DNA from: Desulfobacca sp.
GTDB lineage: Bacteria > Desulfobacterota > Desulfobaccia > Desulfobaccales > Desulfobaccaceae
NCBI GenBank assembly: GCA_020725545.1
Contig: DYEV01000019.1
Span: forward strand, 124,001-188,000
Direction of reading: 5' to 3'
Length of the DNA: 64,000 nt
Under the pieces are notes generated by a model, which saw nothing but the letters and a program-made list of their open reading frames with translations, was not told the DNA's origin and did not search any database. Position 1 is the stretch's first letter; each line of letters opens with the position of its first letter. A program made the position numbers and the translations under genes. Of the stretch, positions 1-64,000 are shown in pieces.

Positions 1-479
1 TGCACTTTTATCACCGGGAATACGGCATCATTCCTGTGTGTCTGCGGTATGCCAACGTCTATGGCCCTCGTCAGAATGGCTTGGGTGAGGCCGGCGTAGT
101 GGCCATCTTTATCGAAAAATTTCTGGCCGGCGAACAACCCATCATCAACGGCGACGGCCTGCAGACCCGGGATTTTGTCTATGTGGGGGACGTGGTGGCG
201 GCCAATCTCCTGGCCTTGGACTATCCGCAGGTCGGGACCTTTAATATCGGTACCGGCCAAGAGACCGATATCCTGACCATCTATCGGCATTTGCAGGAGA
301 TAATCGGCTCTCCGCTCAATCCGATGCATGGACCGCCCAAAGCCGGCGAGCAGCGCCGCAGCGCTTTGGCTAGCTCTCTGGCCCGACAACGCCTGGGCTG
401 GCAGCCCGAGACACCACTGGCGGAAGGACTCGCCCGCACGGCCCGGGCCTTCCAGGAACGGGCCGCCGTCCCTGTTTGA
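1..479 (+). CDS. NAD-dependent epimerase/dehydratase, 5'-truncated by window edge
   Basis: The C-terminal part of an extended short-chain dehydrogenase acting on nucleotide sugars, probably UDP-glucose 4-epimerase-like. The reading frame is open from base 3 to the stop at 477-479, so the true start and the NAD-binding Rossmann fold lie outside the window. Visible family features are the RYANVYGPRQ segment, a GDGLQTRDFVYVGDVV stretch that is typical of substrate-binding loops, and FNIGTG. A GTG at 36 can be read as a start but is internal to conserved sequence. The gene converges with rfbB, so a surface-polysaccharide cluster probably lies to the left. The exact sugar substrate cannot be told. 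Confidence 0.85.
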   Translation, partial: HFYHREYGIIPVCLRYANVYGPRQNGLGEAGVVAIFIEKFLAGEQPIINGDGLQTRDFVYVGDVVAANLLALDYPQVGTFNIGTGQETDILTIYRHLQEIIGSPLNPMHGPPKAGEQRRSALASSLARQRLGWQPETPLAEGLARTARAFQERAAVPV

Positions 480-504
480 GAAACATGGCCTTGATAACCA
501 TCCT

Positions 505-981
505 CTAGTTAAAAGCCGGTGATGGGTGCGGCCAGGTTGCCAACGAACTCCTCTCGGTCTTCTTTTTACCTCGTTGGTCGGAGAAATGCAGGTCTGCCTG
601 ACCGTCGGCCTCCCCCTTGACATGATCGGCGGCAGTCCGAGTCCCCTAACCATGGCCGAGCTCTTGCCCGGCCTCCGGCAGCAGCTCATCCCGAATCCGG
701 GCTCCAAACTCTGCCAAATCGTCCTGCCGGGCCAGGCTGGCAACCAGGTGGCGTGGTCCAGCGACGTTGAGGCGATAGGCCAAAGGACTTCACTCATCTT
801 CTGGCGCGAGCCCCTGGGCCGGCAATAAAGACGAGGAGATTTCTTGGCGCTGCGGCAGAATAGCCCCCGGTGCACTGCGGCTGCCATTCGAAAAATAGTT
901 CCGCTGATCAGGCAACAGGCGTGACGCGATGAATGAGTACGATCCTCGGCAAATCAACAGGCAGAAGGTGCCTTGGCCAGA
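505..981 (-). pseudogene. possible decayed coding frame
   Basis: No intact gene is evident between the epimerase and rfbB. On the minus strand one frame reads as ordinary protein with this genome's codon style but is broken by TGA at 790-792 and TAG at 646-648. It ends at a TAG at 505-507. The middle piece contains RLNVAGPRH and ARIRDELLPEAGQELG, and the last piece contains DHVKGEADGQADLHF. I do not recognise the family. The plus-strand frame 526-828 across the same DNA starts with GTG, has no ribosome binding site and looks less natural. This could equally be chance. Confidence 0.25.
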
Positions 982-1000
982 TCACCTTCAGGGGGACGGT

Positions 1001-2074
1001 CTAGGAAGAATCAGCGCCATAATGCATCTGGAGCCACTGTCGATAGGCGCCGCTGGTGACCGACTCCACCCATTGGGGGTGGTCCACATACCAGCGCACT
1101 GTTTTGGCCAGGCCGCTGTCAAAGGATTCTTTGGGGGTCCAACCCAACTCCTGTTCGATCTTGCTGATATTCATGGCATAGCGCCGATCATGCCCTGGTC
1201 GATCAGGCACAAAGGTAATCAGGCGGGCATGGGGAACAGACGGCGCCTGGGGAAAGAGCTCGTCCAGAAGGTGGCAGATATGGGTCACCACGTCCAGATT
1301 CGTCTTTTCACAGCGGCCGCCGATGTTATAGGATGCGCCCACCCGGCCTTGCGCCAACACCAGCCGGAGGGCTTTACAGTGATCGGCCACATACAGCCAA
1401 TCCCGGACATTCTGGCCGTCGCCATAAATGGGCAACTTTTTGCCCTGCAGGGCATTTAAGATCATCAAGGGTATGAATTTTTCCGGGAATTGCAACGGTC
1501 CGTAGTTATTGGAGCAGTTGGTTATCAGGACGGGGAGGCCGTAGGTCTCGTGATAGGCGCGCACCAGATGGTCCGCGGCGGCCTTGGAAGCGGCATAGGG
1601 GCTGTTGGGAGCATACGGGGTGGTCTCGGTAAAGGCCGGGTCATCGGGGCCCAAAGAGCCGTAGACTTCGTCTGTGGAAATATGGAGAAAACGAAAGGCT
1701 GCCTTCTTGGCTCCCCGCAGCCCTTCCCAATACTGCCGCACTTCGTCCAAAAGTCGGAAGGTCCCCACCACATTGGTCTCAATAAAGGCTTCAGGGCTGC
1801 GGATAGACCGATCCACATGGGATTCCGCGGCAAAATGGATGACGGCATCAGGTTGCTGGTTGGCCAACAGACTGGACAATAGGGGGCGATCACCGATATC
1901 GCCCAACTGGAAAAGATAATCAGGGTCGCGGCGCAACTCGGATAGATTATGTGGGTTGCCAGCGTAGGTCAGCTTATCCAGATTAATAATCCGGGCCGTC
2001 TGCGCCCGCCGCTGCTGCAGAATAAAATTGGAGCCGATAAACCCGGCGCCCCCGGTAACAAGCCATGTTTCCAT
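1001..2074 (-). CDS. rfbB: dTDP-glucose 4,6-dehydratase
   Basis: Converts dTDP-glucose to dTDP-4-keto-6-deoxyglucose, the second step towards dTDP-rhamnose, in the cytoplasm. The 357-residue product has the NAD-binding TGGAGFIGSNF near the N-terminus, HFAAESHVDRS, the STDEVYG active-site segment, the YAASKAAADH motif with catalytic Tyr and Lys, and the family's NNYGPLQFPEKFIP. The start chosen is the ATG giving METWLVTGG. An upstream in-frame ATG at 2113 would add 13 residues that do not resemble the family. An AGGGAG lies about 13 bases upstream. The other rml genes are not in the window. Confidence 0.95.
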   Translation of the reverse strand: METWLVTGGAGFIGSNFILQQRRAQTARIINLDKLTYAGNPHNLSELRRDPDYLFQLGDIGDRPLLSSLLANQQPDAVIHFAAESHVDRSIRSPEAFIETNVVGTFRLLDEVRQYWEGLRGAKKAAFRFLHISTDEVYGSLGPDDPAFTETTPYAPNSPYAASKAAADHLVRAYHETYGLPVLITNCSNNYGPLQFPEKFIPLMILNALQGKKLPIYGDGQNVRDWLYVADHCKALRLVLAQGRVGASYNIGGRCEKTNLDVVTHICHLLDELFPQAPSVPHARLITFVPDRPGHDRRYAMNISKIEQELGWTPKESFDSGLAKTVRWYVDHPQWVESVTSGAYRQWLQMHYGADSS

Positions 2075-2146
2075 TGGGCAGATTTTTATCTCCCTGGCTG
2101 TATTTCCCCTCACCGGAGGGAATCATTGCAAGCCCCCCCTTTGTTA

Positions 2147-2160
2147 GCAGGCATGCCTGC
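2147..2160. repeat. 14-bp perfect palindrome upstream of rfbB
   Basis: GCAGGCATGCCTGC is its own reverse complement and lies about 75 bases upstream of the rfbB start. It could be an operator or chance. No second copy was noticed. Confidence 0.4.
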
Positions 2161-2194
2161 ATCTCCTATCCTACCGCAGCGCCACTTTTTTCTC

Positions 2195-2222
2195 AAGGGG
2201 GGTGAGCATGTTACCCCCCCTT
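2195..2222. other. G/C-run hairpin between SAF-domain gene and rfbB
   Basis: AAGGGGGGT and ACCCCCCCTT form a strong stem around a nine-base loop. No T-run follows on either strand, so it is not a standard intrinsic terminator. It lies downstream of the minus-strand SAF gene and may still end transcription or protect RNA. Confidence 0.4.
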
Positions 2223-2277
2223 ACCGACCTGAAGTTATTCCGACGCAGTTGGGCAGATTTTTCAGAAAAGGACCATC

Positions 2278-2721
2278 TTACCAGACGTTTTGTGACGCCT
2301 TGGCAGTTATCAGCCTCTGCCCCAGATAGCAGAGATCGTCATACCAACCGACAATAAAATCTCCCAAAGCCGACAGAATCGGCACTCGGAAACGGCCTGC
2401 CTTGACGCCGCTCGGAATCAGCCTGGGTCTGAGGATGGGCTCACCCGGCATAATACCCACTTTGGTCAAACGGCCAAGCACCTCGTTCGGTGAGCGGACG
2501 GCGTGGCGTGGAACCAGCCGGGCCGGCAACATGGTGATCCGGATAATTTCAGGGCTCAAGATGGTGCCGGCCGGGATATATTGGGCGGCCACTACCGTGG
2601 GGACCTCCACCGCTTGATCGAGTGATTCGGACAGGAAGATTTGAGCCAACCACCCCAAGGCTATACCCAACAGCACCGCCGCCAAGACGGCGTAACGGAA
2701 ATGGGGGGGTTTCCTCTGCAT
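2278..2721 (-). CDS. SAF-domain membrane-anchored protein (CpaB/FlgA-like)
   Basis: A short protein of about 147 residues with one N-terminal membrane segment (FRYAVLAAVLLGIALGWLAQIFL) followed by a SAF domain (VPTVVAAQYIPAGTILSPE through GRLTKVGIMPGEPI). This is the architecture of the N-terminal half of Flp-pilus CpaB/RcpC proteins. CpaB is usually well over 200 residues and other tad genes should be adjacent, but neither is the case here, so a pilus role is uncertain. ATGs at 2727 and 2721 both follow GGAGGTGAG. The second has the better spacing, and an upstream ATG at 2766 is unlikely. Roles in pilus or polysaccharide export are guesses. Confidence 0.65.
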   Translation of the reverse strand: MQRKPPHFRYAVLAAVLLGIALGWLAQIFLSESLDQAVEVPTVVAAQYIPAGTILSPEIIRITMLPARLVPRHAVRSPNEVLGRLTKVGIMPGEPILRPRLIPSGVKAGRFRVPILSALGDFIVGWYDDLCYLGQRLITAKASQNVW

Positions 2722-3071
2722 GGTCATCTCACCTCCACCATAGGTTGTGTCGGCCTCCTGCCTCACGAACGCTCCACTCCTTTGGTTCTTTATAGTGTAT
2801 TATTCAATTTTTATGCCAAATTATTGCCGCAGCCCTCCGTGAGAATCGTCTTGACAATATAGCGACCCTGACACCCGCAGGCAGCAGGCAGCGCCCTTAT
2901 AACTATTCTGATTTATTTAAAATAAATCTCAGTCCGGTTTGCTTTTTTTCTGGCCTTTGGGCCCAGCCAAAAGGCCAAGTTGGGGTTGGAAAAAGGTTTT
3001 TAAGGGAGGCGACCGTGGCCAGATAAAGCCGAAGTTTGTTTCAGCAGGTGAACACAATGTTTCATTGCACG
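2722..3071. other. gene-free stretch
   Basis: No convincing gene. It contains an imperfect GGCCTTT/AAAGGCC hairpin near 2950-2980 and an AT-rich patch (2790-2830 and 2895-2935) that could hold the promoter of the SAF-domain gene. No site was clear enough to name. Confidence 0.5.
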
Positions 3072-3105
3072 AACAAAAACCCCCGGGCAGATCATCTCCC
3101 CGGGG
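3072..3105 (-). terminator. intrinsic terminator of the pckA operon
   Basis: On the minus strand a CCCCGGG/CCCGGGG stem with an eleven-base loop is followed by GTTTTTGTT. It lies 45 bases beyond the stop of the small gene that follows pckA. Confidence 0.8.
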
Positions 3106-3149
3106 CTCAAAGGGTTTTGCCGCTCCCCCGGAGCGGCCGGAAGCGATTA

Positions 3150-3410
3150 TCACCCCAGCCAATCGGGTGAGCAGGCCTCCTGAAACCCTCGCCGGTTTTC
3201 CATCTCCTGGGCTTCTTCCAGAGAAAGAATCCTGGTTGGCCCAGCGGCATCCTGGTGGCGCTGACCCGGGCGACCGGTCAGGAGCACGCCATGGCACACG
3301 GTTGCAACCTCCCCGGCATCGATAGTCATTTCATAGCGCCCACCCCACCAGTGCGCCAAAGCCCGGGCCTGTTGTTCGGTCAAGGGCGTTTTGTCAGCAG
3401 TTTGAGCCAT
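3150..3410 (-). CDS. small uncharacterised protein downstream of pckA
   Basis: An 86-residue soluble protein that I do not recognise. It begins MAQTADKTPLTEQQARAL, has a Trp pair in HWWGGRYEM, and later a SLEEAQEMENR helix. AAGGAGG precedes the ATG at 3410 by seven bases and sits almost on the alternative ATG at 3416, so 3410 is preferred. The start is only 18 bases past the pckA stop, and the pair shares one terminator, so it is probably co-transcribed with pckA. Function is unknown, and a regulatory role linked to PEP carboxykinase is only positional speculation. Confidence 0.7.
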   Translation of the reverse strand: MAQTADKTPLTEQQARALAHWWGGRYEMTIDAGEVATVCHGVLLTGRPGQRHQDAAGPTRILSLEEAQEMENRRGFQEACSPDWLG

Positions 3411-3428
3411 CTCCATACCTCCTTGGCA

Positions 3429-5030
3429 TTAGGCCCTGGGTCCGGCGGCCAGAATGGCCGGCGTCACCGAATCGGTAAATAAGGTAAAGTTCTCTCTGAA
3501 CATGGCGGCCAGCTTCCGGGCTTGGGCATCATAGGCCTGCGGGTCGGACCAGGTGTGGCGGGGATCCAACATCTCCGGCGGCACGTCTGGGCAAGCCGTG
3601 GGCACATGCAGGCCAAAAAAGGGCTCTGTCACGGTGGGCACCGCCTCCAGAGCTCCGTCTAAGGCCGCATGGACGATGGCCCGGGTGTGGGCAATGTTGA
3701 TGCGTCGGCCGACGCCATAGGGCCCACCTGTCCAGCCGGTGTTGATCAGCCAGACATTGACCTGATGGCGGGCAATTTTATCCTGCAGTAATTGGGCATA
3801 CACCCGAGGGGGCAGCGCCATGAACGGCGCCCCGAAGCAGGTGCTGAAAGTAACCGCGGGTTCGGTCACCCCCTTTTCGGTACCCGCCACTTTCGCAGTA
3901 TAGCCAGAGAGGAAGTGGTAGACCGCCTGCTCCGGGGTCAATTTGGCCACCGGCGGCAGAACCCCAAAGGCATCGCAGGTCAGAAAAATAATATTCTTGG
4001 GATGGGCGCACAGCCCCTCCCGGCTGGCGTTGTGAATGTGGCTGATGGGGTACGAGGCCCGGGTGTTTTCGGTAAGGGAATCGTCGTTGAGATCAATGCG
4101 GCCGGTAAGGGTATCAAAGCCGACGTTTTCCAAAATCGTCCCAAAACGCCGGGTGGTTTGGTAGATGTCGGGTTCGGCCTTGGGATCCAGACGGATAACT
4201 TTGGCATAGCAGCCCCCTTCGATATTGAAGATCCCGTCGTCACTCCAACCATGTTCATCATCCCCGATGAGAATGCGGGAGGGATCTGCGGAAAGGGAGG
4301 TTTTGCCGGTGCCCGAAAGGCCGAAGAAGATGGCGGCATCCCCCCGGAGCCCCACATTAGCAGCGCAGTGCATGGACAAGACGTTTTTTTGGGGCAAGAG
4401 GTAGTTCATCACGGTAAAGATGGACTTTTTAATCTCGCCGGCGTATTGGGTGCCACAGACCAAGATGAGTTTCTGACCGAAATGAATGACCACGCAGACC
4501 ATGGAACGGGTCTGATCTACTTCCGGTTTGGCATGGAAGTTGGGCACGTTCAGGACAGTAAATTCCGGCACGTGGCGTTGCAATTCGTCCGGCGTGGCCT
4601 GTTTGAACATATTGCGGGCAAAAAGCGCATGCCAGGCCGTCTCGCTGACAACCCGGATGGGAACACGATAATTGCGATCGGCCCCGGCAAAACAGTCCTG
4701 GACAAACAGGTCCTTGCCTTCCAGGTAAGACAAGAGGCGATGGTGCAGACCGGCAAATTGTGCCGGCGTCATGGCTTGATTCACCGGCCCCCACCAGACC
4801 TTGTCGACGCTGGAAGGTTCCCGCACGATATACTTATCCTTGGGGGCCCGGCCGGTATGCTCGCCGGTGCGTACCACCAGAGGGCCTAAATGGGCTAAAC
4901 GTCCTTCCCGGCGGCGGATGATCTCTTCATACAACAAAGGGGTAGAGAGATTCCAATAGACATAATTGACATTACGAATGCCATGCTGCTCCAGCCGATA
5001 ATGACTGGCGAAAAAATTCTGGACATCCAT
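3429..5030 (-). CDS. pckA: phosphoenolpyruvate carboxykinase (ATP)
   Basis: Interconverts oxaloacetate + ATP and phosphoenolpyruvate + CO2 + ADP in gluconeogenesis or anaplerosis. The 533-residue length fits the family (about 520-540). Visible motifs are RTGEHTGRAPKDKYIV (substrate loop), MHCAANVG, the P-loop GLSGTGKTSLSADP, and GDDEHGWSDDGIFNIEGGCYAK with metal-binding residues. The ATG at 5030 follows GAAGGAG at a good distance. An upstream in-frame start at 5096 would add 22 Cys-rich residues not typical of the family. It is followed by the small gene at 3150-3410. Confidence 0.97.
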   Translation of the reverse strand: MDVQNFFASHYRLEQHGIRNVNYVYWNLSTPLLYEEIIRRREGRLAHLGPLVVRTGEHTGRAPKDKYIVREPSSVDKVWWGPVNQAMTPAQFAGLHHRLLSYLEGKDLFVQDCFAGADRNYRVPIRVVSETAWHALFARNMFKQATPDELQRHVPEFTVLNVPNFHAKPEVDQTRSMVCVVIHFGQKLILVCGTQYAGEIKKSIFTVMNYLLPQKNVLSMHCAANVGLRGDAAIFFGLSGTGKTSLSADPSRILIGDDEHGWSDDGIFNIEGGCYAKVIRLDPKAEPDIYQTTRRFGTILENVGFDTLTGRIDLNDDSLTENTRASYPISHIHNASREGLCAHPKNIIFLTCDAFGVLPPVAKLTPEQAVYHFLSGYTAKVAGTEKGVTEPAVTFSTCFGAPFMALPPRVYAQLLQDKIARHQVNVWLINTGWTGGPYGVGRRINIAHTRAIVHAALDGALEAVPTVTEPFFGLHVPTACPDVPPEMLDPRHTWSDPQAYDAQARKLAAMFRENFTLFTDSVTPAILAAGPRA

Positions 5031-5390
5031 GGAACGCTCCTTCGATGCTGAGCAAAACGTGCATTTAAACAGGCTGCCGGATTTCACCACCGCCAAGGCT
5101 TTCTTTGCTGCCAGGGGTAGGGGCTATCGTCCTATCTTTTTTTACCATTTTAACACGATTTTAATAAATCGGGGAGGATTATGACCAATGGCGGGCGCGG
5201 CGGCTTGTTGCGACCCTCTGCGGCCACGCGCATCGGCGGGGAGGGCTTGGGTGCTGGAATCATCAGATTTGACCGGACCGCCAGCCTATGCTATATATCG
5301 CCCAAGCCCTTTTGTTTCCAGCCCGCCTCGCGGTGGCAGCACTAAGACGGTCTGTTGGCAGTCACTCTTCGCATTGACAAAGGGAGAACC
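5031..5390. other. intergenic region between divergent pckA and pyk
   Basis: The divergent spacer should hold promoters for both genes. AT-rich sequence at 5135-5170 is the likely pckA promoter area, but no clear -35/-10 pair was found. It also holds the short open frame listed separately. Confidence 0.5.
5181..5345 (+). CDS. possible 54-residue leader ORF upstream of pyk
   Basis: ATG at 5181 follows GGGGAGG with a good spacing. The frame stays open for 54 codons and stops 45 bases before the pyk start. The product begins MTNGGRGGLLRPSAATRIGG and has no recognisable domain. It may be a leader peptide or a chance frame with a good ribosome binding site. Confidence 0.25.
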   Translation: MTNGGRGGLLRPSAATRIGGEGLGAGIIRFDRTASLCYISPKPFCFQPASRWQH

Positions 5391-6824
5391 ATGAATCTAC
5401 CAACCCATAAAACCAAAATCGTCTGTACCATCGGCCCGGCCTCGGATTCCTTGGACATGATGCAGCGCCTGCTCCGGGCCGGGATGCATGTGGCCAGAAT
5501 CAACTTTTCCCATGGTGATTTTGCCTCCCATGCCCGGGTGATCGCCGATCTGCGCCGGGCCGCTGAACTGACGGGAAAGCGTCTGGCCATTCTGGCCGAT
5601 CTCCCCGGACCGAAAATCCGCATCGGCCAGTTGGTGACCGAACCCCTGGACCTCCCCTCGGGAGGCGAGATTATCCTGACCACTGAAGATATCTTGGGAG
5701 ACCTGAAGCGGCTCAGCGTCCCCTTTGAACCGCTGCCGCGAGTCGTGAAACCTGGAGACAAGATTTATATCAATGACGGTTTTATCGATCTGGAAGTTAT
5801 CCAGGTGATGGGTCAAGAGGTCCGCTGTCGGGTGATCGTCGGCGGCCTCCTGCGCTCTAAAAAAGGTCTCAACTTACCCGGCATCGATCTGGGTATCAGC
5901 GCCTTTACCGACCATGATTACGAATGTTTAAAAATTGCCCTGGAATGCGGCGTTGATGCGGTGAGTCAATCGTTTGTGGAGTCGGCGGCGGATATTGAGG
6001 CATTGCGGCGGGCCGCCACCGGTCTGGGCTACAGTCCTTTTGTTATTGCCAAGATCGAGCGTTCCCGAGCTTTAGCCAACCTGGAGGAGATTTTTCAGGC
6101 CGCGGACGGCATCATGATCGCCCGGGGAGATTTGGGGGTGGAGGTGCCCATCGAACAGGTGCCAGTGGTACAAAAACGATTAACCCGTCGCGCCAACAGT
6201 CTGGGAAAGCCCGTGATCACCGCCACCCAGATGCTGGAGTCCATGACGGCCAGTCGTCGGCCGACGCGCGCCGAGGCCACCGATGTGGCCAACGCCATTC
6301 TTGACGGCACTGACTGCGTCATGCTTTCGGGAGAATCCGCGGTGGGCCGGTTCCCCGAAGAGGCCGTGGCCATGCTCGGCAAAATCGCCACCGCCATTGA
6401 ACCCCACCGCTCCAAGTATCAGCTCCAGGAGATTCTCAACCCCTGCGAAGAGGTCCACCCCATTCGACCGGCAGATATCATTGCGGCCAGCGTCGGCCGC
6501 GTTGTGGAACAGATCTCGCCGACCGCGATTTTCGTGCCCACCCGCAGCGGCGCCACCGCGCGCAGCATCTCCCGCTTCCATCCCCAACAGTGGATCGTGG
6601 CCATCAGCTCAGAGTCCGCGACCTGTCAGAACTTGCAATTTAGTTATGGGGTCTTCCCGGTCTATGAGCCGGACCACCCGGAGAATTGGCGAAATTTTAT
6701 CCGCCAATGGCTCAAGAGCCATGGTCTGAGCGGCAATCTGGCAATCCTCACCGAAGGCCCTTCCCGCCGGCATCCGGAAACCAATAACCGTATGGAGATT
6801 ATCACGTTGGATCGACATGCTTAG
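5391..6824 (+). CDS. pyk: pyruvate kinase
   Basis: Transfers phosphate from PEP to ADP in the last step of glycolysis. The 477-residue product has KTKIVCTIGPASDS at the N-terminus, ARINFSHGD, the ADLPGPKIRIG segment, the active-site FVIAKIE and MIARGDLGVEVP motifs, and TATQMLESM. The C-terminal allosteric-type domain (residues about 340-477) is present. AGGGAGAACC precedes the ATG at 5391, and a GTG start at 5355 would add residues foreign to the family. pyk and pckA are divergently arranged, so two enzymes that meet at PEP may share a regulatory spacer. Confidence 0.96.
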   Translation: MNLPTHKTKIVCTIGPASDSLDMMQRLLRAGMHVARINFSHGDFASHARVIADLRRAAELTGKRLAILADLPGPKIRIGQLVTEPLDLPSGGEIILTTEDILGDLKRLSVPFEPLPRVVKPGDKIYINDGFIDLEVIQVMGQEVRCRVIVGGLLRSKKGLNLPGIDLGISAFTDHDYECLKIALECGVDAVSQSFVESAADIEALRRAATGLGYSPFVIAKIERSRALANLEEIFQAADGIMIARGDLGVEVPIEQVPVVQKRLTRRANSLGKPVITATQMLESMTASRRPTRAEATDVANAILDGTDCVMLSGESAVGRFPEEAVAMLGKIATAIEPHRSKYQLQEILNPCEEVHPIRPADIIAASVGRVVEQISPTAIFVPTRSGATARSISRFHPQQWIVAISSESATCQNLQFSYGVFPVYEPDHPENWRNFIRQWLKSHGLSGNLAILTEGPSRRHPETNNRMEIITLDRHA

Positions 6825-6934
6825 GCTGCCAGGGGTGTGACGAGAGAGCGGCGGCCATGTTGATGCGAGGAAATGAGGCGAGTTGCAGTGCGCTGGGTGG
6901 ATGAAGCAAGGACAGAATAAGTTGCGAAACCAGG

Positions 6935-6968
6935 GGGGCTTCCAGCGGTCGAAGCCACGGGAAGCCCC
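6935..6968. terminator. hairpin between pyk and the cold-shock gene
   Basis: GGGGCTTCC and GGAAGCCCC form a nine-base-pair stem between convergent genes. In the plus direction it is followed by a moderately T-rich stretch (TGTTTAGTTCGGTTT), so it suits pyk best but may serve both genes. Confidence 0.6.
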
Positions 6969-6981
6969 TGTTTAGTTCGGT

Positions 6982-7188
6982 TTAGCCAATCTTTACCACA
7001 TTCTGAGCCTGCAGTCCCTTTTGACCCTGGACCACCTCAAATTCCACTTCATCGTTTTCGGCCAAAGACCGGAAGCCTTTGCTCTGGATGGAGCTGTGGT
7101 GGACGAAGACATCGGGGCCATTTTCACGGGAAATAAAGCCGAACCCCTTTGAGTCATTAAACCATTTCACCCTACCTGTTTCCTTCAT
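6982..7188 (-). CDS. cold-shock domain protein
   Basis: A 68-residue single-stranded nucleic acid binding protein of the CspA family. It is a single OB-fold with [15 protein letters not shown] (RNP1) and DVFVHHSSI (RNP2), and it ends [12 protein letters not shown]. It probably acts as an RNA chaperone or anti-terminator. AGGAGAAG lies at the right distance before the ATG. The upstream region contains a promoter-like pair and an intrinsic-terminator-like hairpin, listed separately. Confidence 0.95.
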
Positions 7189-7254
7189 TCAAAAACTTCT
7201 CCTGCAAAAAATTAAGTTTCCTTCCCGCTAGCAGAGCAGGAGGAGGATGCATGC

Positions 7255-7284
7255 AAAAAGGGGTGGGAACTGCATACCCACCCC
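7255..7284 (-). terminator. intrinsic terminator upstream of csp
   Basis: On the minus strand an eight-base-pair GGGGTGGG/CCCACCCC stem with a nine-base loop is followed directly by TTTTTGCATG. It most simply ends the AmpG-like operon, which stops at 7434. However, it also lies between a promoter-like pair and the cold-shock start. Confidence 0.8.
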
Positions 7285-7331
7285 CTACAGGTTAAATCCC
7301 TGATCTAGTTTGACATGCAAGTTACATAGAG

Positions 7332-7361
7332 AATGTACCTCGACCCCGTTCTCCTTGTCAA
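7332..7361 (-). promoter_or_regulatory. sigma70-like promoter, possibly for csp
   Basis: On the minus strand TTGACA (7361-7356) is followed after 18 bases by TACATT (7337-7332). Transcription would begin near 7325, about 135 bases before the cold-shock ATG, and would pass through the hairpin at 7255-7284. This was seen only by eye. Confidence 0.4.
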
Positions 7362-7433
7362 GCGAATTCGTCCAGGGCTCCGGATTTTTCTTTAAAGAAT
7401 TTTCCAAAATTACAGTGGCGGTTGCCTCCTTCC

Positions 7434-7682
7434 TTAGCGGCTGGCTTCCAGGCCTGATCGGCCAGCCCGGACCTGCACCCCCTGGGGTCCGATGGTAATG
7501 GTAAGGGTCAGAGGCCGGTGAAAAGTCAGGTCGGCCAAGTGCGCCAACACCTCTGCGGCCAGACGGCGTTCGATGACGCTGCGCAGTTCTCGGAGACGCT
7601 GCTCCATATAGCGCCGGCCGGCCTCTTCGCCCAACAGGTTAATGGCGATGGCCAACCTTTTTTCGTATTCCTGGACCTGCAC
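7434..7682 (-). CDS. small uncharacterised protein, paralogue of its neighbour
   Basis: An 82-residue charged, mainly helical protein of unknown function. It starts with GTG and begins MQVQEYEKRLAIAINLL. The segment RRLAAEVLAHLADL followed by LTLTITIGPQGVQVR matches the pattern of the upstream gene (ARLLAEVSRRLEGL, then ITLKVVIDSQGVQLP), so the two look like diverged tandem duplicates. Only two bases separate their stop and start. It is the last gene before the terminator at 7255-7284 and is probably co-transcribed with the AmpG-like permease. Confidence 0.65.
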   Translation of the reverse strand: MQVQEYEKRLAIAINLLGEEAGRRYMEQRLRELRSVIERRLAAEVLAHLADLTFHRPLTLTITIGPQGVQVRAGRSGLEASR

Positions 7683-7684
7683 CG

Positions 7685-7987
7685 TCAGGACTCAAAAAGG
7701 GGGGTCTTTTTGCCAGCCCGTTTGCCCTTGGCCGTCTCAGCGGCCGGGGCTGGCGCGGGTCCACCGGGCAGCTGCACCCCTTGGGAATCAATGACCACTT
7801 TCAGGGTTATGGGAACAATGGAATTGAGCCCTTCCAGACGGCGGCTTACTTCCGCAAGCAGACGGGCTTCGAATTCGGCCCGATGTTTCTGGAGCCATTT
7901 ATCCAACACAACCTTGGCATATTCCTTATCGCCTTGGAAGATTTCCACCAGTTGGGCCAGTTTGCTCTCATACGAGTTTTGATCCAT
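7685..7987 (-). CDS. small uncharacterised protein, paralogue of its neighbour
   Basis: A 100-residue soluble protein of unknown function. It begins MDQNSYESKLAQLVEIFQGD, continues as a long amphipathic helix with many Lys/Arg/Glu, and has a beta-like ITLKVVIDSQGVQLP segment. It ends in an Ala/Pro/Lys-rich tail (KGKRAGKKTPLFES). It starts five bases after the stop of the permease gene at 7993, which implies one operon. Similarity to the following 82-residue product suggests duplication. Confidence 0.7.
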   Translation of the reverse strand: MDQNSYESKLAQLVEIFQGDKEYAKVVLDKWLQKHRAEFEARLLAEVSRRLEGLNSIVPITLKVVIDSQGVQLPGGPAPAPAAETAKGKRAGKKTPLFES

Positions 7988-7992
7988 GCCAT

Positions 7993-9267
7993 TTACTCCT
8001 CCCCGCTGGCGTCAGCTTGCCGCTCCTGGCGGCGGGCCACCGGTAAAATCCACGGAAACAGGGCAAAGGCCGGCAGCGCCGCCAGGAATGTATAGAAGAA
8101 AAAAGGTCCGTAACCGAAGTGGGCCGCACCAAGACCCCCTAAATAACCGGCGATGGACCGGGTGAAGCCGAAGAGCATGCTAAAAAAGGCGTAATGGGTG
8201 GCACTATGGCGTTTATCGCACAGGGACATGAGAAAGGCCATGAACGGCGCTGAACCCATGCCGCCGGTGAGGCTCTCCCCCAAGGAAGCCACATAGGTGG
8301 CATAGCGCCACATGCCCGGCCAGGCAGCCAGCCAATACCCCAGGTTGGACAGGGCCTGGAACGCGCCCAACCAGAGCAGGGCCGGGGCCAGCCCCCAGCG
8401 GCTGGTAAGGTACCCCCCCAGCAGGGAGCCGCCGATGGTCGCCACCGCCCCAAACGTTCCAGAAATCAGACCGATTTCCGCCCGGCTGAAGCCCATATCC
8501 ACCCAAAAGGGGCTGACCATGGAGCCCATCCAGGCGTCCCCCAGCTTAAAGGTCAGGATGAACAAAATGATGGCCCAGAGGTGGGGGAGTTGCCGGATCC
8601 CCTGCACCGCGGCCCGCAGTTGCCCGCCTCTGGCCGGATTGTCAGGATTGCCCAGGATAGCCGGCCGGGGCCGGTGGAAATCGGGGGCCAGCAGGATCAC
8701 CAGACCCATAGCGGCCAGGAGCACGGCCAAGCTTACGAAACTGGCCTGCCAGCCGATGAGACCGCTGAGCATGATAACCCCGCCGCCTGCGGCAATCAAA
8801 GCCACTCGATAGGCCCCTAAACGAAAGCCGTTGGCTACCCCCAGTTCCTTGGCAGACAGCAGGTCAATGGTATAAGCGTCGATGGCGATGTCCTGGGTAG
8901 CCGAAGCCAGACAGAGGCCGCCGATGAGGAGCCAAAAACTCCAGGGAGCCGGCGACACAGGAAAATGCGGCACTGCCAGCAGACCCAACACCAAGACCAG
9001 TTGGGCCGGCAGAATCCAAGCAGACCGGGGGCCAAACCGATCCACCAGCGGCGCCCAGAGAATCTTCAAACTCCAAGCCAGCCCCAAGATGCTCAAGAAA
9101 CCGATTTGGGTGAGCGGCATGCCTTGGGACCGAAAATACACCGAGAGGGTGATATTTATGAAACCATAAGGCACACCCTCGGCAAAATATAACAGCCCCA
9201 CCACCCAGAGCTTGCGGCGCAAGGACAGCGGCCGAACCGCGGCTGCGACAGTCATTGGACGGGTCAT
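7993..9267 (-). CDS. MFS permease, AmpG-like
   Basis: A 424-residue inner-membrane carrier with about twelve membrane segments. AmpG-family hallmarks are LLYFAEGVPYGFIN in the first segment, LAWSLKILWAPLVDR at the first cytoplasmic loop, and ATQDIAIDAYTIDLL. AmpG proteins import anhydro-muropeptides for cell-wall recycling. The family also contains transporters of other solutes, so the substrate is inferred, and no recycling genes are nearby. The start at 9267 (MTRPMTVAAA) could be four codons later. It leads an operon with two small unknown genes. Confidence 0.8.
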   Translation of the reverse strand: MTRPMTVAAAVRPLSLRRKLWVVGLLYFAEGVPYGFINITLSVYFRSQGMPLTQIGFLSILGLAWSLKILWAPLVDRFGPRSAWILPAQLVLVLGLLAVPHFPVSPAPWSFWLLIGGLCLASATQDIAIDAYTIDLLSAKELGVANGFRLGAYRVALIAAGGGVIMLSGLIGWQASFVSLAVLLAAMGLVILLAPDFHRPRPAILGNPDNPARGGQLRAAVQGIRQLPHLWAIILFILTFKLGDAWMGSMVSPFWVDMGFSRAEIGLISGTFGAVATIGGSLLGGYLTSRWGLAPALLWLGAFQALSNLGYWLAAWPGMWRYATYVASLGESLTGGMGSAPFMAFLMSLCDKRHSATHYAFFSMLFGFTRSIAGYLGGLGAAHFGYGPFFFYTFLAALPAFALFPWILPVARRQERQADASGEE

Positions 9268-9378
9268 GATAGCCCCATCTTACCACAAGTCCCCATCGGC
9301 CTGTCCATCTTTTCCAAGAATTTTGGCGGCGAAGAAGATAGAAAGGGCCCCTCCCACAAAATTGCCCGGCTCACCCCC

Positions 9379-9406
9379 TTGACAATTATTTTTTAGAGTG
9401 TATATT
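9379..9406 (+). promoter_or_regulatory. sigma70 promoter of tRNA-fMet
   Basis: TTGACA (9379-9384), a 16-base spacer and TATATT (9401-9406) lie just upstream of the tRNA gene, giving a short 5' leader. Confidence 0.75.
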
Positions 9407-9422
9407 AATTCATTGTTAACGA

Positions 9423-9499
<77 letters not shown>

Positions 9500-9507
9500 A
9501 GGAAATC

Positions 9508-9547
9508 AAGGGGTTAGGCAGATCGCTTAACCCCTCTTCGATTTTTG
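9508..9547 (+). terminator. intrinsic terminator of tRNA-fMet
   Basis: AGGGGTTA and TAACCCCT form a stem around an eleven-base loop. It is followed by a T-rich tail (ATTTTTGTTTT). Confidence 0.85.
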
Positions 9548-9557
9548 TTTTCAGACC

Positions 9558-9663
9558 CGTTCCCAAGTTGTACCTGGGAACGTTTCCTTGTTTCAAAGCT
9601 GTGCTTTGCATCCCTTCAGTTGACCATGCCGTTGAGGCTGAAGACGCCAGGCTCAGCCTGGCG
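9558..9663. repeat. cluster of inverted repeats
   Basis: Three hairpins lie close together in gene-free DNA. The first is CGTTCCCA/TGGGAACG at 9558-9582. The second is AAAGC-TGT-GCTTT near 9596-9608. The third is CGCCAGGCT-C-AGCCTGGCG (perfect, 9645-9663). They resemble REP or MITE-type intergenic repeats. Confidence 0.55.
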
Positions 9664-9778
9664 GTTGAGACCAGCCCGTCCCTCGATTGACGGTGCGGTG
9701 GAGAAAGGGGCAAATTTTGGGTGCACGTCCTCCTCTGCCCAAAATATGCCGGACTTCTCAAGCAATTCCGTCCCTCGG

Positions 9779-11056
9779 TTATCCTGCCGCATAACGCAGA
9801 AATCTCTCTCTATAGGAATATTCTTTTTCCTGATCGACGTGCGCCAGGCCTTTTTTGATAAGTTGGGCATTGAGAAACGTTTTGTTGGATAAGTATGCAT
9901 AAACATAGTGGGAATCCGGCGGCAACTTATCATCCCGCCGCAGGAAAACCTTTTTCCCCAGGCTCATTTTCTTCAAAAATTCCATGGCCTCGTCTTTTTT
10001 TGCCGGGATTTCCTGGACCCCCAGGAGGGAGAGGCGCCGGCCATCGTTTAAGAGCAGTCGGGTCGGCGCCAGGACTTCCTGGACCCGGAAAAACTCTTCT
10101 CTGGCCGGACTCTGGGCGTGAATCTTGGAACCGTACGAATTCTGGCGGGGATCAACTATCTTAGCAAAGCGCACCGGGTCTTTAAATTGATAGGGCAAAG
10201 AGCCGAGGCGGGCCTGCCAATCTTGGCGGGCTTGCCGCGAACGGCGGATCTCGATGGCGGCGTCGTGGAAAATCGTCCCTTGGGCTATCCCCAACTTTTC
10301 TCTGATGAGCGGCACACATTCTTCGTTGATCTCATAGCCCACTGAATGGCGCCCCAGGTTCTTGGCGGCCAGGCTGGTGGTGCCGCTGCCGAGGAAGGGG
10401 TCCAGGACGGTCTCCCCCACGAAGGTGAACATCCTGATGAGGCGGCGGGGCAGTTCCTCGGGAAACATGGCCAGGTGTTTGGTCTGTTTTTCGCCGGGGA
10501 AGACCCAATGGCCCCGGAAATAAGCGTTCCAGTCGTCGATGCTCAGGCGGGATAGTTCCTTGGCCGCCGGGGACGGCGGCGGGGTCTGCCCCGGTTTTTT
10601 GAAGATGAGGATAAACTCGTAATCCAGTTTCAGCATGCCGTTGCGGGGGAAGGGGAAGGAGCCCATGATGGTGGCGCCGCCGCTGGTGTTGCAGGTGGTG
10701 ACCTTCTGCCAGATGACCGCCCCCATATAATCCAGGCCGATGGTCTCGCAGAATTTAATGATCTCCGTGCGGATGGGGATGATCTTATAGCGGCCGTAGT
10801 AGGCGGATCGGGCAAACTGGTCGCCGATATTGATGCACAGGCGGCAGCCGGGCCGCAGCACCCGGGCGCATTCCTGCCAGACCAGGTTCAGGTGATTAAT
10901 GTAGGTTTCATAGGAGTCGTGGAAGCCGATCTGGTCCGCCGGGCCGTAGTCTTTCAACTGCCAGTACGGCGGCGAGGTGACCACCAGGTGGATGGATTGG
11001 TCAGCGACCTCAGCCATATGGCGGCAGTCCCCGATGATGATCCGGTGTCTGGTCAT
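9779..11056 (-). CDS. beta-class DNA methyltransferase fused to an SNase-like domain
   Basis: A 425-residue protein. Residues about 1-260 form an S-adenosylmethionine-dependent DNA methyltransferase. Motif IV is VVTSPPYW (residues 25-32) and comes before motif I, LDPFLGSGTT (218-227), the order of beta-class enzymes. TSPPY favours N4-cytosine methylation, but N6-adenine is possible. Residues about 328-422 resemble a staphylococcal-nuclease (thermonuclease) fold: LLLNDGRRLSLLGV, an EAMEFLKKMSLGKKV helix-strand, and LNAQLIKKGLAHVD. The usual catalytic Glu and second Arg are not obvious, so this part may only bind nucleic acid. GGAGGAGATCAG precedes the ATG at 11056. No restriction enzyme gene is adjacent. 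Confidence 0.85.
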   Translation of the reverse strand: MTRHRIIIGDCRHMAEVADQSIHLVVTSPPYWQLKDYGPADQIGFHDSYETYINHLNLVWQECARVLRPGCRLCINIGDQFARSAYYGRYKIIPIRTEIIKFCETIGLDYMGAVIWQKVTTCNTSGGATIMGSFPFPRNGMLKLDYEFILIFKKPGQTPPPSPAAKELSRLSIDDWNAYFRGHWVFPGEKQTKHLAMFPEELPRRLIRMFTFVGETVLDPFLGSGTTSLAAKNLGRHSVGYEINEECVPLIREKLGIAQGTIFHDAAIEIRRSRQARQDWQARLGSLPYQFKDPVRFAKIVDPRQNSYGSKIHAQSPAREEFFRVQEVLAPTRLLLNDGRRLSLLGVQEIPAKKDEAMEFLKKMSLGKKVFLRRDDKLPPDSHYVYAYLSNKTFLNAQLIKKGLAHVDQEKEYSYRERFLRYAAG

Positions 11057-11306
11057 CTGATCTCCTCCGGCCTCTGGTTTGGGCCCGCTGGTATAAAGGA
11101 GCGGTTCCATTTTCGCCAATGCCGCGGCGAAAAGCAAGGGGATGGCTTTGTCGGGCAGCGGGGCTGGCTCCATGGTAAATTGGGCCGCGTCGGCGAGCAC
11201 GGCGCTCGCTTGGCCAGATGGTCGGAGTCCGCCAGTTCCCTTGTTTTGCGGCAGAAATCCTGATACTATTGAGGTGGTCGCCGCAATCAGCGGCGGCCGG
11301 AGTAAG

Positions 11307-11855
11307 ATGCCGAGGTTGTCCGTGCCCCAAGAACTCCTGTCCCAACGCTGCCGGGAAGCCGCAACGGTTCTCCTGGCTGCCGACAATCCCCGGCAGTTGG
11401 CCCAGGCCATTGGTCAACGGGCCGGCTCACCTCTGGTCCTGGCGGATCACCCCTGGCTCCGGGAGGCGGCCGCCCATTTTCCCACCGATTTGGCGCGGGA
11501 AATGCAGTTCGCCGGGGAGCGGGAACCGGTCCTGCCCACCCAGGTGGACACAGCCATACTCGTGGGCCTGGGCGCGGTGCCGGAAACCGGTGCGGTGCTG
11601 ATATCCGGATCTCCCCCCTCTGCCTGGCGTTTATCCCTCTGCCCCCAGCGCCTGGTGGTGGTCATACCGGCCTGGCGGGCGGCGTTGAGTATGATCGAAG
11701 CTTTAGAAATTACGGCCCAGGACCCCTCGGGATTGGTCAGTTGGCTCACCGGCCCCAGCCGCACTGCGGACATTGAGAAAGTTTTGGTCCTGGGGGCACA
11801 GGGTGCGGCCGAGTTGGCCATTATCGTTTATCATGACAGGCATATCTCAGGGTGA
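11307..11855 (+). CDS. LUD-domain protein (LutC/YkgG-like)
   Basis: A 182-residue soluble protein of the lactate-utilisation LUD family. The C-terminal half carries the family pattern: AILVGLGAVPETGAVLIS, the SLCPQRLVVVIPA segment, and TGPSRTADIEKVLVLGAQG followed by AELAIIVY. LutC-type proteins work with iron-sulfur LutA/LutB in lactate oxidation, but those genes are not next to it, so its partner is unknown. The ATG at 11307 has a GGAG upstream. A longer frame starting at 11142 overlaps the divergent methyltransferase promoter region and is unlikely. Confidence 0.85.
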   Translation: MPRLSVPQELLSQRCREAATVLLAADNPRQLAQAIGQRAGSPLVLADHPWLREAAAHFPTDLAREMQFAGEREPVLPTQVDTAILVGLGAVPETGAVLISGSPPSAWRLSLCPQRLVVVIPAWRAALSMIEALEITAQDPSGLVSWLTGPSRTADIEKVLVLGAQGAAELAIIVYHDRHISG

Positions 11856-11934
11856 GATGAACCACTTGCCGTGTTTTACTCCTAAACACCGTGGCCATCG
11901 GCCCGGTGACCACCGGCTGTCCTGAGGAGGAGGC

Positions 11935-13131
11935 ATGCAACCAGTTCCAAAGGCAGAAATAGGGGAACGTCAACGTTTTTTCCAAGAACTCATGCCGGAA
12001 GCCGGGGTGGAGTTGGCCCTGATCCGTCAGGCCGCGGATCTCTATTATTACAGCGGCGTCATCGTAGATGGATTCCTGGCCCTGGGACCGGTGGGGGAGC
12101 CCGTTCTTCTCATCCGCCGACCCCAGCACCGCCATGAAGACCAGGACCTGCCCTATCCGGTGGCATATTATAAGGATCTACGGGATATTCCCGCCATTTT
12201 GGCCCAGCTCGGTCTGGGGCAGCACGGTGCCATCGGCGTGGAAATGGACGTCATGCCGGCAGCCCTGTACCGTCGCCTCCGGGAGCAGATTTTCCCCCAG
12301 CGGCCGTTTCAGGACCTTTCCCCGCTTATCCGCCGACAGCGGATGATCAAAAGCCCCTATGAATTGGCCCAGATCCGCCGGGCGGCCCAGATCCTGGACG
12401 AGGTCCTGGCAGCCGCGGCAGAGGTTATTACCCCGGACCGGACGGAACTGGAGTTGGCCGCCGACCTGGAATACCGCCTGCGGTTGGCCGGCCACCAGGG
12501 TCTGGTGCGCACCCGGACCTGGAACCTGGAGATGTTTTTCGGCCATATCCTCTCGGGGCCGGCCGGGTTGCAGGCCGCTTATGTGGAGACCCCCAGCGGC
12601 GGCAGCGGTTTCAGCCACGGCTTTCCCCAGGGAGCCGGGACCAAGCGGTTCGCGGCGGGGGAGCCCATCAGTGTGGATCTGGCCGCCTGTGTCAACGGCT
12701 ACATCGCCGACGCCACCCGCCTCTATGTTCTCGGCGACCTGCCGGCCGAGGCCTGGCGCGCCGTGGAACTGGCAGAGGAGTTGTTTGTCATCTTCAGCCG
12801 GGAGGCCCGCCCCGGGGTAGTGCCAGCTGAACTCTATCAACATCTGCTCGGCGAGGTCAAGAAGGCGGGACGGTTGGACCAATTCATGGGGTTGGGGCAG
12901 GATCGGGTGCCCTTTGTGGGCCACGGCGTCGGCCTGGAGTTGGACGAATTTCCCATCATCGGCGCCAGATTCACTTGGCCCCTGGCCACCGATATGGTTC
13001 TGGCCTTTGAGCCCAAATTCTTCCTGCCGGATATCGGCATGGTGGGGTTTGAGGATACCGGCCGCATCACCCCCGATGGTGTGGTCTGGCTAACCCAAGC
13101 CCGACGCCATGTCTTCCGGCTGCCGGAGTAA
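11935..13131 (+). CDS. M24-family metallopeptidase (Xaa-Pro aminopeptidase-like)
   Basis: A 398-residue cytoplasmic protein with a creatinase-type N-terminal domain (about 1-150) and a pita-bread catalytic domain. The likely dimetal ligands are visible: SVDLAACVNGYIADATR (two Asp), FVGHGVGLELDEFP (His), AFEPK (Glu) and VGFEDTG (Glu). The family cleaves N-terminal Xaa-Pro bonds or acts on related small substrates. GAGGAGGC lies just before the ATG. It follows the LUD gene by 79 bases on the same strand. Confidence 0.9.
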   Translation: MQPVPKAEIGERQRFFQELMPEAGVELALIRQAADLYYYSGVIVDGFLALGPVGEPVLLIRRPQHRHEDQDLPYPVAYYKDLRDIPAILAQLGLGQHGAIGVEMDVMPAALYRRLREQIFPQRPFQDLSPLIRRQRMIKSPYELAQIRRAAQILDEVLAAAAEVITPDRTELELAADLEYRLRLAGHQGLVRTRTWNLEMFFGHILSGPAGLQAAYVETPSGGSGFSHGFPQGAGTKRFAAGEPISVDLAACVNGYIADATRLYVLGDLPAEAWRAVELAEELFVIFSREARPGVVPAELYQHLLGEVKKAGRLDQFMGLGQDRVPFVGHGVGLELDEFPIIGARFTWPLATDMVLAFEPKFFLPDIGMVGFEDTGRITPDGVVWLTQARRHVFRLPE

Positions 13132-13157
13132 CCGCCGATGGGAAATGTGGGGTATCC

Positions 13158-13189
13158 TGCCGGGGTGGCACCGGCATGGCGATTTTTTT
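13158..13189 (+). terminator. weak intrinsic terminator after the M24 gene
   Basis: TGCCGG and CCGGCA can pair, and a run of seven T follows five bases later. Confidence 0.45.
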
Positions 13190-13323
13190 GCGCCGGCGAA
13201 ATGCCGGGCTCGGCTTCTTGTTGTCGCTATCCCCTTGCGGCATGAGAAAAAAATCAGTATATTCTCAGGCAAAAGACTGTTCCAGCGGTTCTTACATACT
13301 CGCTGACGCCAAGGAGGAACATT

Positions 13324-13488
13324 ATGCCAACCTATGAATTTCTCTGCAATAAATGTGGAAAGGAATTCTTCCGCATCATGAGTATGAAGGAACGTGAGAC
13401 GGCAAAGGTTAAATGCGAGCACTGTGGCGCCGAAGACGTCACGCCGCTACTCAGCACCGTAATTACCAAGACCTCTCGGAAGAGTTAA
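13324..13488 (+). CDS. FmdB-family zinc-ribbon protein
   Basis: A 54-residue protein too short for most gene callers. It begins MPTYEFLCNKCGKEFF, the start typical of FmdB/putative regulatory zinc-ribbon proteins. It has two Cys pairs (C8/C11 and C31/C34) that should bind one zinc. AAGGAGGAACATT gives an excellent ribosome binding site, and a strong terminator follows. The family is named after an amidase-regulator candidate but its biochemical role is not settled. Confidence 0.9.
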   Translation: MPTYEFLCNKCGKEFFRIMSMKERETAKVKCEHCGAEDVTPLLSTVITKTSRKS

Positions 13489-13500
13489 GTCCTTCCCAGC

Positions 13501-13534
13501 GGCGGGCGGCGCCACAGCCGGCCCGCCTTTTTTC
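13501..13534 (+). terminator. intrinsic terminator of the zinc-ribbon gene
   Basis: GGCGGGC and GCCCGCC pair around a GC-rich loop. TTTTTTCGTT follows directly. Confidence 0.85.
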
Positions 13535-13637
13535 GTTAACTCATCTTTCGGGCTCTTTTTAAAAGACTGGGCCACTTTCCCCTTCTGACAGCCGCCGTTG
13601 CAGCTCCCCTCGGCTGGTCTGGCAGCGCATGCCGCGC

Positions 13638-14747
13638 TCAGGAGAACGGCCGGAAATCCGAATCCTGACGTGGACTGAAGCGCTGCGGCAGGTCGATGCT
13701 GACGGTCGTCCCTTTGCTCACCTGACTCTGGACGGTGATCGTCCCGCGGTGTTCTTCAACGATTTGCCGCACAAACACCAGCCCCAGCCCGGAGCCGCCG
13801 ATCTTGGTAGTATAGAAGGGGGTAAAGATCTGCTCAACGACGTCCGGGGGCATACCCCGGCCGGTGTCTTGCACCAGCAGGCGGGACAGTTCTCCTTCCC
13901 GCCGGGTCATCAGGGTGATCGTGCCGCCCGGAGGCGTAGCCTCAATGGCATTGCGGACAATATGTGACAGGGCCACCCGGAGCAGGTGGCTGTTAATTTT
14001 GCCGATCAGGGGTTCGGGCCAGAGATCGGTCCGCAGGGCAATCTTTTTGGCGGCAATTTCTGGACCGAGCGTCTCCACGGTGGCCTGAACCACCTGGTTG
14101 AGATCATCCTGGCTGAAGAAGTATTCCCGTTTCTGGGCCAGGGATTCAAACTTTGCCACCATTTCTTCCATGCGCTTGGTTTCCGCGGCAATGGTATGCA
14201 GCCACTCCCGGGTGGGGTCGTCGGGCGACAGACGGCGCAGAAGCAGGCGGCTGAAACCGCCGATGACGCAGATGGGGTTGCGGATGCCGTCGGCCACGCC
14301 CAGGGCCATCTCCGCCATGGTGCGCTCCATGACCATGGTTTCCAGATCACGGTTGAGATTGAGGATATCCCGACTTACCGTCGCCAATTCGGCATGGTTG
14401 GCGGACATACGGTGATAAATCCGCTGGAAATGATGGAAAAAAACCGTGACGCTGGCAATGAGGATGAAAGTGAAAGTGTTGATGGCCCCACTAAAGGGTG
14501 ATAAGGCCAGCCAGATGTGGCGGTAGCCGGTCAAAATCAGCAGATGTTGGGCAATATGGCCCACCGACCGGGAGATGGCAAAAACGGCCAGGGCGGTGCT
14601 GAGCCAGAAAAGGAAGATCCACAGGGCGTTTTCCGGTTCCTGGCGGAGCAGTTGGCGCACTTTGCCCAGACACAATACCGCCAGGATGATGGCCAGTGCC
14701 GATCCCACCATATCCACCAGGAGCGACGGCGTCAGAGACCAGATCAT
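13638..14747 (-). CDS. membrane histidine-kinase-like protein lacking the phospho-acceptor His
   Basis: A 369-residue protein with about four N-terminal membrane segments (residues 5-105), a coiled linker, a dimerisation helix pair and a C-terminal HATPase domain. The ATPase boxes look intact: RNAIEATPPGG (N), VQDTGRGMP (G1), FTPFYTTKIGGSGLGL (F/G2). The H-box reads ALGVADGIRNPICVIGG. Where kinases normally have GVAHEIRNP, this one has Asp153-Gly154, confirmed at codon level (GTG GCC GAC GGC ATC). It therefore cannot autophosphorylate in the usual way and may phosphorylate elsewhere or signal allosterically. Its start overlaps the upstream membrane gene by four bases (ATGA), and no response regulator is adjacent. 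Confidence 0.85.
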   Translation of the reverse strand: MIWSLTPSLLVDMVGSALAIILAVLCLGKVRQLLRQEPENALWIFLFWLSTALAVFAISRSVGHIAQHLLILTGYRHIWLALSPFSGAINTFTFILIASVTVFFHHFQRIYHRMSANHAELATVSRDILNLNRDLETMVMERTMAEMALGVADGIRNPICVIGGFSRLLLRRLSPDDPTREWLHTIAAETKRMEEMVAKFESLAQKREYFFSQDDLNQVVQATVETLGPEIAAKKIALRTDLWPEPLIGKINSHLLRVALSHIVRNAIEATPPGGTITLMTRREGELSRLLVQDTGRGMPPDVVEQIFTPFYTTKIGGSGLGLVFVRQIVEEHRGTITVQSQVSKGTTVSIDLPQRFSPRQDSDFRPFS

Positions 14748-15214
14748 GGCCCAGGCACCCCCAATTGCTGTCTCCGGAAGGCCCGCAGGGCTAGGTAAAG
14801 CACCACAAAGGCCGGGACCAGAATCAGGTGGTCCAATTTGGCCAGATAATAAAGCAGGCCGTTCAGATCGGTAATGTGTAGGGTACGCCAGAAGTAACCG
14901 GCCTGACGGTCAATGGCGCCGGGGTCCAACCGCTCTTCGGCTATGTGGCCGATAAAAGTGAGGATATTCCAAGCCCCAAAGAGGAGGCAGGCCCAGAAAA
15001 GTCGGGTAAAGCCCGGCTTGGCTTGGAAACCCTGCCGCCAGATCTGCCAGCAGACATACACCATGGCGATCAGGAATACGAAATGACCCAGCTGATGGGC
15101 ATAGAGGCCCTCGGGATCGCCATGCGTCTGGATGGCCCAAGCCACGCGAGGCCAGAACATCAGCCCCAGTGCCAACAGGAATAGAAATGGCGACATTTCA
15201 GCTTTTCTCATCAT
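14744..15214 (-). CDS. uncharacterised polytopic membrane protein paired with the kinase
   Basis: About 156 residues with four to five hydrophobic segments, the first resembling a signal or anchor (MSPFLFLLALGLMFWPRVAWA). Several His residues lie in or near membrane segments: YAHQLGHF, FIGHIAEERLD, RTLHITDL and KLDHLIL. That could fit heme or metal binding, but this is only suggestive. The ATG at 15214 follows AGGA; 15211 and 15196 are alternatives. Its stop overlaps the kinase start by ATGA, so the two proteins are probably made and work together, with this one a candidate sensor or input subunit. Confidence 0.7.
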   Translation of the reverse strand: MMRKAEMSPFLFLLALGLMFWPRVAWAIQTHGDPEGLYAHQLGHFVFLIAMVYVCWQIWRQGFQAKPGFTRLFWACLLFGAWNILTFIGHIAEERLDPGAIDRQAGYFWRTLHITDLNGLLYYLAKLDHLILVPAFVVLYLALRAFRRQQLGVPGP

Positions 15215-15304
15215 GCTGGGGAATCCTGCCACAACTCCGACGACAATAAGCAAACACGGCCATGCCCTTCTTTTCGGTAAAAAAGGTCCGATGCACAAAT
15301 ATCC

Positions 15305-16222
15305 TTAGGACATGACGTATCCCAATTCTCTCAGGGCTCGGGGGTCTTTGCGCCAGTTTTTCCAGACTTTGACCCATAACTCCAGAAAAACCTTGCAGTC
15401 CAGGAGTTTCTCTAGGTCCTCCCGGGCCTCCTGACCGATGAGCTTCAGGCGGCTGCCTTTTTTGCCGATAAGAATGGCCTTTTGGGAATCACGCTCCACA
15501 AAGATGACAGCTCGAATCTTCACCAGGCGGGGGCGCTCATCTTCCTCAAAGGACTCGATCTGCACCGCTGCGGCGTACGGGATCTCCTGGGAGGTGTGGT
15601 GAAAGACCCGCTCCCGGATAAATTCCGCAGCCAGGAATCTTTCCGTCTGATCAGTGAGCTGCTCGGGCGGATACAGCGGCGGCGCCACCGGCAGACGCTG
15701 GACGATCTCGGTCACGAGGTTGGGGAGACCATCCCCCAAGAGGGCGGCAATGGGAACCACCGGCGCCTCCGGAACCATATTGTGGTACTTTTCAATGAGT
15801 GGCAAGACCTCTGGCCGGCTGATCAGGTCGATTTTATTGATGGCTACAATGATGGGTTTCGCCGCTTGGCGGAGATGAGGCAGAATGGCCTCGGCGGCCG
15901 TCTCTTTGGTATCCGGCGTTACTAACCAGACTACGACATCTGCTTCTGCCAGGGCACTGAGCGCGGTTTTCACCAAACTTTCGTGCAGCAGGCTTTTGGG
16001 GTCCATGATCCCCGGGGCATCCAAAAAAAGGAGCTGGGCCCGGGGCAGGTTTACCACCCCCAGCAGCCGGTGCCGGGTGGTCTGGGGTTTGGGCGAAGTG
16101 ATGGCCACTTTGTCCGCCACCAGCCGGTTGAGCAGGGTGGATTTGCCCACATTGGGGGCGCCGCACAGGGCCACAAAGCCACAGCGGAAGTCTTTTTCTG
16201 GCACCGAAGCATGACTTGTCAT
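15305..16222 (-). CDS. era: ribosome assembly GTPase Era
   Basis: Essential GTPase that binds the 3' end of 16S rRNA during 30S maturation. The 305-residue product has GAPNVGKSTLLNRL (G1), SPKPQTTRHRLLG with the switch Thr (G2), FLDAPGIMD (G3) and NKIDL (G4). A C-terminal KH domain carries IGKKGSRLKLIGQ. The length is normal. The start MTSHASVPEKDF gives a short extension before CGFVALCGAPNVGKS. Confidence 0.97.
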   Translation of the reverse strand: MTSHASVPEKDFRCGFVALCGAPNVGKSTLLNRLVADKVAITSPKPQTTRHRLLGVVNLPRAQLLFLDAPGIMDPKSLLHESLVKTALSALAEADVVVWLVTPDTKETAAEAILPHLRQAAKPIIVAINKIDLISRPEVLPLIEKYHNMVPEAPVVPIAALLGDGLPNLVTEIVQRLPVAPPLYPPEQLTDQTERFLAAEFIRERVFHHTSQEIPYAAAVQIESFEEDERPRLVKIRAVIFVERDSQKAILIGKKGSRLKLIGQEAREDLEKLLDCKVFLELWVKVWKNWRKDPRALRELGYVMS

Positions 16223-16383
16223 AGGAGACCAGCAGTTAGCCTGATGAGGGGCGAGCAGGGCTTTGGCTTTTTAGTTCATGGTTCATAGTTTTTTACTTGT
16301 GTGTCCGGTAGACTTCTTACAGGGGATTACACCCTTCTCCCAGGCGGGAAAAATCTTTTCCTCAGAAGGGCTAATCTCATTTT

Positions 16384-16446
16384 GTCATGCCGAGCGCAGC
16401 GACGGATCTAAAAGTTTTGGGTGGCTTCGCTCCCTCAAGATGCCAG
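16384..16446. repeat. diverged partial copy of the dispersed inverted-repeat element
   Basis: TTTGTCATGCCGAGCGCAGC...GGATCT and, about 20 bases on, GGCTTCGCTCCCTCAAGATG resemble the two inner arms of the elements at 30605-30730 and 57771-57902. The outer TTGCAAAAACC ends are missing. Confidence 0.5.
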
Positions 16447-16592
16447 CAGGGGCCAACTTGAGATAATTTCGGTGCGCTCCGTGCTGCCTGCCAAAACCTT
16501 ACCGGGAACTACTGAGTTTTTTTGGAAATTACCATTAGTTAGCTAAGTCACCTGTAAACCATGAAAATCACGCTTGCCGCTTCTGGTGGGCA

Positions 16593-16616
16593 GGGGCGGG
16601 CGCGGAGGCCCGCCCC
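16593..16616. repeat. GC-rich intergenic hairpin
   Basis: GGGGCGGGC and GGCCCGCCCC pair around a short loop. Similar hairpins occur at 25366-25387, 44492-44518, 56790-56813 and 61436-61458. Confidence 0.55.
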
Positions 16617-16803
16617 ACTACCAGAATCTTCTGACAACTGCCACCTGAGAACGACGGACCGCATTTTCTAACTCATTATTACTGATTATAACAAGAAGCC
16701 GCAAACCGCCCAACTCATTATTGCCCGCCAAGCCGCAGACAGACAATGAGGCAGAATGGCTCCTGGGCCTAACCACCGGTCAAGAGCTGATGATCCCTCG
16801 CCT

Positions 16804-18321
16804 TTATCTTTTCCCCCTCATCACGGCGCCACCCAGCAATCCCAAAACAGCCAACCCCACACAGAACCAGGCAAAGAGGTCGCCGTGGCGGGTGTAGAAA
16901 CTCCCTCCGGCCAGGAGCGGCAGGGAGCCGGTGTGGGCCGTGGCGGTGTAGAGCTCGGATTGCCAGAGGATACTGCCATCGGGCCGGGCCAGGGCACTGA
17001 TGCCAGTGTTGGCAGCCCGAGCCAGGGAGACGCGGTTTTCCACGGCGCGGGTGACCGACATGGCCAGGTGTTGGTAGGGGGCGCTGGTGCGGCCGAACCA
17101 GGCGTCATTGGTAATATTGACCAGCAGATCGGCGCCGTTGGCCACCATGGCCCGACTCAGATAGGGAAAAATGGACTCGAAACAGATGAGGGTGCCCAGA
17201 TTGGCCTCGGGCAGGTTCAGGACCCGGCCCACCGGCCCCTCCACAAAATCGCCCACCATGGGGACCATTTTACCGATAAAGGGGAAGAAACGGCGCAAAG
17301 GCACGTATTCCCCATACGGCACCAGATGGGCTTTATCGTAATAGCCGACGATGGTGCCGTCCTGAGCCAGGAGATAGGCCCGGTTGAAGAAGGATTCACC
17401 GTCCGGACCGCTTTCGAAGGCTGGGCTGCCGAAGAGGAGATAACCGCCGCTCTCCTGGGCCACGGCCGTCACCAAGGGGGACAGTTTCTGGTCCCGGAGG
17501 AAGAAAAAAGGCGCCGCGGTCTCGGGCCAAACTACCAATTGGGGCGCCTGGGATCGGCTGTGCACAGTCAGTTCCCGATAGATCTTGATGGTCTCCTGCT
17601 GATACGCCGGATCCCATTTGACGCCTTGTTCGATGTTCCCCTGCACCACAGCCACAGACAGCGAAGGACTTTGGGCCATCTGTTGCTGCACGGCCGGCAG
17701 ACGGAACCAGCCGTATCCCAGAACCGCGGCCAGGCAGAGCAGGGCTGCGGCTGCTGGCCGCCACCGGAGACGCCCAGCCTCCCAGCCGTGCAGGAGTTCA
17801 TAAAGGCCAATGTTCCAAAGCACGATCAGAGCGCTTAGCCCATAGACCCCGGTAAGATCGACAACCTGCAGGAGAGAGGGCGACTGATGGAACCCATATC
17901 CCAATAACATCCAGGGGAAGCCGGTAAACAGATAGGTCTGCAGGAATTCCAGACTGACCCACAAGACCGGCCCCCACCAGGTACCTGCCAGCCCTCGGTC
18001 CCGCCCCCAGGTATAGAGCCAAGCCCAGGCGCCCCGATAGAGGCTGAGGTAACCGGCTAATAATACCAGCACCACGAAGCCGATGGGCAAAGGCAGTTTG
18101 CCATAGATAACCGTCACGTAGACGATCCAGTAGAGCATGACCAAGTTTTGGGCCAGGCCGTGCAGCAGCCCCCAAAGAAAGGCGCGGCGGCCTCGGACGC
18201 CGTCCAGGACCCAGAGCAGGGGGATCAGAGCACCCCAGAGGAGAACCGTTAGGTTGAATTTCGGCAGCGCCAGGGCCAGCATGAGACCTGAAAGCAACAC
18301 AGCCAGGAGATTGAAAAGCAT
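16804..18321 (-). CDS. lnt: apolipoprotein N-acyltransferase
   Basis: Adds the third acyl chain to the N-terminal Cys of lipoproteins in the inner membrane. The 505-residue length matches the family. Residues about 1-200 hold six or so membrane helices. The rest is a periplasmic nitrilase domain with the catalytic Glu (VVWPETAAPFF), Lys (YDKAHLVPYGEYVP) and Cys (LICFESIFPYLSR). A last membrane helix lies near the C-terminus. The ATG at 18321 has GGAAGGA upstream, and an in-frame start at 18396 lacks support. The lipoproteins in this window (pstS and the binding protein at 23172) are plausible substrates. Confidence 0.95.
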   Translation of the reverse strand: MLFNLLAVLLSGLMLALALPKFNLTVLLWGALIPLLWVLDGVRGRRAFLWGLLHGLAQNLVMLYWIVYVTVIYGKLPLPIGFVVLVLLAGYLSLYRGAWAWLYTWGRDRGLAGTWWGPVLWVSLEFLQTYLFTGFPWMLLGYGFHQSPSLLQVVDLTGVYGLSALIVLWNIGLYELLHGWEAGRLRWRPAAAALLCLAAVLGYGWFRLPAVQQQMAQSPSLSVAVVQGNIEQGVKWDPAYQQETIKIYRELTVHSRSQAPQLVVWPETAAPFFFLRDQKLSPLVTAVAQESGGYLLFGSPAFESGPDGESFFNRAYLLAQDGTIVGYYDKAHLVPYGEYVPLRRFFPFIGKMVPMVGDFVEGPVGRVLNLPEANLGTLICFESIFPYLSRAMVANGADLLVNITNDAWFGRTSAPYQHLAMSVTRAVENRVSLARAANTGISALARPDGSILWQSELYTATAHTGSLPLLAGGSFYTRHGDLFAWFCVGLAVLGLLGGAVMRGKR

Positions 18322-18658
18322 AGAATCAGGATTCCTTCCGTATAAGCGGAGACTCGCGCCACCAAAGGCCGGAACGGCTCCGGTGACCTGCCCCACTCTC
18401 TGACGATGGTATTATTATGCGTTATCGGGGCGGCAAAAAACAAGCTAATGTTTCTCGAGGAGATGGTTGGCCGCAGCTAACATCTTGGCCCGACGCCGGC
18501 GTGGCTGAGCAGGTTCTTCCCGCTTATGCCTGGTGCAGGAACCGAAGTTCATGGTCTCACCATCATATTTCTGATATGATGAAAAAACAGTTGACCCGAA
18601 TGCCGCGGCAGGAGCGGCGCGCCGGATTGTTGCGAATATTGTGTAAGGAGCTTGGTAC
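18322..18658. other. spacer between divergent lnt and wrbA
   Basis: No supported gene. A frame from 18417 to 18662 is open but has no ribosome binding site and ends inside the wrbA start. The ATATTTCTGATATGATG sequence near 18565 may be part of the wrbA promoter. Confidence 0.5.
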
Positions 18659-19273
18659 ATGAAGATTTTGATTGTCTACTACTCGATGTATGGGCATGTC
18701 CTGCGTTTGGCCGAAGCGGCGGCGGCAGGGGTACAGTCGGTGGCCGGGGCGGAGGTCATCATGCGGCGGGTGCCCGACCTGCCGTTTAATGAAGACAAGG
18801 TCCGGGGGAGTAAGCACGCCCAGGAGGTGTTGTTGCAACAACAGGATATCCCTCTGTGTACTTTGGATGATCTGCGCTCTGCGGACGGCGTGCTGTTTGG
18901 CACACCGACGCGCTTTGGCAACATGTGTGCCCAAATGAAGGCCCTTTTTGATCAGATGGTGGAGTTGTGGGGCCAGGGGGCTATGGAAGGGAAGCCGGCA
19001 GGTCTGTTTGTCTCCACTGCCACCAGCCACGGCGGCCAGGAGACCACCGGTTACACCATGATGGCGCCCCTGCTGCATCTGGGCATGATCATCGTCGGGG
19101 TTCCCTATTCCACACCGGGCATGTTGCACACCGAAGGCCGGGGCGGGACGCCCTATGCGGCCACGACGGTGGCCGGCGGCCGCAATGAACTTACCCCAAC
19201 CCCTGAAGACCTGGAAATAGCCAAGGCACTGGGCGCTCGGCTGGCAAAGATTGCGGCAAAATTGCGGAGCTAA
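18659..19273 (+). CDS. wrbA: NAD(P)H:quinone oxidoreductase, WrbA type
   Basis: A flavodoxin-like FMN enzyme that reduces quinones by two electrons and protects against oxidative stress. The 204-residue product has the FMN-phosphate loop in VYYSMYGHVLRLAEA, GTPTRFGNMCAQMKALFD, and STATSHGGQETT, all typical of WrbA. It ends with the LGARLAKIAAKL helix. TAAGGAGC precedes the ATG. It is monocistronic and convergent with the DHH phosphoesterase. Confidence 0.95.
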   Translation: MKILIVYYSMYGHVLRLAEAAAAGVQSVAGAEVIMRRVPDLPFNEDKVRGSKHAQEVLLQQQDIPLCTLDDLRSADGVLFGTPTRFGNMCAQMKALFDQMVELWGQGAMEGKPAGLFVSTATSHGGQETTGYTMMAPLLHLGMIIVGVPYSTPGMLHTEGRGGTPYAATTVAGGRNELTPTPEDLEIAKALGARLAKIAAKLRS

Positions 19274-19371
19274 AAGATAGGCAGCCGTTGAACCGGAATT
19301 TGGTGGGCTTATCTCGATCCTGCCCGGCTGTCCGGAGCTGCAGGAAACGGCCCACCCCGCCGGGCGTTAAT

Positions 19372-20340
19372 TTAGCCTCGCTCAATGTGGCTAATAAGAA
19401 AGTTCTCCCAGGCCAGGGTGTCATCAGGGAAAGGCAGATGGCTGATATTTTCCAGGGGGATTTCGGCCCGGGCGCTGGAGGCATGACCGCCGGCGGAACC
19501 CAGGTGGCCAAAGGCCTTGGCAGCCAAGTGGCCGGCGTTTTTGCGAATGCCGTCATTCCGGAAAATGACGATAAGGCGATTTTCGTATATCCCTCCCACA
19601 AAGCTCCAGGTAATTTCGATCACCCGCAGGAAAAATTCCGCCAAAATCACCAAAATATCAGGATTGGGCACCCGGCCGACATAACAATAGATCCGCTCCC
19701 GACGTCTCTGCTGCCGGTTGAGCCCCAGTTGGAAATAGTGCAACATTTCCAGGGTCAATTCGGCGATTTCAATGCGGCGCAAGAGGGGGTGGCGAGCATA
19801 ACGGAAGAGGTAATGGAAAGCCCGGATGTCTGCTTCGATGGTAGGACGCTCAAAATTATGGGTGTCCGTTTTAATGGCATAGGAAAGGGCGGTGGCCAAT
19901 TTCATGGAGGGTTTGATTTTGGCCTGCCGCAGGTATTCCGTCATGATGGTGGAGTTGGAACCGTAGCCAGCCCGAACATCCAGGAAGGGAGCGCGGCTTT
20001 GAGGCAGCAAAGGATGATGGTCGATAATGACATCGAAGGTGAAATCGGCAAAAAGGGGATTATGGCCAGGCTGCGAGTCGACCAAGGCAAAACGGTTGAA
20101 ATCCGCGCGATTTATCTGGTCGAATGGGGTCAGAGGAATTTCTAACAACCTGACCATGGTCTGGTTCTGGGGGCGGGTGATGGCCCGGATGGGAGAGATA
20201 GTACAGGTAGAGAACCGCCGCCAGAGGAGCCTTTTCAAGGCCAGGGCGCTGGCGATGGAATCGGGATCAGCGTCAATGAGGATGAGCAGGCGGTCTTGAT
20301 GGTTGAAGAGCTGCCGCAGTTTCCGTAAGCGATCTCTCAT
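19372..20340 (-). CDS. DHH-family phosphoesterase (NrnA-like)
   Basis: A 322-residue cytoplasmic protein with a DHH domain and a DHHA1 C-terminal domain. Metal-binding motifs are IDADPDSIASALAL, FALVDSQPG and VIIDHHPLL. The DHHA1 substrate motif is GSAGGHASSARAEIP. Relatives degrade very short RNAs (nanoRNAs), pAp, or cyclic-di-nucleotide products such as pApA. The last is of interest because a c-di-AMP-synthase-like gene lies at 42811-44376, but the substrate cannot be assigned from sequence alone. Confidence 0.88.
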   Translation of the reverse strand: MRDRLRKLRQLFNHQDRLLILIDADPDSIASALALKRLLWRRFSTCTISPIRAITRPQNQTMVRLLEIPLTPFDQINRADFNRFALVDSQPGHNPLFADFTFDVIIDHHPLLPQSRAPFLDVRAGYGSNSTIMTEYLRQAKIKPSMKLATALSYAIKTDTHNFERPTIEADIRAFHYLFRYARHPLLRRIEIAELTLEMLHYFQLGLNRQQRRRERIYCYVGRVPNPDILVILAEFFLRVIEITWSFVGGIYENRLIVIFRNDGIRKNAGHLAAKAFGHLGSAGGHASSARAEIPLENISHLPFPDDTLAWENFLISHIERG

Positions 20341-20469
20341 AGGCCCTCGGTATTCTTACTCTAAACCATAGAGCCGCGGGAGGCAAGAGCGGAGTAAGAA
20401 TTATTTCAAAGGGTCGGCACGGCCTCTTGAGCCAGAGGAATCAAGACCAGGGCAGCCCAGGGGCCTGGG

Positions 20470-23175
20470 CTAGTGGCTGCCCTTGCTGGCGACCGGGCGA
20501 GTAGGCTTATGGGGTTTGGGTCGGTGTGCCGAGCTGTCGTTCAGGACGGTGTGCAAGACCTGGCTCAGATCCGTAATCTTGTATGGCTTGGCAATGACGC
20601 CAAGAAAGCCAAAGTCGGCATAGCGGGCTAAAATGGGATCGTCGCCATAACCGCTGGAGACAATAGCCCGGACCTGCGGATCAAGTTGCCGAAGGAGATC
20701 CACGGTTTCCTTGCCACCCAGTCCGCCGGGCACAGTGAGATCGAGGATAACGGCAGCAAATTTCTCCTGGTTTTTCTGCGCCTGTCGATAGATTTCCAAG
20801 GCCTGGCCGCCGTCTTTGACGCACACCGGTTCGTAGCCCAATTTTATGAGCATATGTGACAACACTTCCCGGACTGCGGCCTCATCGTCCATCACCAGAA
20901 TCCGGCCTTGACCCCGAATGGGCATGGAGGCAACTTTCTGTCCGGGGGGTAAGGCCGCGACCGGGGACATTGGCAGGTAAATGCGAAAGCAAGATCCTTT
21001 CCCCACCCGGGATTCCACGCTAATGTGGCCCAGATGGTTCTTCACTATGGAGTAAGCGGCGGTCAAGCCGAGGCCATTCCCCAGTTGTTTCGTGGTAAAG
21101 TATGGGTCAAAGATCTTCTCCAGATCTTTGGGGCTGATGCCAACTCCCTCATCCGTAATGGAAATCCTGACATAGCGTCCTTCGGCTAAGGGCAGGCCCA
21201 GGGCAGCAGTAACCAAACAGTTCTGGACAGCTACCGTGATCTGACCGCCGGTGGGCATGGCCTGATCGGCATTAATCAGGATATTATTGAGCACCTGGTG
21301 TATCTGATCCTCGTCCACTTCCACCGGCCAGAGATCTTCATCGATACACATCTCCACGGATGACTGGGATCCACTGAGGGCCAGGGGTAGCACATCGTGG
21401 ACCAAAATTCCCGGATCAACAGGTTTTTTCAGGGGCATGCCACCTTTGGCAAAGGTGAGCAGCTGTTTGGCCAAATGTTGGGCTCGACGGCAGGCTTCGT
21501 CGGCTTCGGCCAGATATTTCTGAAATTTGCCATCCTGTTTCAGCTCCATTCCCACCAATTCGATATTTCCCAAAATAACGGTGAGAATATTATTAAAATC
21601 ATGGGCAATCCCCCCGGCTAGGATGCCTAAAGACTCCAATTTGTCAATGCGCAGGCGTTCCTGCTCCATTTTTTTGAGATCACTGATATCCATAGCGGCA
21701 AAGACCAGATCAGCGCTGTGGCCATCTGCGACTGCGGCAAACTTCAGAAAGATATCCCGCGCCTCATGGTGGCGCCGCCGCCAGCGGGTTTCAAGGACGA
21801 CGACATCCTGCCGTACCAGGGCACGTTGAACCTGTTCTTGTAAACGATTATATTCGATCTGGCTGACAAACAGGGGAGAGAGTTCCCGACCGAGCAACTC
21901 TTCGGGGCTCAAATCTGTGAGTTTGTAAAAAGATTCATTGGCGCCGCTCAACTTCCAATTCTGTAAAGACCCGATGCCCACGGGCACCGCCAGAAAAATG
22001 CTCCGCAAGGTAGCTTCCTGACGTCGGAGGGCCTCCTCCGCCAACGTGCGTTCCTCCATTTCCTTAGCCAGCAGGTCTCGGGAAACCATGGTTTTTTTAA
22101 GATGTCGGACCATGTTATGGAAAGCCAAAGAGAGCTGCCCGAGCTCATCTTTGCTGACCGTAGTCGATCCCTGGGGAAAAATGCCATGACCTAAAGCTTC
22201 GATCTCCTGTTGCAAGGCCTTTACCGGCCCGATGATGCGGTCATGGCTAAATAACAGCCCCCGAAAGACGGCCATCAGGATGATGACTACGAAAATACCT
22301 AAAAAGGTAAGGACGATCTGGTGAGGCCGTTGGCAAGCGCCTTGATCGGACCGCTCCACGATTACCCCCAGAGAGGTGCCAGGGATAAGGGCGCTGGCCG
22401 CAAGAATCCTATGGCCAGAGTGGTCGGGATATTTCCAAACGCCGTTATCGCCTCTGGCCAAAGCCCGAACCGAGGGCAATTGGCTAACCTCGGATTGGTA
22501 TTGATGAGCCGAGGCCTTTCCCCAATACACCCGGCCATCAGGACTGACCAAATATGCCCAGCTGTCATTCTGGCAAGCGGGGAGGGAGAGAAGGGGCAAT
22601 AAGGCCGTCAGATGCAAACGAGCCTCCAAGACCCCGGTCACTGCGTTCGGCCTCTTTTTGATGGGCAGCAGCCAGCGCAGGCAACAAAGCTGCTGGCTGT
22701 CCGGTCGAGCGACAGGCATGAGCAGGGTTTTTCCTGACCAGACATCTGTCAGCGAGGGATCAAGACGGCGGTCCTGGGCCTCCCAGACCTGGTAGACGGC
22801 ATCTTGGGCTGCCTTGGCTACTTCCTGACCTTGGTGGTTTAAAATGGCGATCTCCTCAAATTCAGGGTGACGCTGGAGAAAATCATCCAAAAGGCGGGAA
22901 GCTTGCTGCCAGCCAGCCGAATCTTGCCAGGCTTCCTTTAAATTCTCCAAAAGTTCCCGTTTATGATCGAGATACAATGAGAGCTGCACGGCCAGGTGTT
23001 GGGCAGCTTCTTGCTGACGTTGGCTGATGACGTCCTTCTCGTAGGCCAGAAAAACCTGTTGGAAAATCAGAAAGAGGACAGCCAGGGGGGCGATGCCGAA
23101 CACCATGAGGAGGACAACGATGTTGTTTGCCATGGTGCTGCGGCGCAGCTGCCATAATTTCCTTAAACCCGTCAT
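20470..23175 (-). CDS. hybrid sensor histidine kinase with periplasmic sensor, PAS and receiver
   Basis: A 901-residue inner-membrane signalling protein. In order it has a membrane helix (NNIVVLLMVFGIAPLAVLFL), a Cache-like periplasmic domain, a second membrane helix (QIVLTFLGIFVVIILMAVF), HAMP, a coiled coil and PAS. HisKA follows (GIAHDFNNILTVILGN, His present), then HATPase (NNILINADQAMP; DEGVGIS; GNGLGLTAAYSI) and a C-terminal receiver with phospho-Asp in AVILDLTVPGG. The start ATG at 23175 overlaps the stop of the upstream binding-protein gene as ATGA. The longer frame from 23517 is antisense-like within that gene. The pair probably senses a small solute in the periplasm. Confidence 0.93.
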   Translation of the reverse strand: MTGLRKLWQLRRSTMANNIVVLLMVFGIAPLAVLFLIFQQVFLAYEKDVISQRQQEAAQHLAVQLSLYLDHKRELLENLKEAWQDSAGWQQASRLLDDFLQRHPEFEEIAILNHQGQEVAKAAQDAVYQVWEAQDRRLDPSLTDVWSGKTLLMPVARPDSQQLCCLRWLLPIKKRPNAVTGVLEARLHLTALLPLLSLPACQNDSWAYLVSPDGRVYWGKASAHQYQSEVSQLPSVRALARGDNGVWKYPDHSGHRILAASALIPGTSLGVIVERSDQGACQRPHQIVLTFLGIFVVIILMAVFRGLLFSHDRIIGPVKALQQEIEALGHGIFPQGSTTVSKDELGQLSLAFHNMVRHLKKTMVSRDLLAKEMEERTLAEEALRRQEATLRSIFLAVPVGIGSLQNWKLSGANESFYKLTDLSPEELLGRELSPLFVSQIEYNRLQEQVQRALVRQDVVVLETRWRRRHHEARDIFLKFAAVADGHSADLVFAAMDISDLKKMEQERLRIDKLESLGILAGGIAHDFNNILTVILGNIELVGMELKQDGKFQKYLAEADEACRRAQHLAKQLLTFAKGGMPLKKPVDPGILVHDVLPLALSGSQSSVEMCIDEDLWPVEVDEDQIHQVLNNILINADQAMPTGGQITVAVQNCLVTAALGLPLAEGRYVRISITDEGVGISPKDLEKIFDPYFTTKQLGNGLGLTAAYSIVKNHLGHISVESRVGKGSCFRIYLPMSPVAALPPGQKVASMPIRGQGRILVMDDEAAVREVLSHMLIKLGYEPVCVKDGGQALEIYRQAQKNQEKFAAVILDLTVPGGLGGKETVDLLRQLDPQVRAIVSSGYGDDPILARYADFGFLGVIAKPYKITDLSQVLHTVLNDSSAHRPKPHKPTRPVASKGSH

Positions 23176-24461
23176 GGCCGGCCCTCCGGCGTGGCCGGTT
23201 GACAGGGCCACATGACTGGCCCGGCAGCCACCGTCCGGGGCCAAACCAGGTGGACGCCGCAATCCCGAACCTGGCCGATATAAGCACGGGCCAAGACATT
23301 CTGCCCAGTCTGGGGATCGAATCTGACGCCGTGCCAGGGCAGGAGCAGTTGTTCGCCGGGAATATCGGTTTTCAGCAGGGCCTCCCGGATGTCTCGGCGA
23401 TTGAGCTTGACAGCCCGATTCAGGGCATCGGCCAACACCAGGGTGCCGGTCAAAGAGATGGCGGCAGTGCTGGACAATTCCCTGCCGAAACGCTGTCGAT
23501 AGAGATAGGCTGCCCATGTTTGCAGGAAATTGCTGTTGGGAACCGCAACATCTTCCAGGAGTTGCACAAAAATCGGCTCTGCTTGGGCTGCCGCGATTTT
23601 CAGGAAATCCACCGGGGCGCCGGAGAAGGGTAAGACCAGCACCGCTCTGGGGCGAATGCCCAGGGATTGCCAGGTCTGAAGCCAGAGTTTGGCCTGCTCG
23701 GCTTGGTTTGCTTGTAATATGACTATTTCGTCATGCAGAAACCGCTGGTTGGCCAGAGCAACCGGCGCAAAGGATGGCTCCGCCGGATCATAGATAATTT
23801 CTGCCAAGATGCTCAAACCATAATGGGCCGCGGCATTTCTGACCGCTCGTGCTACTCCCAGCCCCCGCAGACCTTTGTCGTGGACCAGAGTCAGACGCGG
23901 CGTCAGGGGGGCACCCAACCGCGCCAGAAATTCCTGCCAGTGGGCCAAGTAGTCTTCGACCATAAGAGGATCATCCGGATTGAGTCGGAAAAACCATTGC
24001 AGGCGCCGTTGGCTCAGGCGAGCGGCAGTGGCCGTGCAACTCAGGATGGGAATGCCCATGACTTCCGCCCTTTCGCTGATCGCTAAGGTGGCGTCATCAA
24101 CCAGAGAGCTCAGAATGGCTTTGACGCCACTGACGACCGTCAGGTCTTCCAAGGCTGCCAACGCCGCCGCAGTATTGGCTTCAGGCCGGCGATAGACGGC
24201 ACGCACCTGCAGACCACCTTGACGGCTCAAGCCGGGATCGGCAGCCAAGGGTAAGGGCAAGTCAACCCTGTCGTTGATAATGCTTAAGGCCAATTCTACG
24301 CCGGCCTGTAAATCTTGGGCTGACGACGGTGCATCACCGGCAGGCAAAATCACCCCGATTGATACGAAGCCCTGGGCGGAGGGCCGGCCATCGGACCGAC
24401 AGCCTCCCGTCAGAAACACAAACAGCACCAGCAAAATAATAAAGTGTGCCGCCATTATCAT
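23172..24461 (-). CDS. periplasmic binding-protein-like lipoprotein (Leu/Ile/Val-type fold)
   Basis: About 429 residues: a lipoprotein signal (IILLVLFVFLTGGC) followed by a type-1 periplasmic binding fold of the branched-chain amino-acid family. Landmarks are SIGVILPAG near the start, GVELALSIIND, and AILSSLVDDATLAISERAEVMGIPILSCTATAA. No ABC permease or ATPase genes are nearby, and the gene is translationally coupled to the hybrid kinase. Its role is therefore probably ligand sensing, not transport. ATG at 24461 is preferred, and the frame extends to a TTG at 24533 without support. Confidence 0.85.
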   Translation of the reverse strand: MIMAAHFIILLVLFVFLTGGCRSDGRPSAQGFVSIGVILPAGDAPSSAQDLQAGVELALSIINDRVDLPLPLAADPGLSRQGGLQVRAVYRRPEANTAAALAALEDLTVVSGVKAILSSLVDDATLAISERAEVMGIPILSCTATAARLSQRRLQWFFRLNPDDPLMVEDYLAHWQEFLARLGAPLTPRLTLVHDKGLRGLGVARAVRNAAAHYGLSILAEIIYDPAEPSFAPVALANQRFLHDEIVILQANQAEQAKLWLQTWQSLGIRPRAVLVLPFSGAPVDFLKIAAAQAEPIFVQLLEDVAVPNSNFLQTWAAYLYRQRFGRELSSTAAISLTGTLVLADALNRAVKLNRRDIREALLKTDIPGEQLLLPWHGVRFDPQTGQNVLARAYIGQVRDCGVHLVWPRTVAAGPVMWPCQPATPEGRP

Positions 24462-24673
24462 TCCCAGGCAGGAGCCTTTTGGCCGTCCGACCTCCCACCC
24501 GCCTCCTTCCTTCTTATCGGAGTTGCTCGCCAACTTCTAAAATGAACAAGGTTTTCCGAAAAGATAGTTAACCCCGTGACGCAAAAGTGACAACTGTCCC
24601 GTCTGTGTTGGTCTTCTCGAGTCGCCTCAATTATAACAGGCTGAAAATCAACACTTTTAATGGAGGAGGGGGT

Positions 24674-24922
24674 ATGGCGGTTCTCTTCTTTGATCCGGCG
24701 AAAAGGCGGCGGGCACGGCGGTCAGAACTCAGCCAAGGTCCGGCCAAAATTTTATCTTTCCGGAAACTTTCTGATGGGGTTTTGCTGCGGGTTATACAAC
24801 GGGCCGGGGAACAGGAAATAAAACGGTTGCAGTATGTTTATCAACTCACCCATGGAGATCCTGACATCGTACCCACCCCGGAGCAGATGGAGGAGATGGA
24901 GAATGGCACCATCGAGTTTTAA
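24674..24922 (+). CDS. small uncharacterised protein
   Basis: An 82-residue soluble protein of unknown function. It begins MAVLFFDPAKRRRARRSEL with a basic patch, then has a helical middle (VIQRAGEQEIKRLQYVYQL) and an acidic end (PEQMEEMENGTIEF). GGAGGAGGGGGT lies directly before the ATG at 24674. Its last 20 bases overlap the start of the next gene, so the two are likely co-translated. Confidence 0.65.
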   Translation: MAVLFFDPAKRRRARRSELSQGPAKILSFRKLSDGVLLRVIQRAGEQEIKRLQYVYQLTHGDPDIVPTPEQMEEMENGTIEF

Positions 24923-25220
24923 TCAAGAAGTTGCGGGACGCCCAGGCTTCCAGCGCTGGATTATTGAGGACTCCTGGGACGGCACCATCTATCTGGAAGC
25001 CCGCTTATACTTAAGCTGGCAAGGCTGCTGCGGTTCATACAAACTGCTGGAAGGGCCGGATGGTCAGTACTATTTCTGGGCGGTGCTGCCGGGAAGCGAC
25101 GGGCGTGGCGCCCTGCAGCGCTTGGTAAGCTTCCAGGACCAGGAGACGATGGCGGCGGCGTTGGACCTCACGGCTTGGGGTGGCTGGGACGGGCAACCAG
25201 CCGCCAGCCTGTGCCACTGA
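24903..25220 (+). CDS. small uncharacterised protein overlapping its upstream neighbour
   Basis: About 105 residues, not recognised. It contains IIEDSWDGTIYLEARLYLSW, a Cys pair (QGCCGSYK) and several Trp/Tyr residues (YYFWAVLPG, AWGGWDG). The composition suggests a compact beta-rich domain. The start ATG at 24903 lies inside the preceding gene behind GGAGATGGAG. A later start cannot be excluded. Confidence 0.55.
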   Translation: MAPSSFNQEVAGRPGFQRWIIEDSWDGTIYLEARLYLSWQGCCGSYKLLEGPDGQYYFWAVLPGSDGRGALQRLVSFQDQETMAAALDLTAWGGWDGQPAASLCH

Positions 25221-25365
25221 ACAGCCCGGCTGGAGTTGCCGCTCGACCTGCCTTTAAGACAAAGGCGCGCTTCATTCAAGGAAGGTCTGCTGGGCAAGAC
25301 ATCCGTCTGGTATCCCCCTGCAAAGTTTTTCTTGTCCTTGAAGAAGTTTCGCGAGAGGCAAGTTT

Positions 25366-25387
25366 GAGCGGGCAGGGAAGCCCGCTC
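25366..25387. repeat. GC-rich intergenic hairpin
   Basis: GAGCGGGC-AGGGAA-GCCCGCTC is a perfect eight-base-pair stem in the gene-free stretch between the two small genes and mgtE. No T-run follows. Confidence 0.6.
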
Positions 25388-25497
25388 CCCTAAAAAAGGA
25401 TTTTATCAGGAAATCACCGGAATTTATTGGCCCTGAATTGCCGCCATAGGGCAATTGCAGACTATTTGCCGAGCAGCAGTGGCCGCCATGGCCGTTG

Positions 25498-26880
25498 TCA
25501 GATACCAAGGAACATCTTGGCCGTGGTGAAATAGATGAGCAGGCCGGTAATATCAACAACGGTGGTCAGGGCCGGACTGGCCACCACCGCCGGATCCATC
25601 TTCAGTCTGGCCGCGCCCAACGGCAGAACCGCACCGATGAGCGTGGCCGTAATCACCTGCAGGGCCAGCGCCAGGGCAATGGCCAAGCCGATTTTGTCGA
25701 GGGAATATCCTGCCGGAATCTCGGATCCCTGGGAAAGAAACATTACCTTGGCCCAGGAAAGGATGCCCAGAATCAGAGCCAGCAAAAAGGCGATCTGGAA
25801 TTCCTTGAGGAGGACCTTGCAGGCATCCCGGGGCGCGATTTCCCCCAGGGCCAGGGCCCGCACCACCACCGTAGCCGACTGGCTGCCGGTATTGCCGCCG
25901 GTATCAGCCACCATGGGCATGTACAGGGCCAGGATGAGCATGTTCATTAACGTCTCTTCAAAACTATGGATGATCACGCCGGAAACTAAACCCAGGGCGG
26001 CCAGCCCCACAATCCAGTAGGCCCGGTTTTTGAAATGCACCCAAGCCGGAGTCCGGAGGTAGACGCCAGCGCGATGGCCGCCGGTAATGGCCATGAGTTT
26101 TTCCAAGTCTTCGGTATTTTCCTGGGTGATAATGTCGATGGCATCGTCGTGGGTGATGATGCCCACCAAGGCATCGCCGCCATTAATCACCGGTAAGGCG
26201 ATGAGGTCGTACTTCTGGATTTTGCGGGCGGCCTCTTCCTGGTCCTCATCCACCCGGGCAAAGATGACCTCCGGATGCATAATATCGGCCACCCGGGCCT
26301 CGCGGCGGGCCAGGATCAGGTCCTTGAGAGAGACAAACCCCAACAGTTTGTGGCGGTCATCCACCACATAGGCATAATAAATGGTCTCTTTGTCCGGTGC
26401 CACTTTGCGGAGATGTTCAATGGCCTCGGCCGCAGTCAGGTGGGGCGAGAGGGCGGCATAATCTGAGGTCATGACCGCGCCGGCGGTGCCTTCCCGATAG
26501 GCGCTCAATCGCCGGATATCCTCGCGCTCAGCCTGGGCCAAAGCCGGCAACACCGCTTCCTGGAGGTGCTCCGGCAGGAGTTTGAACAGATCGGCCCGGT
26601 CATCATGGGACATTTCGGCCAGGAGTTGCGATATTTCCCGGCGGTGCCGTTTTTCCAGAATCTCCACCTGGAGGTCAGGCTCCAGATGGCTGAAGATCTC
26701 GGCCCGGAGCACCGGCTCAGCATAATGCAGCACCGCCCACACCTCTTCGCCGGTTAAGCCGGCAACCAGTTCGGCGATTAGCGCGGGGTGTCCGGATTTG
26801 CAGAATTCCCGTAATGCCTGGGCGTCTTTTTTGGCCAAGGCGTGGCGCAATTCGGGGATGAGGAGAGGATTTTTGGGCAC
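25498..26880 (-). CDS. mgtE: magnesium transporter MgtE
   Basis: A 460-residue Mg2+ channel/transporter. It has an N-terminal superhelical domain (LLAEMSHDDRADLFKLLPE), two CBS domains (about 140-270: AVMTSDYAALSP and DIMHPEVIFARVDED) and a C-terminal membrane domain with five helices. The membrane domain carries the pore signature PMVADTGGNTGSQSATVVVRALA. The CBS and N domains close the channel when cytoplasmic Mg2+ is high. AAGGAGG precedes the GTG at 26880, which is preferred over an ATG at 26910. The leader is long (about 250 bases). Confidence 0.95.
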   Translation of the reverse strand: MPKNPLLIPELRHALAKKDAQALREFCKSGHPALIAELVAGLTGEEVWAVLHYAEPVLRAEIFSHLEPDLQVEILEKRHRREISQLLAEMSHDDRADLFKLLPEHLQEAVLPALAQAEREDIRRLSAYREGTAGAVMTSDYAALSPHLTAAEAIEHLRKVAPDKETIYYAYVVDDRHKLLGFVSLKDLILARREARVADIMHPEVIFARVDEDQEEAARKIQKYDLIALPVINGGDALVGIITHDDAIDIITQENTEDLEKLMAITGGHRAGVYLRTPAWVHFKNRAYWIVGLAALGLVSGVIIHSFEETLMNMLILALYMPMVADTGGNTGSQSATVVVRALALGEIAPRDACKVLLKEFQIAFLLALILGILSWAKVMFLSQGSEIPAGYSLDKIGLAIALALALQVITATLIGAVLPLGAARLKMDPAVVASPALTTVVDITGLLIYFTTAKMFLGI

Positions 26881-27131
26881 GGTTCGCCTCCTTTCCGGCC
26901 GCAACCACAAGACAGACGCGGCCGGAGGGCGAACCAGTGGCCTAGAAGCGGTGGGAGGGCCGACCGTTCAGGATACCGGCCGCACGGTGCGGGTGTCGCA
27001 GGCCTGAAATTGCGTTAGTTTGTCTGAGGTTCAGGATTAGAAGTCGGCAACTGTGACTGCCATCCGAGTCGCTCATCTGGTTTTTTCCTCTGTTCAGGTC
27101 ATAAAGATTGTTATTCGGCTTCACAACACAT
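26881..27131 (-). promoter_or_regulatory. long untranslated leader of mgtE
   Basis: From the promoter at 27139-27167 to the GTG start is about 250 bases without a gene. mgtE-type genes are often controlled by Mg2+-sensing leaders. I looked for the M-box consensus and did not find it. Several GC-rich hairpins are possible near 26940-27000. Confidence 0.35.
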
Positions 27132-27138
27132 TCCATAT

Positions 27139-27167
27139 ACCCTAACTCCGCCATGTACCCCTGTCAA
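27139..27167 (-). promoter_or_regulatory. sigma70-like promoter of mgtE
   Basis: On the minus strand TTGACA (27167-27162), a 17-base spacer and TAGGGT (27144-27139). The -35 box is perfect and the -10 box is weak. Confidence 0.55.
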
Positions 27168-27458
27168 TAATTTTTTTCTGCCGTCGGCGTCAGCCAGCCG
27201 CAGCCAGCTTCCGGGCGGTTGCGGGCAAGGCAGATTTATAACTTTGGGCAAACAAATCTCTTACAAAAAAACGGTATACTCTCCGGTGAATTCCTGATAA
27301 AATATGATAAAAGTTCCCGCGCCCCTTCAAATGCATCGCCACCTTCAGCCCAGGAACAGGTTTGTCTTTTATGGGAAGGTACCCCCACCGCCTGGCATGG
27401 TCCAGGGTGGCCCCTGGCAGCCCCCCTCCATCCGGCCCTTTGGGAAAGGACTGGCATC

Positions 27459-28757
27459 GTGAAAAAAATTTATATCCTGGACACCAACGTCCTGTTGCAT
27501 GATCCCGAATCCCTGTTTGCTTTTGAGGACAACGATATCGTCCTGCCGGTCTCGGTCATTGAGGAGTTGGACAACCAAAAGACCCGCAGCGACGAGATCG
27601 GTCGCCATGCCCGGGAGGTTTCCCGACAGTTGGACGCCCTGCGCAGCTTAGGGCCTCTGTCCGCCGGGGTGAACCTCCCCCAGGGCGGCACCATCCGCAT
27701 TGAGCTCAACTGTCGCAACACCTTTGAAAATTTCTGTGATATCGACCTGAATACCAACGACAACCGCATCCTGGCCATGGCCTACTATCTGCAGCAGCAC
27801 GCCCGAGAACCGGTCATCCTGGTCACCAAAGACCTGAATCTGCGCATCAAAGCCGACGTCCTGGGGATCAAGGCCGAGGATTTTTACAGCGACAAGGTTG
27901 ATTATCACCGGCTTTACAGCGGCGTGGCCGAACTGACGGTGACCGACTCGGAATTGGAGAGCTTTTACCGCCACGGTTTTCTGGAGTTCCGGCAGAACGG
28001 CCTCTTGGCGCACCAGTTCTGTATCCTCAAGACCGCGGCCAATCCCTCCCAGTCCGCCCTGGCCCGCTTCTGCCAGGGAAAGCTGCAGAAGCTCAGCCTG
28101 AACGGCCCTGTGTATGGCCTCAAAGCCCTGAATAAAGAACAGAAATTCGCCCTGGAACTGCTGCTCGACGACACCGTCAAGATCGTCACCCTGGTGGGCA
28201 AGGCCGGTACCGGCAAGACCATCCTGGCCCTGGCCGCGGGACTGGAAAAGGTCTTTGAGGAAAGCGCCGGCTACAACCGCCTCCTCATCACCCGCCCCAT
28301 CGTGCCATTGGGCAATGATTTGGGCTACCTGCCCGGCGACAAAGAAGAAAAGATCCGGCCTTGGATGCAGCCCATTTACGACAACCTGGAATTTCTCTGC
28401 AACGAACACATCCAGGCCAACGGCTGTGTGGATTATCTATTTAACACGGGGAAAATTGAGTTGGAAGTGCTCACCTACATCCGGGGCCGCAGCATCCCCC
28501 GGCAATTCATCATCTGCGATGAGTCTCAGAACCTCAGCCCCCACGCGGTCAAGACCATCCTCACCCGGGTGGGCCGGGGCAGCAAGATTGTCTTTACCGG
28601 CGACCCCGAACAGATCGACCACCCCTATCTGGACGCCTCCTCCAATGGCTTAAGTTATCTGGTGGATCGGATTAAAGGAGAGGAAATCTCCGGACATGTC
28701 ACCCTGATCAAAGGGGAACGCTCGGGCATCGCCGAACTGGGCGCGAGGCTGTTATAA
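27459..28757 (+). CDS. PIN-PhoH family ATPase (PhoH2/YlaK-like)
   Basis: A 432-residue cytoplasmic protein. Residues about 1-140 are a PIN-type RNase domain (KKIYILDTNVLLHDP, with acidic residues in VIEELD and NDNRILA). Residues about 220-430 are a PhoH ATPase with Walker A VGKAGTGKTILALAAG, ITRPIVPLGNDLGYLPG and a Walker-B-like FIICDESQNL. PhoH2 proteins of this fusion are RNA helicase/nucleases. The start is the GTG at 27459 after AAAGGA. The frame extends to 27219 but the extra 80 residues look non-coding. Confidence 0.92.
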   Translation: MKKIYILDTNVLLHDPESLFAFEDNDIVLPVSVIEELDNQKTRSDEIGRHAREVSRQLDALRSLGPLSAGVNLPQGGTIRIELNCRNTFENFCDIDLNTNDNRILAMAYYLQQHAREPVILVTKDLNLRIKADVLGIKAEDFYSDKVDYHRLYSGVAELTVTDSELESFYRHGFLEFRQNGLLAHQFCILKTAANPSQSALARFCQGKLQKLSLNGPVYGLKALNKEQKFALELLLDDTVKIVTLVGKAGTGKTILALAAGLEKVFEESAGYNRLLITRPIVPLGNDLGYLPGDKEEKIRPWMQPIYDNLEFLCNEHIQANGCVDYLFNTGKIELEVLTYIRGRSIPRQFIICDESQNLSPHAVKTILTRVGRGSKIVFTGDPEQIDHPYLDASSNGLSYLVDRIKGEEISGHVTLIKGERSGIAELGARLL

Positions 28758-28868
28758 GAAACGGGGAAAAGGGCTGAGGGCTGAGGCAAAATTTCCCCAG
28801 AGTTGACCTTTGTCTTCTCACCCTTGATCTGCTCACCCGCACCACTCACTGCTCACGACAACCGACCG

Positions 28869-30590
28869 TTAGGCCTCGAGGGCTGCCAAGGCCATCTGGG
28901 CAAAATCCAGGGAGGGGTCCAGCTCCAGGGCCATGCGCAGCAGATGGGCCGCCTCCCGGCGATAACCCAACTCCCGCAGGTTGATCCCCAGGTTGGCGTA
29001 GTCAATGCCCGAGCCCGGGTCCAGTTCAATGGCCTTTTCGAAGCACTCCACCGCCTGCTGGTGCTCCTTTAGCTTGAAATAGCAGAATCCCAAGAGATGG
29101 TAGACCTCTTTGAGCCGGTCATTAGCGTTCTGGGCCTGGTGCAGAGCGGCGATGGCCCCATGATAATCCCCCAGGTCTTTCCGGCAGGAACCGATATGCA
29201 CGTAAACGCTGGCGATCTCCTGGGCCGGCGGCTGGGCCTGTAAGGAGGCCTCAAAAGCGGCCAGGGCCTCCTCGGTCCGACCCAGATCGTCCAAAACCAG
29301 CCCCAGAAAAAAGAGGACATCGTAACGCCCGGGAAAACGGTCGTTGAGCCGGGTTAAAGCCTCCAGGGCGTCCTCGGGCGCCGCGAACCGGCTGGCCAGC
29401 TTGGCCAGATGAAAGACAACGTTCGTCTGCCGGGTGCGCTCCAGGAAATGGGCCCCGGGAATAATGACATACACCACCGGGATGTCGATCTCAGGATGGG
29501 TCATTTCCACCACCAGCACTTCCAGACCGAGCTGCGCCAGGGCCGCGACGCAGCGTTCAATCTCCACCCTGATATTGTCATGGGTCAGATCAGGCAAGGA
29601 CTGGATGGGCCGGACCGGACCGGAGGCGATGAGATACGAGGCCTCCGCCAGAGTCTCATACTTGGGCAAGGTCGGTTTATAGGAGGTGCGTTTATTAAAA
29701 TCCCCAGCCAACTGCGCCACTTCCGTCAGGGCCCGGATTAAAGATTTTTCCGGATTGGGCGTGGTCCCGGCGGTAAAGATCAATTCACTGGCCTCGGGAA
29801 AAGTGCTGGGATCATAAGCCAATACCCCCACGGTGGGAATACCAGTGTCCAAAGAGAAATCCCGCAGATGCAAGACAATGCCCTGGCGCTGGAATTTCTC
29901 CAGCAATTCCCGGGCCGCCGGATCCTGCACCGAAGCCGGGTCGATGACCGGCGTGCACAGGCGGCCATGACTGATCACCGAACCCACATGCCGTTCCACC
30001 ACCTCACATAAGCCCTGCAATATGGCCTCTTCCAGGGTGTTGCCGGCCGCCGGGCCGTTGTATTCATTGATCAGATAAAACCAATGGATGGGCAAGAGAA
30101 CGGCATGGCCATAGGTCAGATCGGTGGCATGGGTAAAGTGCAACGGCCAGTCCTGGTAGAGCTCCGCCGCGGCCTGGGCCGCATCGCTGGTGTCAAAGAG
30201 CGATTTGGCCAGGGTTTTGAACGGGATCGCCTCTTCCACCAGACTGCCGGGGGTGGCATACAGAAAGGCGCCCTGCTGCATGAACGAAAAAAAGCTGAAG
30301 CGTTCCACCAATTCCATCAGGGCGCTGGCCTCCGCCTGGATGGGCGTCGAGCCTTTGCCCATCTGCTTCTGGGTGCCGATGGTCCGCACCGCATCCATGC
30401 CGCAGAGGCTGACGAAGACCGGGATATCCAAACGGCCGCTGTCGATGCGCAGGGTGTTCTTTAAGATGTCCAGATTCAGCCTCTGGAAGCGGCGCCGCAC
30501 CCGGGCCACGGTCTCCTCGGGGGCGCAGACCTTGTCCAGGTCATAGGTATACTGTTTCCAGGTATCCTGCAGGATTAAGGGGTGACTCAT
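28869..30590 (-). CDS. YcaO-domain protein with C-terminal TPR repeats
   Basis: A 573-residue cytoplasmic protein. Residues about 60-390 are a YcaO ATP-binding domain (GKGSTPIQAEASALMELVERFS; EEAILQGLCEVVERH). Residues about 400-573 are TPR units (LGLVLDDLGRTEEALAAFEASL; GFCYFKLKEHQQAVECFEKAIEL; and a third). This architecture and length match Escherichia coli YcaO, which stimulates methylthiolation of ribosomal protein S12. Other YcaO proteins make thioamides or azolines with a partner, and no TfuA or peptide-precursor gene is visible here. The ATG at 30590 follows AAGGA. An inverted-repeat element lies directly upstream. Confidence 0.9.
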   Translation of the reverse strand: MSHPLILQDTWKQYTYDLDKVCAPEETVARVRRRFQRLNLDILKNTLRIDSGRLDIPVFVSLCGMDAVRTIGTQKQMGKGSTPIQAEASALMELVERFSFFSFMQQGAFLYATPGSLVEEAIPFKTLAKSLFDTSDAAQAAAELYQDWPLHFTHATDLTYGHAVLLPIHWFYLINEYNGPAAGNTLEEAILQGLCEVVERHVGSVISHGRLCTPVIDPASVQDPAARELLEKFQRQGIVLHLRDFSLDTGIPTVGVLAYDPSTFPEASELIFTAGTTPNPEKSLIRALTEVAQLAGDFNKRTSYKPTLPKYETLAEASYLIASGPVRPIQSLPDLTHDNIRVEIERCVAALAQLGLEVLVVEMTHPEIDIPVVYVIIPGAHFLERTRQTNVVFHLAKLASRFAAPEDALEALTRLNDRFPGRYDVLFFLGLVLDDLGRTEEALAAFEASLQAQPPAQEIASVYVHIGSCRKDLGDYHGAIAALHQAQNANDRLKEVYHLLGFCYFKLKEHQQAVECFEKAIELDPGSGIDYANLGINLRELGYRREAAHLLRMALELDPSLDFAQMALAALEA

Positions 30591-30604
30591 GGTCCGGTTC
30601 CTTC

Positions 30605-30730
30605 GAGGTTGTTGCAAAACCTCTTTGCTTGCCATCCTGAACGTAGTGAAGGGTATTTATCTCATTGGAAAGATTAGACTCTTCGCTTCGCTCAGGATGA
30701 CAAAGATTCGGCCCTGGGTTTTGCCAGAGA
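30605..30730 (-). mobile_element. miniature inverted-repeat element, copy A
   Basis: GAGGTTGTTGCAAAACCTC at the left and GGGTTTTGCCAGAG at the right are imperfect terminal inverted repeats. Inner arms read CATCCTGAACGTAGTGAAGG and CTTCGCTTCGCTCAGGATGAC. It is the same element as 57771-57902 in opposite orientation. Translated, such repeats give the familiar spurious ILNEVK...FASLRMT peptide. It sits between the YcaO gene and its expected promoter. Confidence 0.8.
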
Positions 30731-31032
30731 TTCTAGAGCGGCTCATTTTTGTCAGTAATCATCTTATCACACCCGTGGGCGAGGTCTGAAAGGATTTTTC
30801 GGCCCAGGAACCCCGGCCCACACAGGGATGAGGAAAAAGCAAGGGCAAGGGGGCAAGGTTGACGGGACCGCCGTCCATGGCGCTCGGACAGATTGATATC
30901 GAGAAAAAAATCTGCCGGCCGATTGCAGAGAGAAATTCTTGGTCTTACACTATTTTCATGGCATGCTGACATTTGCTTGCAGCAGAAACAAGAGCATGCC
31001 CAGTACTCGTTCCATACATGAAAGGATGAACC
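30731..31032. other. spacer between the YcaO gene and copZ
   Basis: No gene. AT-rich sequence near 30890-30970 probably holds the copZ-copA promoter. Two GCATGC words flank 30962-30999. A copper-responsive operator was not recognised. Confidence 0.4.
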
Positions 31033-31278
31033 ATGAACGCCCCACCTGCTCAGGATCCCCTCGTGGCCACCGTCACCATCGGCGGTATGCACTGCCCGGC
31101 CTGTTCGGCCCGGGTGACCAAAGCCTTGACCTCCCTCCCCGGCGTCTTGCAGGCCGAAGTCTCCCTGGAACAGCGCCAGGCCACGGTGACCTATGAACCG
31201 GGCCGGATCACCTCGGAACTCCTCCAACAGGCCGTTGTTGAGGCCGGCTACACGGTGGAAGGCATCGAGTTCTCATGA
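31033..31278 (+). CDS. copZ: heavy-metal-associated domain protein (copper chaperone CopZ-like)
   Basis: An 81-residue soluble protein consisting of one HMA ferredoxin-like fold. The metal site is [12 protein letters not shown] (CxxC), and the rest follows the family ([22 protein letters not shown]). It should bind Cu(I) and hand it to the ATPase encoded next. AAAGGATGAACC precedes the ATG. Its stop overlaps the copA start by four bases (ATGA). Confidence 0.9.
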
Positions 31279-33533
31279 GTGCGATCCCTGCAAGAACCAA
31301 AAGCGACGCCCCCCTGGAACAGGCCATCATCCATGTGGGCGGCATGCACTGCGCGGCCTGCGTCGCCCGGGTGGAAAAGACCCTCAAGGCCCTGCCCGGC
31401 GTCCAGGAGGCCTTGGTGAATCTGGCTACCCGGGAAGCCCAACTGACCTTTGACCCGACGCAGACCGATACGCGCCGCCTGGCCCAGGTCCTGGAGGACG
31501 CGGGCTATTCCTACGAGGGCATGGTGGAGCTGGCCCCCTCCGGCCAGGAGGTTCGGGTGGATCCCGAAGTGGCGGATTTCCGGCGCCGCTTTCTTCTGGC
31601 CTTGGTCCTCAATATCCCCATTTTCCTGCTCTCCATGGTCCACCCCTTGCCCCACTGGCTGGGTCTGGCGCCGCAGTCCCTGAACTACCTCCTCCTGGTG
31701 CTGACCATACCCATTATGGGCTATTGTGCCCTGCCCTTTTTCCGCGGCGCCTGGACCGCGGCCCGGCATGGCACTGCGGACATGAACAGCCTCATCGCCC
31801 TGGGCACTGCCGCGGCCTTCCTCTTCTCGCTGGCCGCCACCCTCTGGCCGCAGTTTTTCGCGGCGCACCAAATGGGGGCCGACGTCTATTATGACACCAG
31901 CGCCATGATCATCACCTTCATCCTGCTGGGGCGTTGGCTGGAAGCCAAAGCCCGGCAGCGGGCCTCCGCGGCCATCAGCCAACTCATGGCCCTGGCGCCG
32001 CCCACTGCCCGGGTGCAGCGGGAGGGCCGGGAGGTGGAGATCCCCCTGGCCCAGGTCCGGGTTGGCGACCTCGTCGTGGTCCGGCCGGGGGAAAAGATCG
32101 CCGTGGACGGCGTCGTCACCGAGGGTGCCAGCACCGTGGACGAAGCCATGCTTACCGGCGAAAGCCTGCCGGTGGCCAAAGAGCCGGGAGCTGAGGTCTG
32201 GGGGGCCACCCTGAATACCACCGGCACCCTGGTCTTCCGGGCCACCCGGGTGGGCCGGGATATGGTCCTCTCCCAGATCATCCGCCTGGTGCGGGAGGCC
32301 CAGAGCGCCAAAGCCCCCATCCAGCGCCTGGCCGACAAGGTGGCGTCCATCTTCGTGCCCATTGTCCTGGGCATCGCGGTTTTGACCTTTTTCCTCTGGT
32401 ATGTCCTGGGCCCCGCGCCGGTTCTGACCCATGCCCTGATGGCCATGGTGGCGGTCCTGATCATCGCCTGCCCCTGTGCCCTGGGGTTGGCCACGCCCAC
32501 CGCCGTAATGGTGGGGACCGGCCGGGGCGCGGCCCTGGGGATCCTCCTGCGGGGCGGGGAACCCTTGGAGCGGGCCCAAGCCTTGACCGATATCATCTTT
32601 GACAAGACCGGGACCCTAACCCTGGGGAAACCGGAGGTAACGGATAGCGTCGCCTTTCCGCCCTGGCAGGCGGACCAGGTCCTGCTGTTGGCCGCGGCGG
32701 TGGAACAGCGCTCGGAGCACCCCCTGGCCGCAGCCCTGGTCAGGAAGGCGGCGGCTCTCGGTGCGCCCTGGCCTGAAGTGGCAGCCTTCGAGGCCGTGCC
32801 CGGCCTGGGCGTGCGAGCCCAGGTGGAGGGGCAACAGGTGTTGGTGGGCAGCCCCCGGTTTCTGGAAGCCTCCAACCTCTCGGTTTTCTATGCCCAACCC
32901 GCCCTGCAGCGGCTGACCCAGGACGGCCGCTCGGTCATCCTGGTGGCCGTGGACGGCAGCCTGGCCGGGGTCATCGGCATCGCCGACACCATCAAACCCC
33001 AGGCCCAAGAAACGGTCCAGGCCCTGAAGGATATGGGTCTGCAGGTCTGGATGCTCAGCGGCGACCAGAACCGCACGGCCCAGGCCGTGGCCCAACAGGT
33101 GGGCATTACCCAGGTCCTGGCCGAAGTCCTGCCGGCCGACAAGGCCGCCAAAGTCGCAGCCCTGCAGCGCCAGGGGCGCAAAGTCGCCATGGTGGGCGAC
33201 GGCATCAACGACGCCCCGGCCCTGGCCCAGGCCGACGTGGGCATCGCCCTGGGCACCGGCACCGACGTGGCCATGGCCGCGGCGGATATCACCCTCATCC
33301 GGGATGACCTAACCCTCATCCCCCAGGCCATCCGCCTGGCCCGGACCACCATGCGGGTCATCCGGCAAAACCTCTTCTGGGCCTTTTTTTACAACGTCGT
33401 GGCCATCCCCGTGGCCGCGGGCCTGCTCTACCCCTTCACCGGCTGGCTCCTCAACCCGGCCCTGGCCGCGGTCACCATGGCCCTCAGTTCGGTCACCGTG
33501 GTCAGCAACTCCCTGCGGCTGCGGCGTCTATAA
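31275..33533 (+). CDS. copA: copper-exporting P1B-type ATPase
   Basis: A 752-residue inner-membrane pump that expels Cu(I). It has one N-terminal HMA domain ([12 protein letters not shown]), eight membrane segments, and the actuator TGESLPV. The transmembrane CPC motif is [15 protein letters not shown], and the phosphorylated Asp is in [12 protein letters not shown]. It also has the nucleotide-binding SEHPLAAAL (His-Pro) and the hinge [18 protein letters not shown]. The CPC motif with a following Asn in YNVVAIP of helix 7 and a late Ser ([15 protein letters not shown]) matches Cu+ pumps. It is co-translated with copZ. Confidence 0.96.
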
Positions 33534-33714
33534 CGGGCCATGGAGGGATTTGCGGGAAGGGGGGGGGTCTTGTCAAAGCCTGGGCCAGCAACCATCCCTT
33601 TCTTGTTCGGTCCGAATATTCATGTTAAATTAATTTTTCGGAAAATGCCGGGCCTAGCCCAAACCGGCAGGCCCCGGTATTGCAAAACATGGACCTCAGA
33701 AGGCGAGGAAAAAT

Positions 33715-35130
33715 ATGGCAATCCCTGATAAAGATACCCTCAAAGAGATCCAGGAACGGCTGACCCTCAGTTCCCGGCTGGTCTGGGACCATCTGGACGA
33801 GGCGGCCCGGCAGCAGGTGGAGACCTATGCCCAGGAATACAAAGCCTTTCTGGATGCGGCCAAGACCGAGCGCGAAGCGGTCCTCACCGTCCAACAGTTG
33901 GCCCAGGCCCACGGTTTCGTCGATCTGGCCAGCGGGCAGGACAGCAAAAAATATTTTGTCAATTACCGGGGCAAGACCATCGCCCTGGTGGTGCTGGGCC
34001 AGCGGCCGGTGGCCGAGGGCCTGCGGATTATCGCCGCGCACATTGATTCGCCCCGCCTGGACCTAAAGCAGAACCCCCTCTATGAAGATACCGATCTGGT
34101 CTTCCTCAAAACCCACTACTACGGCGGCATCAAGAAGTACCAATGGCTGGCCCGGCCCCTGGCCCTGCACGGCGTCATTTACCGCCACGACGGCCAGGCC
34201 ATTACCCTGCGCCTGGGTGAGGACCCCGGCGATCCGGTCCTCACCGTCTGCGACCTCCTACCCCACCTGGCCCGCAAGGCCCAGATGGACAAGAAGGTGG
34301 ACGAGGCCTTTCTCGGCGAAAAACTCAACCTCCTGGCCGGGTCCCTGCCTCTGGGCGACAAGGAGACCAAAGAGCGCTTCAAACTGCACCTGCTGCATCT
34401 GCTTTCCGAGCGCTATGGCCTTACCGAAGAAGACCTGGTGAGCGCCGAACTGGAGGCGGTGCCGGCCGGGCCGGCCCGGGACGTGGGTTGGGACGGCTCT
34501 CTGGTGGGCGGCTACGGCCAGGACGACCGGGCCTCGGCCTTTGCTGCAGTGAAGGCCATCCTGGAGGTCAACAATCCCCCCTGCGCCTGCCTGACCCTGC
34601 TGGTGGACAAAGAAGAGATCGGCAGCGCCGGCAACACCTCGGCCCAGAGCATCTTCCTGGAAGAACTGGTGGCCCGCCTCCTGGAACGGCAGGGCGACGC
34701 GGCCAGCCAGCGGCGCCGGGCCCTCATGCAGTCCCAGGCCATCTCCGCGGATGTGGCCGCGGCCCTGGACCCGGATTGGCCGGAAGTCTATGAGAAGCGC
34801 AACGCTGCGCGCCTGGGCTACGGCGTCGTCCTCACCAAGTACACCGGCCATGGGGGCAAGTACCACGCCAACGACGCCCATGCCGAGTACATCAACTGGA
34901 TCCGCCAGGTCTTCAACCAGGCCGGGGTCATCTGGCAGGCCGCGGAGCTGGGCAAGATCGACGAAGGCGGCGGCGGCACCATCGCCAAATTCCTGGCCGC
35001 CTACGGCCTGGACATCGTCGACTGCGGCCCGGCCCTCCTGTCCATGCACTCCCCCTTTGAGATCGGCGCCAAGGCCGACCTGTACATGACCGCCCGGGCC
35101 TTTGGCGCTTTTCTGGCGGCCAAAGGTTAA
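33715..35130 (+). CDS. M18-family aminopeptidase
   Basis: A 471-residue cytoplasmic metallo-aminopeptidase that would remove N-terminal (often acidic) residues from peptides. The expected dizinc ligands are visible: AAHIDSPRLDL (His), GYGQDDRASAFA (Asp), VDKEEIGSAGNTSAQS (Glu pair), ISADVAAALDP (Asp) and LLSMHSPFEIG (His). The length is that of the bacterial M18 subgroup. GAGGAAAAAT lies before the ATG. No linked genes suggest a special substrate. Confidence 0.93.
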   Translation: MAIPDKDTLKEIQERLTLSSRLVWDHLDEAARQQVETYAQEYKAFLDAAKTEREAVLTVQQLAQAHGFVDLASGQDSKKYFVNYRGKTIALVVLGQRPVAEGLRIIAAHIDSPRLDLKQNPLYEDTDLVFLKTHYYGGIKKYQWLARPLALHGVIYRHDGQAITLRLGEDPGDPVLTVCDLLPHLARKAQMDKKVDEAFLGEKLNLLAGSLPLGDKETKERFKLHLLHLLSERYGLTEEDLVSAELEAVPAGPARDVGWDGSLVGGYGQDDRASAFAAVKAILEVNNPPCACLTLLVDKEEIGSAGNTSAQSIFLEELVARLLERQGDAASQRRRALMQSQAISADVAAALDPDWPEVYEKRNAARLGYGVVLTKYTGHGGKYHANDAHAEYINWIRQVFNQAGVIWQAAELGKIDEGGGGTIAKFLAAYGLDIVDCGPALLSMHSPFEIGAKADLYMTARAFGAFLAAKG

Positions 35131-35155
35131 CAGCCCCAAGTATTTGTTGGGGCAG
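35131..35155 (+). terminator. possible terminator hairpin after the M18 gene
   Basis: GCCCCAA and TTGGGGC form a seven-base-pair stem starting two bases after the stop codon. No T-tract follows, so its strength is doubtful. Confidence 0.4.
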
Positions 35156-35399
35156 CGCCACAAGAATCAAAGTGCACAGCCCCCTCCTCCCTTAAACCAG
35201 ATTGTCATCAAAGGCGACCAAACACGATTCACCTTGCAGTCGACACCAGAAAAAAATATAATTTATGGTCAATGCTTCTAAGATATCAAGAACAACGGGA
35301 AGCAGAAGATTGACAGAAAATTCTCACTTCGGTTACAGGTCAATTTTCGCTTGACCTTTGCCGATAGGTTATTGGTGGAAATCTTATAGGAATAACCGC

Positions 35400-36029
35400 A
35401 TGAAAAAATTCTTTGAACGGGTCAGCACCAAAGGCGAGGCGCCGCAGATCGCTTCGTTCTCCAACATGATGACCTTTTATAGCCTGCTTTTTGTGCTGCT
35501 GGCCATCCCCTTTGTCCTCATCGTGGCGTTGGTCTGGCTCACCGGCGTCATCGGTTTCAGTACCTATATTTTTCTCTTCCTGGGCGCGGTGGCCGCGCTC
35601 GTCAGTTGGCGGGTCTACCGCCGCTGGCAGCTCTTCAAGGCCAAGCTGGCGGCCCAGGGCGCCGAGATGGGGGACATCGTCAAGGAAGCGGCCCGGCAGG
35701 GCAAGGATGTGGAAGTCTCTCTGATGAACGGTCTGCTCACCTTCCGCTATCACGGCCGGCGGGGGGCTGCGCCCCTGGCCCTGGCCGCGCCAACGTTGGC
35801 CCTGGAGGCCCCGGTGGACCTGGACGCGGCCGGGGCAGAGGCGGGAAATGGGGAAGATTGGCAGGAACCCAGCCGCTTGCGCCGGGAGTTGGAAGGGTTT
35901 ATGCGCCTGCGGGACGCCGGCGTCATCAGTGCCGAGGAATTTGAAGCCATTAAAAGCCGGCTCATGGCCAAGTTTGCCGAGCCGGAGCCGCCGGTCAATG
36001 GCCAAGGGTTCGTGGTGAGCGGGCAGTAG
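35400..36029 (+). CDS. two-helix membrane protein with SHOCT-like C-terminus
   Basis: A 209-residue protein. Two adjacent membrane helices lie near residues 25-75 (SLLFVLLAIPFVLIVALVWL and FLFLGAVAALVSW). A charged cytoplasmic stretch and an Ala/Pro-rich linker follow. At the C-terminus a SHOCT-type helical hairpin reads LRDAGVISAEEFEAIKSRLM. SHOCT modules mediate oligomerisation. The specific role is unknown. The ATG at 35400 follows TAGGAAT, and an earlier in-frame ATG at 35358 lacks a binding site. Confidence 0.75.
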   Translation: MKKFFERVSTKGEAPQIASFSNMMTFYSLLFVLLAIPFVLIVALVWLTGVIGFSTYIFLFLGAVAALVSWRVYRRWQLFKAKLAAQGAEMGDIVKEAARQGKDVEVSLMNGLLTFRYHGRRGAAPLALAAPTLALEAPVDLDAAGAEAGNGEDWQEPSRLRRELEGFMRLRDAGVISAEEFEAIKSRLMAKFAEPEPPVNGQGFVVSGQ

Positions 36030-36345
36030 CCAGTGGTTAGTGGTTAGTGGAAGCTCTGGCCGAACCTCCTCTCCTCCATCCCCTCCCCTCTGCCGAGTTG
36101 GACCCACACAGTGAAGAGCCAATGGACAGTAGGCGGTAGGCAGTAGGCAGTGGCGCAGGGCAGGAAAGCGCCGGGCCTGTCGCCCTGATGCCCCCGGTTT
36201 GGAAGGACCCCTCTGTCCGCCCGGCCTGGAGGGAAAACCCCCTCCCTAACCCTCTCCGTGGACGGGGAGGGAAATTTTGGCGCCGTGGACGGGCAAGGGA
36301 CCTTTCCCCTATTCACGGGGGGTGCTAGCGGAGGTTGTTGAGCCC
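36030..36345. other. gene-free stretch with short direct repeats
   Basis: No gene. The stretch holds a GTTAGTG doublet (36036-36050) and imperfect GTAGGCA-type tandem copies at about 36127-36152. Two similar CCGTGGACGGG words lie near 36258 and 36283. Confidence 0.5.
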
Positions 36346-36978
36346 TCAGGGGGCTTCGTAATCGGGGTCCGGCTCACTGATCGTTTCGGTGCTCATGGCC
36401 AGGCGGGGGCCTTCGGTGAGGGCGGCGCTGTCCCAGAAATCCCGCTTATAGCGGTAATATTGGTGCAGACGCAGCAGGCTGCGGGCCAGGTGTTCCAGGT
36501 AGGCCGGTGGTAGGGAGTCAATAACATGCTGCAGGAGCACCAGGAAACTGGCCGGCAGATAGAATTTCTCTTTGCCGAGCATGCCGTTGAACTCCAGCCG
36601 ATACGAACCCTGGCGGCCGCTGTATAACGCCGCCTGATAGGTCCGCTGGCTGGGTTGGCTGACCTCCCTCCCCAGACGTAATTTCCCCAAAGGAATGCTT
36701 ATCTTGTCAGGCTCCCCCTGCAGGTTGAGCAGCCGCTGCCCTACCCGGTTGACAAAATCCAGCAGTTCCCGGGCCACCCGGGTTTCGTTGAGTTCGGCCA
36801 ACTCGAACATGATGTGGGCATAATAGAAGAGGGCGCAGCGGATCCAATCCTCGGGACGCGGCTGGCCAAGAGGCCAAGCCACCTGGGGGACCACCAGATC
36901 ATTGCCGAGAAAACATATCCGCACCTGGCATTGCAGGGTTTCCCGTTCCCGTCGCCAAAAGCCAAAGAATCGTTTCAT
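36346..36978 (-). CDS. uncharacterised soluble protein
   Basis: A 210-residue protein without membrane segments or a domain I recognise. It begins MKRFFGFWRRERETLQCQ, contains a helical middle (YYAHIMFELAELNETRVARELLDFVNRV, read as two helices) and an aromatic-rich helix near the end (LLRLHQYYRYKRDFWDSA). The acidic tail is EPDPDYEAP. The codon style is normal for the window. It is flanked by gene-free DNA on both sides, so context gives no hint. Confidence 0.65.
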   Translation of the reverse strand: MKRFFGFWRRERETLQCQVRICFLGNDLVVPQVAWPLGQPRPEDWIRCALFYYAHIMFELAELNETRVARELLDFVNRVGQRLLNLQGEPDKISIPLGKLRLGREVSQPSQRTYQAALYSGRQGSYRLEFNGMLGKEKFYLPASFLVLLQHVIDSLPPAYLEHLARSLLRLHQYYRYKRDFWDSAALTEGPRLAMSTETISEPDPDYEAP

Positions 36979-37320
36979 AGGGTGATTGTTGGAGCCGCCT
37001 CCTGCCTTGCCGACCTAGAGAGCGGCTGCTTGCCCTCGCTGTTGCTGCTGAGCCAGACCCGGTTTGCCGGTTCAGAGAACTCCCCGGCCTGGCGCCGGTC
37101 CGACCGGGTTGCACCTCTCCACTCGGCCACTTCACGTTACCGCAAATGACGGCAAAAGTCAACGCATCGGGCGGCATCCATTCAAGGGTTCAAAGTCAGG
37201 GGGCAACTCTTTGGTATGCAGCCCGGTGGCCGTCGAATGTATCTTAAGGCGGCCCGCTCTGTCATTCTGAGGGCTGGACTCACCTGCGGTCAACAGGATA
37301 TTTTTCTGGGTCACGGCTCA
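36979..37320. other. gene-free stretch
   Basis: No supported gene. A short TGTCATTCTGAGGGC near 37259 resembles one arm of the dispersed element but nothing else matches. Confidence 0.5.
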
Positions 37321-37731
37321 CTATTTCGACAGGAGGTAGACAGCCGCGGCTGCCAGGGCGATCCCCACCAGGTGGCGGAGGGTCAGGGTTTCCGAGAGAA
37401 GAGTCACCCCCACCACCACCGTGATCAAGGGATACAGGGAGGTGAGCGGCACCACCACCGAGGCCGGGCCGCCGCCCAGGGCTTTGAGGAAAAAGAACAG
37501 ACCACCGCCGCCGCACAGGCCGGCGGCCACGGCCGCTGCCAGCCCCGGGGCGCTCCAGGGCAGGGTAAAGCGCTGCAGGCCCCAGACGATGCTTCCCACC
37601 ACCACATAGACCAAGGCCTCAGTGATAAAGATCGCCCAGCTGGGCAGATACATATTGGCAATCTTGCTGAATACCCCCCAAAATCCCCATAACAGGAGGG
37701 AAATGAGGGCATAAGAGAACCATTCGCTCAT
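37321..37731 (-). CDS. EamA-type small permease (DMT superfamily)
   Basis: A 136-residue inner-membrane protein with a single EamA unit of about five helices. It begins MSEWFSYALISLLLWGFWGVFSK, contains the Gly-rich GLCGGGGLFFFLKALGGGPAS, and ends LVGIALAAAAVYLLSK with the usual LSETLTLRHLVG loop. Single-domain members probably act as dimers. The substrate is unknown. The ATG at 37731 follows AAAGGA. A longer frame to 37848 is unlikely. Confidence 0.85.
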   Translation of the reverse strand: MSEWFSYALISLLLWGFWGVFSKIANMYLPSWAIFITEALVYVVVGSIVWGLQRFTLPWSAPGLAAAVAAGLCGGGGLFFFLKALGGGPASVVVPLTSLYPLITVVVGVTLLSETLTLRHLVGIALAAAAVYLLSK

Positions 37732-37889
37732 AAGTATCCTTTGTCTTGACAAACCGCGGCTTTTTAAGGGATGATGGTCCAGAAGGAATACGCGTGGAGT
37801 ATCACGTCTAGCCCGCCTCTGTGCCAGGGAGCCGTTCTTTCCCAGCATGCGGCCACCTTAGCCCTACTCCCGGCCAGGGCCACGGAGTC

Positions 37890-38432
37890 ATGATGACGAA
37901 TCACAAAGGCTTTGTCCTGCTTTGGTTGTTCTTGCTGCTCTGCATCCCTTCCTTCGGAGGCGCCATGGAGATTTCGTCTAGCGCGTTTGTGGATAAGGGT
38001 ACAATTCCCCTCGCCCATGTCATGCCCGGGGCGGGTGGGCAAAATGTCTCCCTGCCCCTGCAGTGGTCCGAAGTGCCGGCGGGCACCAAATCCCTGGCCC
38101 TGGCCATCGTCGATCCCCACCCCGTGGCCAACAACTGGGTCCATTGGCTGGTCATCAACATCCCGCCGGACGTGAAGGAATTGCCGGCCGGCGCCTCCCG
38201 CCGGGCCATGCCGCCCGGCGCCGTGGAGCTGAAAAATTCCTTCGGCGACATCGGCTATGGCGGCCCGCAGCCGCCCAAAGGGACGGGCGACCACCCCTAT
38301 GTGGTGACCATCTATGCCCTGAATGTGGCCTCTTTGGATCTGCCGGTCAACACCTCTCTGAGCGCTTTTCACAAGGCCTTGGCAGGGAAGATCCTGGCTA
38401 CCGCCACCATAACCGGGATGTTTGGCCGTTAG
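37890..38432 (+). CDS. secreted PEBP-family protein (YbhB/YbcL-like)
   Basis: A 180-residue protein with a signal peptide (GFVLLWLFLLLCIPSFGGA) and a phosphatidylethanolamine-binding-protein fold. Family landmarks are NVSLPLQWSEVPAGTKSLAL, VDPHPVANNWVHWLVINIP and YGGPQPPKGTGDHPYVVTIYAL, including the ligand-pocket Asp-Pro and His residues. The function of bacterial PEBPs is poorly known. ATG at 37890 (or 37893) follows GGAG. The next gene, the phosphoesterase, starts 53 bases downstream. Confidence 0.88.
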   Translation: MMTNHKGFVLLWLFLLLCIPSFGGAMEISSSAFVDKGTIPLAHVMPGAGGQNVSLPLQWSEVPAGTKSLALAIVDPHPVANNWVHWLVINIPPDVKELPAGASRRAMPPGAVELKNSFGDIGYGGPQPPKGTGDHPYVVTIYALNVASLDLPVNTSLSAFHKALAGKILATATITGMFGR

Positions 38433-38485
38433 GCTTTTGTCGACGCCAGCCCAGCAAATACCAGCCAGTCGGCCAGGGGAGAGTT

Positions 38486-39082
38486 ATGCCCGAGGACGAA
38501 CCGCTCCAGAAATATCGCCAAAAACGTGATTTTTCCAAGACTTCCGAGCCGCGCGGCGGGGAGGGCCGGGAATCGGCTGATCCTATCTTTGTCATCCAAA
38601 AACATGCGGCCCGGCGTCTGCATTATGACTTCCGCCTGGAAATCGGCGGCACCCTGAAATCCTGGGCTCTCCCCAAGGGACCGTCCACCAACCCCAGAGA
38701 TAAACGCCTGGCCGTGCCCACGGAGGACCACCCCTTGGAATACGCGGATTTTGAGGGCGTCATTCCGCCGGGGGAGTATGGCGCCGGCACCGTCCTGGTC
38801 TGGGATAGCGGCACGTTCCGGAACCTGACGGAGAAAAAAGGCCAGCCCATCCCCGTGGAGCAGGCATTGGCCCACGGCCATCTCTCCATCTGGCTGGAGG
38901 GCAGGAAACTCCGGGGGGCCTATGCCTTAACCCGTTTCAAACAGGCCCCGGACGAGAGTTGGCTCCTGGTAAAAAAAGATGATGCCGAGGCCGACGCCGA
39001 TCAGGACATTTTGGCGACCCGCCCCGAATCAGTCCTGAGCGGCCGGACCTTGGAGGAGATTGCGGCTGACGCAGGGTATTAA
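38486..39082 (+). CDS. stand-alone DNA ligase D-type 3'-phosphoesterase
   Basis: A 198-residue protein equal to the phosphoesterase (PE) module of LigD. It removes 3'-phosphates or 3'-ribonucleosides from DNA ends. It has FVIQKHAARRLHYDFRLEIGG (metal-binding His and Asp), LKSWALPKGPS, DHPLEYADFEGVIPPGEYGAG and the late LLVKKDD. No polymerase or ligase module and no ku gene are nearby, so it is a free-standing end-cleaning enzyme. The ATG at 38486 follows GGGGAGAGTT. Confidence 0.9.
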   Translation: MPEDEPLQKYRQKRDFSKTSEPRGGEGRESADPIFVIQKHAARRLHYDFRLEIGGTLKSWALPKGPSTNPRDKRLAVPTEDHPLEYADFEGVIPPGEYGAGTVLVWDSGTFRNLTEKKGQPIPVEQALAHGHLSIWLEGRKLRGAYALTRFKQAPDESWLLVKKDDAEADADQDILATRPESVLSGRTLEEIAADAGY

Positions 39083-39200
39083 CATACTGCCGGTGGCGGG
39101 CTCATGTTGCCTTCTCGCCAGCCCGGCATGTCGGCTGAGCAATGGCCACCCTCGATTTTTCCCTCTTCCCTGTCCCCTGTTCTTTGTTCCCGCGTCCCTG

Positions 39201-39581
39201 TCATCTTTCCAGGATGACCACTGCCACTCCATAATCTCCTTCATCGCTGAGGGACACAAACATGCCGGTGACGCCGTGCTGTTCACAGAGGCGGGCGGCC
39301 CGGCCGCTGACCCGCAGGTCCGGCCGGCCGGAAGGAGCTGGGACCACCGCCACGTCCCGCCAGAAGATGCCGCCCTGCCGCAGACCCACCCCCAAAGCCT
39401 TGGAAAAAGCCTCCTTGGCGGCGAAGCGGAGGGCGTAGTTATACTCCGGTCGGGCATGGGAGTCGCAATAGGCGATCTCCTCCGACGTAAAGAGGCGTTC
39501 TTTGAATCGATCCCCGAATCGCGCCAGGACGGCGGCGATCCGGGGAATTTTAACCAGGTCAACACCGATGCCGACGATCAT
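39201..39581 (-). CDS. acpS: holo-[acyl-carrier-protein] synthase
   Basis: Transfers 4'-phosphopantetheine from CoA to acyl carrier protein. The 126-residue length is typical. It begins MIVGIGVDLVKIPRI with the magnesium-binding Asp, has FTSEEIAYC, and carries the signature FAAKEAFSKALGVG with Glu and Lys. The start lies 12 bases after the lon stop, so it is the last gene of an hsp20-lon-acpS operon. Confidence 0.95.
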   Translation of the reverse strand: MIVGIGVDLVKIPRIAAVLARFGDRFKERLFTSEEIAYCDSHARPEYNYALRFAAKEAFSKALGVGLRQGGIFWRDVAVVPAPSGRPDLRVSGRAARLCEQHGVTGMFVSLSDEGDYGVAVVILER

Positions 39582-39593
39582 AGTCCGGGTTTC

Positions 39594-42011
39594 TTAAGCG
39601 GCCGCAACCTTGGCCATGGTCGGCGCCTCGGTCCGCCCGAAGGCGATCTCCAGCACTTCGTCCATGCGTTCCACGAAGTGGAACTGCAGTTCTTCTTTGA
39701 CGTTGGCCGGAATATCCTCCAGGTCCTTGGCATTCTGGGCCGGCAGGATGACCTCTTTGATCCCGGCCCGATGCGCGGCCAGGACTTTGTCTTTGATGCC
39801 GCCCACCGGCAGGACCCGGCCCCGCAGGGTGATCTCCCCGGTCATGGCCAGGCCTTTTTTCACCGGCCGGTCCGAGAAGAGAGAGACCAAGGCGGTGAGC
39901 ATGGCCACACCGGCCGAGGGCCCGTCTTTAGGGATGGCCCCCGAGGGAACATGCACGTGGATGTCCGTATCTTTAAAGAAATCCTCTTCCACGCCGATGT
40001 AGGGGGCCCGGGCCCGGATATAGCTGAGGGCCGCGTCCACCGACTCCCGCATGACCTCGCCGATCTGGCCGGTGAGTTTCAGTTTACTGCTCCCCGGCAT
40101 TTTCAGGGCTTCGATGAAGAGGATTTCGCCGCCCACGGGGGTCCAAGCCAGACCGGTGGCCACCCCCGGCTCGGGATGGTCCAGGGCCGTTTCTCGGAAG
40201 AATTTGGCCGGCCCTAGATAGGTTGGGACATCGGCCGCCGTAATGGTCTTCGACGTCAGCAGGCCTTCGGCCACCTCCCGGGCCACCCCCCGGCAGAGGG
40301 CGGCCACCTCCCGCTCCAGGTTCCGCAGGCCCGCTTCCCGGGTGTAATCGGCCACCACCAGGCGCATGGCCTCGGGGGTGATGGTCAACTGCTCCGGCCT
40401 GAGGCCGTGGGCCTCCAACTGGCGGGGCAGCAGGTAGTCAAAGGCGATCTGGACCTTCTCCTCTTCGGTATAGCCCGGCAGCTGCAGGACCTCCATCCGG
40501 TCCCGGAGGGCCGGCGGGATGGTGTCCAGCATATTGGCGGTGGTGATGAACATCACCTTGGAGAGGTCAAAACCCACTTCCAGGTAGTGATCGGAGAACG
40601 AAGAATTCTGCTCCGGGTCCAGGACCTCCAGGAGGGCCGAGGCCGGGTCGCCCCGGAAATCGGTGCCGATCTTGTCCACTTCGTCGAGGATAAAAACCGG
40701 GTTATTGCTGCCGGCCCGACGGATGCTCTGGATGATGCGGCCGGGCATGGCACCCACGTAGGTGCGCCGGTGGCCCCGGATTTCCGCTTCATCCCGCACG
40801 CCGCCCAAAGAAAGGCGCACGAATTTGCGTCCCAGGGCCCGGGCTATGGATTTCCCCAGCGAGGTCTTGCCGGTGCCCGGCGGTCCCACGAAACAGAGGA
40901 TGGAGCCCTTCATATCCGGTTTCAGTTTGCGCACCGCCAGAAACTCCAAGATGCGTTTTTTCACCTTCTCCAGGTTATAATGATCCTCATCCAGGATTCG
41001 GCGGGCTTCCGCCAGATCCAGCCGGTCTTCGGTGCTCACCGACCAGGGCAGTTCGATCATCCACTCCAGGTAGTTGCGGATAACCTGATGATCCGGCGAA
41101 GTGGGCGGGATGCGGCTGAGCCGGTTTAACTCCCGCTCAGCCTCTTTAAAGGCGGCCTCGGGCAGTTCTGCCTCCAGGAGGCGGTTCTGCAGATCGGCGA
41201 TCTCCTGGGAGCGCTCATCCGTCTCCCCCAACTCCTTCTGCAGGGCCTTGATCTGTTCCCGGATGTAATAATCCTTCTGGGCCTTGTCCATTTCCGTCTT
41301 GACATTGGCCTGGATCTGCTTGCCCAATTCCAGGATTTCGATCTCCCGGTTGATCAGGCGCAGGACCTTGCGCAGGCGCTCTTTGACGTCAATGGTCTCC
41401 AGCAGGTCCTGCTTCTCCGCCTTGGCGACGTTCAGGCTGCCGCCGGCGACATCAGCCAAGACCCGGGGATCGTCCAGTTCCTGGACCATGGCCCCCAGTT
41501 CGGTGGGCAGATAAGGGGAGAGCTCGGACATCTTCTGGAACAGGCCTTTGAGACCGGCCACCATGCCGTCGATCTCCAGATCAGCTTCGTAACTTTCGGG
41601 GATGGGAGTCACCCGGGCCTGCAGGTAGGGTTCGGTATCGACGATCTCTTCCACCCGGAAGCGATAGAGGCCCTGAACCAGGAGGCGCACCGCGCCTTCC
41701 TGGGTCTTACCCATTTTGAGGATCACTGCGGCCGTCCCTACCGGGTAGAGGTTATCAATGGTATAGACCTCGGTGGCCGGCTGCCGGCTGGTCAAGATGC
41801 CGATGATTTTGTCCTTAAGAAGAGTCTCGTCGATCAGCCGTTGGGCCGACTCCTCCCACAGAGCTAAGGGAATGATCAGCCGGGGGAACAGGACCAACTC
41901 GCTCATGGGTAATATGGGCAGCAACCGCGAGTCGCCGGCGTCGGTCACCGGTGTGGCGGTATTGGGCTCGTCATTCGGCAGGGTTTCTCTTTCATCCATA
42001 GACATATCCAT
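39594..42011 (-). CDS. lon: ATP-dependent protease Lon
   Basis: An 805-residue AAA+ serine protease that removes misfolded and regulatory proteins. It has the N-terminal LAN domain ([19 protein letters not shown]), a coiled region, and Walker [19 protein letters not shown]. Walker B is [11 protein letters not shown]. The catalytic Ser is in [11 protein letters not shown] and the Lys in [15 protein letters not shown]. Three possible ATGs lie within five codons (42011, 42005, 41999), and AAGGATAA is just upstream. It sits between hsp20 and acpS, so a small heat-shock chaperone and the protease are probably made together. Confidence 0.97.
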
Positions 42012-42044
42012 TTATCCTTCAAAGGAATTACCCGGCTCCAGGGG

Positions 42045-42494
42045 TCATTCTTCTTCTCGTATGGCAATGTGGCGGGGCGGACTGGCCTGACGCCAGTGGA
42101 GCCTGATAATGAGGATACCGTTTTGGTATTCCGCCTCCACCTGTGAGTCATCAATGGTTTTGGGCAATTGAAAACGTCTGGCAAAACTGCCGTAGTCGAT
42201 CTCCAAGCGGTGGAAGCGCCTGACCGGATCGTTGGCAGGGAAACGCCGCCTCCCCTCCACCACTAATTCTTGGCGGTGCAAGGTCAGGGCAATGTCAGCG
42301 GCATTGAGACCGGCCAAATCCATGCGGATGACAAGGGCTTGAGGCGTCTCATAGATGTCGGCGGCCGGCTGAAACTGGGGAGCTGTGGCAGTGGCCGGCC
42401 CACCCCAGGGACCGAACATATTCTCCATGAGGCGCCGCATTCTCTCTTCCATCATCTCAAAATCTTTGGCAAATTTTATTTTTATGGGAGCCAT
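42045..42494 (-). CDS. small heat-shock protein, Hsp20 family
   Basis: A 149-residue ATP-independent holdase. An N-terminal helical arm (MAPIKIKFAKDFEMMEERMRR at its start) precedes an alpha-crystallin domain with FQPAADIYETPQALVIRMDL and GRRRFPANDPVRRFHRLE. The C-terminal end of the domain reads AEYQNGILIIRLHW (the family's A-x-x-x-N-G-x-L). ATG at 42494 follows GGAAGGA; an in-frame ATG at 42548 is less likely. It is 33 bases upstream of lon. No heat-shock sigma promoter was recognised upstream. Confidence 0.93.
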   Translation of the reverse strand: MAPIKIKFAKDFEMMEERMRRLMENMFGPWGGPATATAPQFQPAADIYETPQALVIRMDLAGLNAADIALTLHRQELVVEGRRRFPANDPVRRFHRLEIDYGSFARRFQLPKTIDDSQVEAEYQNGILIIRLHWRQASPPRHIAIREEE

Positions 42495-42810
42495 TGAGGC
42501 AGTCCTTCCCAATGGATTACTGATTGGCAATGGCACAAATTCAGCCATTTGCCAGGGTTAATAAGGTACCGTGCACCTGGAGTACATGGTAAGTTCATAG
42601 TGAACCCTTGTAAAGATCCGGCAGGAAATTTTGACGGGTACCGGCGAGTTGAGATCTGATCCCCGTTTGGGCAGATTTCCAAAGCTAAGCGATGGTGAAA
42701 GTTTTGTCTGCAGGCTCTCGGCCAGGTACCGGCGGGCGTTGATCCTGCCCCGGGAGAGGGTTAGAGATGCGGTCCGGCAGCCTCCTGGCCCTTTGCTTTA
42801 CCTTTGCCCC
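42495..42810. other. upstream region of hsp20
   Basis: No gene. It contains a GTTCA-TAG-TGAAC palindrome near 42590-42602, about 100 bases upstream of the hsp20 start. This is a candidate operator in the position expected for heat-shock control, but it is not a known CIRCE element. Confidence 0.4.
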
Positions 42811-44376
42811 CTAATATAAGCGGCTGATCAGTCTGCCGGTACGGTACAGGGAGATGGGCCCATCCATGGAGATGCAGATGCCCAGGACATTGGGATAATA
42901 GGCGGTGATTTCCCGGGTTGCCTGGTGGCGGGTGCCGCTGCCCAATTCATCACCGGCCAGCGGCGGCAACTGCAGGCCGGTGGCTTTCAGGCGGGCGCCG
43001 AAATGGGTCACTGACAGCTTTTCATTTACGATGACGGCGCCGTCGGGTTTGGCCAGCCCCAGGAGAATGGCGCTCCGACGCTGGTCCAGAGGCGCGGGTT
43101 GGGCCAGCCGCACTTCGTTTTCAATGGGGACAAAGGGCTCCTGGAGCTTGGCAGCGCTCAGTCCCACCAGGACAATGCCTCCCCGGGCATTGGCCCGCAT
43201 GCCCCGGAAAAGATTCCGCAACTGCTGCAACGCTTCGGCATGGTTGCCTGCCGGACAGATGCTGCGCAATTGGCGCTCCAGTTCCTGCCAAAAGACGTCC
43301 TGAAACAGAGGGATTTGCAGACGGCCGTGCCGGTATTCCAACAACGAGAGGGGAATCCGTTTGTTTTGCCGGCCTTTCAGAGCCAGCCAAAAATTAAACC
43401 GGCCCCGGCGGGAGATGGTAGCCAGGGGTAGGGACTCCCGCCAGGCCCGGACTGTGATCAACTGGCGTTGAGTGCCTTCGGGGAGATGGAGGATCCCGAC
43501 GATCCGATTGTGATGCGCCGCCAGGAAGGTGGTGCGGCCATCTGCATTAAGCAAGAGCTGTTTAATGGGTTCCAGCCCCTCGGTTAACAACGGCCTTTGG
43601 GATTCGTGATACAAAAACAGGTTGGGCCAACGACTCTGTTGTTCCGCCAACGATTTGTCAGGGGACAGGAAGGCGAAGCCGGTGAAAAGACGTTCGCCCT
43701 CAATGGTATAATAAAGAAGCTGTTTAAAGAGACGCACGCCGCGGATCAAGGCCTCCTCGGCGCTGCTCCCGGGTATCTCGCAGCGTTTCAGATCCGCCGG
43801 TGTGTACAACCGGGTGCCGATATACGGCGTATCCTGGGCATCCAACTTCACCGTGGCGCAGGGAATCCAGACCAAGGACTGCAAGTAGCGCGCAATCACC
43901 TGTTCTTCCAGGGAGTAGGGCGCAAAGGCCAAAAAATCCTGCTGGACCACCCCGGCATGGATGGCAAGAACATAGAACCAGGCCAGCCCGAAGAGAATGC
44001 TGATAAAACGACAATGAAAGGGCGATAATAAAAACGAGGACTGGGAAGTGCTGAGTTTAAAATAATCGACTTCCTCCCCTAATTGTAATCTGATCAGGTG
44101 AAAGAGGGAACCGCTCGCCGTATCTTCCTGGTTGGGAAAAAGCGTGCCCTGAATCACCAACTTATGCCGTCGGGTATGAACCGCCAAAAAAGGGAACAAT
44201 TCGACCCCGACTTTGGGATGGGGTACCTCCCAGCCATGAAACGCCTCCAACTCCCGGCTTAAGGTGCAGGTGGTGATGTCCTCCAAGAGGCGGTTCAGCT
44301 CAGTGGAAGCAATCAGGGCCAGGTAACTCTGGCGCAATTGCACCAGATCAATGGCTTTAGTTGAAAAGCGGGGCAT
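42811..44376 (-). CDS. diadenylate-cyclase (DAC/DisA_N) domain protein with large sensor-like N-terminus
   Basis: A 521-residue protein. The last 130 or so residues match a DAC domain that makes cyclic di-AMP: RRSAILLGLAKPDGAVIVNEK (the DGA motif) and LGSGTRHQATREITAYYP in place of the usual GTRHRAA. The end reads LGICISMDGPISLYRTGRL. The N-terminal 380 residues are not recognised and contain one hydrophobic stretch (FISILFGLAWFYVLAIHAGVV). DAC proteins with unusual N-terminal domains are known in deltaproteobacteria. The Arg-to-Gln change in RHR could lower or alter activity. The start is the ATG at 44376, and a TTG six bases earlier is possible. Confidence 0.8.
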   Translation of the reverse strand: MPRFSTKAIDLVQLRQSYLALIASTELNRLLEDITTCTLSRELEAFHGWEVPHPKVGVELFPFLAVHTRRHKLVIQGTLFPNQEDTASGSLFHLIRLQLGEEVDYFKLSTSQSSFLLSPFHCRFISILFGLAWFYVLAIHAGVVQQDFLAFAPYSLEEQVIARYLQSLVWIPCATVKLDAQDTPYIGTRLYTPADLKRCEIPGSSAEEALIRGVRLFKQLLYYTIEGERLFTGFAFLSPDKSLAEQQSRWPNLFLYHESQRPLLTEGLEPIKQLLLNADGRTTFLAAHHNRIVGILHLPEGTQRQLITVRAWRESLPLATISRRGRFNFWLALKGRQNKRIPLSLLEYRHGRLQIPLFQDVFWQELERQLRSICPAGNHAEALQQLRNLFRGMRANARGGIVLVGLSAAKLQEPFVPIENEVRLAQPAPLDQRRSAILLGLAKPDGAVIVNEKLSVTHFGARLKATGLQLPPLAGDELGSGTRHQATREITAYYPNVLGICISMDGPISLYRTGRLISRLY

Positions 44377-44748
44377 GGTCAAGGTTCTCTTGTTGGGATA
44401 TTCTCTTTTATTGAGCTTTATTACTCATGGTCATTAGTTGGATAAATCACTTGCGAACCGGGAAAATTCATCCTTACTGCAAATGGCTGGCGTGGACGGG
44501 CCCGGCAATCCGCCCCACTAACTGACTACTGACAACTGGTAACCGCCCGTCTTTTTCTTCTCGGCATTGCCGGCCGTCTGGGGTTATGGTTTTGGTGGAA
44601 TGCTGGTATAATAAAAATAAGAACGGTATAGCCATTCCCGATGGTATTGGCTATTATATCCCAGGATCATAAAAAAGTTAAGTCAGATGAACCTTGACGG
44701 TGTTAACTAAGGTGGCAGTCGCGCCTAGCAGCGAGCTGGCCCCCCCAC
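44377..44748. other. gene-free spacer between divergent signalling genes
   Basis: No gene. It contains a GTGG...CCAC-flanked GC hairpin at 44492-44518 and a TATAAT at 44607-44612. A repeated GGTAT-GCCATTCCCGATGGTAT-like inverted text follows near 44635-44650. It should carry the promoters of both flanking genes. Confidence 0.5.
44607..44612 (+). promoter_or_regulatory. possible -10 element upstream of the Cache kinase
   Basis: A perfect TATAAT lies in AT-rich DNA about 140 bases upstream of the kinase. The -35 position holds only a weak TTATGG. Confidence 0.35.
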
Positions 44749-44751
44749 TTG

Positions 44752-47157
44752 ATGCCGCCCAAAACGACCAGATCTATGCCCTACTCTGATCTAAAAACCT
44801 TTATCTTCGGCTGGCGCCAGCGGGAGCAGCCCCCTGCCGGGGGGGCAAGTCAGGTGCGGCGCTTCAGTTTCCTGCTCTCCAAATATGCCCTGCTGTTGAT
44901 GACCTTGATTACCCTCCTGCTATTGGCGGTCAGTGTGTACCTGGGCTACATTTCGGCGGACCAGATGCGCCGGATCATTAAGGAGGATTTTAATCAGCAG
45001 CAGCTGATGTTGGCCCGGCATACCGCCAATATCTTGGAACAGGATATTGATTTCCTGAAACGGGAGCTGACCACTCTAAATTTCTCGGCCGCGGTGGAGT
45101 ACCTGGAACCCCTCACCTGGGCCAACCGCTTACGGGTGACGCTGTCCAGTGTCCGGGAAGATGGGGTTATCGAGATCCGGCGGATCAACCGGGAAGGCAA
45201 CCGGGCCTATCTGGTGGATGAGCGGGGGGTGGAGCATATTATTGCCGGCACTTTCCAGGATGAGTCTTTTTTTGTCTGGGCCGCGGATCCCCGCCATAAG
45301 GGACAAATCTATATCCAGCCGGTGAGTACGAATGTCCCAAATTTTACCGGACGCCTGATCATGATCATGGCTATACCCACCTATGAATTATCCGCGGATG
45401 AGAGCCACCCGCAGCCCTCCGGCGAATTTTCCGGGGTCTTGGCCTTTTTCATCGACGCCCACCGGTTGGCCAAGAAGTTTAGCCAGAACATCACGAGCGG
45501 CAAATCCGGCTATGCCTGGATTATGGATAGCCAGGGCACCTTTTTGAACCATCCGGAGCATTCCTTTATCGGTCAGAATGCCTTTACGGTCCGCAAGGAA
45601 CGCATGCCGGCCATCTCCTTTGATGCCATCAACGAGATTCAGCGTCAGAAAATGCTTGCCGGCCAGGAGGGTTGGGGGGAGTATATTTCGGGCTGGCACA
45701 AGGGGCAAGAAGGGGTTTTGAAAAAGTTGATCGCCTATGCGCCCGTCCGTCTCCTCAGCCCCGATGTCATCAGCAGCGAAAAAAACCCCTATTTCTGGTC
45801 TGTGGCCGTGGTGGCACCGGCCAGCGAAGTGGAAGGGGTTATCCATTCCGTCTATTTTCGCCAATTCTTCCTCCAGATCATCATCGGTTTCTTCGTCCTG
45901 TTGGGCGCCATCTTTATGCTGCATTATCGCTATGAACGCCAGTTTACCGTGTCTTTGGAAGAAGAAGTGGAACGCCAGAAGAAGGAGCTCCAGAAAAAGG
46001 AAGAGCAATATAAGGCCTTGGTGGAAAATGCCGCAGATTTGATCTACACGGTAGATTTAGAAGGACGGATCTTATCCATGAACCGCTATGCGGCCAAACT
46101 CTTTTCCCGGCGGCGGCCGGTGACCGCGCAGGCAGCCGGAGAATTGGAGAGCGATCCGGAGGCCAAACCAGATATTTTCATCGGCAAGACCCTCTTTGAC
46201 CTGATGTCGCCGCGCTCCGCCGAATTTCATTTGGAATGGATGGACGAGATCAAAAAAACCGGCAAAATCATCAGTAAACGCCATACCATTACCATCGGCG
46301 AGCGGGAGTTCTGGTTCTCCACCAGCATTGTTGGCCTGAAGGATGAACAGGGCAACATCTATGCCTTTGAAATTATCTCCCGCGACGTCACCGGCCGCAA
46401 AACCTTGGAGGACCGCCTGATTAATATGGAAAAGTTGGCCTCCGTCGGTACCCTGGCCGCCGGCGTCGCCCATGAGATCAATAATCCCATCGCCGTCATT
46501 TTGGGGTTTAATGAAATCCTCCTGGAGCAGACGGTTGCTATCCCAGAGATTCACGAGACCTTGCAGATCATTGAAGAAGAGGGGCTGAAATGCAAGCGGA
46601 TCGTCGAAAACCTGTTGACCTTTGCCCGGTCGCCGGAGCGCACCGAGACGACCACCGATCTGGGTGAAACGCTGGCGAAGCTTATCACTGTAGTAAAGAA
46701 CACCCTGCTGACCAAAAAAATCCGGCTGGAGAGTGACATCACCCCCAATCTGCCACGGGTGCAAGGTGATCCCCAGGAATTACAACAGGTCTTCATTAAT
46801 CTGATAAATAATGCCGTGGCGGCCATGAAGGCCGGTGGCATCCTGTGGATTAGGACTCGGCTGACTGCCGATGGCCAAAAAGTAGATGTGATCATCGAGG
46901 ACACCGGCAGCGGCATCCCCAAAAAGGATCAGCCCCGCATCTTTGATCCCTTCTTTACCACCAAAAAGGTGGGCGAAGGCACCGGTCTGGGTCTGTCAGT
47001 ATCCTATGGCATTATTAAGAAAATCGGTGGGGATATCGACTTTGTCAGCTATCCGGCCGATGAATATCCCGAAAAGCACGGGACCATTTTTACCGTCCAC
47101 CTCCCTGTGGCCGGCACCCAAGAGAGTAGTCCAGGTCAGGGGACAAAGGTCGACTAG
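44752..47157 (+). CDS. Cache-PAS sensor histidine kinase
   Basis: An 801-residue inner-membrane kinase. A first membrane helix (YALLLMTLITLLLLAVSVYLG) is followed by a large double-Cache-like periplasmic domain (residues about 75-375) containing GKSGYAWIMDSQGTFLNHPE. A second helix (FFLQIIIGFFVLLGAIFML) leads to a coiled coil and PAS (YKALVENAADLIYTVDLEG). HisKA has His in AGVAHEINNPIAVILG, and the HATPase has NLINNAVAAM, EDTGSGIP and GEGTGLGLSVSYGI. The start is uncertain: a TTG at 44749 and ATGs at 44752 and 44776 are in frame. It is followed by a single-domain receiver, its probable partner. Confidence 0.93.
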   Translation: MPPKTTRSMPYSDLKTFIFGWRQREQPPAGGASQVRRFSFLLSKYALLLMTLITLLLLAVSVYLGYISADQMRRIIKEDFNQQQLMLARHTANILEQDIDFLKRELTTLNFSAAVEYLEPLTWANRLRVTLSSVREDGVIEIRRINREGNRAYLVDERGVEHIIAGTFQDESFFVWAADPRHKGQIYIQPVSTNVPNFTGRLIMIMAIPTYELSADESHPQPSGEFSGVLAFFIDAHRLAKKFSQNITSGKSGYAWIMDSQGTFLNHPEHSFIGQNAFTVRKERMPAISFDAINEIQRQKMLAGQEGWGEYISGWHKGQEGVLKKLIAYAPVRLLSPDVISSEKNPYFWSVAVVAPASEVEGVIHSVYFRQFFLQIIIGFFVLLGAIFMLHYRYERQFTVSLEEEVERQKKELQKKEEQYKALVENAADLIYTVDLEGRILSMNRYAAKLFSRRRPVTAQAAGELESDPEAKPDIFIGKTLFDLMSPRSAEFHLEWMDEIKKTGKIISKRHTITIGEREFWFSTSIVGLKDEQGNIYAFEIISRDVTGRKTLEDRLINMEKLASVGTLAAGVAHEINNPIAVILGFNEILLEQTVAIPEIHETLQIIEEEGLKCKRIVENLLTFARSPERTETTTDLGETLAKLITVVKNTLLTKKIRLESDITPNLPRVQGDPQELQQVFINLINNAVAAMKAGGILWIRTRLTADGQKVDVIIEDTGSGIPKKDQPRIFDPFFTTKKVGEGTGLGLSVSYGIIKKIGGDIDFVSYPADEYPEKHGTIFTVHLPVAGTQESSPGQGTKVD

Positions 47158-47250
47158 AAGTGTGATGATCCGACCGTCTTCTTCCTAACCCCCTCTTCAT
47201 CGGGCAACTCTGGATCACCTATTTGAGATATGCTGCGAGGAGACAACATT

Positions 47251-47652
47251 ATGCGGGCAAGAATTCTGGCGGTAGATGATGAACCGAACATGCTGCGCTT
47301 GCTGAAAACTATCCTGACCAGTAAAACCGAGCACGAGGTCGTTACCACCAACAACCCCATGGAAGCAGCCAAACTCCTGAAGGAAGAACCCTTTGACCTG
47401 CTCATCACTGATCTCAAGATGCCGATCTTGGACGGTATGGACCTCATCGAAACAGTGAAACAGATCGATCCGAACCTGCCCATCATTATGATTACGGCCT
47501 ATGGGACCATCGAAACCGCGGAAGAGGCCATCCAAAAAGGGGCTTACGACTACATTACCAAACCGTTCCGGCAAGAGGCCATCCTCATCACCTTGAAACG
47601 GGCCCTGGAATGGCGGCAGATGCAGTTGGAGCTCAAGAGCCTGAAAAAATAA
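47251..47652 (+). CDS. single-domain response regulator (receiver only)
   Basis: A 133-residue receiver of the NtrC/AtoC-type subgroup. It has the acidic pair in ILAVDDEPNML, phospho-Asp54 in LLITDLKMP, Thr in MITAYGTIETA and Lys in YITKPF. There is no output domain, only a short helix (EWRQMQLELKSLKK). It would act by protein contact or phosphate relay. GAGGAGACAACATT precedes the ATG at 47251. It lies between the Cache kinase and the PEP-synthase-like gene and is probably co-transcribed with both. Confidence 0.93.
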   Translation: MRARILAVDDEPNMLRLLKTILTSKTEHEVVTTNNPMEAAKLLKEEPFDLLITDLKMPILDGMDLIETVKQIDPNLPIIMITAYGTIETAEEAIQKGAYDYITKPFRQEAILITLKRALEWRQMQLELKSLKK

Positions 47653-47731
47653 CTTCAAGAGGCACCGGGACCTGAGGTCAGAGGCACGGAAGCGCCCTGG
47701 GGGCTCTCGAAGATGATGTCAGCCAACCACG

Positions 47732-50278
47732 ATGTTTAAATTTTTACGCCGTTTTTTAAAAGAGGAACCGGACGAACAGGCACTGTTGCGGGAAAAATTT
47801 GTCCATTTCCGCCGCCTGCTGGACAACAATAATCTGGCCTTGGCCACCATGGCGGATATGGAGGAAAAGGCTTCGGGAGACTTCCTCTTCGACACCGGCT
47901 ACCTTGACTCCCAGGTCCAGACCCTGAGCAGCGCCGTGGGCGAGATGATCGAAGCCCTCCACCACCTGACCAAGGATCGCTACCGCCAACTGGACTTGGT
48001 TTATAACGACGTTCTCCAAAAATTGCTGGCAACCCTCAAGACCGGCGCCATTGTCCCGGCAACTCCGCCGATCCTCTGGCTGGATCAGCTTTCCAAAGAA
48101 TTGTCCGCCAGTTGCGGTGCCAAGATGGCCAACCTGGGGGAAATCCGCAACCGCCTGCAACTACCCACCCCCCAGGGATTTGTCATCACGGCCAGCGCCT
48201 ACCAAAATTTTTTGACCAAGTCCGGATTGGCCGCACAGATTGAGTCGATCCTGGAGGAGGCGGATCTCAAGGACCTGCGGTCCGTGGAGACGATCAGCCA
48301 ACAGATCCGGGCCATGATTAGAGAAGCTTCCTTGCCGACCGATCTGGTGGCGGTCCTGCACGAGGCGGCCGCGACTTTTCAGGATCGGCCCATCGCTGTC
48401 CGCTCCAGTGCTGTGGGTGAAGATACGCTGTTCTCTTTTGCCGGCCAATTTGCCACCTTACTCAATGTCCCGCCGTCAGCCATTGTGGATCATTATAAAG
48501 AGATCGTGGCCAGCAAGTTCACCCCCCAGGCCATCTTCTACTGGAAATTCCAGGGGTTTTCTCTGCATGAGCTGCCCATGGCGGTGGGCTGCCTGACAAT
48601 GGTACCGGCCCGGGCCAGCGGCGTCATGTTTTCTCTGAACCCTCAGGCACCTGAACAGCAGAGCCTCATCATCACGGCGGTGTGGGGCTTGGGTACCTTT
48701 GCCGTGGACGGCTCAGTATCCCCGGATATTTTTGAGCTGAAAAAAGCAGCCGGCTTCCCGGTCCTCTCGAAACGACTTGGCCAGAAGAAAAAAGCCCTCC
48801 GTCCCCAACCGGGCGGCGGCCTGCAAGAGGAGGACCTGAGTCCGGCGGAGGCCTCCCAACCCTGTTTGCACGAGGAGCAACTGCAGACATTGGCCGAGAT
48901 CGCCTGCCGCCTGGAGGAACACTTCCAGGGACCTCAAGATATTGAATGGGCCCTGGCGGCAAGCGGGGAGATCATCATCCTGCAATCCCGACCGCTGCGG
49001 CTCAGCGCCCCGGCTTTTCGGGGCCGCCGTCCAGAAAAACCCCATGTCTCCGTACCACCGTTATTGAGCCAAGGGGTCCGGGCCGTGGGCGGCGTCGCCG
49101 CGGGTCCGGTCTTTATGCTCCGGCGGGACGAGGAGATCCCCCACATCCCCGCCGGGGCAGTCGTTGTGCTGCGGCAACCCTCCTCCCGCCTCGTCCAGGT
49201 CATGGATCGGCTGGCCGCCATCCTCACCGAGGTGGGCAGCCCCACCGACCACATGACCATCCTGGCCCGCGAATTCCAGGTGCCGACCCTGGTGGATGTC
49301 AAGGGCGTCCGCCAGACCCTGCACACCGGTCAGGAAGTGACCGTGGACGCCGATCTGGCCGTCATCTATCCCGGCATCTGTACCGAGTTGCTCAGCAAGC
49401 CGGTGGGACCTGCCGAACCCTGGCGCCAGGATCCAGTCTTTGTCCGATTGAGAAGTGTGCTGGCACATATCAGCCCTCTCCATCTCCTGGACCCGGCCAG
49501 CCCGGATTTTGCTCCCGGGGCCTGTCGCACGTTTCATGATCTCACCCGCTTCTGCCATGAAAAAGCCATGGACGCCATGTTCCAACTGGATGTGGAAGCC
49601 TCGGCCCAGGCCAAGGGCGTCAGCCGCTTCCGCTCCGATCTGCCCATCAACCTCTTTGTCCTGGATCTGGGCGGCGGCTTAAGGGAGCCGGGGAAGCCCC
49701 TGATTACCGAGGATGATGTGACCTGCCCCCCTTTCCGTGCCCTTATGCAGGGTTTTTGCCATCCCGACGTTCGCTGGGCCGGCCAAGTAGCCGTGGATTT
49801 CAAGGGATTTATCTCAGTCTTTGCCAACACCCTGTACGATCAAAATAAGGCCGACACCACCCTGGGGGGCAAGAGCTTTGCCATCATTACCGATAGATAC
49901 GTCAACCTGAACTCCCGCCTGGGATACCACTTCGGGCTGGTGGACGCTTACGTTGATGAGGAGCGCAACGACAATTACATCACCTTTCAATTCAAAGGCG
50001 GGGCCGCCAGCCTGGAGCGCCGGGAACGACGGGCCCAACTCCTGGCCCTGCTCCTCGAGGATATGGGCTTCAAAGCCCAGGCCAACAGCGACCTGGTACG
50101 CGGTCGGCTGGTGAAATATTCCCGGGAAGAGACGATCGAAATTCTCATACAGGTGGGCACCCTGCTGGCCTTTTCCCGCCAGTTAGACCTGGCCCTGGCC
50201 AGCGATGATGTCATGCACAAGATCATGGCAGCCTTTAAAGCTGGGGACTACGGCCTCCGATCTCTGCAAGAAGCTTAA
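47732..50278 (+). CDS. PEP/pyruvate-binding, PEP-synthase-like protein with novel C-terminus
   Basis: An 848-residue cytoplasmic protein. A helical N-terminus (1-105) precedes an ATP-grasp PEP/pyruvate-binding domain (about 110-430: GAKMANLGEIRNRLQLPTPQGFVIT; DRPIAVRSSAVGEDTLFSFAGQ; PQDIEWALAASGEIIILQSRPL). A swivelling phosphohistidine domain follows with VGSPTDHMTILAREFQVPTLV, where His507 takes the catalytic position. The PEP-binding TIM barrel of true PEP synthases is missing. Instead there is a C-terminal region of about 300 residues that I do not recognise (LFVLDLGGGL; QVAVDFKGFISVFANTLYD; LVDAYVDEERNDNYITFQFKGG). It follows a kinase and a receiver, so a signalling role is plausible. 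Confidence 0.85.
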   Translation: MFKFLRRFLKEEPDEQALLREKFVHFRRLLDNNNLALATMADMEEKASGDFLFDTGYLDSQVQTLSSAVGEMIEALHHLTKDRYRQLDLVYNDVLQKLLATLKTGAIVPATPPILWLDQLSKELSASCGAKMANLGEIRNRLQLPTPQGFVITASAYQNFLTKSGLAAQIESILEEADLKDLRSVETISQQIRAMIREASLPTDLVAVLHEAAATFQDRPIAVRSSAVGEDTLFSFAGQFATLLNVPPSAIVDHYKEIVASKFTPQAIFYWKFQGFSLHELPMAVGCLTMVPARASGVMFSLNPQAPEQQSLIITAVWGLGTFAVDGSVSPDIFELKKAAGFPVLSKRLGQKKKALRPQPGGGLQEEDLSPAEASQPCLHEEQLQTLAEIACRLEEHFQGPQDIEWALAASGEIIILQSRPLRLSAPAFRGRRPEKPHVSVPPLLSQGVRAVGGVAAGPVFMLRRDEEIPHIPAGAVVVLRQPSSRLVQVMDRLAAILTEVGSPTDHMTILAREFQVPTLVDVKGVRQTLHTGQEVTVDADLAVIYPGICTELLSKPVGPAEPWRQDPVFVRLRSVLAHISPLHLLDPASPDFAPGACRTFHDLTRFCHEKAMDAMFQLDVEASAQAKGVSRFRSDLPINLFVLDLGGGLREPGKPLITEDDVTCPPFRALMQGFCHPDVRWAGQVAVDFKGFISVFANTLYDQNKADTTLGGKSFAIITDRYVNLNSRLGYHFGLVDAYVDEERNDNYITFQFKGGAASLERRERRAQLLALLLEDMGFKAQANSDLVRGRLVKYSREETIEILIQVGTLLAFSRQLDLALASDDVMHKIMAAFKAGDYGLRSLQEA

Positions 50279-50604
50279 GACACCTCTCCCCTCCCCTACC
50301 CTGCCGACGCCAACGTGAGGCCGGTTCTGTGCCGCAACAGCCAACCCTGGCAGGCCGCCAAAGAAGTGCGCAGCAATGAAGCCGTGCAGCTCCGCTTATC
50401 TAGAAATTTACGATAATTGGAAAAAATTTTTTGCATTATCCAATGGGCAAAGCAAGGACCAAAAGAATAACAAATCAATTTTCTTAGTGAAAATATTTTT
50501 AATAGGTATTAATATATAAGTACTTTGGCGATGTTGTGAACCCGCAAAAAAGCCATTAGTATAATAAACATTGTTTAGAACCATTCCCTGAACAGTTTCC
50601 AGCC
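50279..50604. other. AT-rich spacer upstream of the seven-PAS kinase
   Basis: No gene. From 50400 onwards the DNA is strikingly AT-rich compared with its surroundings (runs such as TATTTTTAATAGGTATTAATATATAAG). It probably contains the kinase promoter and perhaps protein-binding sites. Confidence 0.55.
50534..50565 (+). promoter_or_regulatory. candidate promoter of the seven-PAS kinase
   Basis: TATAAT at 50560-50565 with TTGTGA at 50534-50539. The 20-base spacer is long, so only the -10 is persuasive. The start codon is 40 bases further on. Confidence 0.45.
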
Positions 50605-53600
50605 ATGAGTGCTCAGTCCGACAATGACAACCTCCAGCCCTCCCCCCCTGCTTTGCAGGGGGAACGGCCTGGCATTGCTAAGAGCAGCCCTCCCCGGCAG
50701 CTTTACCGCCTCCTATTCAACGCGGTCAATGACGCCATTATCCTGGTGGACGCGCAGACCGGGACCTTGGTCACCGTCAATGATACCTTCTGTCAGATGA
50801 CCGGCTTTAGCCGCCAGGAAGCCAAGGGTCTATCCATCGAAGAGCTTTTTGCCGGCACCCCTCCGAATACCATGCAGGCAGCCAGGGAGGGTATCCGCCG
50901 CGCCGTGGCAGAAGGCCCGCAACTTTTTGAATGGCAGGCCCAGGATCGGCATGGCCGGCGGCATTGGGTCGAAATGAATCTGAAAGCCTTGCCGCTGGGC
51001 CGCAAGACGTATGTCCTGGGGACCATCCGAGATATTCAGGCCCGCAAGGAGATGGAGGGCAAAGTCCAGCAGGGTGAGGGCGCCATGATGGCCCTGTTGG
51101 ATGCCCTGCAGGATGTGGCCCTGCTGCTGGACCCCAACGGCGTCATTCTCGCCGCCAACCAGACAGCCAGAAATCGCCTGCAGTCCTCGGCAGGTGATTG
51201 CTTGGGCCGCAATGTATTTGATCTTTTGCCGCCGTCGGTGGCCGAGAATCGAAAGGCTCAGGCCGAGGCGGTCTTCCGGACCGGCAAGGCGGCCCATTTT
51301 GAAGATGAGAATGCCGGCCAGCATTTCCTCAATATGCTCTACCCTATTTTTGACTCCCAGGGTCAGGTAAGCCAGTTAGGCATCTATGCCATGGACGTCA
51401 CCGAGGCCCGGAAAATGCAGCGGGAGTTGGCCAAAACCAAAAGCCGCCTGCAGTGTCTGCTGGATCATGTGCCGGTGGCCCTGTATGGTTGTCACCCCGA
51501 GGATTTCGGACATCTGACCTATCTCAGCAAGAGCATCTCCCGGCTGACCGGCTTCACCCCTGAGGAGCTTTTAGCCGATCCCTTCTTCTGGAACCAGCGC
51601 ATCCATCCCGAGGACCGACACCTTCTCCAGCAGCGCCGCCAGGAAGGTCATGGATCAGAACCCCTATCTTTGGAATATCGTTTCCGCCACAAAAACGGCA
51701 CGTATCTCTGGCTCCACGATGAATTTGCCCTGGTCCGCGACCAGCAGGATCAACCGTTGGAATATATCGGCTCCCTGCTTGATGTTACTACGACCAAAGA
51801 GGCCCAGGAAAAATTGGCCCGGAGCGAAGCCCGCTACCGGGCCATTGTCGAGTGTCAGAACGATTTGATCTGTCGGTTCACTCCTGAAACTACTCTGGTG
51901 TATGTCAACGAGGCCGTCTGCCGCTTTCTGCAACAAACCCGGGAAGCTCTCCTCGGTACCGCCGTTGCAGCTTTCCTCAGTAACGGCGATCAGCAGAACC
52001 TCATGGCTTGGCTTGCCACCTTGAGCCCCGATCGCCCGGTGGCCCACCGGGAATATCAGGTCTTCCTGCCCGATGGCTCCCGGCGGTGGCTGTCCTGGAT
52101 GGTTTATGCCTTCTTTGACGACCGGGAGCAGGTGCAAGAGTTTCAGGCCGTCGGCCGGGATATCACTGAACGGGTGACTGCCGAAAAGGCCTTGCGCCAG
52201 AGCGAACAACGCTTCCGCACCTATGCGGAAAACTCCCTGGTAGGCGTGTTGGTCCTCCAGGATCAGCGCCTGCGCTATGTCAACCCGGCCCTGGCCCGGA
52301 TGTTTGGCTATGAGCCTGCCGAATTGATCGATGTCATCGATGTCATGGAGTTGGTCCACCCTGACTATCAGGATTTATTGCGGAAGAAGATCAGAGCGAG
52401 GTTGGCCGGCGCCCCCCCAGAGCAGTATACCATTCAGGGCCGCCGCCGGGATGGCCGCGTGATTTACTGCGAATTGACCGGCAGCCTCATCGACTTCCAA
52501 CATCGACCGGCGATCTTGGCGACCGTCATTGATATGACCCAGCGTTGGGAAGCTGAGGCGGCGCTCCGGGCCAGCGAAGAAAAGTTCCGCTACCTCGTGG
52601 AAAAGATGAACGATGGCCTGGGAATCTGTGATGCGGAACAGCGCATCGTGTATGTCAACCCCCGGTTTTGCGAGCTCGTCGGCTACTCGGAAGTGGAGTT
52701 GCTGGGGCTGCCGCTGACCAAGTTGTTGGACGAAGCGAATCAACAGATCTTTACCGAACAGTTTGCCCGTCGACAAGCCGGGGCAGAGGCTCCTTACCAA
52801 CTGTCCTGGACCCGGAAGGACGGCACCCAGGTGCCCACCCTGATTTCCCCCCGACCGTTGTTTGATGAGAACGGCCGCTTCCAGGGCAGCTTCGCCATCA
52901 TGACGGATATCACCGTTTACCGTCAGGCGGAAGCCGCCCTGCAGCGCCGGGAACAATATTTCCGCCAGCTCACGGAAAATGTCTCCGACGTCATCGGCCT
53001 GCTCACGACCGATGGTCTGATCAAATACCTCAATCCGACGGTGGCCCGGCTGCTGGGTTTCACCTCTCAGGAATTACAGGGTACCTCATTTTTCAATCTG
53101 GTGCATCCCGCGGAAGTGGATACCTTGCGCCGGCGCTTTCAAGGGCAGCTGCAGCAGGCCGAAGAAGATTTCAGCGCCATTGTCCAGGTGCGGCATCAGA
53201 ATGGCACCTGGCATATCTGGCAGATAAAGGGGAAAAATCTCCTGGATGATCCCATAGTCGCCGGGATTGTTATCAATGCCCAGGATGTTACCGAGCAGAA
53301 GAAGTTGGAGGAAGCCCTGCAGCAGTCCGCCAAAAAACTGCGAGCCCTGACAACCCAGATCTTTGCCGCCCAGGAGACCGAGCGCCGGCGCTTGTCCCTG
53401 GAGCTCCATGACGAATTGGGCCAATCCCTCACCGTCCTGAAGCTGCAGCTCCGCGCCATTGCCAATAAGTTGCGCAAAGATCAGACGCAATTGAAAGAGG
53501 AATGCTCCCAGATGTTGGCGTACATCAATGGCGTGGTGGAGAACGTCCGGCGTCTCTCCCATGACCTCTGTCCCTCGTTGTTGGAAAACGTCGGCTTGGG

Positions 53601-54018
53601 CGCGGCCTTGCGCCACCTGTTGGAAAATTTCCAGCAGTTCTACCAAGTCACCGAAAACCTCAAGGAACTGGACAATTTTGAAGCAATCCTGCCCGCCGCC
53701 GCCAAAATCCACCTCTACCGCATTTTCCAGGAACTCTTTACCAACATTGATAAACATTCCCAAGCCAGCGCCATCCGAGTGGAGGTGCAGCAGGTAAACA
53801 ACCGCCTGTCAATTACCATTGCCGATAACGGTCGGGGTTTCCCAACCGGGGAGGGCGACCTCAAACTCGGTCAGACCGGGCTCGGCCTGTCAGCTATCAG
53901 TGAGCGGATCCTCATGCTCGGCGGCACCCTGGATATACAAAACCAAGAACAAGGCGGCACTCGCATACATTTTACGGTGCCTCTCCAGAAAAAATCTTTA
54001 AATAAAAAGAAAGGATAA
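50605..54018 (+). CDS. soluble seven-PAS sensor histidine kinase (NarX/DegS-type catalytic core)
   Basis: A 1137-residue protein without membrane helices. Seven PAS-type units are visible, starting near LYRLLFNAVNDAIILVD, LLDALQDVALLLD, LLDHVPVALYG, YRAIVECQNDLICRF, FRTYAENSLVGVLVL, FRYLVEKMNDGLGIC and YFRQLTENVSDVIGLL. The catalytic end is HisKA_3 (ERRRLSLELHDELGQSLTVLK, His present) plus HATPase (ADNGRGFP; GQTGLGLSAISER). This core normally pairs with LuxR-type regulators, and exactly such a gene starts six bases after the stop. The ATG at 50605 has no strong ribosome binding site. Confidence 0.93.
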   Translation: MSAQSDNDNLQPSPPALQGERPGIAKSSPPRQLYRLLFNAVNDAIILVDAQTGTLVTVNDTFCQMTGFSRQEAKGLSIEELFAGTPPNTMQAAREGIRRAVAEGPQLFEWQAQDRHGRRHWVEMNLKALPLGRKTYVLGTIRDIQARKEMEGKVQQGEGAMMALLDALQDVALLLDPNGVILAANQTARNRLQSSAGDCLGRNVFDLLPPSVAENRKAQAEAVFRTGKAAHFEDENAGQHFLNMLYPIFDSQGQVSQLGIYAMDVTEARKMQRELAKTKSRLQCLLDHVPVALYGCHPEDFGHLTYLSKSISRLTGFTPEELLADPFFWNQRIHPEDRHLLQQRRQEGHGSEPLSLEYRFRHKNGTYLWLHDEFALVRDQQDQPLEYIGSLLDVTTTKEAQEKLARSEARYRAIVECQNDLICRFTPETTLVYVNEAVCRFLQQTREALLGTAVAAFLSNGDQQNLMAWLATLSPDRPVAHREYQVFLPDGSRRWLSWMVYAFFDDREQVQEFQAVGRDITERVTAEKALRQSEQRFRTYAENSLVGVLVLQDQRLRYVNPALARMFGYEPAELIDVIDVMELVHPDYQDLLRKKIRARLAGAPPEQYTIQGRRRDGRVIYCELTGSLIDFQHRPAILATVIDMTQRWEAEAALRASEEKFRYLVEKMNDGLGICDAEQRIVYVNPRFCELVGYSEVELLGLPLTKLLDEANQQIFTEQFARRQAGAEAPYQLSWTRKDGTQVPTLISPRPLFDENGRFQGSFAIMTDITVYRQAEAALQRREQYFRQLTENVSDVIGLLTTDGLIKYLNPTVARLLGFTSQELQGTSFFNLVHPAEVDTLRRRFQGQLQQAEEDFSAIVQVRHQNGTWHIWQIKGKNLLDDPIVAGIVINAQDVTEQKKLEEALQQSAKKLRALTTQIFAAQETERRRLSLELHDELGQSLTVLKLQLRAIANKLRKDQTQLKEECSQMLAYINGVVENVRRLSHDLCPSLLENVGLGAALRHLLENFQQFYQVTENLKELDNFEAILPAAAKIHLYRIFQELFTNIDKHSQASAIRVEVQQVNNRLSITIADNGRGFPTGEGDLKLGQTGLGLSAISERILMLGGTLDIQNQEQGGTRIHFTVPLQKKSLNKKKG

Positions 54019-54024
54019 ATCGAC

Positions 54025-54699
54025 ATGCGTCCCTACACGGTGGTGATTGCTGATGATCACGTCATGTTTCGACAGGGGTTGAAGAAGATTATCGATGCCA
54101 ATCCGGCTTATAGCATCGTGGGTGAGGCCAGCACCGGAGCGGAACTCTTGGAGCTCCTCAAAAAGACCACCCCTGATCTCGTCCTACTGGACATCTCCAT
54201 GCCCCAACTGCAGGGTTTGGACGCGGCCAAAGAGATAAAAAAGCGTTATCCCAAAGTCAAGATCCTTATCCTGACCATGCACAAGAGCAATGAATATCTG
54301 AATTATGCCCTCAGCATCGGTGCTGATGGCTATCTCCTCAAAGAGGATGCCGACTCAGAACTGTTTTCGGCCATCGACACAGTCCGCCACCACGGCGTCT
54401 ATATTTCGCCGCTCCTCTCCCCCCAACTCAAGGACCTGCTCCTCCGCAAATACCGTGAAGAGCGCAGCCAGGTCCCAGAGGACCCTTTGACCAAACGGGA
54501 AAAAGAGATCCTGCGCCACATTGCTGAAGGAAAATCCAGCCGGGAGATCGGCGCCCTTTTGGATATCAGCTCCCGCACTGTGGAACATCATCGGGCCAAT
54601 ATGATGCGCAAATTAGGCTGCCGCAAGATCGCCGAATTAGTGCGCTATGCTATCCAAAAAGGCTACACCGCGGACCAAGTTTTTCCCATCATGCCCTAA
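54025..54699 (+). CDS. LuxR/NarL-family response regulator
   Basis: A 224-residue DNA-binding regulator. The receiver has IADDHVMFRQGLKK, phospho-Asp56 in LVLLDISMP, Thr in LTMHKSNEY and Lys in YLLKED. The C-terminal LuxR helix-turn-helix reads LTKREKEILRHIAEGKSSRE and SSRTVEHHRANMMRKLG. AAGAAAGGATAAAT lies before the ATG. It is coupled to the seven-PAS kinase upstream, and its targets are unknown. Confidence 0.95.
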   Translation: MRPYTVVIADDHVMFRQGLKKIIDANPAYSIVGEASTGAELLELLKKTTPDLVLLDISMPQLQGLDAAKEIKKRYPKVKILILTMHKSNEYLNYALSIGADGYLLKEDADSELFSAIDTVRHHGVYISPLLSPQLKDLLLRKYREERSQVPEDPLTKREKEILRHIAEGKSSREIGALLDISSRTVEHHRANMMRKLGCRKIAELVRYAIQKGYTADQVFPIMP

Positions 54700-55039
54700 C
54701 CTGGGAGCTCAATATACCAGCCGGCCAGAGGTGCGGCTCCAGATGGTTTGTCGGGATGTTCAAAGGAAGCAACCGCCTGGCTGACGGGGCGCAGTTGCAA
54801 CCACACCGGAAGGAAGGGGGTTCGGGGGACGATAGAAAATAATATTTTTTTACAATTTTAAGTCTATATACCTATAAATTAGGAAGTTGTAACGATTGCC
54901 AAATAGATTTTGCACGTTTATCATTATTATGTAAAAAACGATCCTAAGAAAGGATCATTCTGCTCCAGAACGGTGGTGATTGAGGTGTGGCCATCATCGC
55001 CGGCTTGGGCGGCAGAAAAAACGAGCAACGAGGTTTACT
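54700..55039. other. AT-rich spacer before the transposase-like gene
   Basis: No gene. The DNA at 54835-54935 is very AT-rich and is followed by a GATCCT-AAGAA-AGGATC hairpin (54940-54956). This may end the regulator transcript or mark an old insertion boundary. No matching inverted repeat was found on the far side of the transposase-like gene. Confidence 0.5.
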
Positions 55040-56764
55040 ATGGCTCATCTTCATAAAAAGGTCAAGAAAGATCACACCTATTATTATATTCGGGAGTCCC
55101 AGCGCATCAAAGGCCGGCCCACCATTGTCAATCAAGTGTATCTGGGCACGGCCGATAAGGTGCAGTCTCTCTTGGATTTCCCCGAAGGAAGTCTGCCGGA
55201 GGGTTTTTCTCCGAAGGAATATGGCTCTGTCTTTCTCATCAACGAATTAGACCAGGATATTGACCTGGCGGCCACGATCGATGAACTGCTGCCGCCGGGC
55301 AAAAAGATCCGAGGGCCGTCGTTGGGTGAGATCATTTTTTATGCTGCCATGAACCGCGCCATTGCTCCCACCAGCAAACGCAAGTTGGCGGCCTGGTATG
55401 AACAGACAGACATCCAACGCATCCGCCCGGTGCGACTGGTCTCCCTGAGCTCCCAGAATTTCTGGAACCATTGGGACCGCATCCGCACCCCGGAACTGGA
55501 GAAAATCAAGAACCGGTTTTTCAAAAAGATATTTTCTTTAACCGACCCGGCCGACAACGAACATCTGTTATTGGAGGCCAGTCTGTTGTTTCCGGCGCCG
55601 GTCAATGGCGCCGGCGCTCGCGGTTCGGCCAATCCGCCCAGATTGGCCAAACCGCCGCGGCGGGGCGTGAAAGTGGCCCTGTTGACTAACCAAAAGGGTA
55701 TTCCCGTTTATTATCAGGCGTATGACGAGGACGAACCGGTCGCCAAGTATTTCGATCAGATTCTCACCACGCTGTTGGGCAAGGTGACGACTTTGGGCGG
55801 GGTCTATCAGGACCTGACCATCCTCATGGGTCTCGGCATCAACAGCATGGCGCTGCGGGAAAAGATCGCCGGCAACGAGCAGGTGCATTACTTAGCGGCC
55901 GTGTCCCCCGATGCTTCGCCGGAACTCTTAGCCCTGCCCTTGTCCCGCTATCAGATTCTGCCTTGCCGGCACAATCAACGGCTGCAGGCCCAGGGTGAGT
56001 CGCACTACGGCATCCGTTATGCCGGCCCCCGTCAGACTGAGGCTGGGCAAGAGATCATTCTCTTTGATCCGGCCATGTTTAAGAAGGCAAAGCGGGAGCT
56101 GCGGGATAAGGTGCAAAAGTTGCGGCAAGACTTGATTGTCTGGCAGCGGGAACTACGCCAACGGCCCGCGGATATGTTTGCCACAGAAATTCAGAACCGT
56201 TTTGCCAACCGCTGCCAGGATCTGGGCTTGCCCCCCGACGTCATGGACCTTTCCTGCATCTGGGAGAACGGCAAGAACTTCGTGCAGATTCGCCTGAATC
56301 GTCGGTATTGTACCGACCTGCTCAAGAGGATGGGGAAGATTGTCATCCAAACTGACCGCCGGGATTGGTCGCCCGAGGCCTTCTGTGACCTGGCCGTGGA
56401 GCGGGGTCTGTTGGGCGACAGCCCCAACCGGCCGCAGACTATCTTTCAGTCGGCCCTGACGCCGCAATATCATTGGACCGATTCCAAGATCCCCATTCAC
56501 GTCTTTGTGTGCATGGTGGCCTTAACGTATCTCTGTTTCCTGAACAGCCGCCTGGCCGCCGCCGGTTTGCTCGTCAACGCCAAGGAAGCCATGGAAGAGA
56601 TGCGGGCTTTGAAAACAGCCATCTTCCTGCTTTCCGAGGATGCCAAACCACTGCGCCTCTTTGAAGAGCCCAGCGACCTGCAGTTGCAGATTATCGACGC
56701 CCTGGGGTATGAGATGGAAGAGGGCAGGCTGGTGCCGCAGCAGGCCGACGGCCCGGAACCATAA
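55040..56764 (+). CDS. IS1634/IS4-like transposase-derived protein, apparently without DDE residues
   Basis: A 574-residue protein. The N-terminus (KKDHTYYYIRESQRIKGRPT... VYLGTADKV) and the C-terminal YHWTDSKIPIHVFVCMVALTYL match IS1634-type transposases in layout. The catalytic positions look lost. The usual Asp-x-Thr segment reads LLLEASLLFPAP, the usual Asp-Arg-Gly segment reads LTILMGLGINS, and the usual IE-x-FR segment reads PQTIFQSALTPQ. The frame is nevertheless intact, with codons like its neighbours. It could be an inactive relic kept open by chance, or a domesticated protein. GAGG precedes the ATG at 55040, and no terminal inverted repeats were seen. Confidence 0.75.
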   Translation: MAHLHKKVKKDHTYYYIRESQRIKGRPTIVNQVYLGTADKVQSLLDFPEGSLPEGFSPKEYGSVFLINELDQDIDLAATIDELLPPGKKIRGPSLGEIIFYAAMNRAIAPTSKRKLAAWYEQTDIQRIRPVRLVSLSSQNFWNHWDRIRTPELEKIKNRFFKKIFSLTDPADNEHLLLEASLLFPAPVNGAGARGSANPPRLAKPPRRGVKVALLTNQKGIPVYYQAYDEDEPVAKYFDQILTTLLGKVTTLGGVYQDLTILMGLGINSMALREKIAGNEQVHYLAAVSPDASPELLALPLSRYQILPCRHNQRLQAQGESHYGIRYAGPRQTEAGQEIILFDPAMFKKAKRELRDKVQKLRQDLIVWQRELRQRPADMFATEIQNRFANRCQDLGLPPDVMDLSCIWENGKNFVQIRLNRRYCTDLLKRMGKIVIQTDRRDWSPEAFCDLAVERGLLGDSPNRPQTIFQSALTPQYHWTDSKIPIHVFVCMVALTYLCFLNSRLAAAGLLVNAKEAMEEMRALKTAIFLLSEDAKPLRLFEEPSDLQLQIIDALGYEMEEGRLVPQQADGPEP

Positions 56765-56789
56765 GCCGCAACAACTATTAAAAACACTG

Positions 56790-56813
56790 GGGGCGGGCTT
56801 TAAAGCCCGCCCC
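56790..56813. repeat. 24-bp perfect palindrome between convergent genes
   Basis: GGGGCGGGCTTTAAAGCCCGCCCC pairs perfectly (12 + 12) between the transposase-like gene and pstB1. It may act as a two-way terminator, although no T-run follows. It resembles the other GC hairpins of the window. Confidence 0.65.
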
Positions 56814-56894
56814 TGGTCAATCTGTTCCCTCTCTTGGCGCCCCCTGCCGTCTGATTTCTTTTTATGGCCGGCCACAAGGGCCACTTCTTCTTTT

Positions 56895-57662
56895 CTAGCC
56901 ATATTTCCCTGAAATATAATCCTCGGTCCGTTCGTCTCGCGGGCGAGTAAAGATGGCGGAGGTGGGCCCGAACTCCACCAGGTCGCCCAGGAGCATGAAA
57001 CCGGTGTCGCTGGAGACCCGGGCCGCTTGTTGCATGTTATGGGTGACGATGATGATGGTATAGGCCTTGGCCAGTTCCTGCATGAGATCCTCCAATTGCA
57101 ACGTGGCCAAGGGATCAAGGGCGGAGCAGGGTTCATCCATGAGCAGGATTTCCGGCTCCACGGCCAACAAGCGGGCGATGCAAAGGCGCTGCTGCTGTTC
57201 TTCGGTCAGACTCAGGGCTGACTGAGACAGCCGATCCTTGAGTTCGTCCCAGAGGTGGACCGCTTGCAGGGAGCGCACCAGGATTTCCTCCAATTGCTTT
57301 TTTCCCGGCCGGCCGTGCAGAGTTGGTCCGTAGACGATATTATCGTAAATGGATAAAGGGAAGGGGTTGGGCCGCTGAAAGACCATCCCCACCTTTTTCC
57401 GGAGCTGCATGAGGTTGGTCTCCCGATGGTAAATATTGTCGCCGTCGATGAGCACCTGGCCGGTAATGGAGACCCCGTCGATAAGGTCGTTCATGCGGTT
57501 CAGAACCCGCAGCAGGGTGGATTTGCCGCAGCCCGAGGGACCGATGAGGGCGGTGATCCGCTGTCGGGCAAAGGACACATTAATATTTTTCAGGGCATGA
57601 AATCTGCCATAATAGAGGTCCAGATGGCGGATGGTGATGATGTCGGTAGTCATAGGTGCCAA
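56895..57662 (-). CDS. pstB: phosphate ABC transporter ATPase PstB1 (degenerate signature motif)
   Basis: A 255-residue ATPase of the Pst phosphate importer. Walker A is LIGPSGCGKSTLLRVL, the Q-loop is VGMVFQRPNPFPLSIYDN, Walker B is ILLMDEPCSALDP and the H-loop is IIIVTHNMQQAARV, all canonical. The ABC signature reads SLTEEQQQRLC where PstB has GLSGGQQQRLC, so LSGGQ has become LTEEQ. This was checked at codon level (CTG ACC GAA GAA CAG). It is the last pst gene, separated from pstB2 by 327 bases that hold a mobile repeat. The start at 57662 could be three codons later. Confidence 0.95.
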   Translation of the reverse strand: MAPMTTDIITIRHLDLYYGRFHALKNINVSFARQRITALIGPSGCGKSTLLRVLNRMNDLIDGVSITGQVLIDGDNIYHRETNLMQLRKKVGMVFQRPNPFPLSIYDNIVYGPTLHGRPGKKQLEEILVRSLQAVHLWDELKDRLSQSALSLTEEQQQRLCIARLLAVEPEILLMDEPCSALDPLATLQLEDLMQELAKAYTIIIVTHNMQQAARVSSDTGFMLLGDLVEFGPTSAIFTRPRDERTEDYISGKYG

Positions 57663-57770
57663 GAAAATACTGTTGTCAGTTGTCAGTGGTCAATGAATGG
57701 CGCGGGCCGCCGTGGCCGCTCCAGCCCGCCGTCACCGCCGACGTGAATTTTTATGGTTCATAGGTAACGA

Positions 57771-57902
57771 GAAGCTGTTGCAAAAACCTGAAAGCCGATT
57801 CCATGTCATTCTGAGTGCAGCGAAGAATCTATTCTTTCCAACTAGATAAAGATCCTTCACTTCGTTCAGGATGACAAGAAAAGAGGTTTTGCAACAACCT
57901 CC
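57771..57902 (+). mobile_element. miniature inverted-repeat element, copy B
   Basis: GAAGCTGTTGCAAAAACCT at one end and AGGTTTTGCAACAACCTCC at the other are terminal inverted repeats of about 18 bases. Inner arms read TGTCATTCTGAGTGCAGCGAAGAATCT and CCTTCACTTCGTTCAGGATGACA (each shown in two blocks of the DNA). It is the reverse complement of copy A (30605-30730). It has no coding capacity and lies between pstB2 and pstB1. Confidence 0.85.
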
Positions 57903-57989
57903 AATATAACTCATGGCAATTCGTCAATAAATGGCGTAGCGCGCCGCCCTGGGGAGTTGTCGCTCCTGGCCCTCCTCTGCCCCTTTCCC

Positions 57990-58751
57990 TTAACCAAACC
58001 GACCCGAGATGTAATCGTCCGTCTCCTTCTGTTTCGGCACCATGAAGACTTCCGGGGTGACGCCGTATTCCACCAGACGGCTCATGAGCATGAAAGCCAC
58101 CTTATCCGAGCAGCGGGCGATCTGTTTGGTGTTGTTGCTCACCAGGATAATGGTGAAGTCTTTTTTCAGCTCGGTGAGGGTCTCTTCAATGCGGGCCGTG
58201 GAGATGGGATCCAGGCCGCTGGTGGGCTCATCCAAAAGGATGACCTCCGGTTGCATGGCCAACGTGCGGGCCAGGCAGAGGCGCTGCTGCTGGCCGCCGG
58301 AGAGTTTCAGGGCAGAGTCACGGAGCCGGTCCTTCACTTCTTCCCAGAGTTGTGCCGCCTTCAGGCTGTTTTCCACCAGTTCGTCCAATTCGTGTCGGTG
58401 TTGGTGTTTCTTCTGCAGCCGGGGGGCAAAGGCCAGGTTTTCGTAAATGGACCGGGGCAGCGGCACCGGTTTAGCGAACACCATGCCGACCCGGCGGCGC
58501 AGGCCGTCCACATCACATTCAGGTCCCAGGATCTCGGCGCCGTCCAAAAGGACGCTGCCCGCCACCCGGGCTGTGGGAACCAGATCACACATGCGGTTCA
58601 GGACCCGGAGAAAGGTGGTCTTGCCGCTCTTGGCCGGCCCCATCAGCCCCAATATTTCGCCCTGATAAATATCCAGGTTGAGCCCCTGGATGGCACACTG
58701 CGAGCCGTAGTGAAAGGTCAAATCCCTGACGTGTATCTTGACGGCAAGCAT
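57990..58751 (-). CDS. pstB: phosphate ABC transporter ATPase PstB2 (degenerate Q- and H-loops)
   Basis: A 253-residue PstB paralogue. Walker A is GPAKSGKTTFLRVL, the signature LKLSGGQQQRLCLARTLA is canonical, and Walker B is VILLDEPTSGLDP. The Q-loop reads VGMVFAKPVPLPRSIYEN (Gln to Ala) and the H-loop reads TIILVSNNTKQIAR (His to Asn). Both changes were verified in the codons (TTC GCT AAA; AGC AAC AAC). These defects complement those of PstB1. It starts 19 bases after the pstA stop, in the same operon. Confidence 0.95.
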   Translation of the reverse strand: MLAVKIHVRDLTFHYGSQCAIQGLNLDIYQGEILGLMGPAKSGKTTFLRVLNRMCDLVPTARVAGSVLLDGAEILGPECDVDGLRRRVGMVFAKPVPLPRSIYENLAFAPRLQKKHQHRHELDELVENSLKAAQLWEEVKDRLRDSALKLSGGQQQRLCLARTLAMQPEVILLDEPTSGLDPISTARIEETLTELKKDFTIILVSNNTKQIARCSDKVAFMLMSRLVEYGVTPEVFMVPKQKETDDYISGRFG

Positions 58752-58770
58752 CCTTGGTCTCTGTGGCTCC

Positions 58771-59607
58771 TTACCGATACTTTTGCAGAAAACGCTGCAT
58801 CAGGGTGTAGGCCGTTATGTTGATGAGCAGGATAGAGATAATCAAAATGGCCGCGGTGCCATAGGCATTGGGCATGGAGAGCCCCTCCCGAGCCAGAATG
58901 TAAAAGTGCACGGCCATGGACCGGCCCGAATCAAACAAAGTGGTGGGTGTGCGCAAAGAGGCCCCCGCCGTAAAGAGGACCACCGCGGTCTCGCCGATGG
59001 AGCGGCCGATGCTCAGGACGATGCCGGTCATAATCCCCGGCAGGGCACAGGGCAAGACCACCCGGGTGATGGTCTGCCATTTGCTGATTCCCAACGAAAA
59101 ACAGACGTCCTGATATTCCTTGGGTACCGCCTTCAAGGCCTCTTCGCTGGTCCGGATAATGGTGGGCAGGATCATAATGGCCAGACTGAGGCCCCCAGAG
59201 AGCATGGACCAGCCGAAATTCAGTTTGATGACAAAAAGGACAAAGCCAAACAGACCCAGGATAATGGAGGGGACCCCGGCCAGGCATTCGGCCCCGAAGC
59301 GAATCAGCCGGGTCACCCATCCCTCCAGCGTATATTCGGTCAGATAAATGGCACTCCCTACTCCCAGGGGCGAGGCCACCAGCAGGGCAATGAGGGTAAG
59401 ATAGAGGGTGCTTACCAGGGTGGGGAATATGCCCCCCGTCCGCCCCATATCTTCAATATCGTGGAAGAGAAAGGTCCAGGAAAGCTGCGGCAGCCCCTTC
59501 ACAGAAATGAAGGTGATAATAAAGATCAGGACAAAGATGGTCAGGCCCGTGAAGCACCAGAGGAGGCTTTTGACCAGACGTTCCGTCAGCAGAGGATCAA
59601 GTCGCAT
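58771..59607 (-). CDS. pstA: phosphate ABC transporter permease PstA
   Basis: A 278-residue inner-membrane subunit with about six helices. It has the family's GGIFPTLVSTLYLTLIALL, GVPSIILGLFGFVLFV and LPTIIRTSEEALKAVPKEYQ. The ATPase-contact loop is FSLGISKWQTITRVVLP, and SIGRSIGETAVVLFTAG follows. The ATG at 59607 is ten bases past the pstC stop, and a longer frame from a TTG at 59634 would overlap pstC. It forms the channel with PstC. Confidence 0.95.
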   Translation of the reverse strand: MRLDPLLTERLVKSLLWCFTGLTIFVLIFIITFISVKGLPQLSWTFLFHDIEDMGRTGGIFPTLVSTLYLTLIALLVASPLGVGSAIYLTEYTLEGWVTRLIRFGAECLAGVPSIILGLFGFVLFVIKLNFGWSMLSGGLSLAIMILPTIIRTSEEALKAVPKEYQDVCFSLGISKWQTITRVVLPCALPGIMTGIVLSIGRSIGETAVVLFTAGASLRTPTTLFDSGRSMAVHFYILAREGLSMPNAYGTAAILIISILLINITAYTLMQRFLQKYR

Positions 59608-59617
59608 GGCCCCAGGG

Positions 59618-60460
59618 TTATTTCCGCCCGGCAATGAGGGTGGCGGCGGTATTCAGGATCATAATAATAATGAATAAGACGATGCCGGTGGCAAACAGGG
59701 CCTCCCGATGAGCACCGGAGGCATAGCCCAGCTCCAAAGCGATGTTGGCGGTCAGGGTCCGGACCGAATCCAGGATGGAGGTGGGGATGCTCAAGGCATT
59801 GCCGGCCACCATGATGACGGCCATAGTCTCACCGATGGCCCGGCCCATCCCCAGGATGATCGCAGTAATAATTCCCGAACGGGCGGCCGGCAGCACCAAT
59901 TTCCGCACCGTCTGCCATTGGGTGGCCCCCAGGGCAATGGAGCCTTCCCGGTACAGGGTCGGCACAGCGTTCATGGCGTCAATGGAGATGCTGATCACTG
60001 TGGGCAGGATCATAATTCCCAGGATCAAAGCCGCGGCCAAGAGGGACAGCCCCGGCCCACCCAAATAACCGCGAATGATAGGAACCAGCAAAACAACCCC
60101 GAGGAAGCCATACACGACCGAGGGGATGCCGGCCAGCAGCTCGATGGTGGGTTTGAGAATGCGGGTGAGCGACGGCGGTGCAAATTCCGCCAGCACAATG
60201 GCGCAGGCCAAGGCCAGAGGCACGCCGAAAATCAAAGCTCCCAAAGTCACGTAAATGGAGGACAGGATCATGGCCAGGATGCCGAAATGGCCTTTGGTGG
60301 GAGCCCAGTGGGCGCCGAAAATAAAGTGGCGCACCCCTGTCTTAAGAATAATGGGCAGGCCTTCCAAGAAGATGAAGATGGTTATCAACGCCAAGGAGCC
60401 GATGGCCGAGAGGGCCAGTAGCAACAGGACTTTTTCGATCAATCTCTCCCGAGTCAGCAT
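59618..60460 (-). CDS. pstC: phosphate ABC transporter permease PstC
   Basis: A 280-residue inner-membrane subunit with about six helices. Family landmarks are GHFGILAMILSSIYVTLGALI, GIPSVVYGFLGVVLLVP, and LPTVISISIDAMNAVPTLYREG. The ATPase-contact segment is IALGATQWQTVRKLVLPAA, followed by GRAIGETMAVIMVAGNA. It starts seven bases after the pstS stop. Confidence 0.95.
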   Translation of the reverse strand: MLTRERLIEKVLLLLALSAIGSLALITIFIFLEGLPIILKTGVRHFIFGAHWAPTKGHFGILAMILSSIYVTLGALIFGVPLALACAIVLAEFAPPSLTRILKPTIELLAGIPSVVYGFLGVVLLVPIIRGYLGGPGLSLLAAALILGIMILPTVISISIDAMNAVPTLYREGSIALGATQWQTVRKLVLPAARSGIITAIILGMGRAIGETMAVIMVAGNALSIPTSILDSVRTLTANIALELGYASGAHREALFATGIVLFIIIMILNTAATLIAGRK

Positions 60461-60467
60461 GGCAGCG

Positions 60468-61283
60468 TCAGTGAACCCCGATTAATCCCTCTTTTTCCAA
60501 CAATACCTGACCTTGGTGGCTGAGAACAAAGACACAAAACTCCTGGGCCAACCCCGCCGGTTGCCGGGCTGTGACAAACAGGAAGCGGCGGGTTAGTTTG
60601 TACAAATTTTTCTTGATGTTGGCACCGGTAGGGAGCACCCCGTCGATGGCCAGGGCCTTCACCTGATTATCCACCAGGCCGCAGGAGATGTAGCCGATGG
60701 CATGCGGGTCATGGGCGACAATTTCCCGGACCGCGCCATTGGAATCCTGGACCAGAGCGCTGGGAGCTATTTCCAGTCTGTCCATGACCAATTCTTCAAA
60801 GGCGGTGCGGGTGCCGGAGCCTTCTTCCCGAGTGATGATATGCATACCATGGGGTTTGAGGCCCAAAGCTGCCCAGTCTTTGATCTCGCCGGCGAAGATC
60901 TGCCGGAGGGTGGCCAGGGAAATATTGTCCACGGGACAACTGGGATGGACGATCACGGCGATGCCATCCCAAGCGATGACAATTTCATGGAGATTCTTCT
61001 CCGCGCCATGCAGCTCCCGGGAGGAGGCGCCGATCTGCGCCGCGCCCTGCTGCACCGCCATGATGCCGGCGCTGGACCCACCCCCCTGGACGTTGATAAG
61101 CAGGCCCGGGGACAGTTTCATATAAACCTCCGCCAACTTTTCAGCGAACGGCTGCACGGAGGTGGAACCGGCGATGGTCAGAGTCTGACTCTGCCGGTCG
61201 CTGCGGCCACAACCCAGGCCAAGCAGCAACAAAACGCCGCAGAGCAGCCAGCCAATGAATGGAAAAATAATCTTGTTTCGCAT
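60468..61283 (-). CDS. pstS: phosphate-binding lipoprotein PstS
   Basis: A 271-residue periplasmic phosphate receptor. The lipoprotein-type signal is LLCGVLLLLGLGC. Phosphate-site segments are TIAGSTSVQPFAEKL near the N-terminus, GGGSSAGIMAVQQGAAQIGASSR and REEGSGTRTAFEELV. It is first of the pstSCAB genes. No convincing Pho box (CTGTCAT repeats) was seen upstream, and the ATG lacks a good ribosome binding site. Confidence 0.95.
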   Translation of the reverse strand: MRNKIIFPFIGWLLCGVLLLLGLGCGRSDRQSQTLTIAGSTSVQPFAEKLAEVYMKLSPGLLINVQGGGSSAGIMAVQQGAAQIGASSRELHGAEKNLHEIVIAWDGIAVIVHPSCPVDNISLATLRQIFAGEIKDWAALGLKPHGMHIITREEGSGTRTAFEELVMDRLEIAPSALVQDSNGAVREIVAHDPHAIGYISCGLVDNQVKALAIDGVLPTGANIKKNLYKLTRRFLFVTARQPAGLAQEFCVFVLSHQGQVLLEKEGLIGVH

Positions 61284-61435
61284 TGTTATAGATTAAGTTA
61301 AAGCCGCTCCCCACCAAGCAGGCGCAGCATCGCACCCCAAACCGGCTATTCCTGTTTCCATGATAACTAAGTTGAGTCCTGATCTCTTGCCGCGGCGAAC
61401 CAGGAAAATTCTTTGCCGCCGCCAAAGTCAAGCTT

Positions 61436-61458
61436 GGGCGGGCAGGGAGGCCCGTCCC
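61436..61458. repeat. GC-rich hairpin between phoU and pstS
   Basis: GGGCGGGC and GCCCGTCCC form a stem (61436-61443 with 61450-61458). It is a member of the dispersed GC hairpin group and lies in the 216-base spacer after phoU. Confidence 0.55.
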
Positions 61459-61499
61459 ACGAAAGGAGGACTAGAACCGGCAACCAGAAGCCGCAACAC

Positions 61500-62207
61500 T
61501 TAATGAAACTCTTCATCCAGGTAGTCTAAGGTGGCCTTCTGATGGCGGATAATGCGGCCTTTCACCATAAAGACCACCATCTCGCAGATATGCACGGCGT
61601 GATCGCCGATCCGTTCCAGGAATTTGGAGATCATGAAGGCCCGCATAATATTGTGCATGGTGCGCAAGTCCTGGCCCTGCATCCGCTTTAAGGCATCCCA
61701 GAGATAGTCTTTATAGAGCCGGTCGATGGCCTGATCCCCCCGGGCCGTCTGCAAAGCCAGGTCCACGTCCCAATCGATGAAGGCCTTAAGGCTGGCAGCC
61801 AGCAGCTCCCGGGCCTTGGCAGCCATGGCCAACTGCGGCGACAGGTCAACCCGGTCTTCAATGGCCGCAATGAGATCCAAAGCATAGTGGCTGATATTCC
61901 CGGCCAGATCGCCGATGCGCTCCAAGGTGGTGATGATCTTCATGGCGGTGGTAATGAAACGGAGATCAGTGGCAGCCGGTTGATAGAGGGCGATGAGGGT
62001 CAGACAGGTCTCATCAATGTCCACCTCCAGGCTGTTGATCTGATGATCACCGGCAATGGTGGCCAGGGCCGGCCCTTCTTCCCAGGTTTCCAGGCTCAGG
62101 CAGGCCTGCCCAATGGCATCGGTCACCATATCCCCTAAATTCAGGATCTTTTGGCGTAGACTGTGGAGCTCTTGCTCGAATTTGCGGGAGGCGTGCTGTT
62201 TATACAC
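61500..62207 (-). CDS. phoU: phosphate transport system regulator PhoU
   Basis: A 235-residue cytoplasmic protein with two three-helix PhoU repeats. It connects the Pst transporter to PhoR and restrains the regulon when phosphate is plentiful. Each repeat shows the metal-binding pattern: TAMKIITTLERIGDLAGNIS and RAFMISKFLERIGDHAVHIC. The start is probably the GTG at 62207 (VYKQHASRKFEQEL) after GAAGGAGAAG; an upstream GTG at 62231 would include that site. It precedes pstS and does not follow the pst genes. Confidence 0.95.
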   Translation of the reverse strand: MYKQHASRKFEQELHSLRQKILNLGDMVTDAIGQACLSLETWEEGPALATIAGDHQINSLEVDIDETCLTLIALYQPAATDLRFITTAMKIITTLERIGDLAGNISHYALDLIAAIEDRVDLSPQLAMAAKARELLAASLKAFIDWDVDLALQTARGDQAIDRLYKDYLWDALKRMQGQDLRTMHNIMRAFMISKFLERIGDHAVHICEMVVFMVKGRIIRHQKATLDYLDEEFH

Positions 62208-62551
62208 GTCGTTTTCTTCTCCTTCCACCACCGCAGCGCGGCAGCTTGGCTTGGCAACCGGGGCAGGTCCTAACCGTTACTTAACAATATCCCAATAATC
62301 TGCTCATGTAAATCCCATAAGGTCCAATAATCCGGCGAGATGAGGCTATCATTTGAAAATCCCTTGACAAATTATGATAAAAGATTACCTTTCCCTCAGA
62401 CTTGGTTGTTTGCCCCGGTTTGCCGCCAGGTCGGCACTGACGCCAGGAAAATAGCGGCTTTATCCAAAGCTAATCAAAAGATCGTGCCATTCTAATAATT
62501 TCATGAAAAAATACTCATGATTCTTTTAGCATAGCCTTGAGGAGGCCGAGA
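62208..62551. other. divergent regulatory spacer between phoU and phoB
   Basis: No gene. A TTGACA at 62364-62369 has no good -10 at the normal distance. The AT-rich stretch 62480-62530 (TCATGAAAAAATACTCATGA) contains two CATGA words and is the likely phoB promoter area. No clear Pho box was found. Confidence 0.45.
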
Positions 62552-63238
62552 ATGGCTAAGGAACACATCCTGGTGGTGGATGATGAGGAAGATATCCTCG
62601 AGCTGGTCCGTTATAATCTCAGCAAAGACGGGTACCGGGTGAGTATGGTGATGTCCGGAGAAGAGGCCCTAAAAGCTGCCCGCACCACTCAACCGGATGT
62701 CATTCTCCTGGACCTGATGCTCCCCGGAGTGGATGGGTTGGAGGTCTGTCGTCTGCTCAAACAAGACCCCAAGACCCAGCATATCCCCGTGATCATGCTG
62801 AGTGCCAAAGGCGAGGAGGCGGATATCGTCACCGGCCTGGAGTTGGGCGCCGCGGATTATATTACCAAACCCTTCAGCCCGCGCATCCTGCTGGCCCGCC
62901 TGCGGGCGGTGTTGCGGCGTCGGGCCACCGAGACGGTTTCGGAGAGTGCGCCATTGGCCATCCACGATCTGGTCATCCATCCGGGCCGCCATGAAGTACT
63001 GGTTAAAGGTCAGCCCGTGGACCTGACGGTCACCGAGTTTCGCCTGCTTCACATGCTAGCCCGGCGTCCCGGCTGGGTCTTTACCCGTTCCCAGATTGTT
63101 AACGGCGTCCATGGCGATGACTATCCTGTCTCCGATCGTTCGGTGGATGTCCAGGTAGTGGGCCTCCGAAAAAAGTTGGGGGTATGTGGCGACTACATTG
63201 AGACGGTGCGCGGCGTCGGCTACCGGTTCAAAGAGTAA
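62552..63238 (+). CDS. phoB: phosphate regulon response regulator PhoB
   Basis: A 228-residue OmpR/PhoB-family regulator. The receiver has LVVDDEEDILELVRYNL, phospho-Asp54 in VILLDLMLPGVDG, Ser in MLSAKGEE and Lys in YITKPF. The C-terminal winged helix has LTVTEFRLLHMLARRPGWVF, the DRSVDVQVVGLRKKLG recognition helix and ETVRGVGYRF. GAGGAGGCCGAG precedes the ATG. phoR starts four bases after the stop. It probably activates the divergent phoU-pst genes. Confidence 0.93.
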   Translation: MAKEHILVVDDEEDILELVRYNLSKDGYRVSMVMSGEEALKAARTTQPDVILLDLMLPGVDGLEVCRLLKQDPKTQHIPVIMLSAKGEEADIVTGLELGAADYITKPFSPRILLARLRAVLRRRATETVSESAPLAIHDLVIHPGRHEVLVKGQPVDLTVTEFRLLHMLARRPGWVFTRSQIVNGVHGDDYPVSDRSVDVQVVGLRKKLGVCGDYIETVRGVGYRFKE

Positions 63239-63242
63239 CCAT

Positions 63243-64000
63243 ATGCGACGGCGAAAGCTTATCTGGCAGCTCTTTCCCCCCTTCTTACTCATCACCTTTC
63301 TTGCCCTGTTAGCCACGACCCTGTATGTCACCAAACATTGGCGGCAGCTTTATCTGGATCAACTCACTGCCACGCTTCTGAAACTGGCTCGCTTGCACGA
63401 ATCCCAAGTCCGGGAGCTTCTTCTCCAGGGAAACGGCAACCGCCTCCAGGAGATCACTCAATCCTTTGGACAGCAGACCGATATCCGCTTTTCGGTATTC
63501 CGGCCGACCGGTCAGGTGTTGGCTGATTCCGAATATGATCCGGCCCGTATGGAAAACCATGCCGACCGGCCGGAAATCAAAGAGGCCCTGCAGGGCCGGA
63601 CGGGTATTGCCACCCGCCGCAGCTTTACGCTGGATGAACGCATGATCTATCTGGCCCTGCCGGTTAAGGATGGTGAACGGATCGTCGGCATCATCCGGAC
63701 GGCGTTGCCGGTCACCACCATGGACACCACCCTCTGGGGTATCTATGTCAAGATTCTGGTGGGCAGTATAGGCATCGTGCTGCTGGCCGCGGCTTTCATT
63801 TTTTTCATCACCCGGCGGCTCAGCCGGCCTTTGACGGCCATCAATCAGGGGGCTGAGCGCTTTGCCAGGGGCGACCTGAGCAGCAAGGTGCCGGTGCCCC
63901 ACGCCGAAGAGTTGGCCAAGCTGGCCGAATCCTTGAATCACATGGCCGCACAGTTGGATGAACGCTTCCGGACCATATTGCAGCAGCGCCAGGAGCAAGA
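63243..64000 (+). CDS. phoR: phosphate regulon sensor kinase PhoR, 3'-truncated by window edge
   Basis: The first 252 residues of a membrane histidine kinase, still open at the window end. It starts MRRRKLIWQLFPPFLL with a membrane helix (LLITFLALLATTLYV). A periplasmic domain of about 130 residues follows (FSVFRPTGQVLADSEYD). A second helix (ILVGSIGIVLLAAAFIFFI) leads to HAMP (RRLSRPLTAINQGAERFARGD). The presence of a periplasmic sensor fits PhoR proteins of Gram-positive and deltaproteobacterial type. The catalytic domains lie beyond the window. It is four bases after phoB. Confidence 0.88.
   Translation, partial: MRRRKLIWQLFPPFLLITFLALLATTLYVTKHWRQLYLDQLTATLLKLARLHESQVRELLLQGNGNRLQEITQSFGQQTDIRFSVFRPTGQVLADSEYDPARMENHADRPEIKEALQGRTGIATRRSFTLDERMIYLALPVKDGERIVGIIRTALPVTTMDTTLWGIYVKILVGSIGIVLLAAAFIFFITRRLSRPLTAINQGAERFARGDLSSKVPVPHAEELAKLAESLNHMAAQLDERFRTILQQRQEQ

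Follow-up and report, generated by a model that had tools for sequence, protein, structure and literature searches.

Described diadenylate cyclase (DAC) proteins with which the present locus can be compared are CdaA, which combines a CdaA_N domain (PF19293) with the DAC domain (PF02457), the DACND-DACNH-DAC proteins (PF21749, PF21750, PF02457) and the DACNV-DAC proteins (PF21751). For the DGA and RHR motifs of the DAC active site, mutational and structural data are given in the accessible text of four papers. In CdaA from Leptospira, the exchanges D172A and R203A, the latter concerning the first Arg of RHR, abolish activity; S222A retains some or all of it (PMC12974146). The replacement of RHR by AAA abolishes the activity of DacA from M. 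tuberculosis and of CdaS from B. thuringiensis (PMC3328451, PMC4568413), and the G73A exchange in the DGA motif leaves the M. tuberculosis enzyme active (PMC3328451). In DacA from S. aureus, the Thr preceding RHR contacts the phosphate backbone of the ligand (PMC6368335). A single substitution of the third RHR residue was not found in the accessible text of these four papers.

The gene studied here lies within a window, i.e. the whole stretch of 64,000 nucleotides that was analysed, from Desulfobacca sp. (contig DYEV01000019.1, positions 124,001 to 188,000). The encoded protein of 521 residues is most likely the second, signal-gated DAC-type protein of the cell. Its features are listed in Table 1. 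A preceding sequence-only reading had noted DAC-like C-terminal motifs at this position, and this observation was confirmed: the minus-strand ORF contains PDGAV and GTRHQAT in its C-terminus. A TTG codon at 44382 is also in frame with this ORF; the plus-strand frame of the same interval is not open and has stops inside. A chance ORF was ruled out by homologues, which are 72–94% identical within the genus and 51–59% identical in other genera of the order. The window protein and these homologues are referred to as the RHQ family below. No account of this family was found in the open-licence papers searched.

Table 1. Positions of the gene, its regions and motifs, and of features discussed in the text (window coordinates unless a contig or locus is named).
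Feature	Position	Strand	Basis or remark
Whole gene	42811..44376	minus	521-aa protein, ATG at 44376, stop 42811-42813; open frame and homologues
N-terminal region, residues 1-209	43750..44376	minus	without known domain; conserved blocks, e.g. LLSPFH, SLEE
Middle region, residues ~210-371	43264..43749	minus	possible DACN-type regulatory domain; crossed by the profile alignment to the other-order family
C-terminal DAC-type domain, residues 372-521	42814..43263	minus	PF02457 at residues 441-515 and profile-profile matches
DGA motif, residues 445-447	43036..43044	minus	sequence; 24/24 members covering the motif
RHQ (RHR replaced), residues 483-485	42922..42930	minus	sequence; 24/24 members covering the motif
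RF00379 riboswitches (L184-L186)	G000:C29:79650-79784, C29:77100-77236, C32:32684-32825		
Upstream deaminase-like gene	L096-L101, L103, L104, L106, L107, L109, L110, L112		loci with the gene

A DAC domain at the C-terminus

DAC (PF02457) was the sole Pfam family that matched the window protein at E ≤ 1 (hmmscan; E 4.8e-5, 23.4 bits, residues 441–515; curated cut-off 27 bits). The genome search gave a DAC score of 26.7 bits, flagged as 27 and hence over the cut-off together with its in-frame neighbours. A DAC match at E ≤ 1 was obtained for 18 of the 21 aligned family members, the window protein included. The profile search that had been suggested with the sequence-only reading thus yielded a DAC match, albeit one under the cut-off in hmmscan. 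As the only convincing family match, it supports, in combination with profile-profile alignments, the assignment of the C-terminus to the DAC superfamily, and the DAC identity of this domain is strong. The corresponding search with the DACN families was unsuccessful: PF21749, PF21750 and PF21751 matched none of the 21 members at E ≤ 1, which distinguishes the RHQ family from both the DACND-DACNH-DAC and the DACNV-DAC proteins. With CdaA the family shares the DAC domain, DGA, the first Arg and the His, but it differs in the missing CdaA_N match, in the lack of a His before DGA and in having RHQ for RHR. Membership in CdaA was rejected, because PF19293 gave no match at E ≤ 1 and Pro or Ser precedes DGA. 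Membership in DisA was likewise rejected; NF010009, the sole NCBIfam match, scored 12 bits (E 0.086) versus a cut-off of 201 bits. The link to the superfamily is based on profile matches and the alignment; it is the orthodox active site that fails.

A sequence match in the PDB was found neither for the window protein at E ≤ 1 nor for the family profile at E ≤ 10. For residues 372–521, an AF2 model computed with no template and from three sequences was of low confidence (pLDDT 48, pTM 0.55), and a full-length model from three sequences (pLDDT 45) was too poor for use. Applying Foldseek to the low-confidence C-terminal model (pLDDT 48), nothing was found in the PDB at E ≤ 0.001, and DAC was absent among 50 rows. 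After VIA re-alignment of the 439 best Foldseek chains to this model, the first 38 rows were all diadenylate cyclase entries, with Z values of 5.1–6.2, where the tool advises 8, rmsd values of 3.5–5.5 and 81–104 aligned residues. These entries comprise structures of CdaA, DacA, DacM/CdaM, CdaS and DisA; 2FB5 is named CdaS in the accessible text of PMC8573169. The first unrelated rows are proteasome subunits, starting at Z 4.8. The ranking is compatible with a DAC fold, at a level below the one that the tool calls safe.

The preceding N-terminal part, to which the sequence-only reading could assign no domain, has indeed no convincing Pfam match over about 370 residues in the 21 members at E ≤ 1. 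The only matches were GGDEF_2 in two members (best E 0.15) and DUF7843 in one (E 0.22). Invariant residues are spread along the whole protein in the 21 aligned members, and constraint thus extends to the N-terminal part. The one hydrophobic segment that had been noticed there does exist in the window protein (residues 125–143, Kyte-Doolittle mean 1.96), but it is weaker in the relatives. Calculated for 15 relatives, the highest 19-residue mean lies at 1.12–1.55, and the segment in question often contains Arg or His; no conserved membrane helix is apparent, and such a helix was rejected. The protein is probably soluble, with a presumably regulatory N-terminal part of about 370 residues and, at the C-terminus, a DAC domain of another lineage than that of CdaA.

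Active-site motif of the RHQ family

In all 24 members of the RHQ family that cover the motif, the window protein included, DGA is present and RHQ replaces RHR, with the first Arg and the His kept. (The window protein and 24 loci give 25 rows; L006 ends before the DAC part.) The altered motif proposed for a single protein is thus a fixed trait of the family. The residue before the first Arg is Met in 11, Ile in 10 and Thr in three of the 24 members, and those with Thr all belong to the genus of the window. DGA is preceded by Pro in the window protein and by Ser in the other 15 members tabulated; the CdaA-type His is absent. Where CdaA has a Glu pair after the Ser, the RHQ family has Gln, Met or Thr, followed by Asp.

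For comparison, 109 DAC domains were tabulated: 16 from the RHQ family, 51 from CdaA, 14 from DACNH and five from DACNV proteins, 20 from a DAC-like family of another order (see below), and three others. Left out were L089 and the near-duplicates L081, L092, L142 and L146. The scan required DG and then R or K with H, Y or F, and lineages without these would be missed. Asp and Gly of DGA occur in 109/109 domains and the first Arg in 108/109, the remaining one having a Lys. The neighbours of these residues vary by lineage. The first Arg is preceded by Thr in 50 of the 51 CdaA rows (which were selected for HDGA and RHR, so that their constancy is largely by construction), by Ala in 14/14 DACNH domains and by Gly in 20/20 domains of the other-order family. 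It is followed by His in the RHQ family, CdaA and DACNV, by Tyr or Phe in DACNH and by Thr in the other-order family. The third motif residue is Asn in all DACNH domains, so that DACND-DACNH-DAC proteins resemble the RHQ family in keeping DGA with a changed RHR, here R[YF]N (14/14 tabulated). In DACNV it is Arg (three), Asn (one) or Gln (one), and in the other-order family Thr (19) or Ala (one). RHQ is also present in one DACNV-DAC protein (L144:634-1836), whose genome belongs to another family of the phylum.

The sequence-only reading had ascribed contacts with the ATP phosphates to the altered Arg. Such a contact was not found in the accessible text of the cited work, according to which the first Arg is needed for activity (PMC12974146) and the Thr before the motif contacts the phosphate backbone of the ligand (PMC6368335). 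Two residues without which Leptospira CdaA is inactive (PMC12974146), namely the Asp of DGA and the first Arg, are kept in 24/24 members, as are Gly, Ala and His. Because of this conservation, we put the chances that the 521-residue protein still makes c-di-AMP at about even. Counting against synthesis are the changed RHR, the replaced Glu pair and the phosphate-contacting Thr, which is kept in only three of the 24 members. The sub-threshold Pfam score and the Foldseek result with the low-confidence model count on the same side. The main rival explanation is a pseudo-cyclase, since the second Arg of the motif is gone in 24/24 and the phosphate Thr in 21/24 members. The DAC fold would then bind ATP, ADP, AMP or c-di-AMP with no synthesis and would relay this to the N-terminal part; the protein would act alongside CdaA as a receptor for nucleotides or c-di-AMP. 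We regard such a loss of synthesis as a serious possibility with a somewhat less than even chance; pure binding does not obviously require DGA, the first Arg and the His, all of which are retained.

Distribution, relatives and gene neighbourhood

A search of 59 relatives, the own genome included, revealed homologues in 24 of them. A repeat over the 29 genomes of the order that were examined again gave 24, one of which has two copies; inheritance within the order looks vertical. The family was not found in the three genomes of one sister genus, which belongs to the same taxonomic family, and in the two genomes of one genus that belongs to the order's second family. Being missing from these five of 29 genomes, it is dispensable there, which also counts against synthesis. 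When 395 genomes sampled from the phylum were searched, 15 had a long match, all of them in the order, and no full-length match was obtained outside it; two further genomes match in the DAC part only. A related-loci search over genome contigs, a method that detects close relatives only, gave just two loci.

The DACND-DACNH-DAC proteins resemble the RHQ family in their architecture, with a non-membrane N-terminal part and a C-terminal DAC domain in frames of similar length (479–583 aa). The DAC parts align over 126 columns with a probability of 90.5 (RHQ-family residues 382–518). For three DACNV proteins, the DAC parts align over 78 columns with a probability of 91.9 (residues 435–513), and S-Q-D-G near the end is common to both groups, the Q being present in four of the five DACNV domains tabulated. 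Proteins of some 430 aa from another order (L152–L178, L180–L183; also L147 and L149) were reached by way of weak matches to the DAC-part profile (E 0.02 and 0.07). This other-order family likewise has a DAC-like C-terminus, the DAC parts alone being aligned over 86 columns with a probability of 93.5, and its last residues are similar. Pfam DAC matched L147 with E 1.1e-4, which is below the cut-off, and did not match L172 at E ≤ 0.001. In 20/20 of the members tabulated, out of 65 matches, DGA is changed to DG[ML] and GTRHR to GGGRT[TA]. The family is nevertheless present in 61 of the 117 genomes of its order that were searched, and it is perhaps a cyclase-derived receptor. That a site altered even further is found so widely favours a pseudo-cyclase also for the RHQ protein.

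The profile of the other-order family aligns to residues 210–520 of the RHQ family with its columns 207–516 (probability 80.9, E 1.3e-5). When the middle region was shuffled (40 times), the score of the full-length comparison stayed at 49.1 and therefore derives from the DAC part; the alignment shrank to a median of 72 versus 273 columns. When the DAC part was shuffled, the score was 19.5, and the median alignment still lay on the middle register (207–323 to 149–267). In comparisons of the middle regions, the real score was reached by 33/60 column shuffles for DACNH, by 8/60 for DACNV and by 5/60 for the other-order family. A relationship between the middle regions of the RHQ and the other-order families is suggestive only. 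In a DAC tree from a quick search (84 rows, 95 columns, including 16 RHQ-family rows and every second CdaA row, 26 in total), the RHQ family forms one separate clade (98), apart from DACND-DACNH-DAC, and the other-order family is joined with two odd proteins (97); the deep order is open, with long branches meeting. L179:910-2409, a protein of 500 aa with VDGA and GARSTA and no Pfam match at E ≤ 0.001, groups with the other-order family on a long branch.

In the window, genes for Hsp20 and Lon lie downstream of the gene on the same strand. A histidine kinase with a PAS and a sub-threshold Cache match is encoded divergently upstream, followed by a receiver protein and a PPDK-type enzyme. Within the window's genus, Hsp20 and Lon are found again at L093 (68 and 87% identical), one of 20 fetched regions, several of which are short contigs. 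The block 50605–57662 recurs beside the gene at L095, likewise of this genus (74–97% identical), without the intervening genes for the histidine kinase and the PPDK-type enzyme. Distant histidine-kinase-type proteins of L102, L105 and L111 are 25–30% identical to that of the window; in L102 and L105 their genes are located downstream of the gene and not divergently upstream. The neighbourhood is fluid, and nothing was found that ties the histidine kinase to the gene.

DAC proteins occur in defence: a DAC beside CBASS has been shown in the anti-phage system DS-2, according to the accessible text of PMC13092281. In the phylum of the window, a phosphoribosyltransferase-DAC fusion with RKE at the motif (L143:130-2726) is followed by a gene that matches PADLOC NDT_II-A with E 2e-50. 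NDT_II-A is a retron part, and the locus is perhaps a defence locus. That the RHQ protein is also part of an anti-phage system is highly improbable, given its seemingly vertical presence in most genomes of the order. It has no PADLOC match at E ≤ 0.01, and its neighbours in the window are those named above; on these two grounds, a defence role was rejected for lack of support.

In loci from the order's second family, the gene is preceded on the same strand by an amidohydrolase gene of the adenosine-type deaminase kind: of the 17 loci fetched, 15 have enough sequence to be informative, and 13 of these show it. For two of these proteins, the best NCBIfam matches, all under cut-off, include 5'-deoxyadenosine and SAH/methylthioadenosine deaminases. 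The two loci without the deaminase gene come from one genus, other loci of which possess it. Both this gene and the lineage-specific swaps around the first Arg could fit an active cyclase with an altered phosphate pocket, which would form a different cyclic or linear dinucleotide or use ADP or another purine nucleotide as substrate. We consider such a change of product or substrate improbable; no deaminase gene was detected in the stretches fetched for the four loci from the genus of the window, the window included.

c-di-AMP signalling and proposed function

The genome of the window contains an orthodox CdaA with CdaA_N (G000:C28), whose gene is adjoined by a YbbR (CdaR) gene. It furthermore contains three c-di-AMP riboswitches (RF00379) with scores of 94.3, 81.2 and 62.4 bits. 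Two of them are located at the start of genes for an AA_permease_2 (APC-type) protein and for K_trans, a Kup-type K+ transporter, with a TrkH gene next on. The third one precedes an ORF of 118 aa without a Pfam match at E ≤ 0.001. It follows from the CdaA-CdaR pair and the three riboswitches that c-di-AMP signalling exists without the 521-residue protein. The expectation that this signalling is less common in Gram-negative bacteria does not apply here, as DAC matches were found in 220 of the 247 sampled genomes of the phylum; an E. coli genome used as control gave no DAC match. c-di-AMP signalling is therefore normal in this group, and the RHQ protein is an addition to it. Since CdaA already covers c-di-AMP production, its presence counts against synthesis by the RHQ protein and speaks for a pseudo-cyclase. 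G012, a further genome from this order, encodes a DACNV protein (L151:113-1477) that has RHR and a weak DAC part, in addition to CdaA and an RHQ protein. The DHH protein of the window (19372–20340, minus strand), which the sequence-only reading had considered for c-di-AMP degradation, is a stand-alone domain (PF01368, 30.0 bits, cut-off 28.1). DHHA1 occurs at three places in the genome, none of them at this protein.

The best overall explanation, for which we see an even chance, is a second DAC that has N-terminal control and makes c-di-AMP. In its favour are the DAC assignment of the C-terminus by profiles and the VIA ranking, the conserved Asp and first Arg, the RHQ motif of the DACNV-type protein L144 and the use of c-di-AMP by this genome. 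The N-terminal part would read a signal and would thereby control the face-to-face pairing of two DAC domains. The paired domains would join two ATP molecules at the site in which Asp445-Gly446, Arg483 and His484 are retained, and the resulting c-di-AMP would add to the pool that is read by the riboswitches of the genome.

The RHQ family and the family with DG[ML] and GGGRT[TA] may also be stages of one line, leading from a signal-gated cyclase to a nucleotide or c-di-AMP receptor beside CdaA, although we regard this as rather unlikely. If true, the RHQ family would be a half-way state that retains the catalytic Asp and the first Arg, the contacts to phosphate having been dismantled. Such cyclase-derived receptors would have their counterpart in the degenerate GGDEF and EAL receptors of c-di-GMP. 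Work on c-di-AMP rests on a few DAC classes that have the RHR site. The RHQ class carries a fixed change of this site across most of an order, and the genome studied here possesses CdaA and c-di-AMP riboswitches besides. It bears either on the need for the third motif residue or on DAC folds that have turned into receptors; the latter, if true, would alter the reading of genomes with DAC matches.
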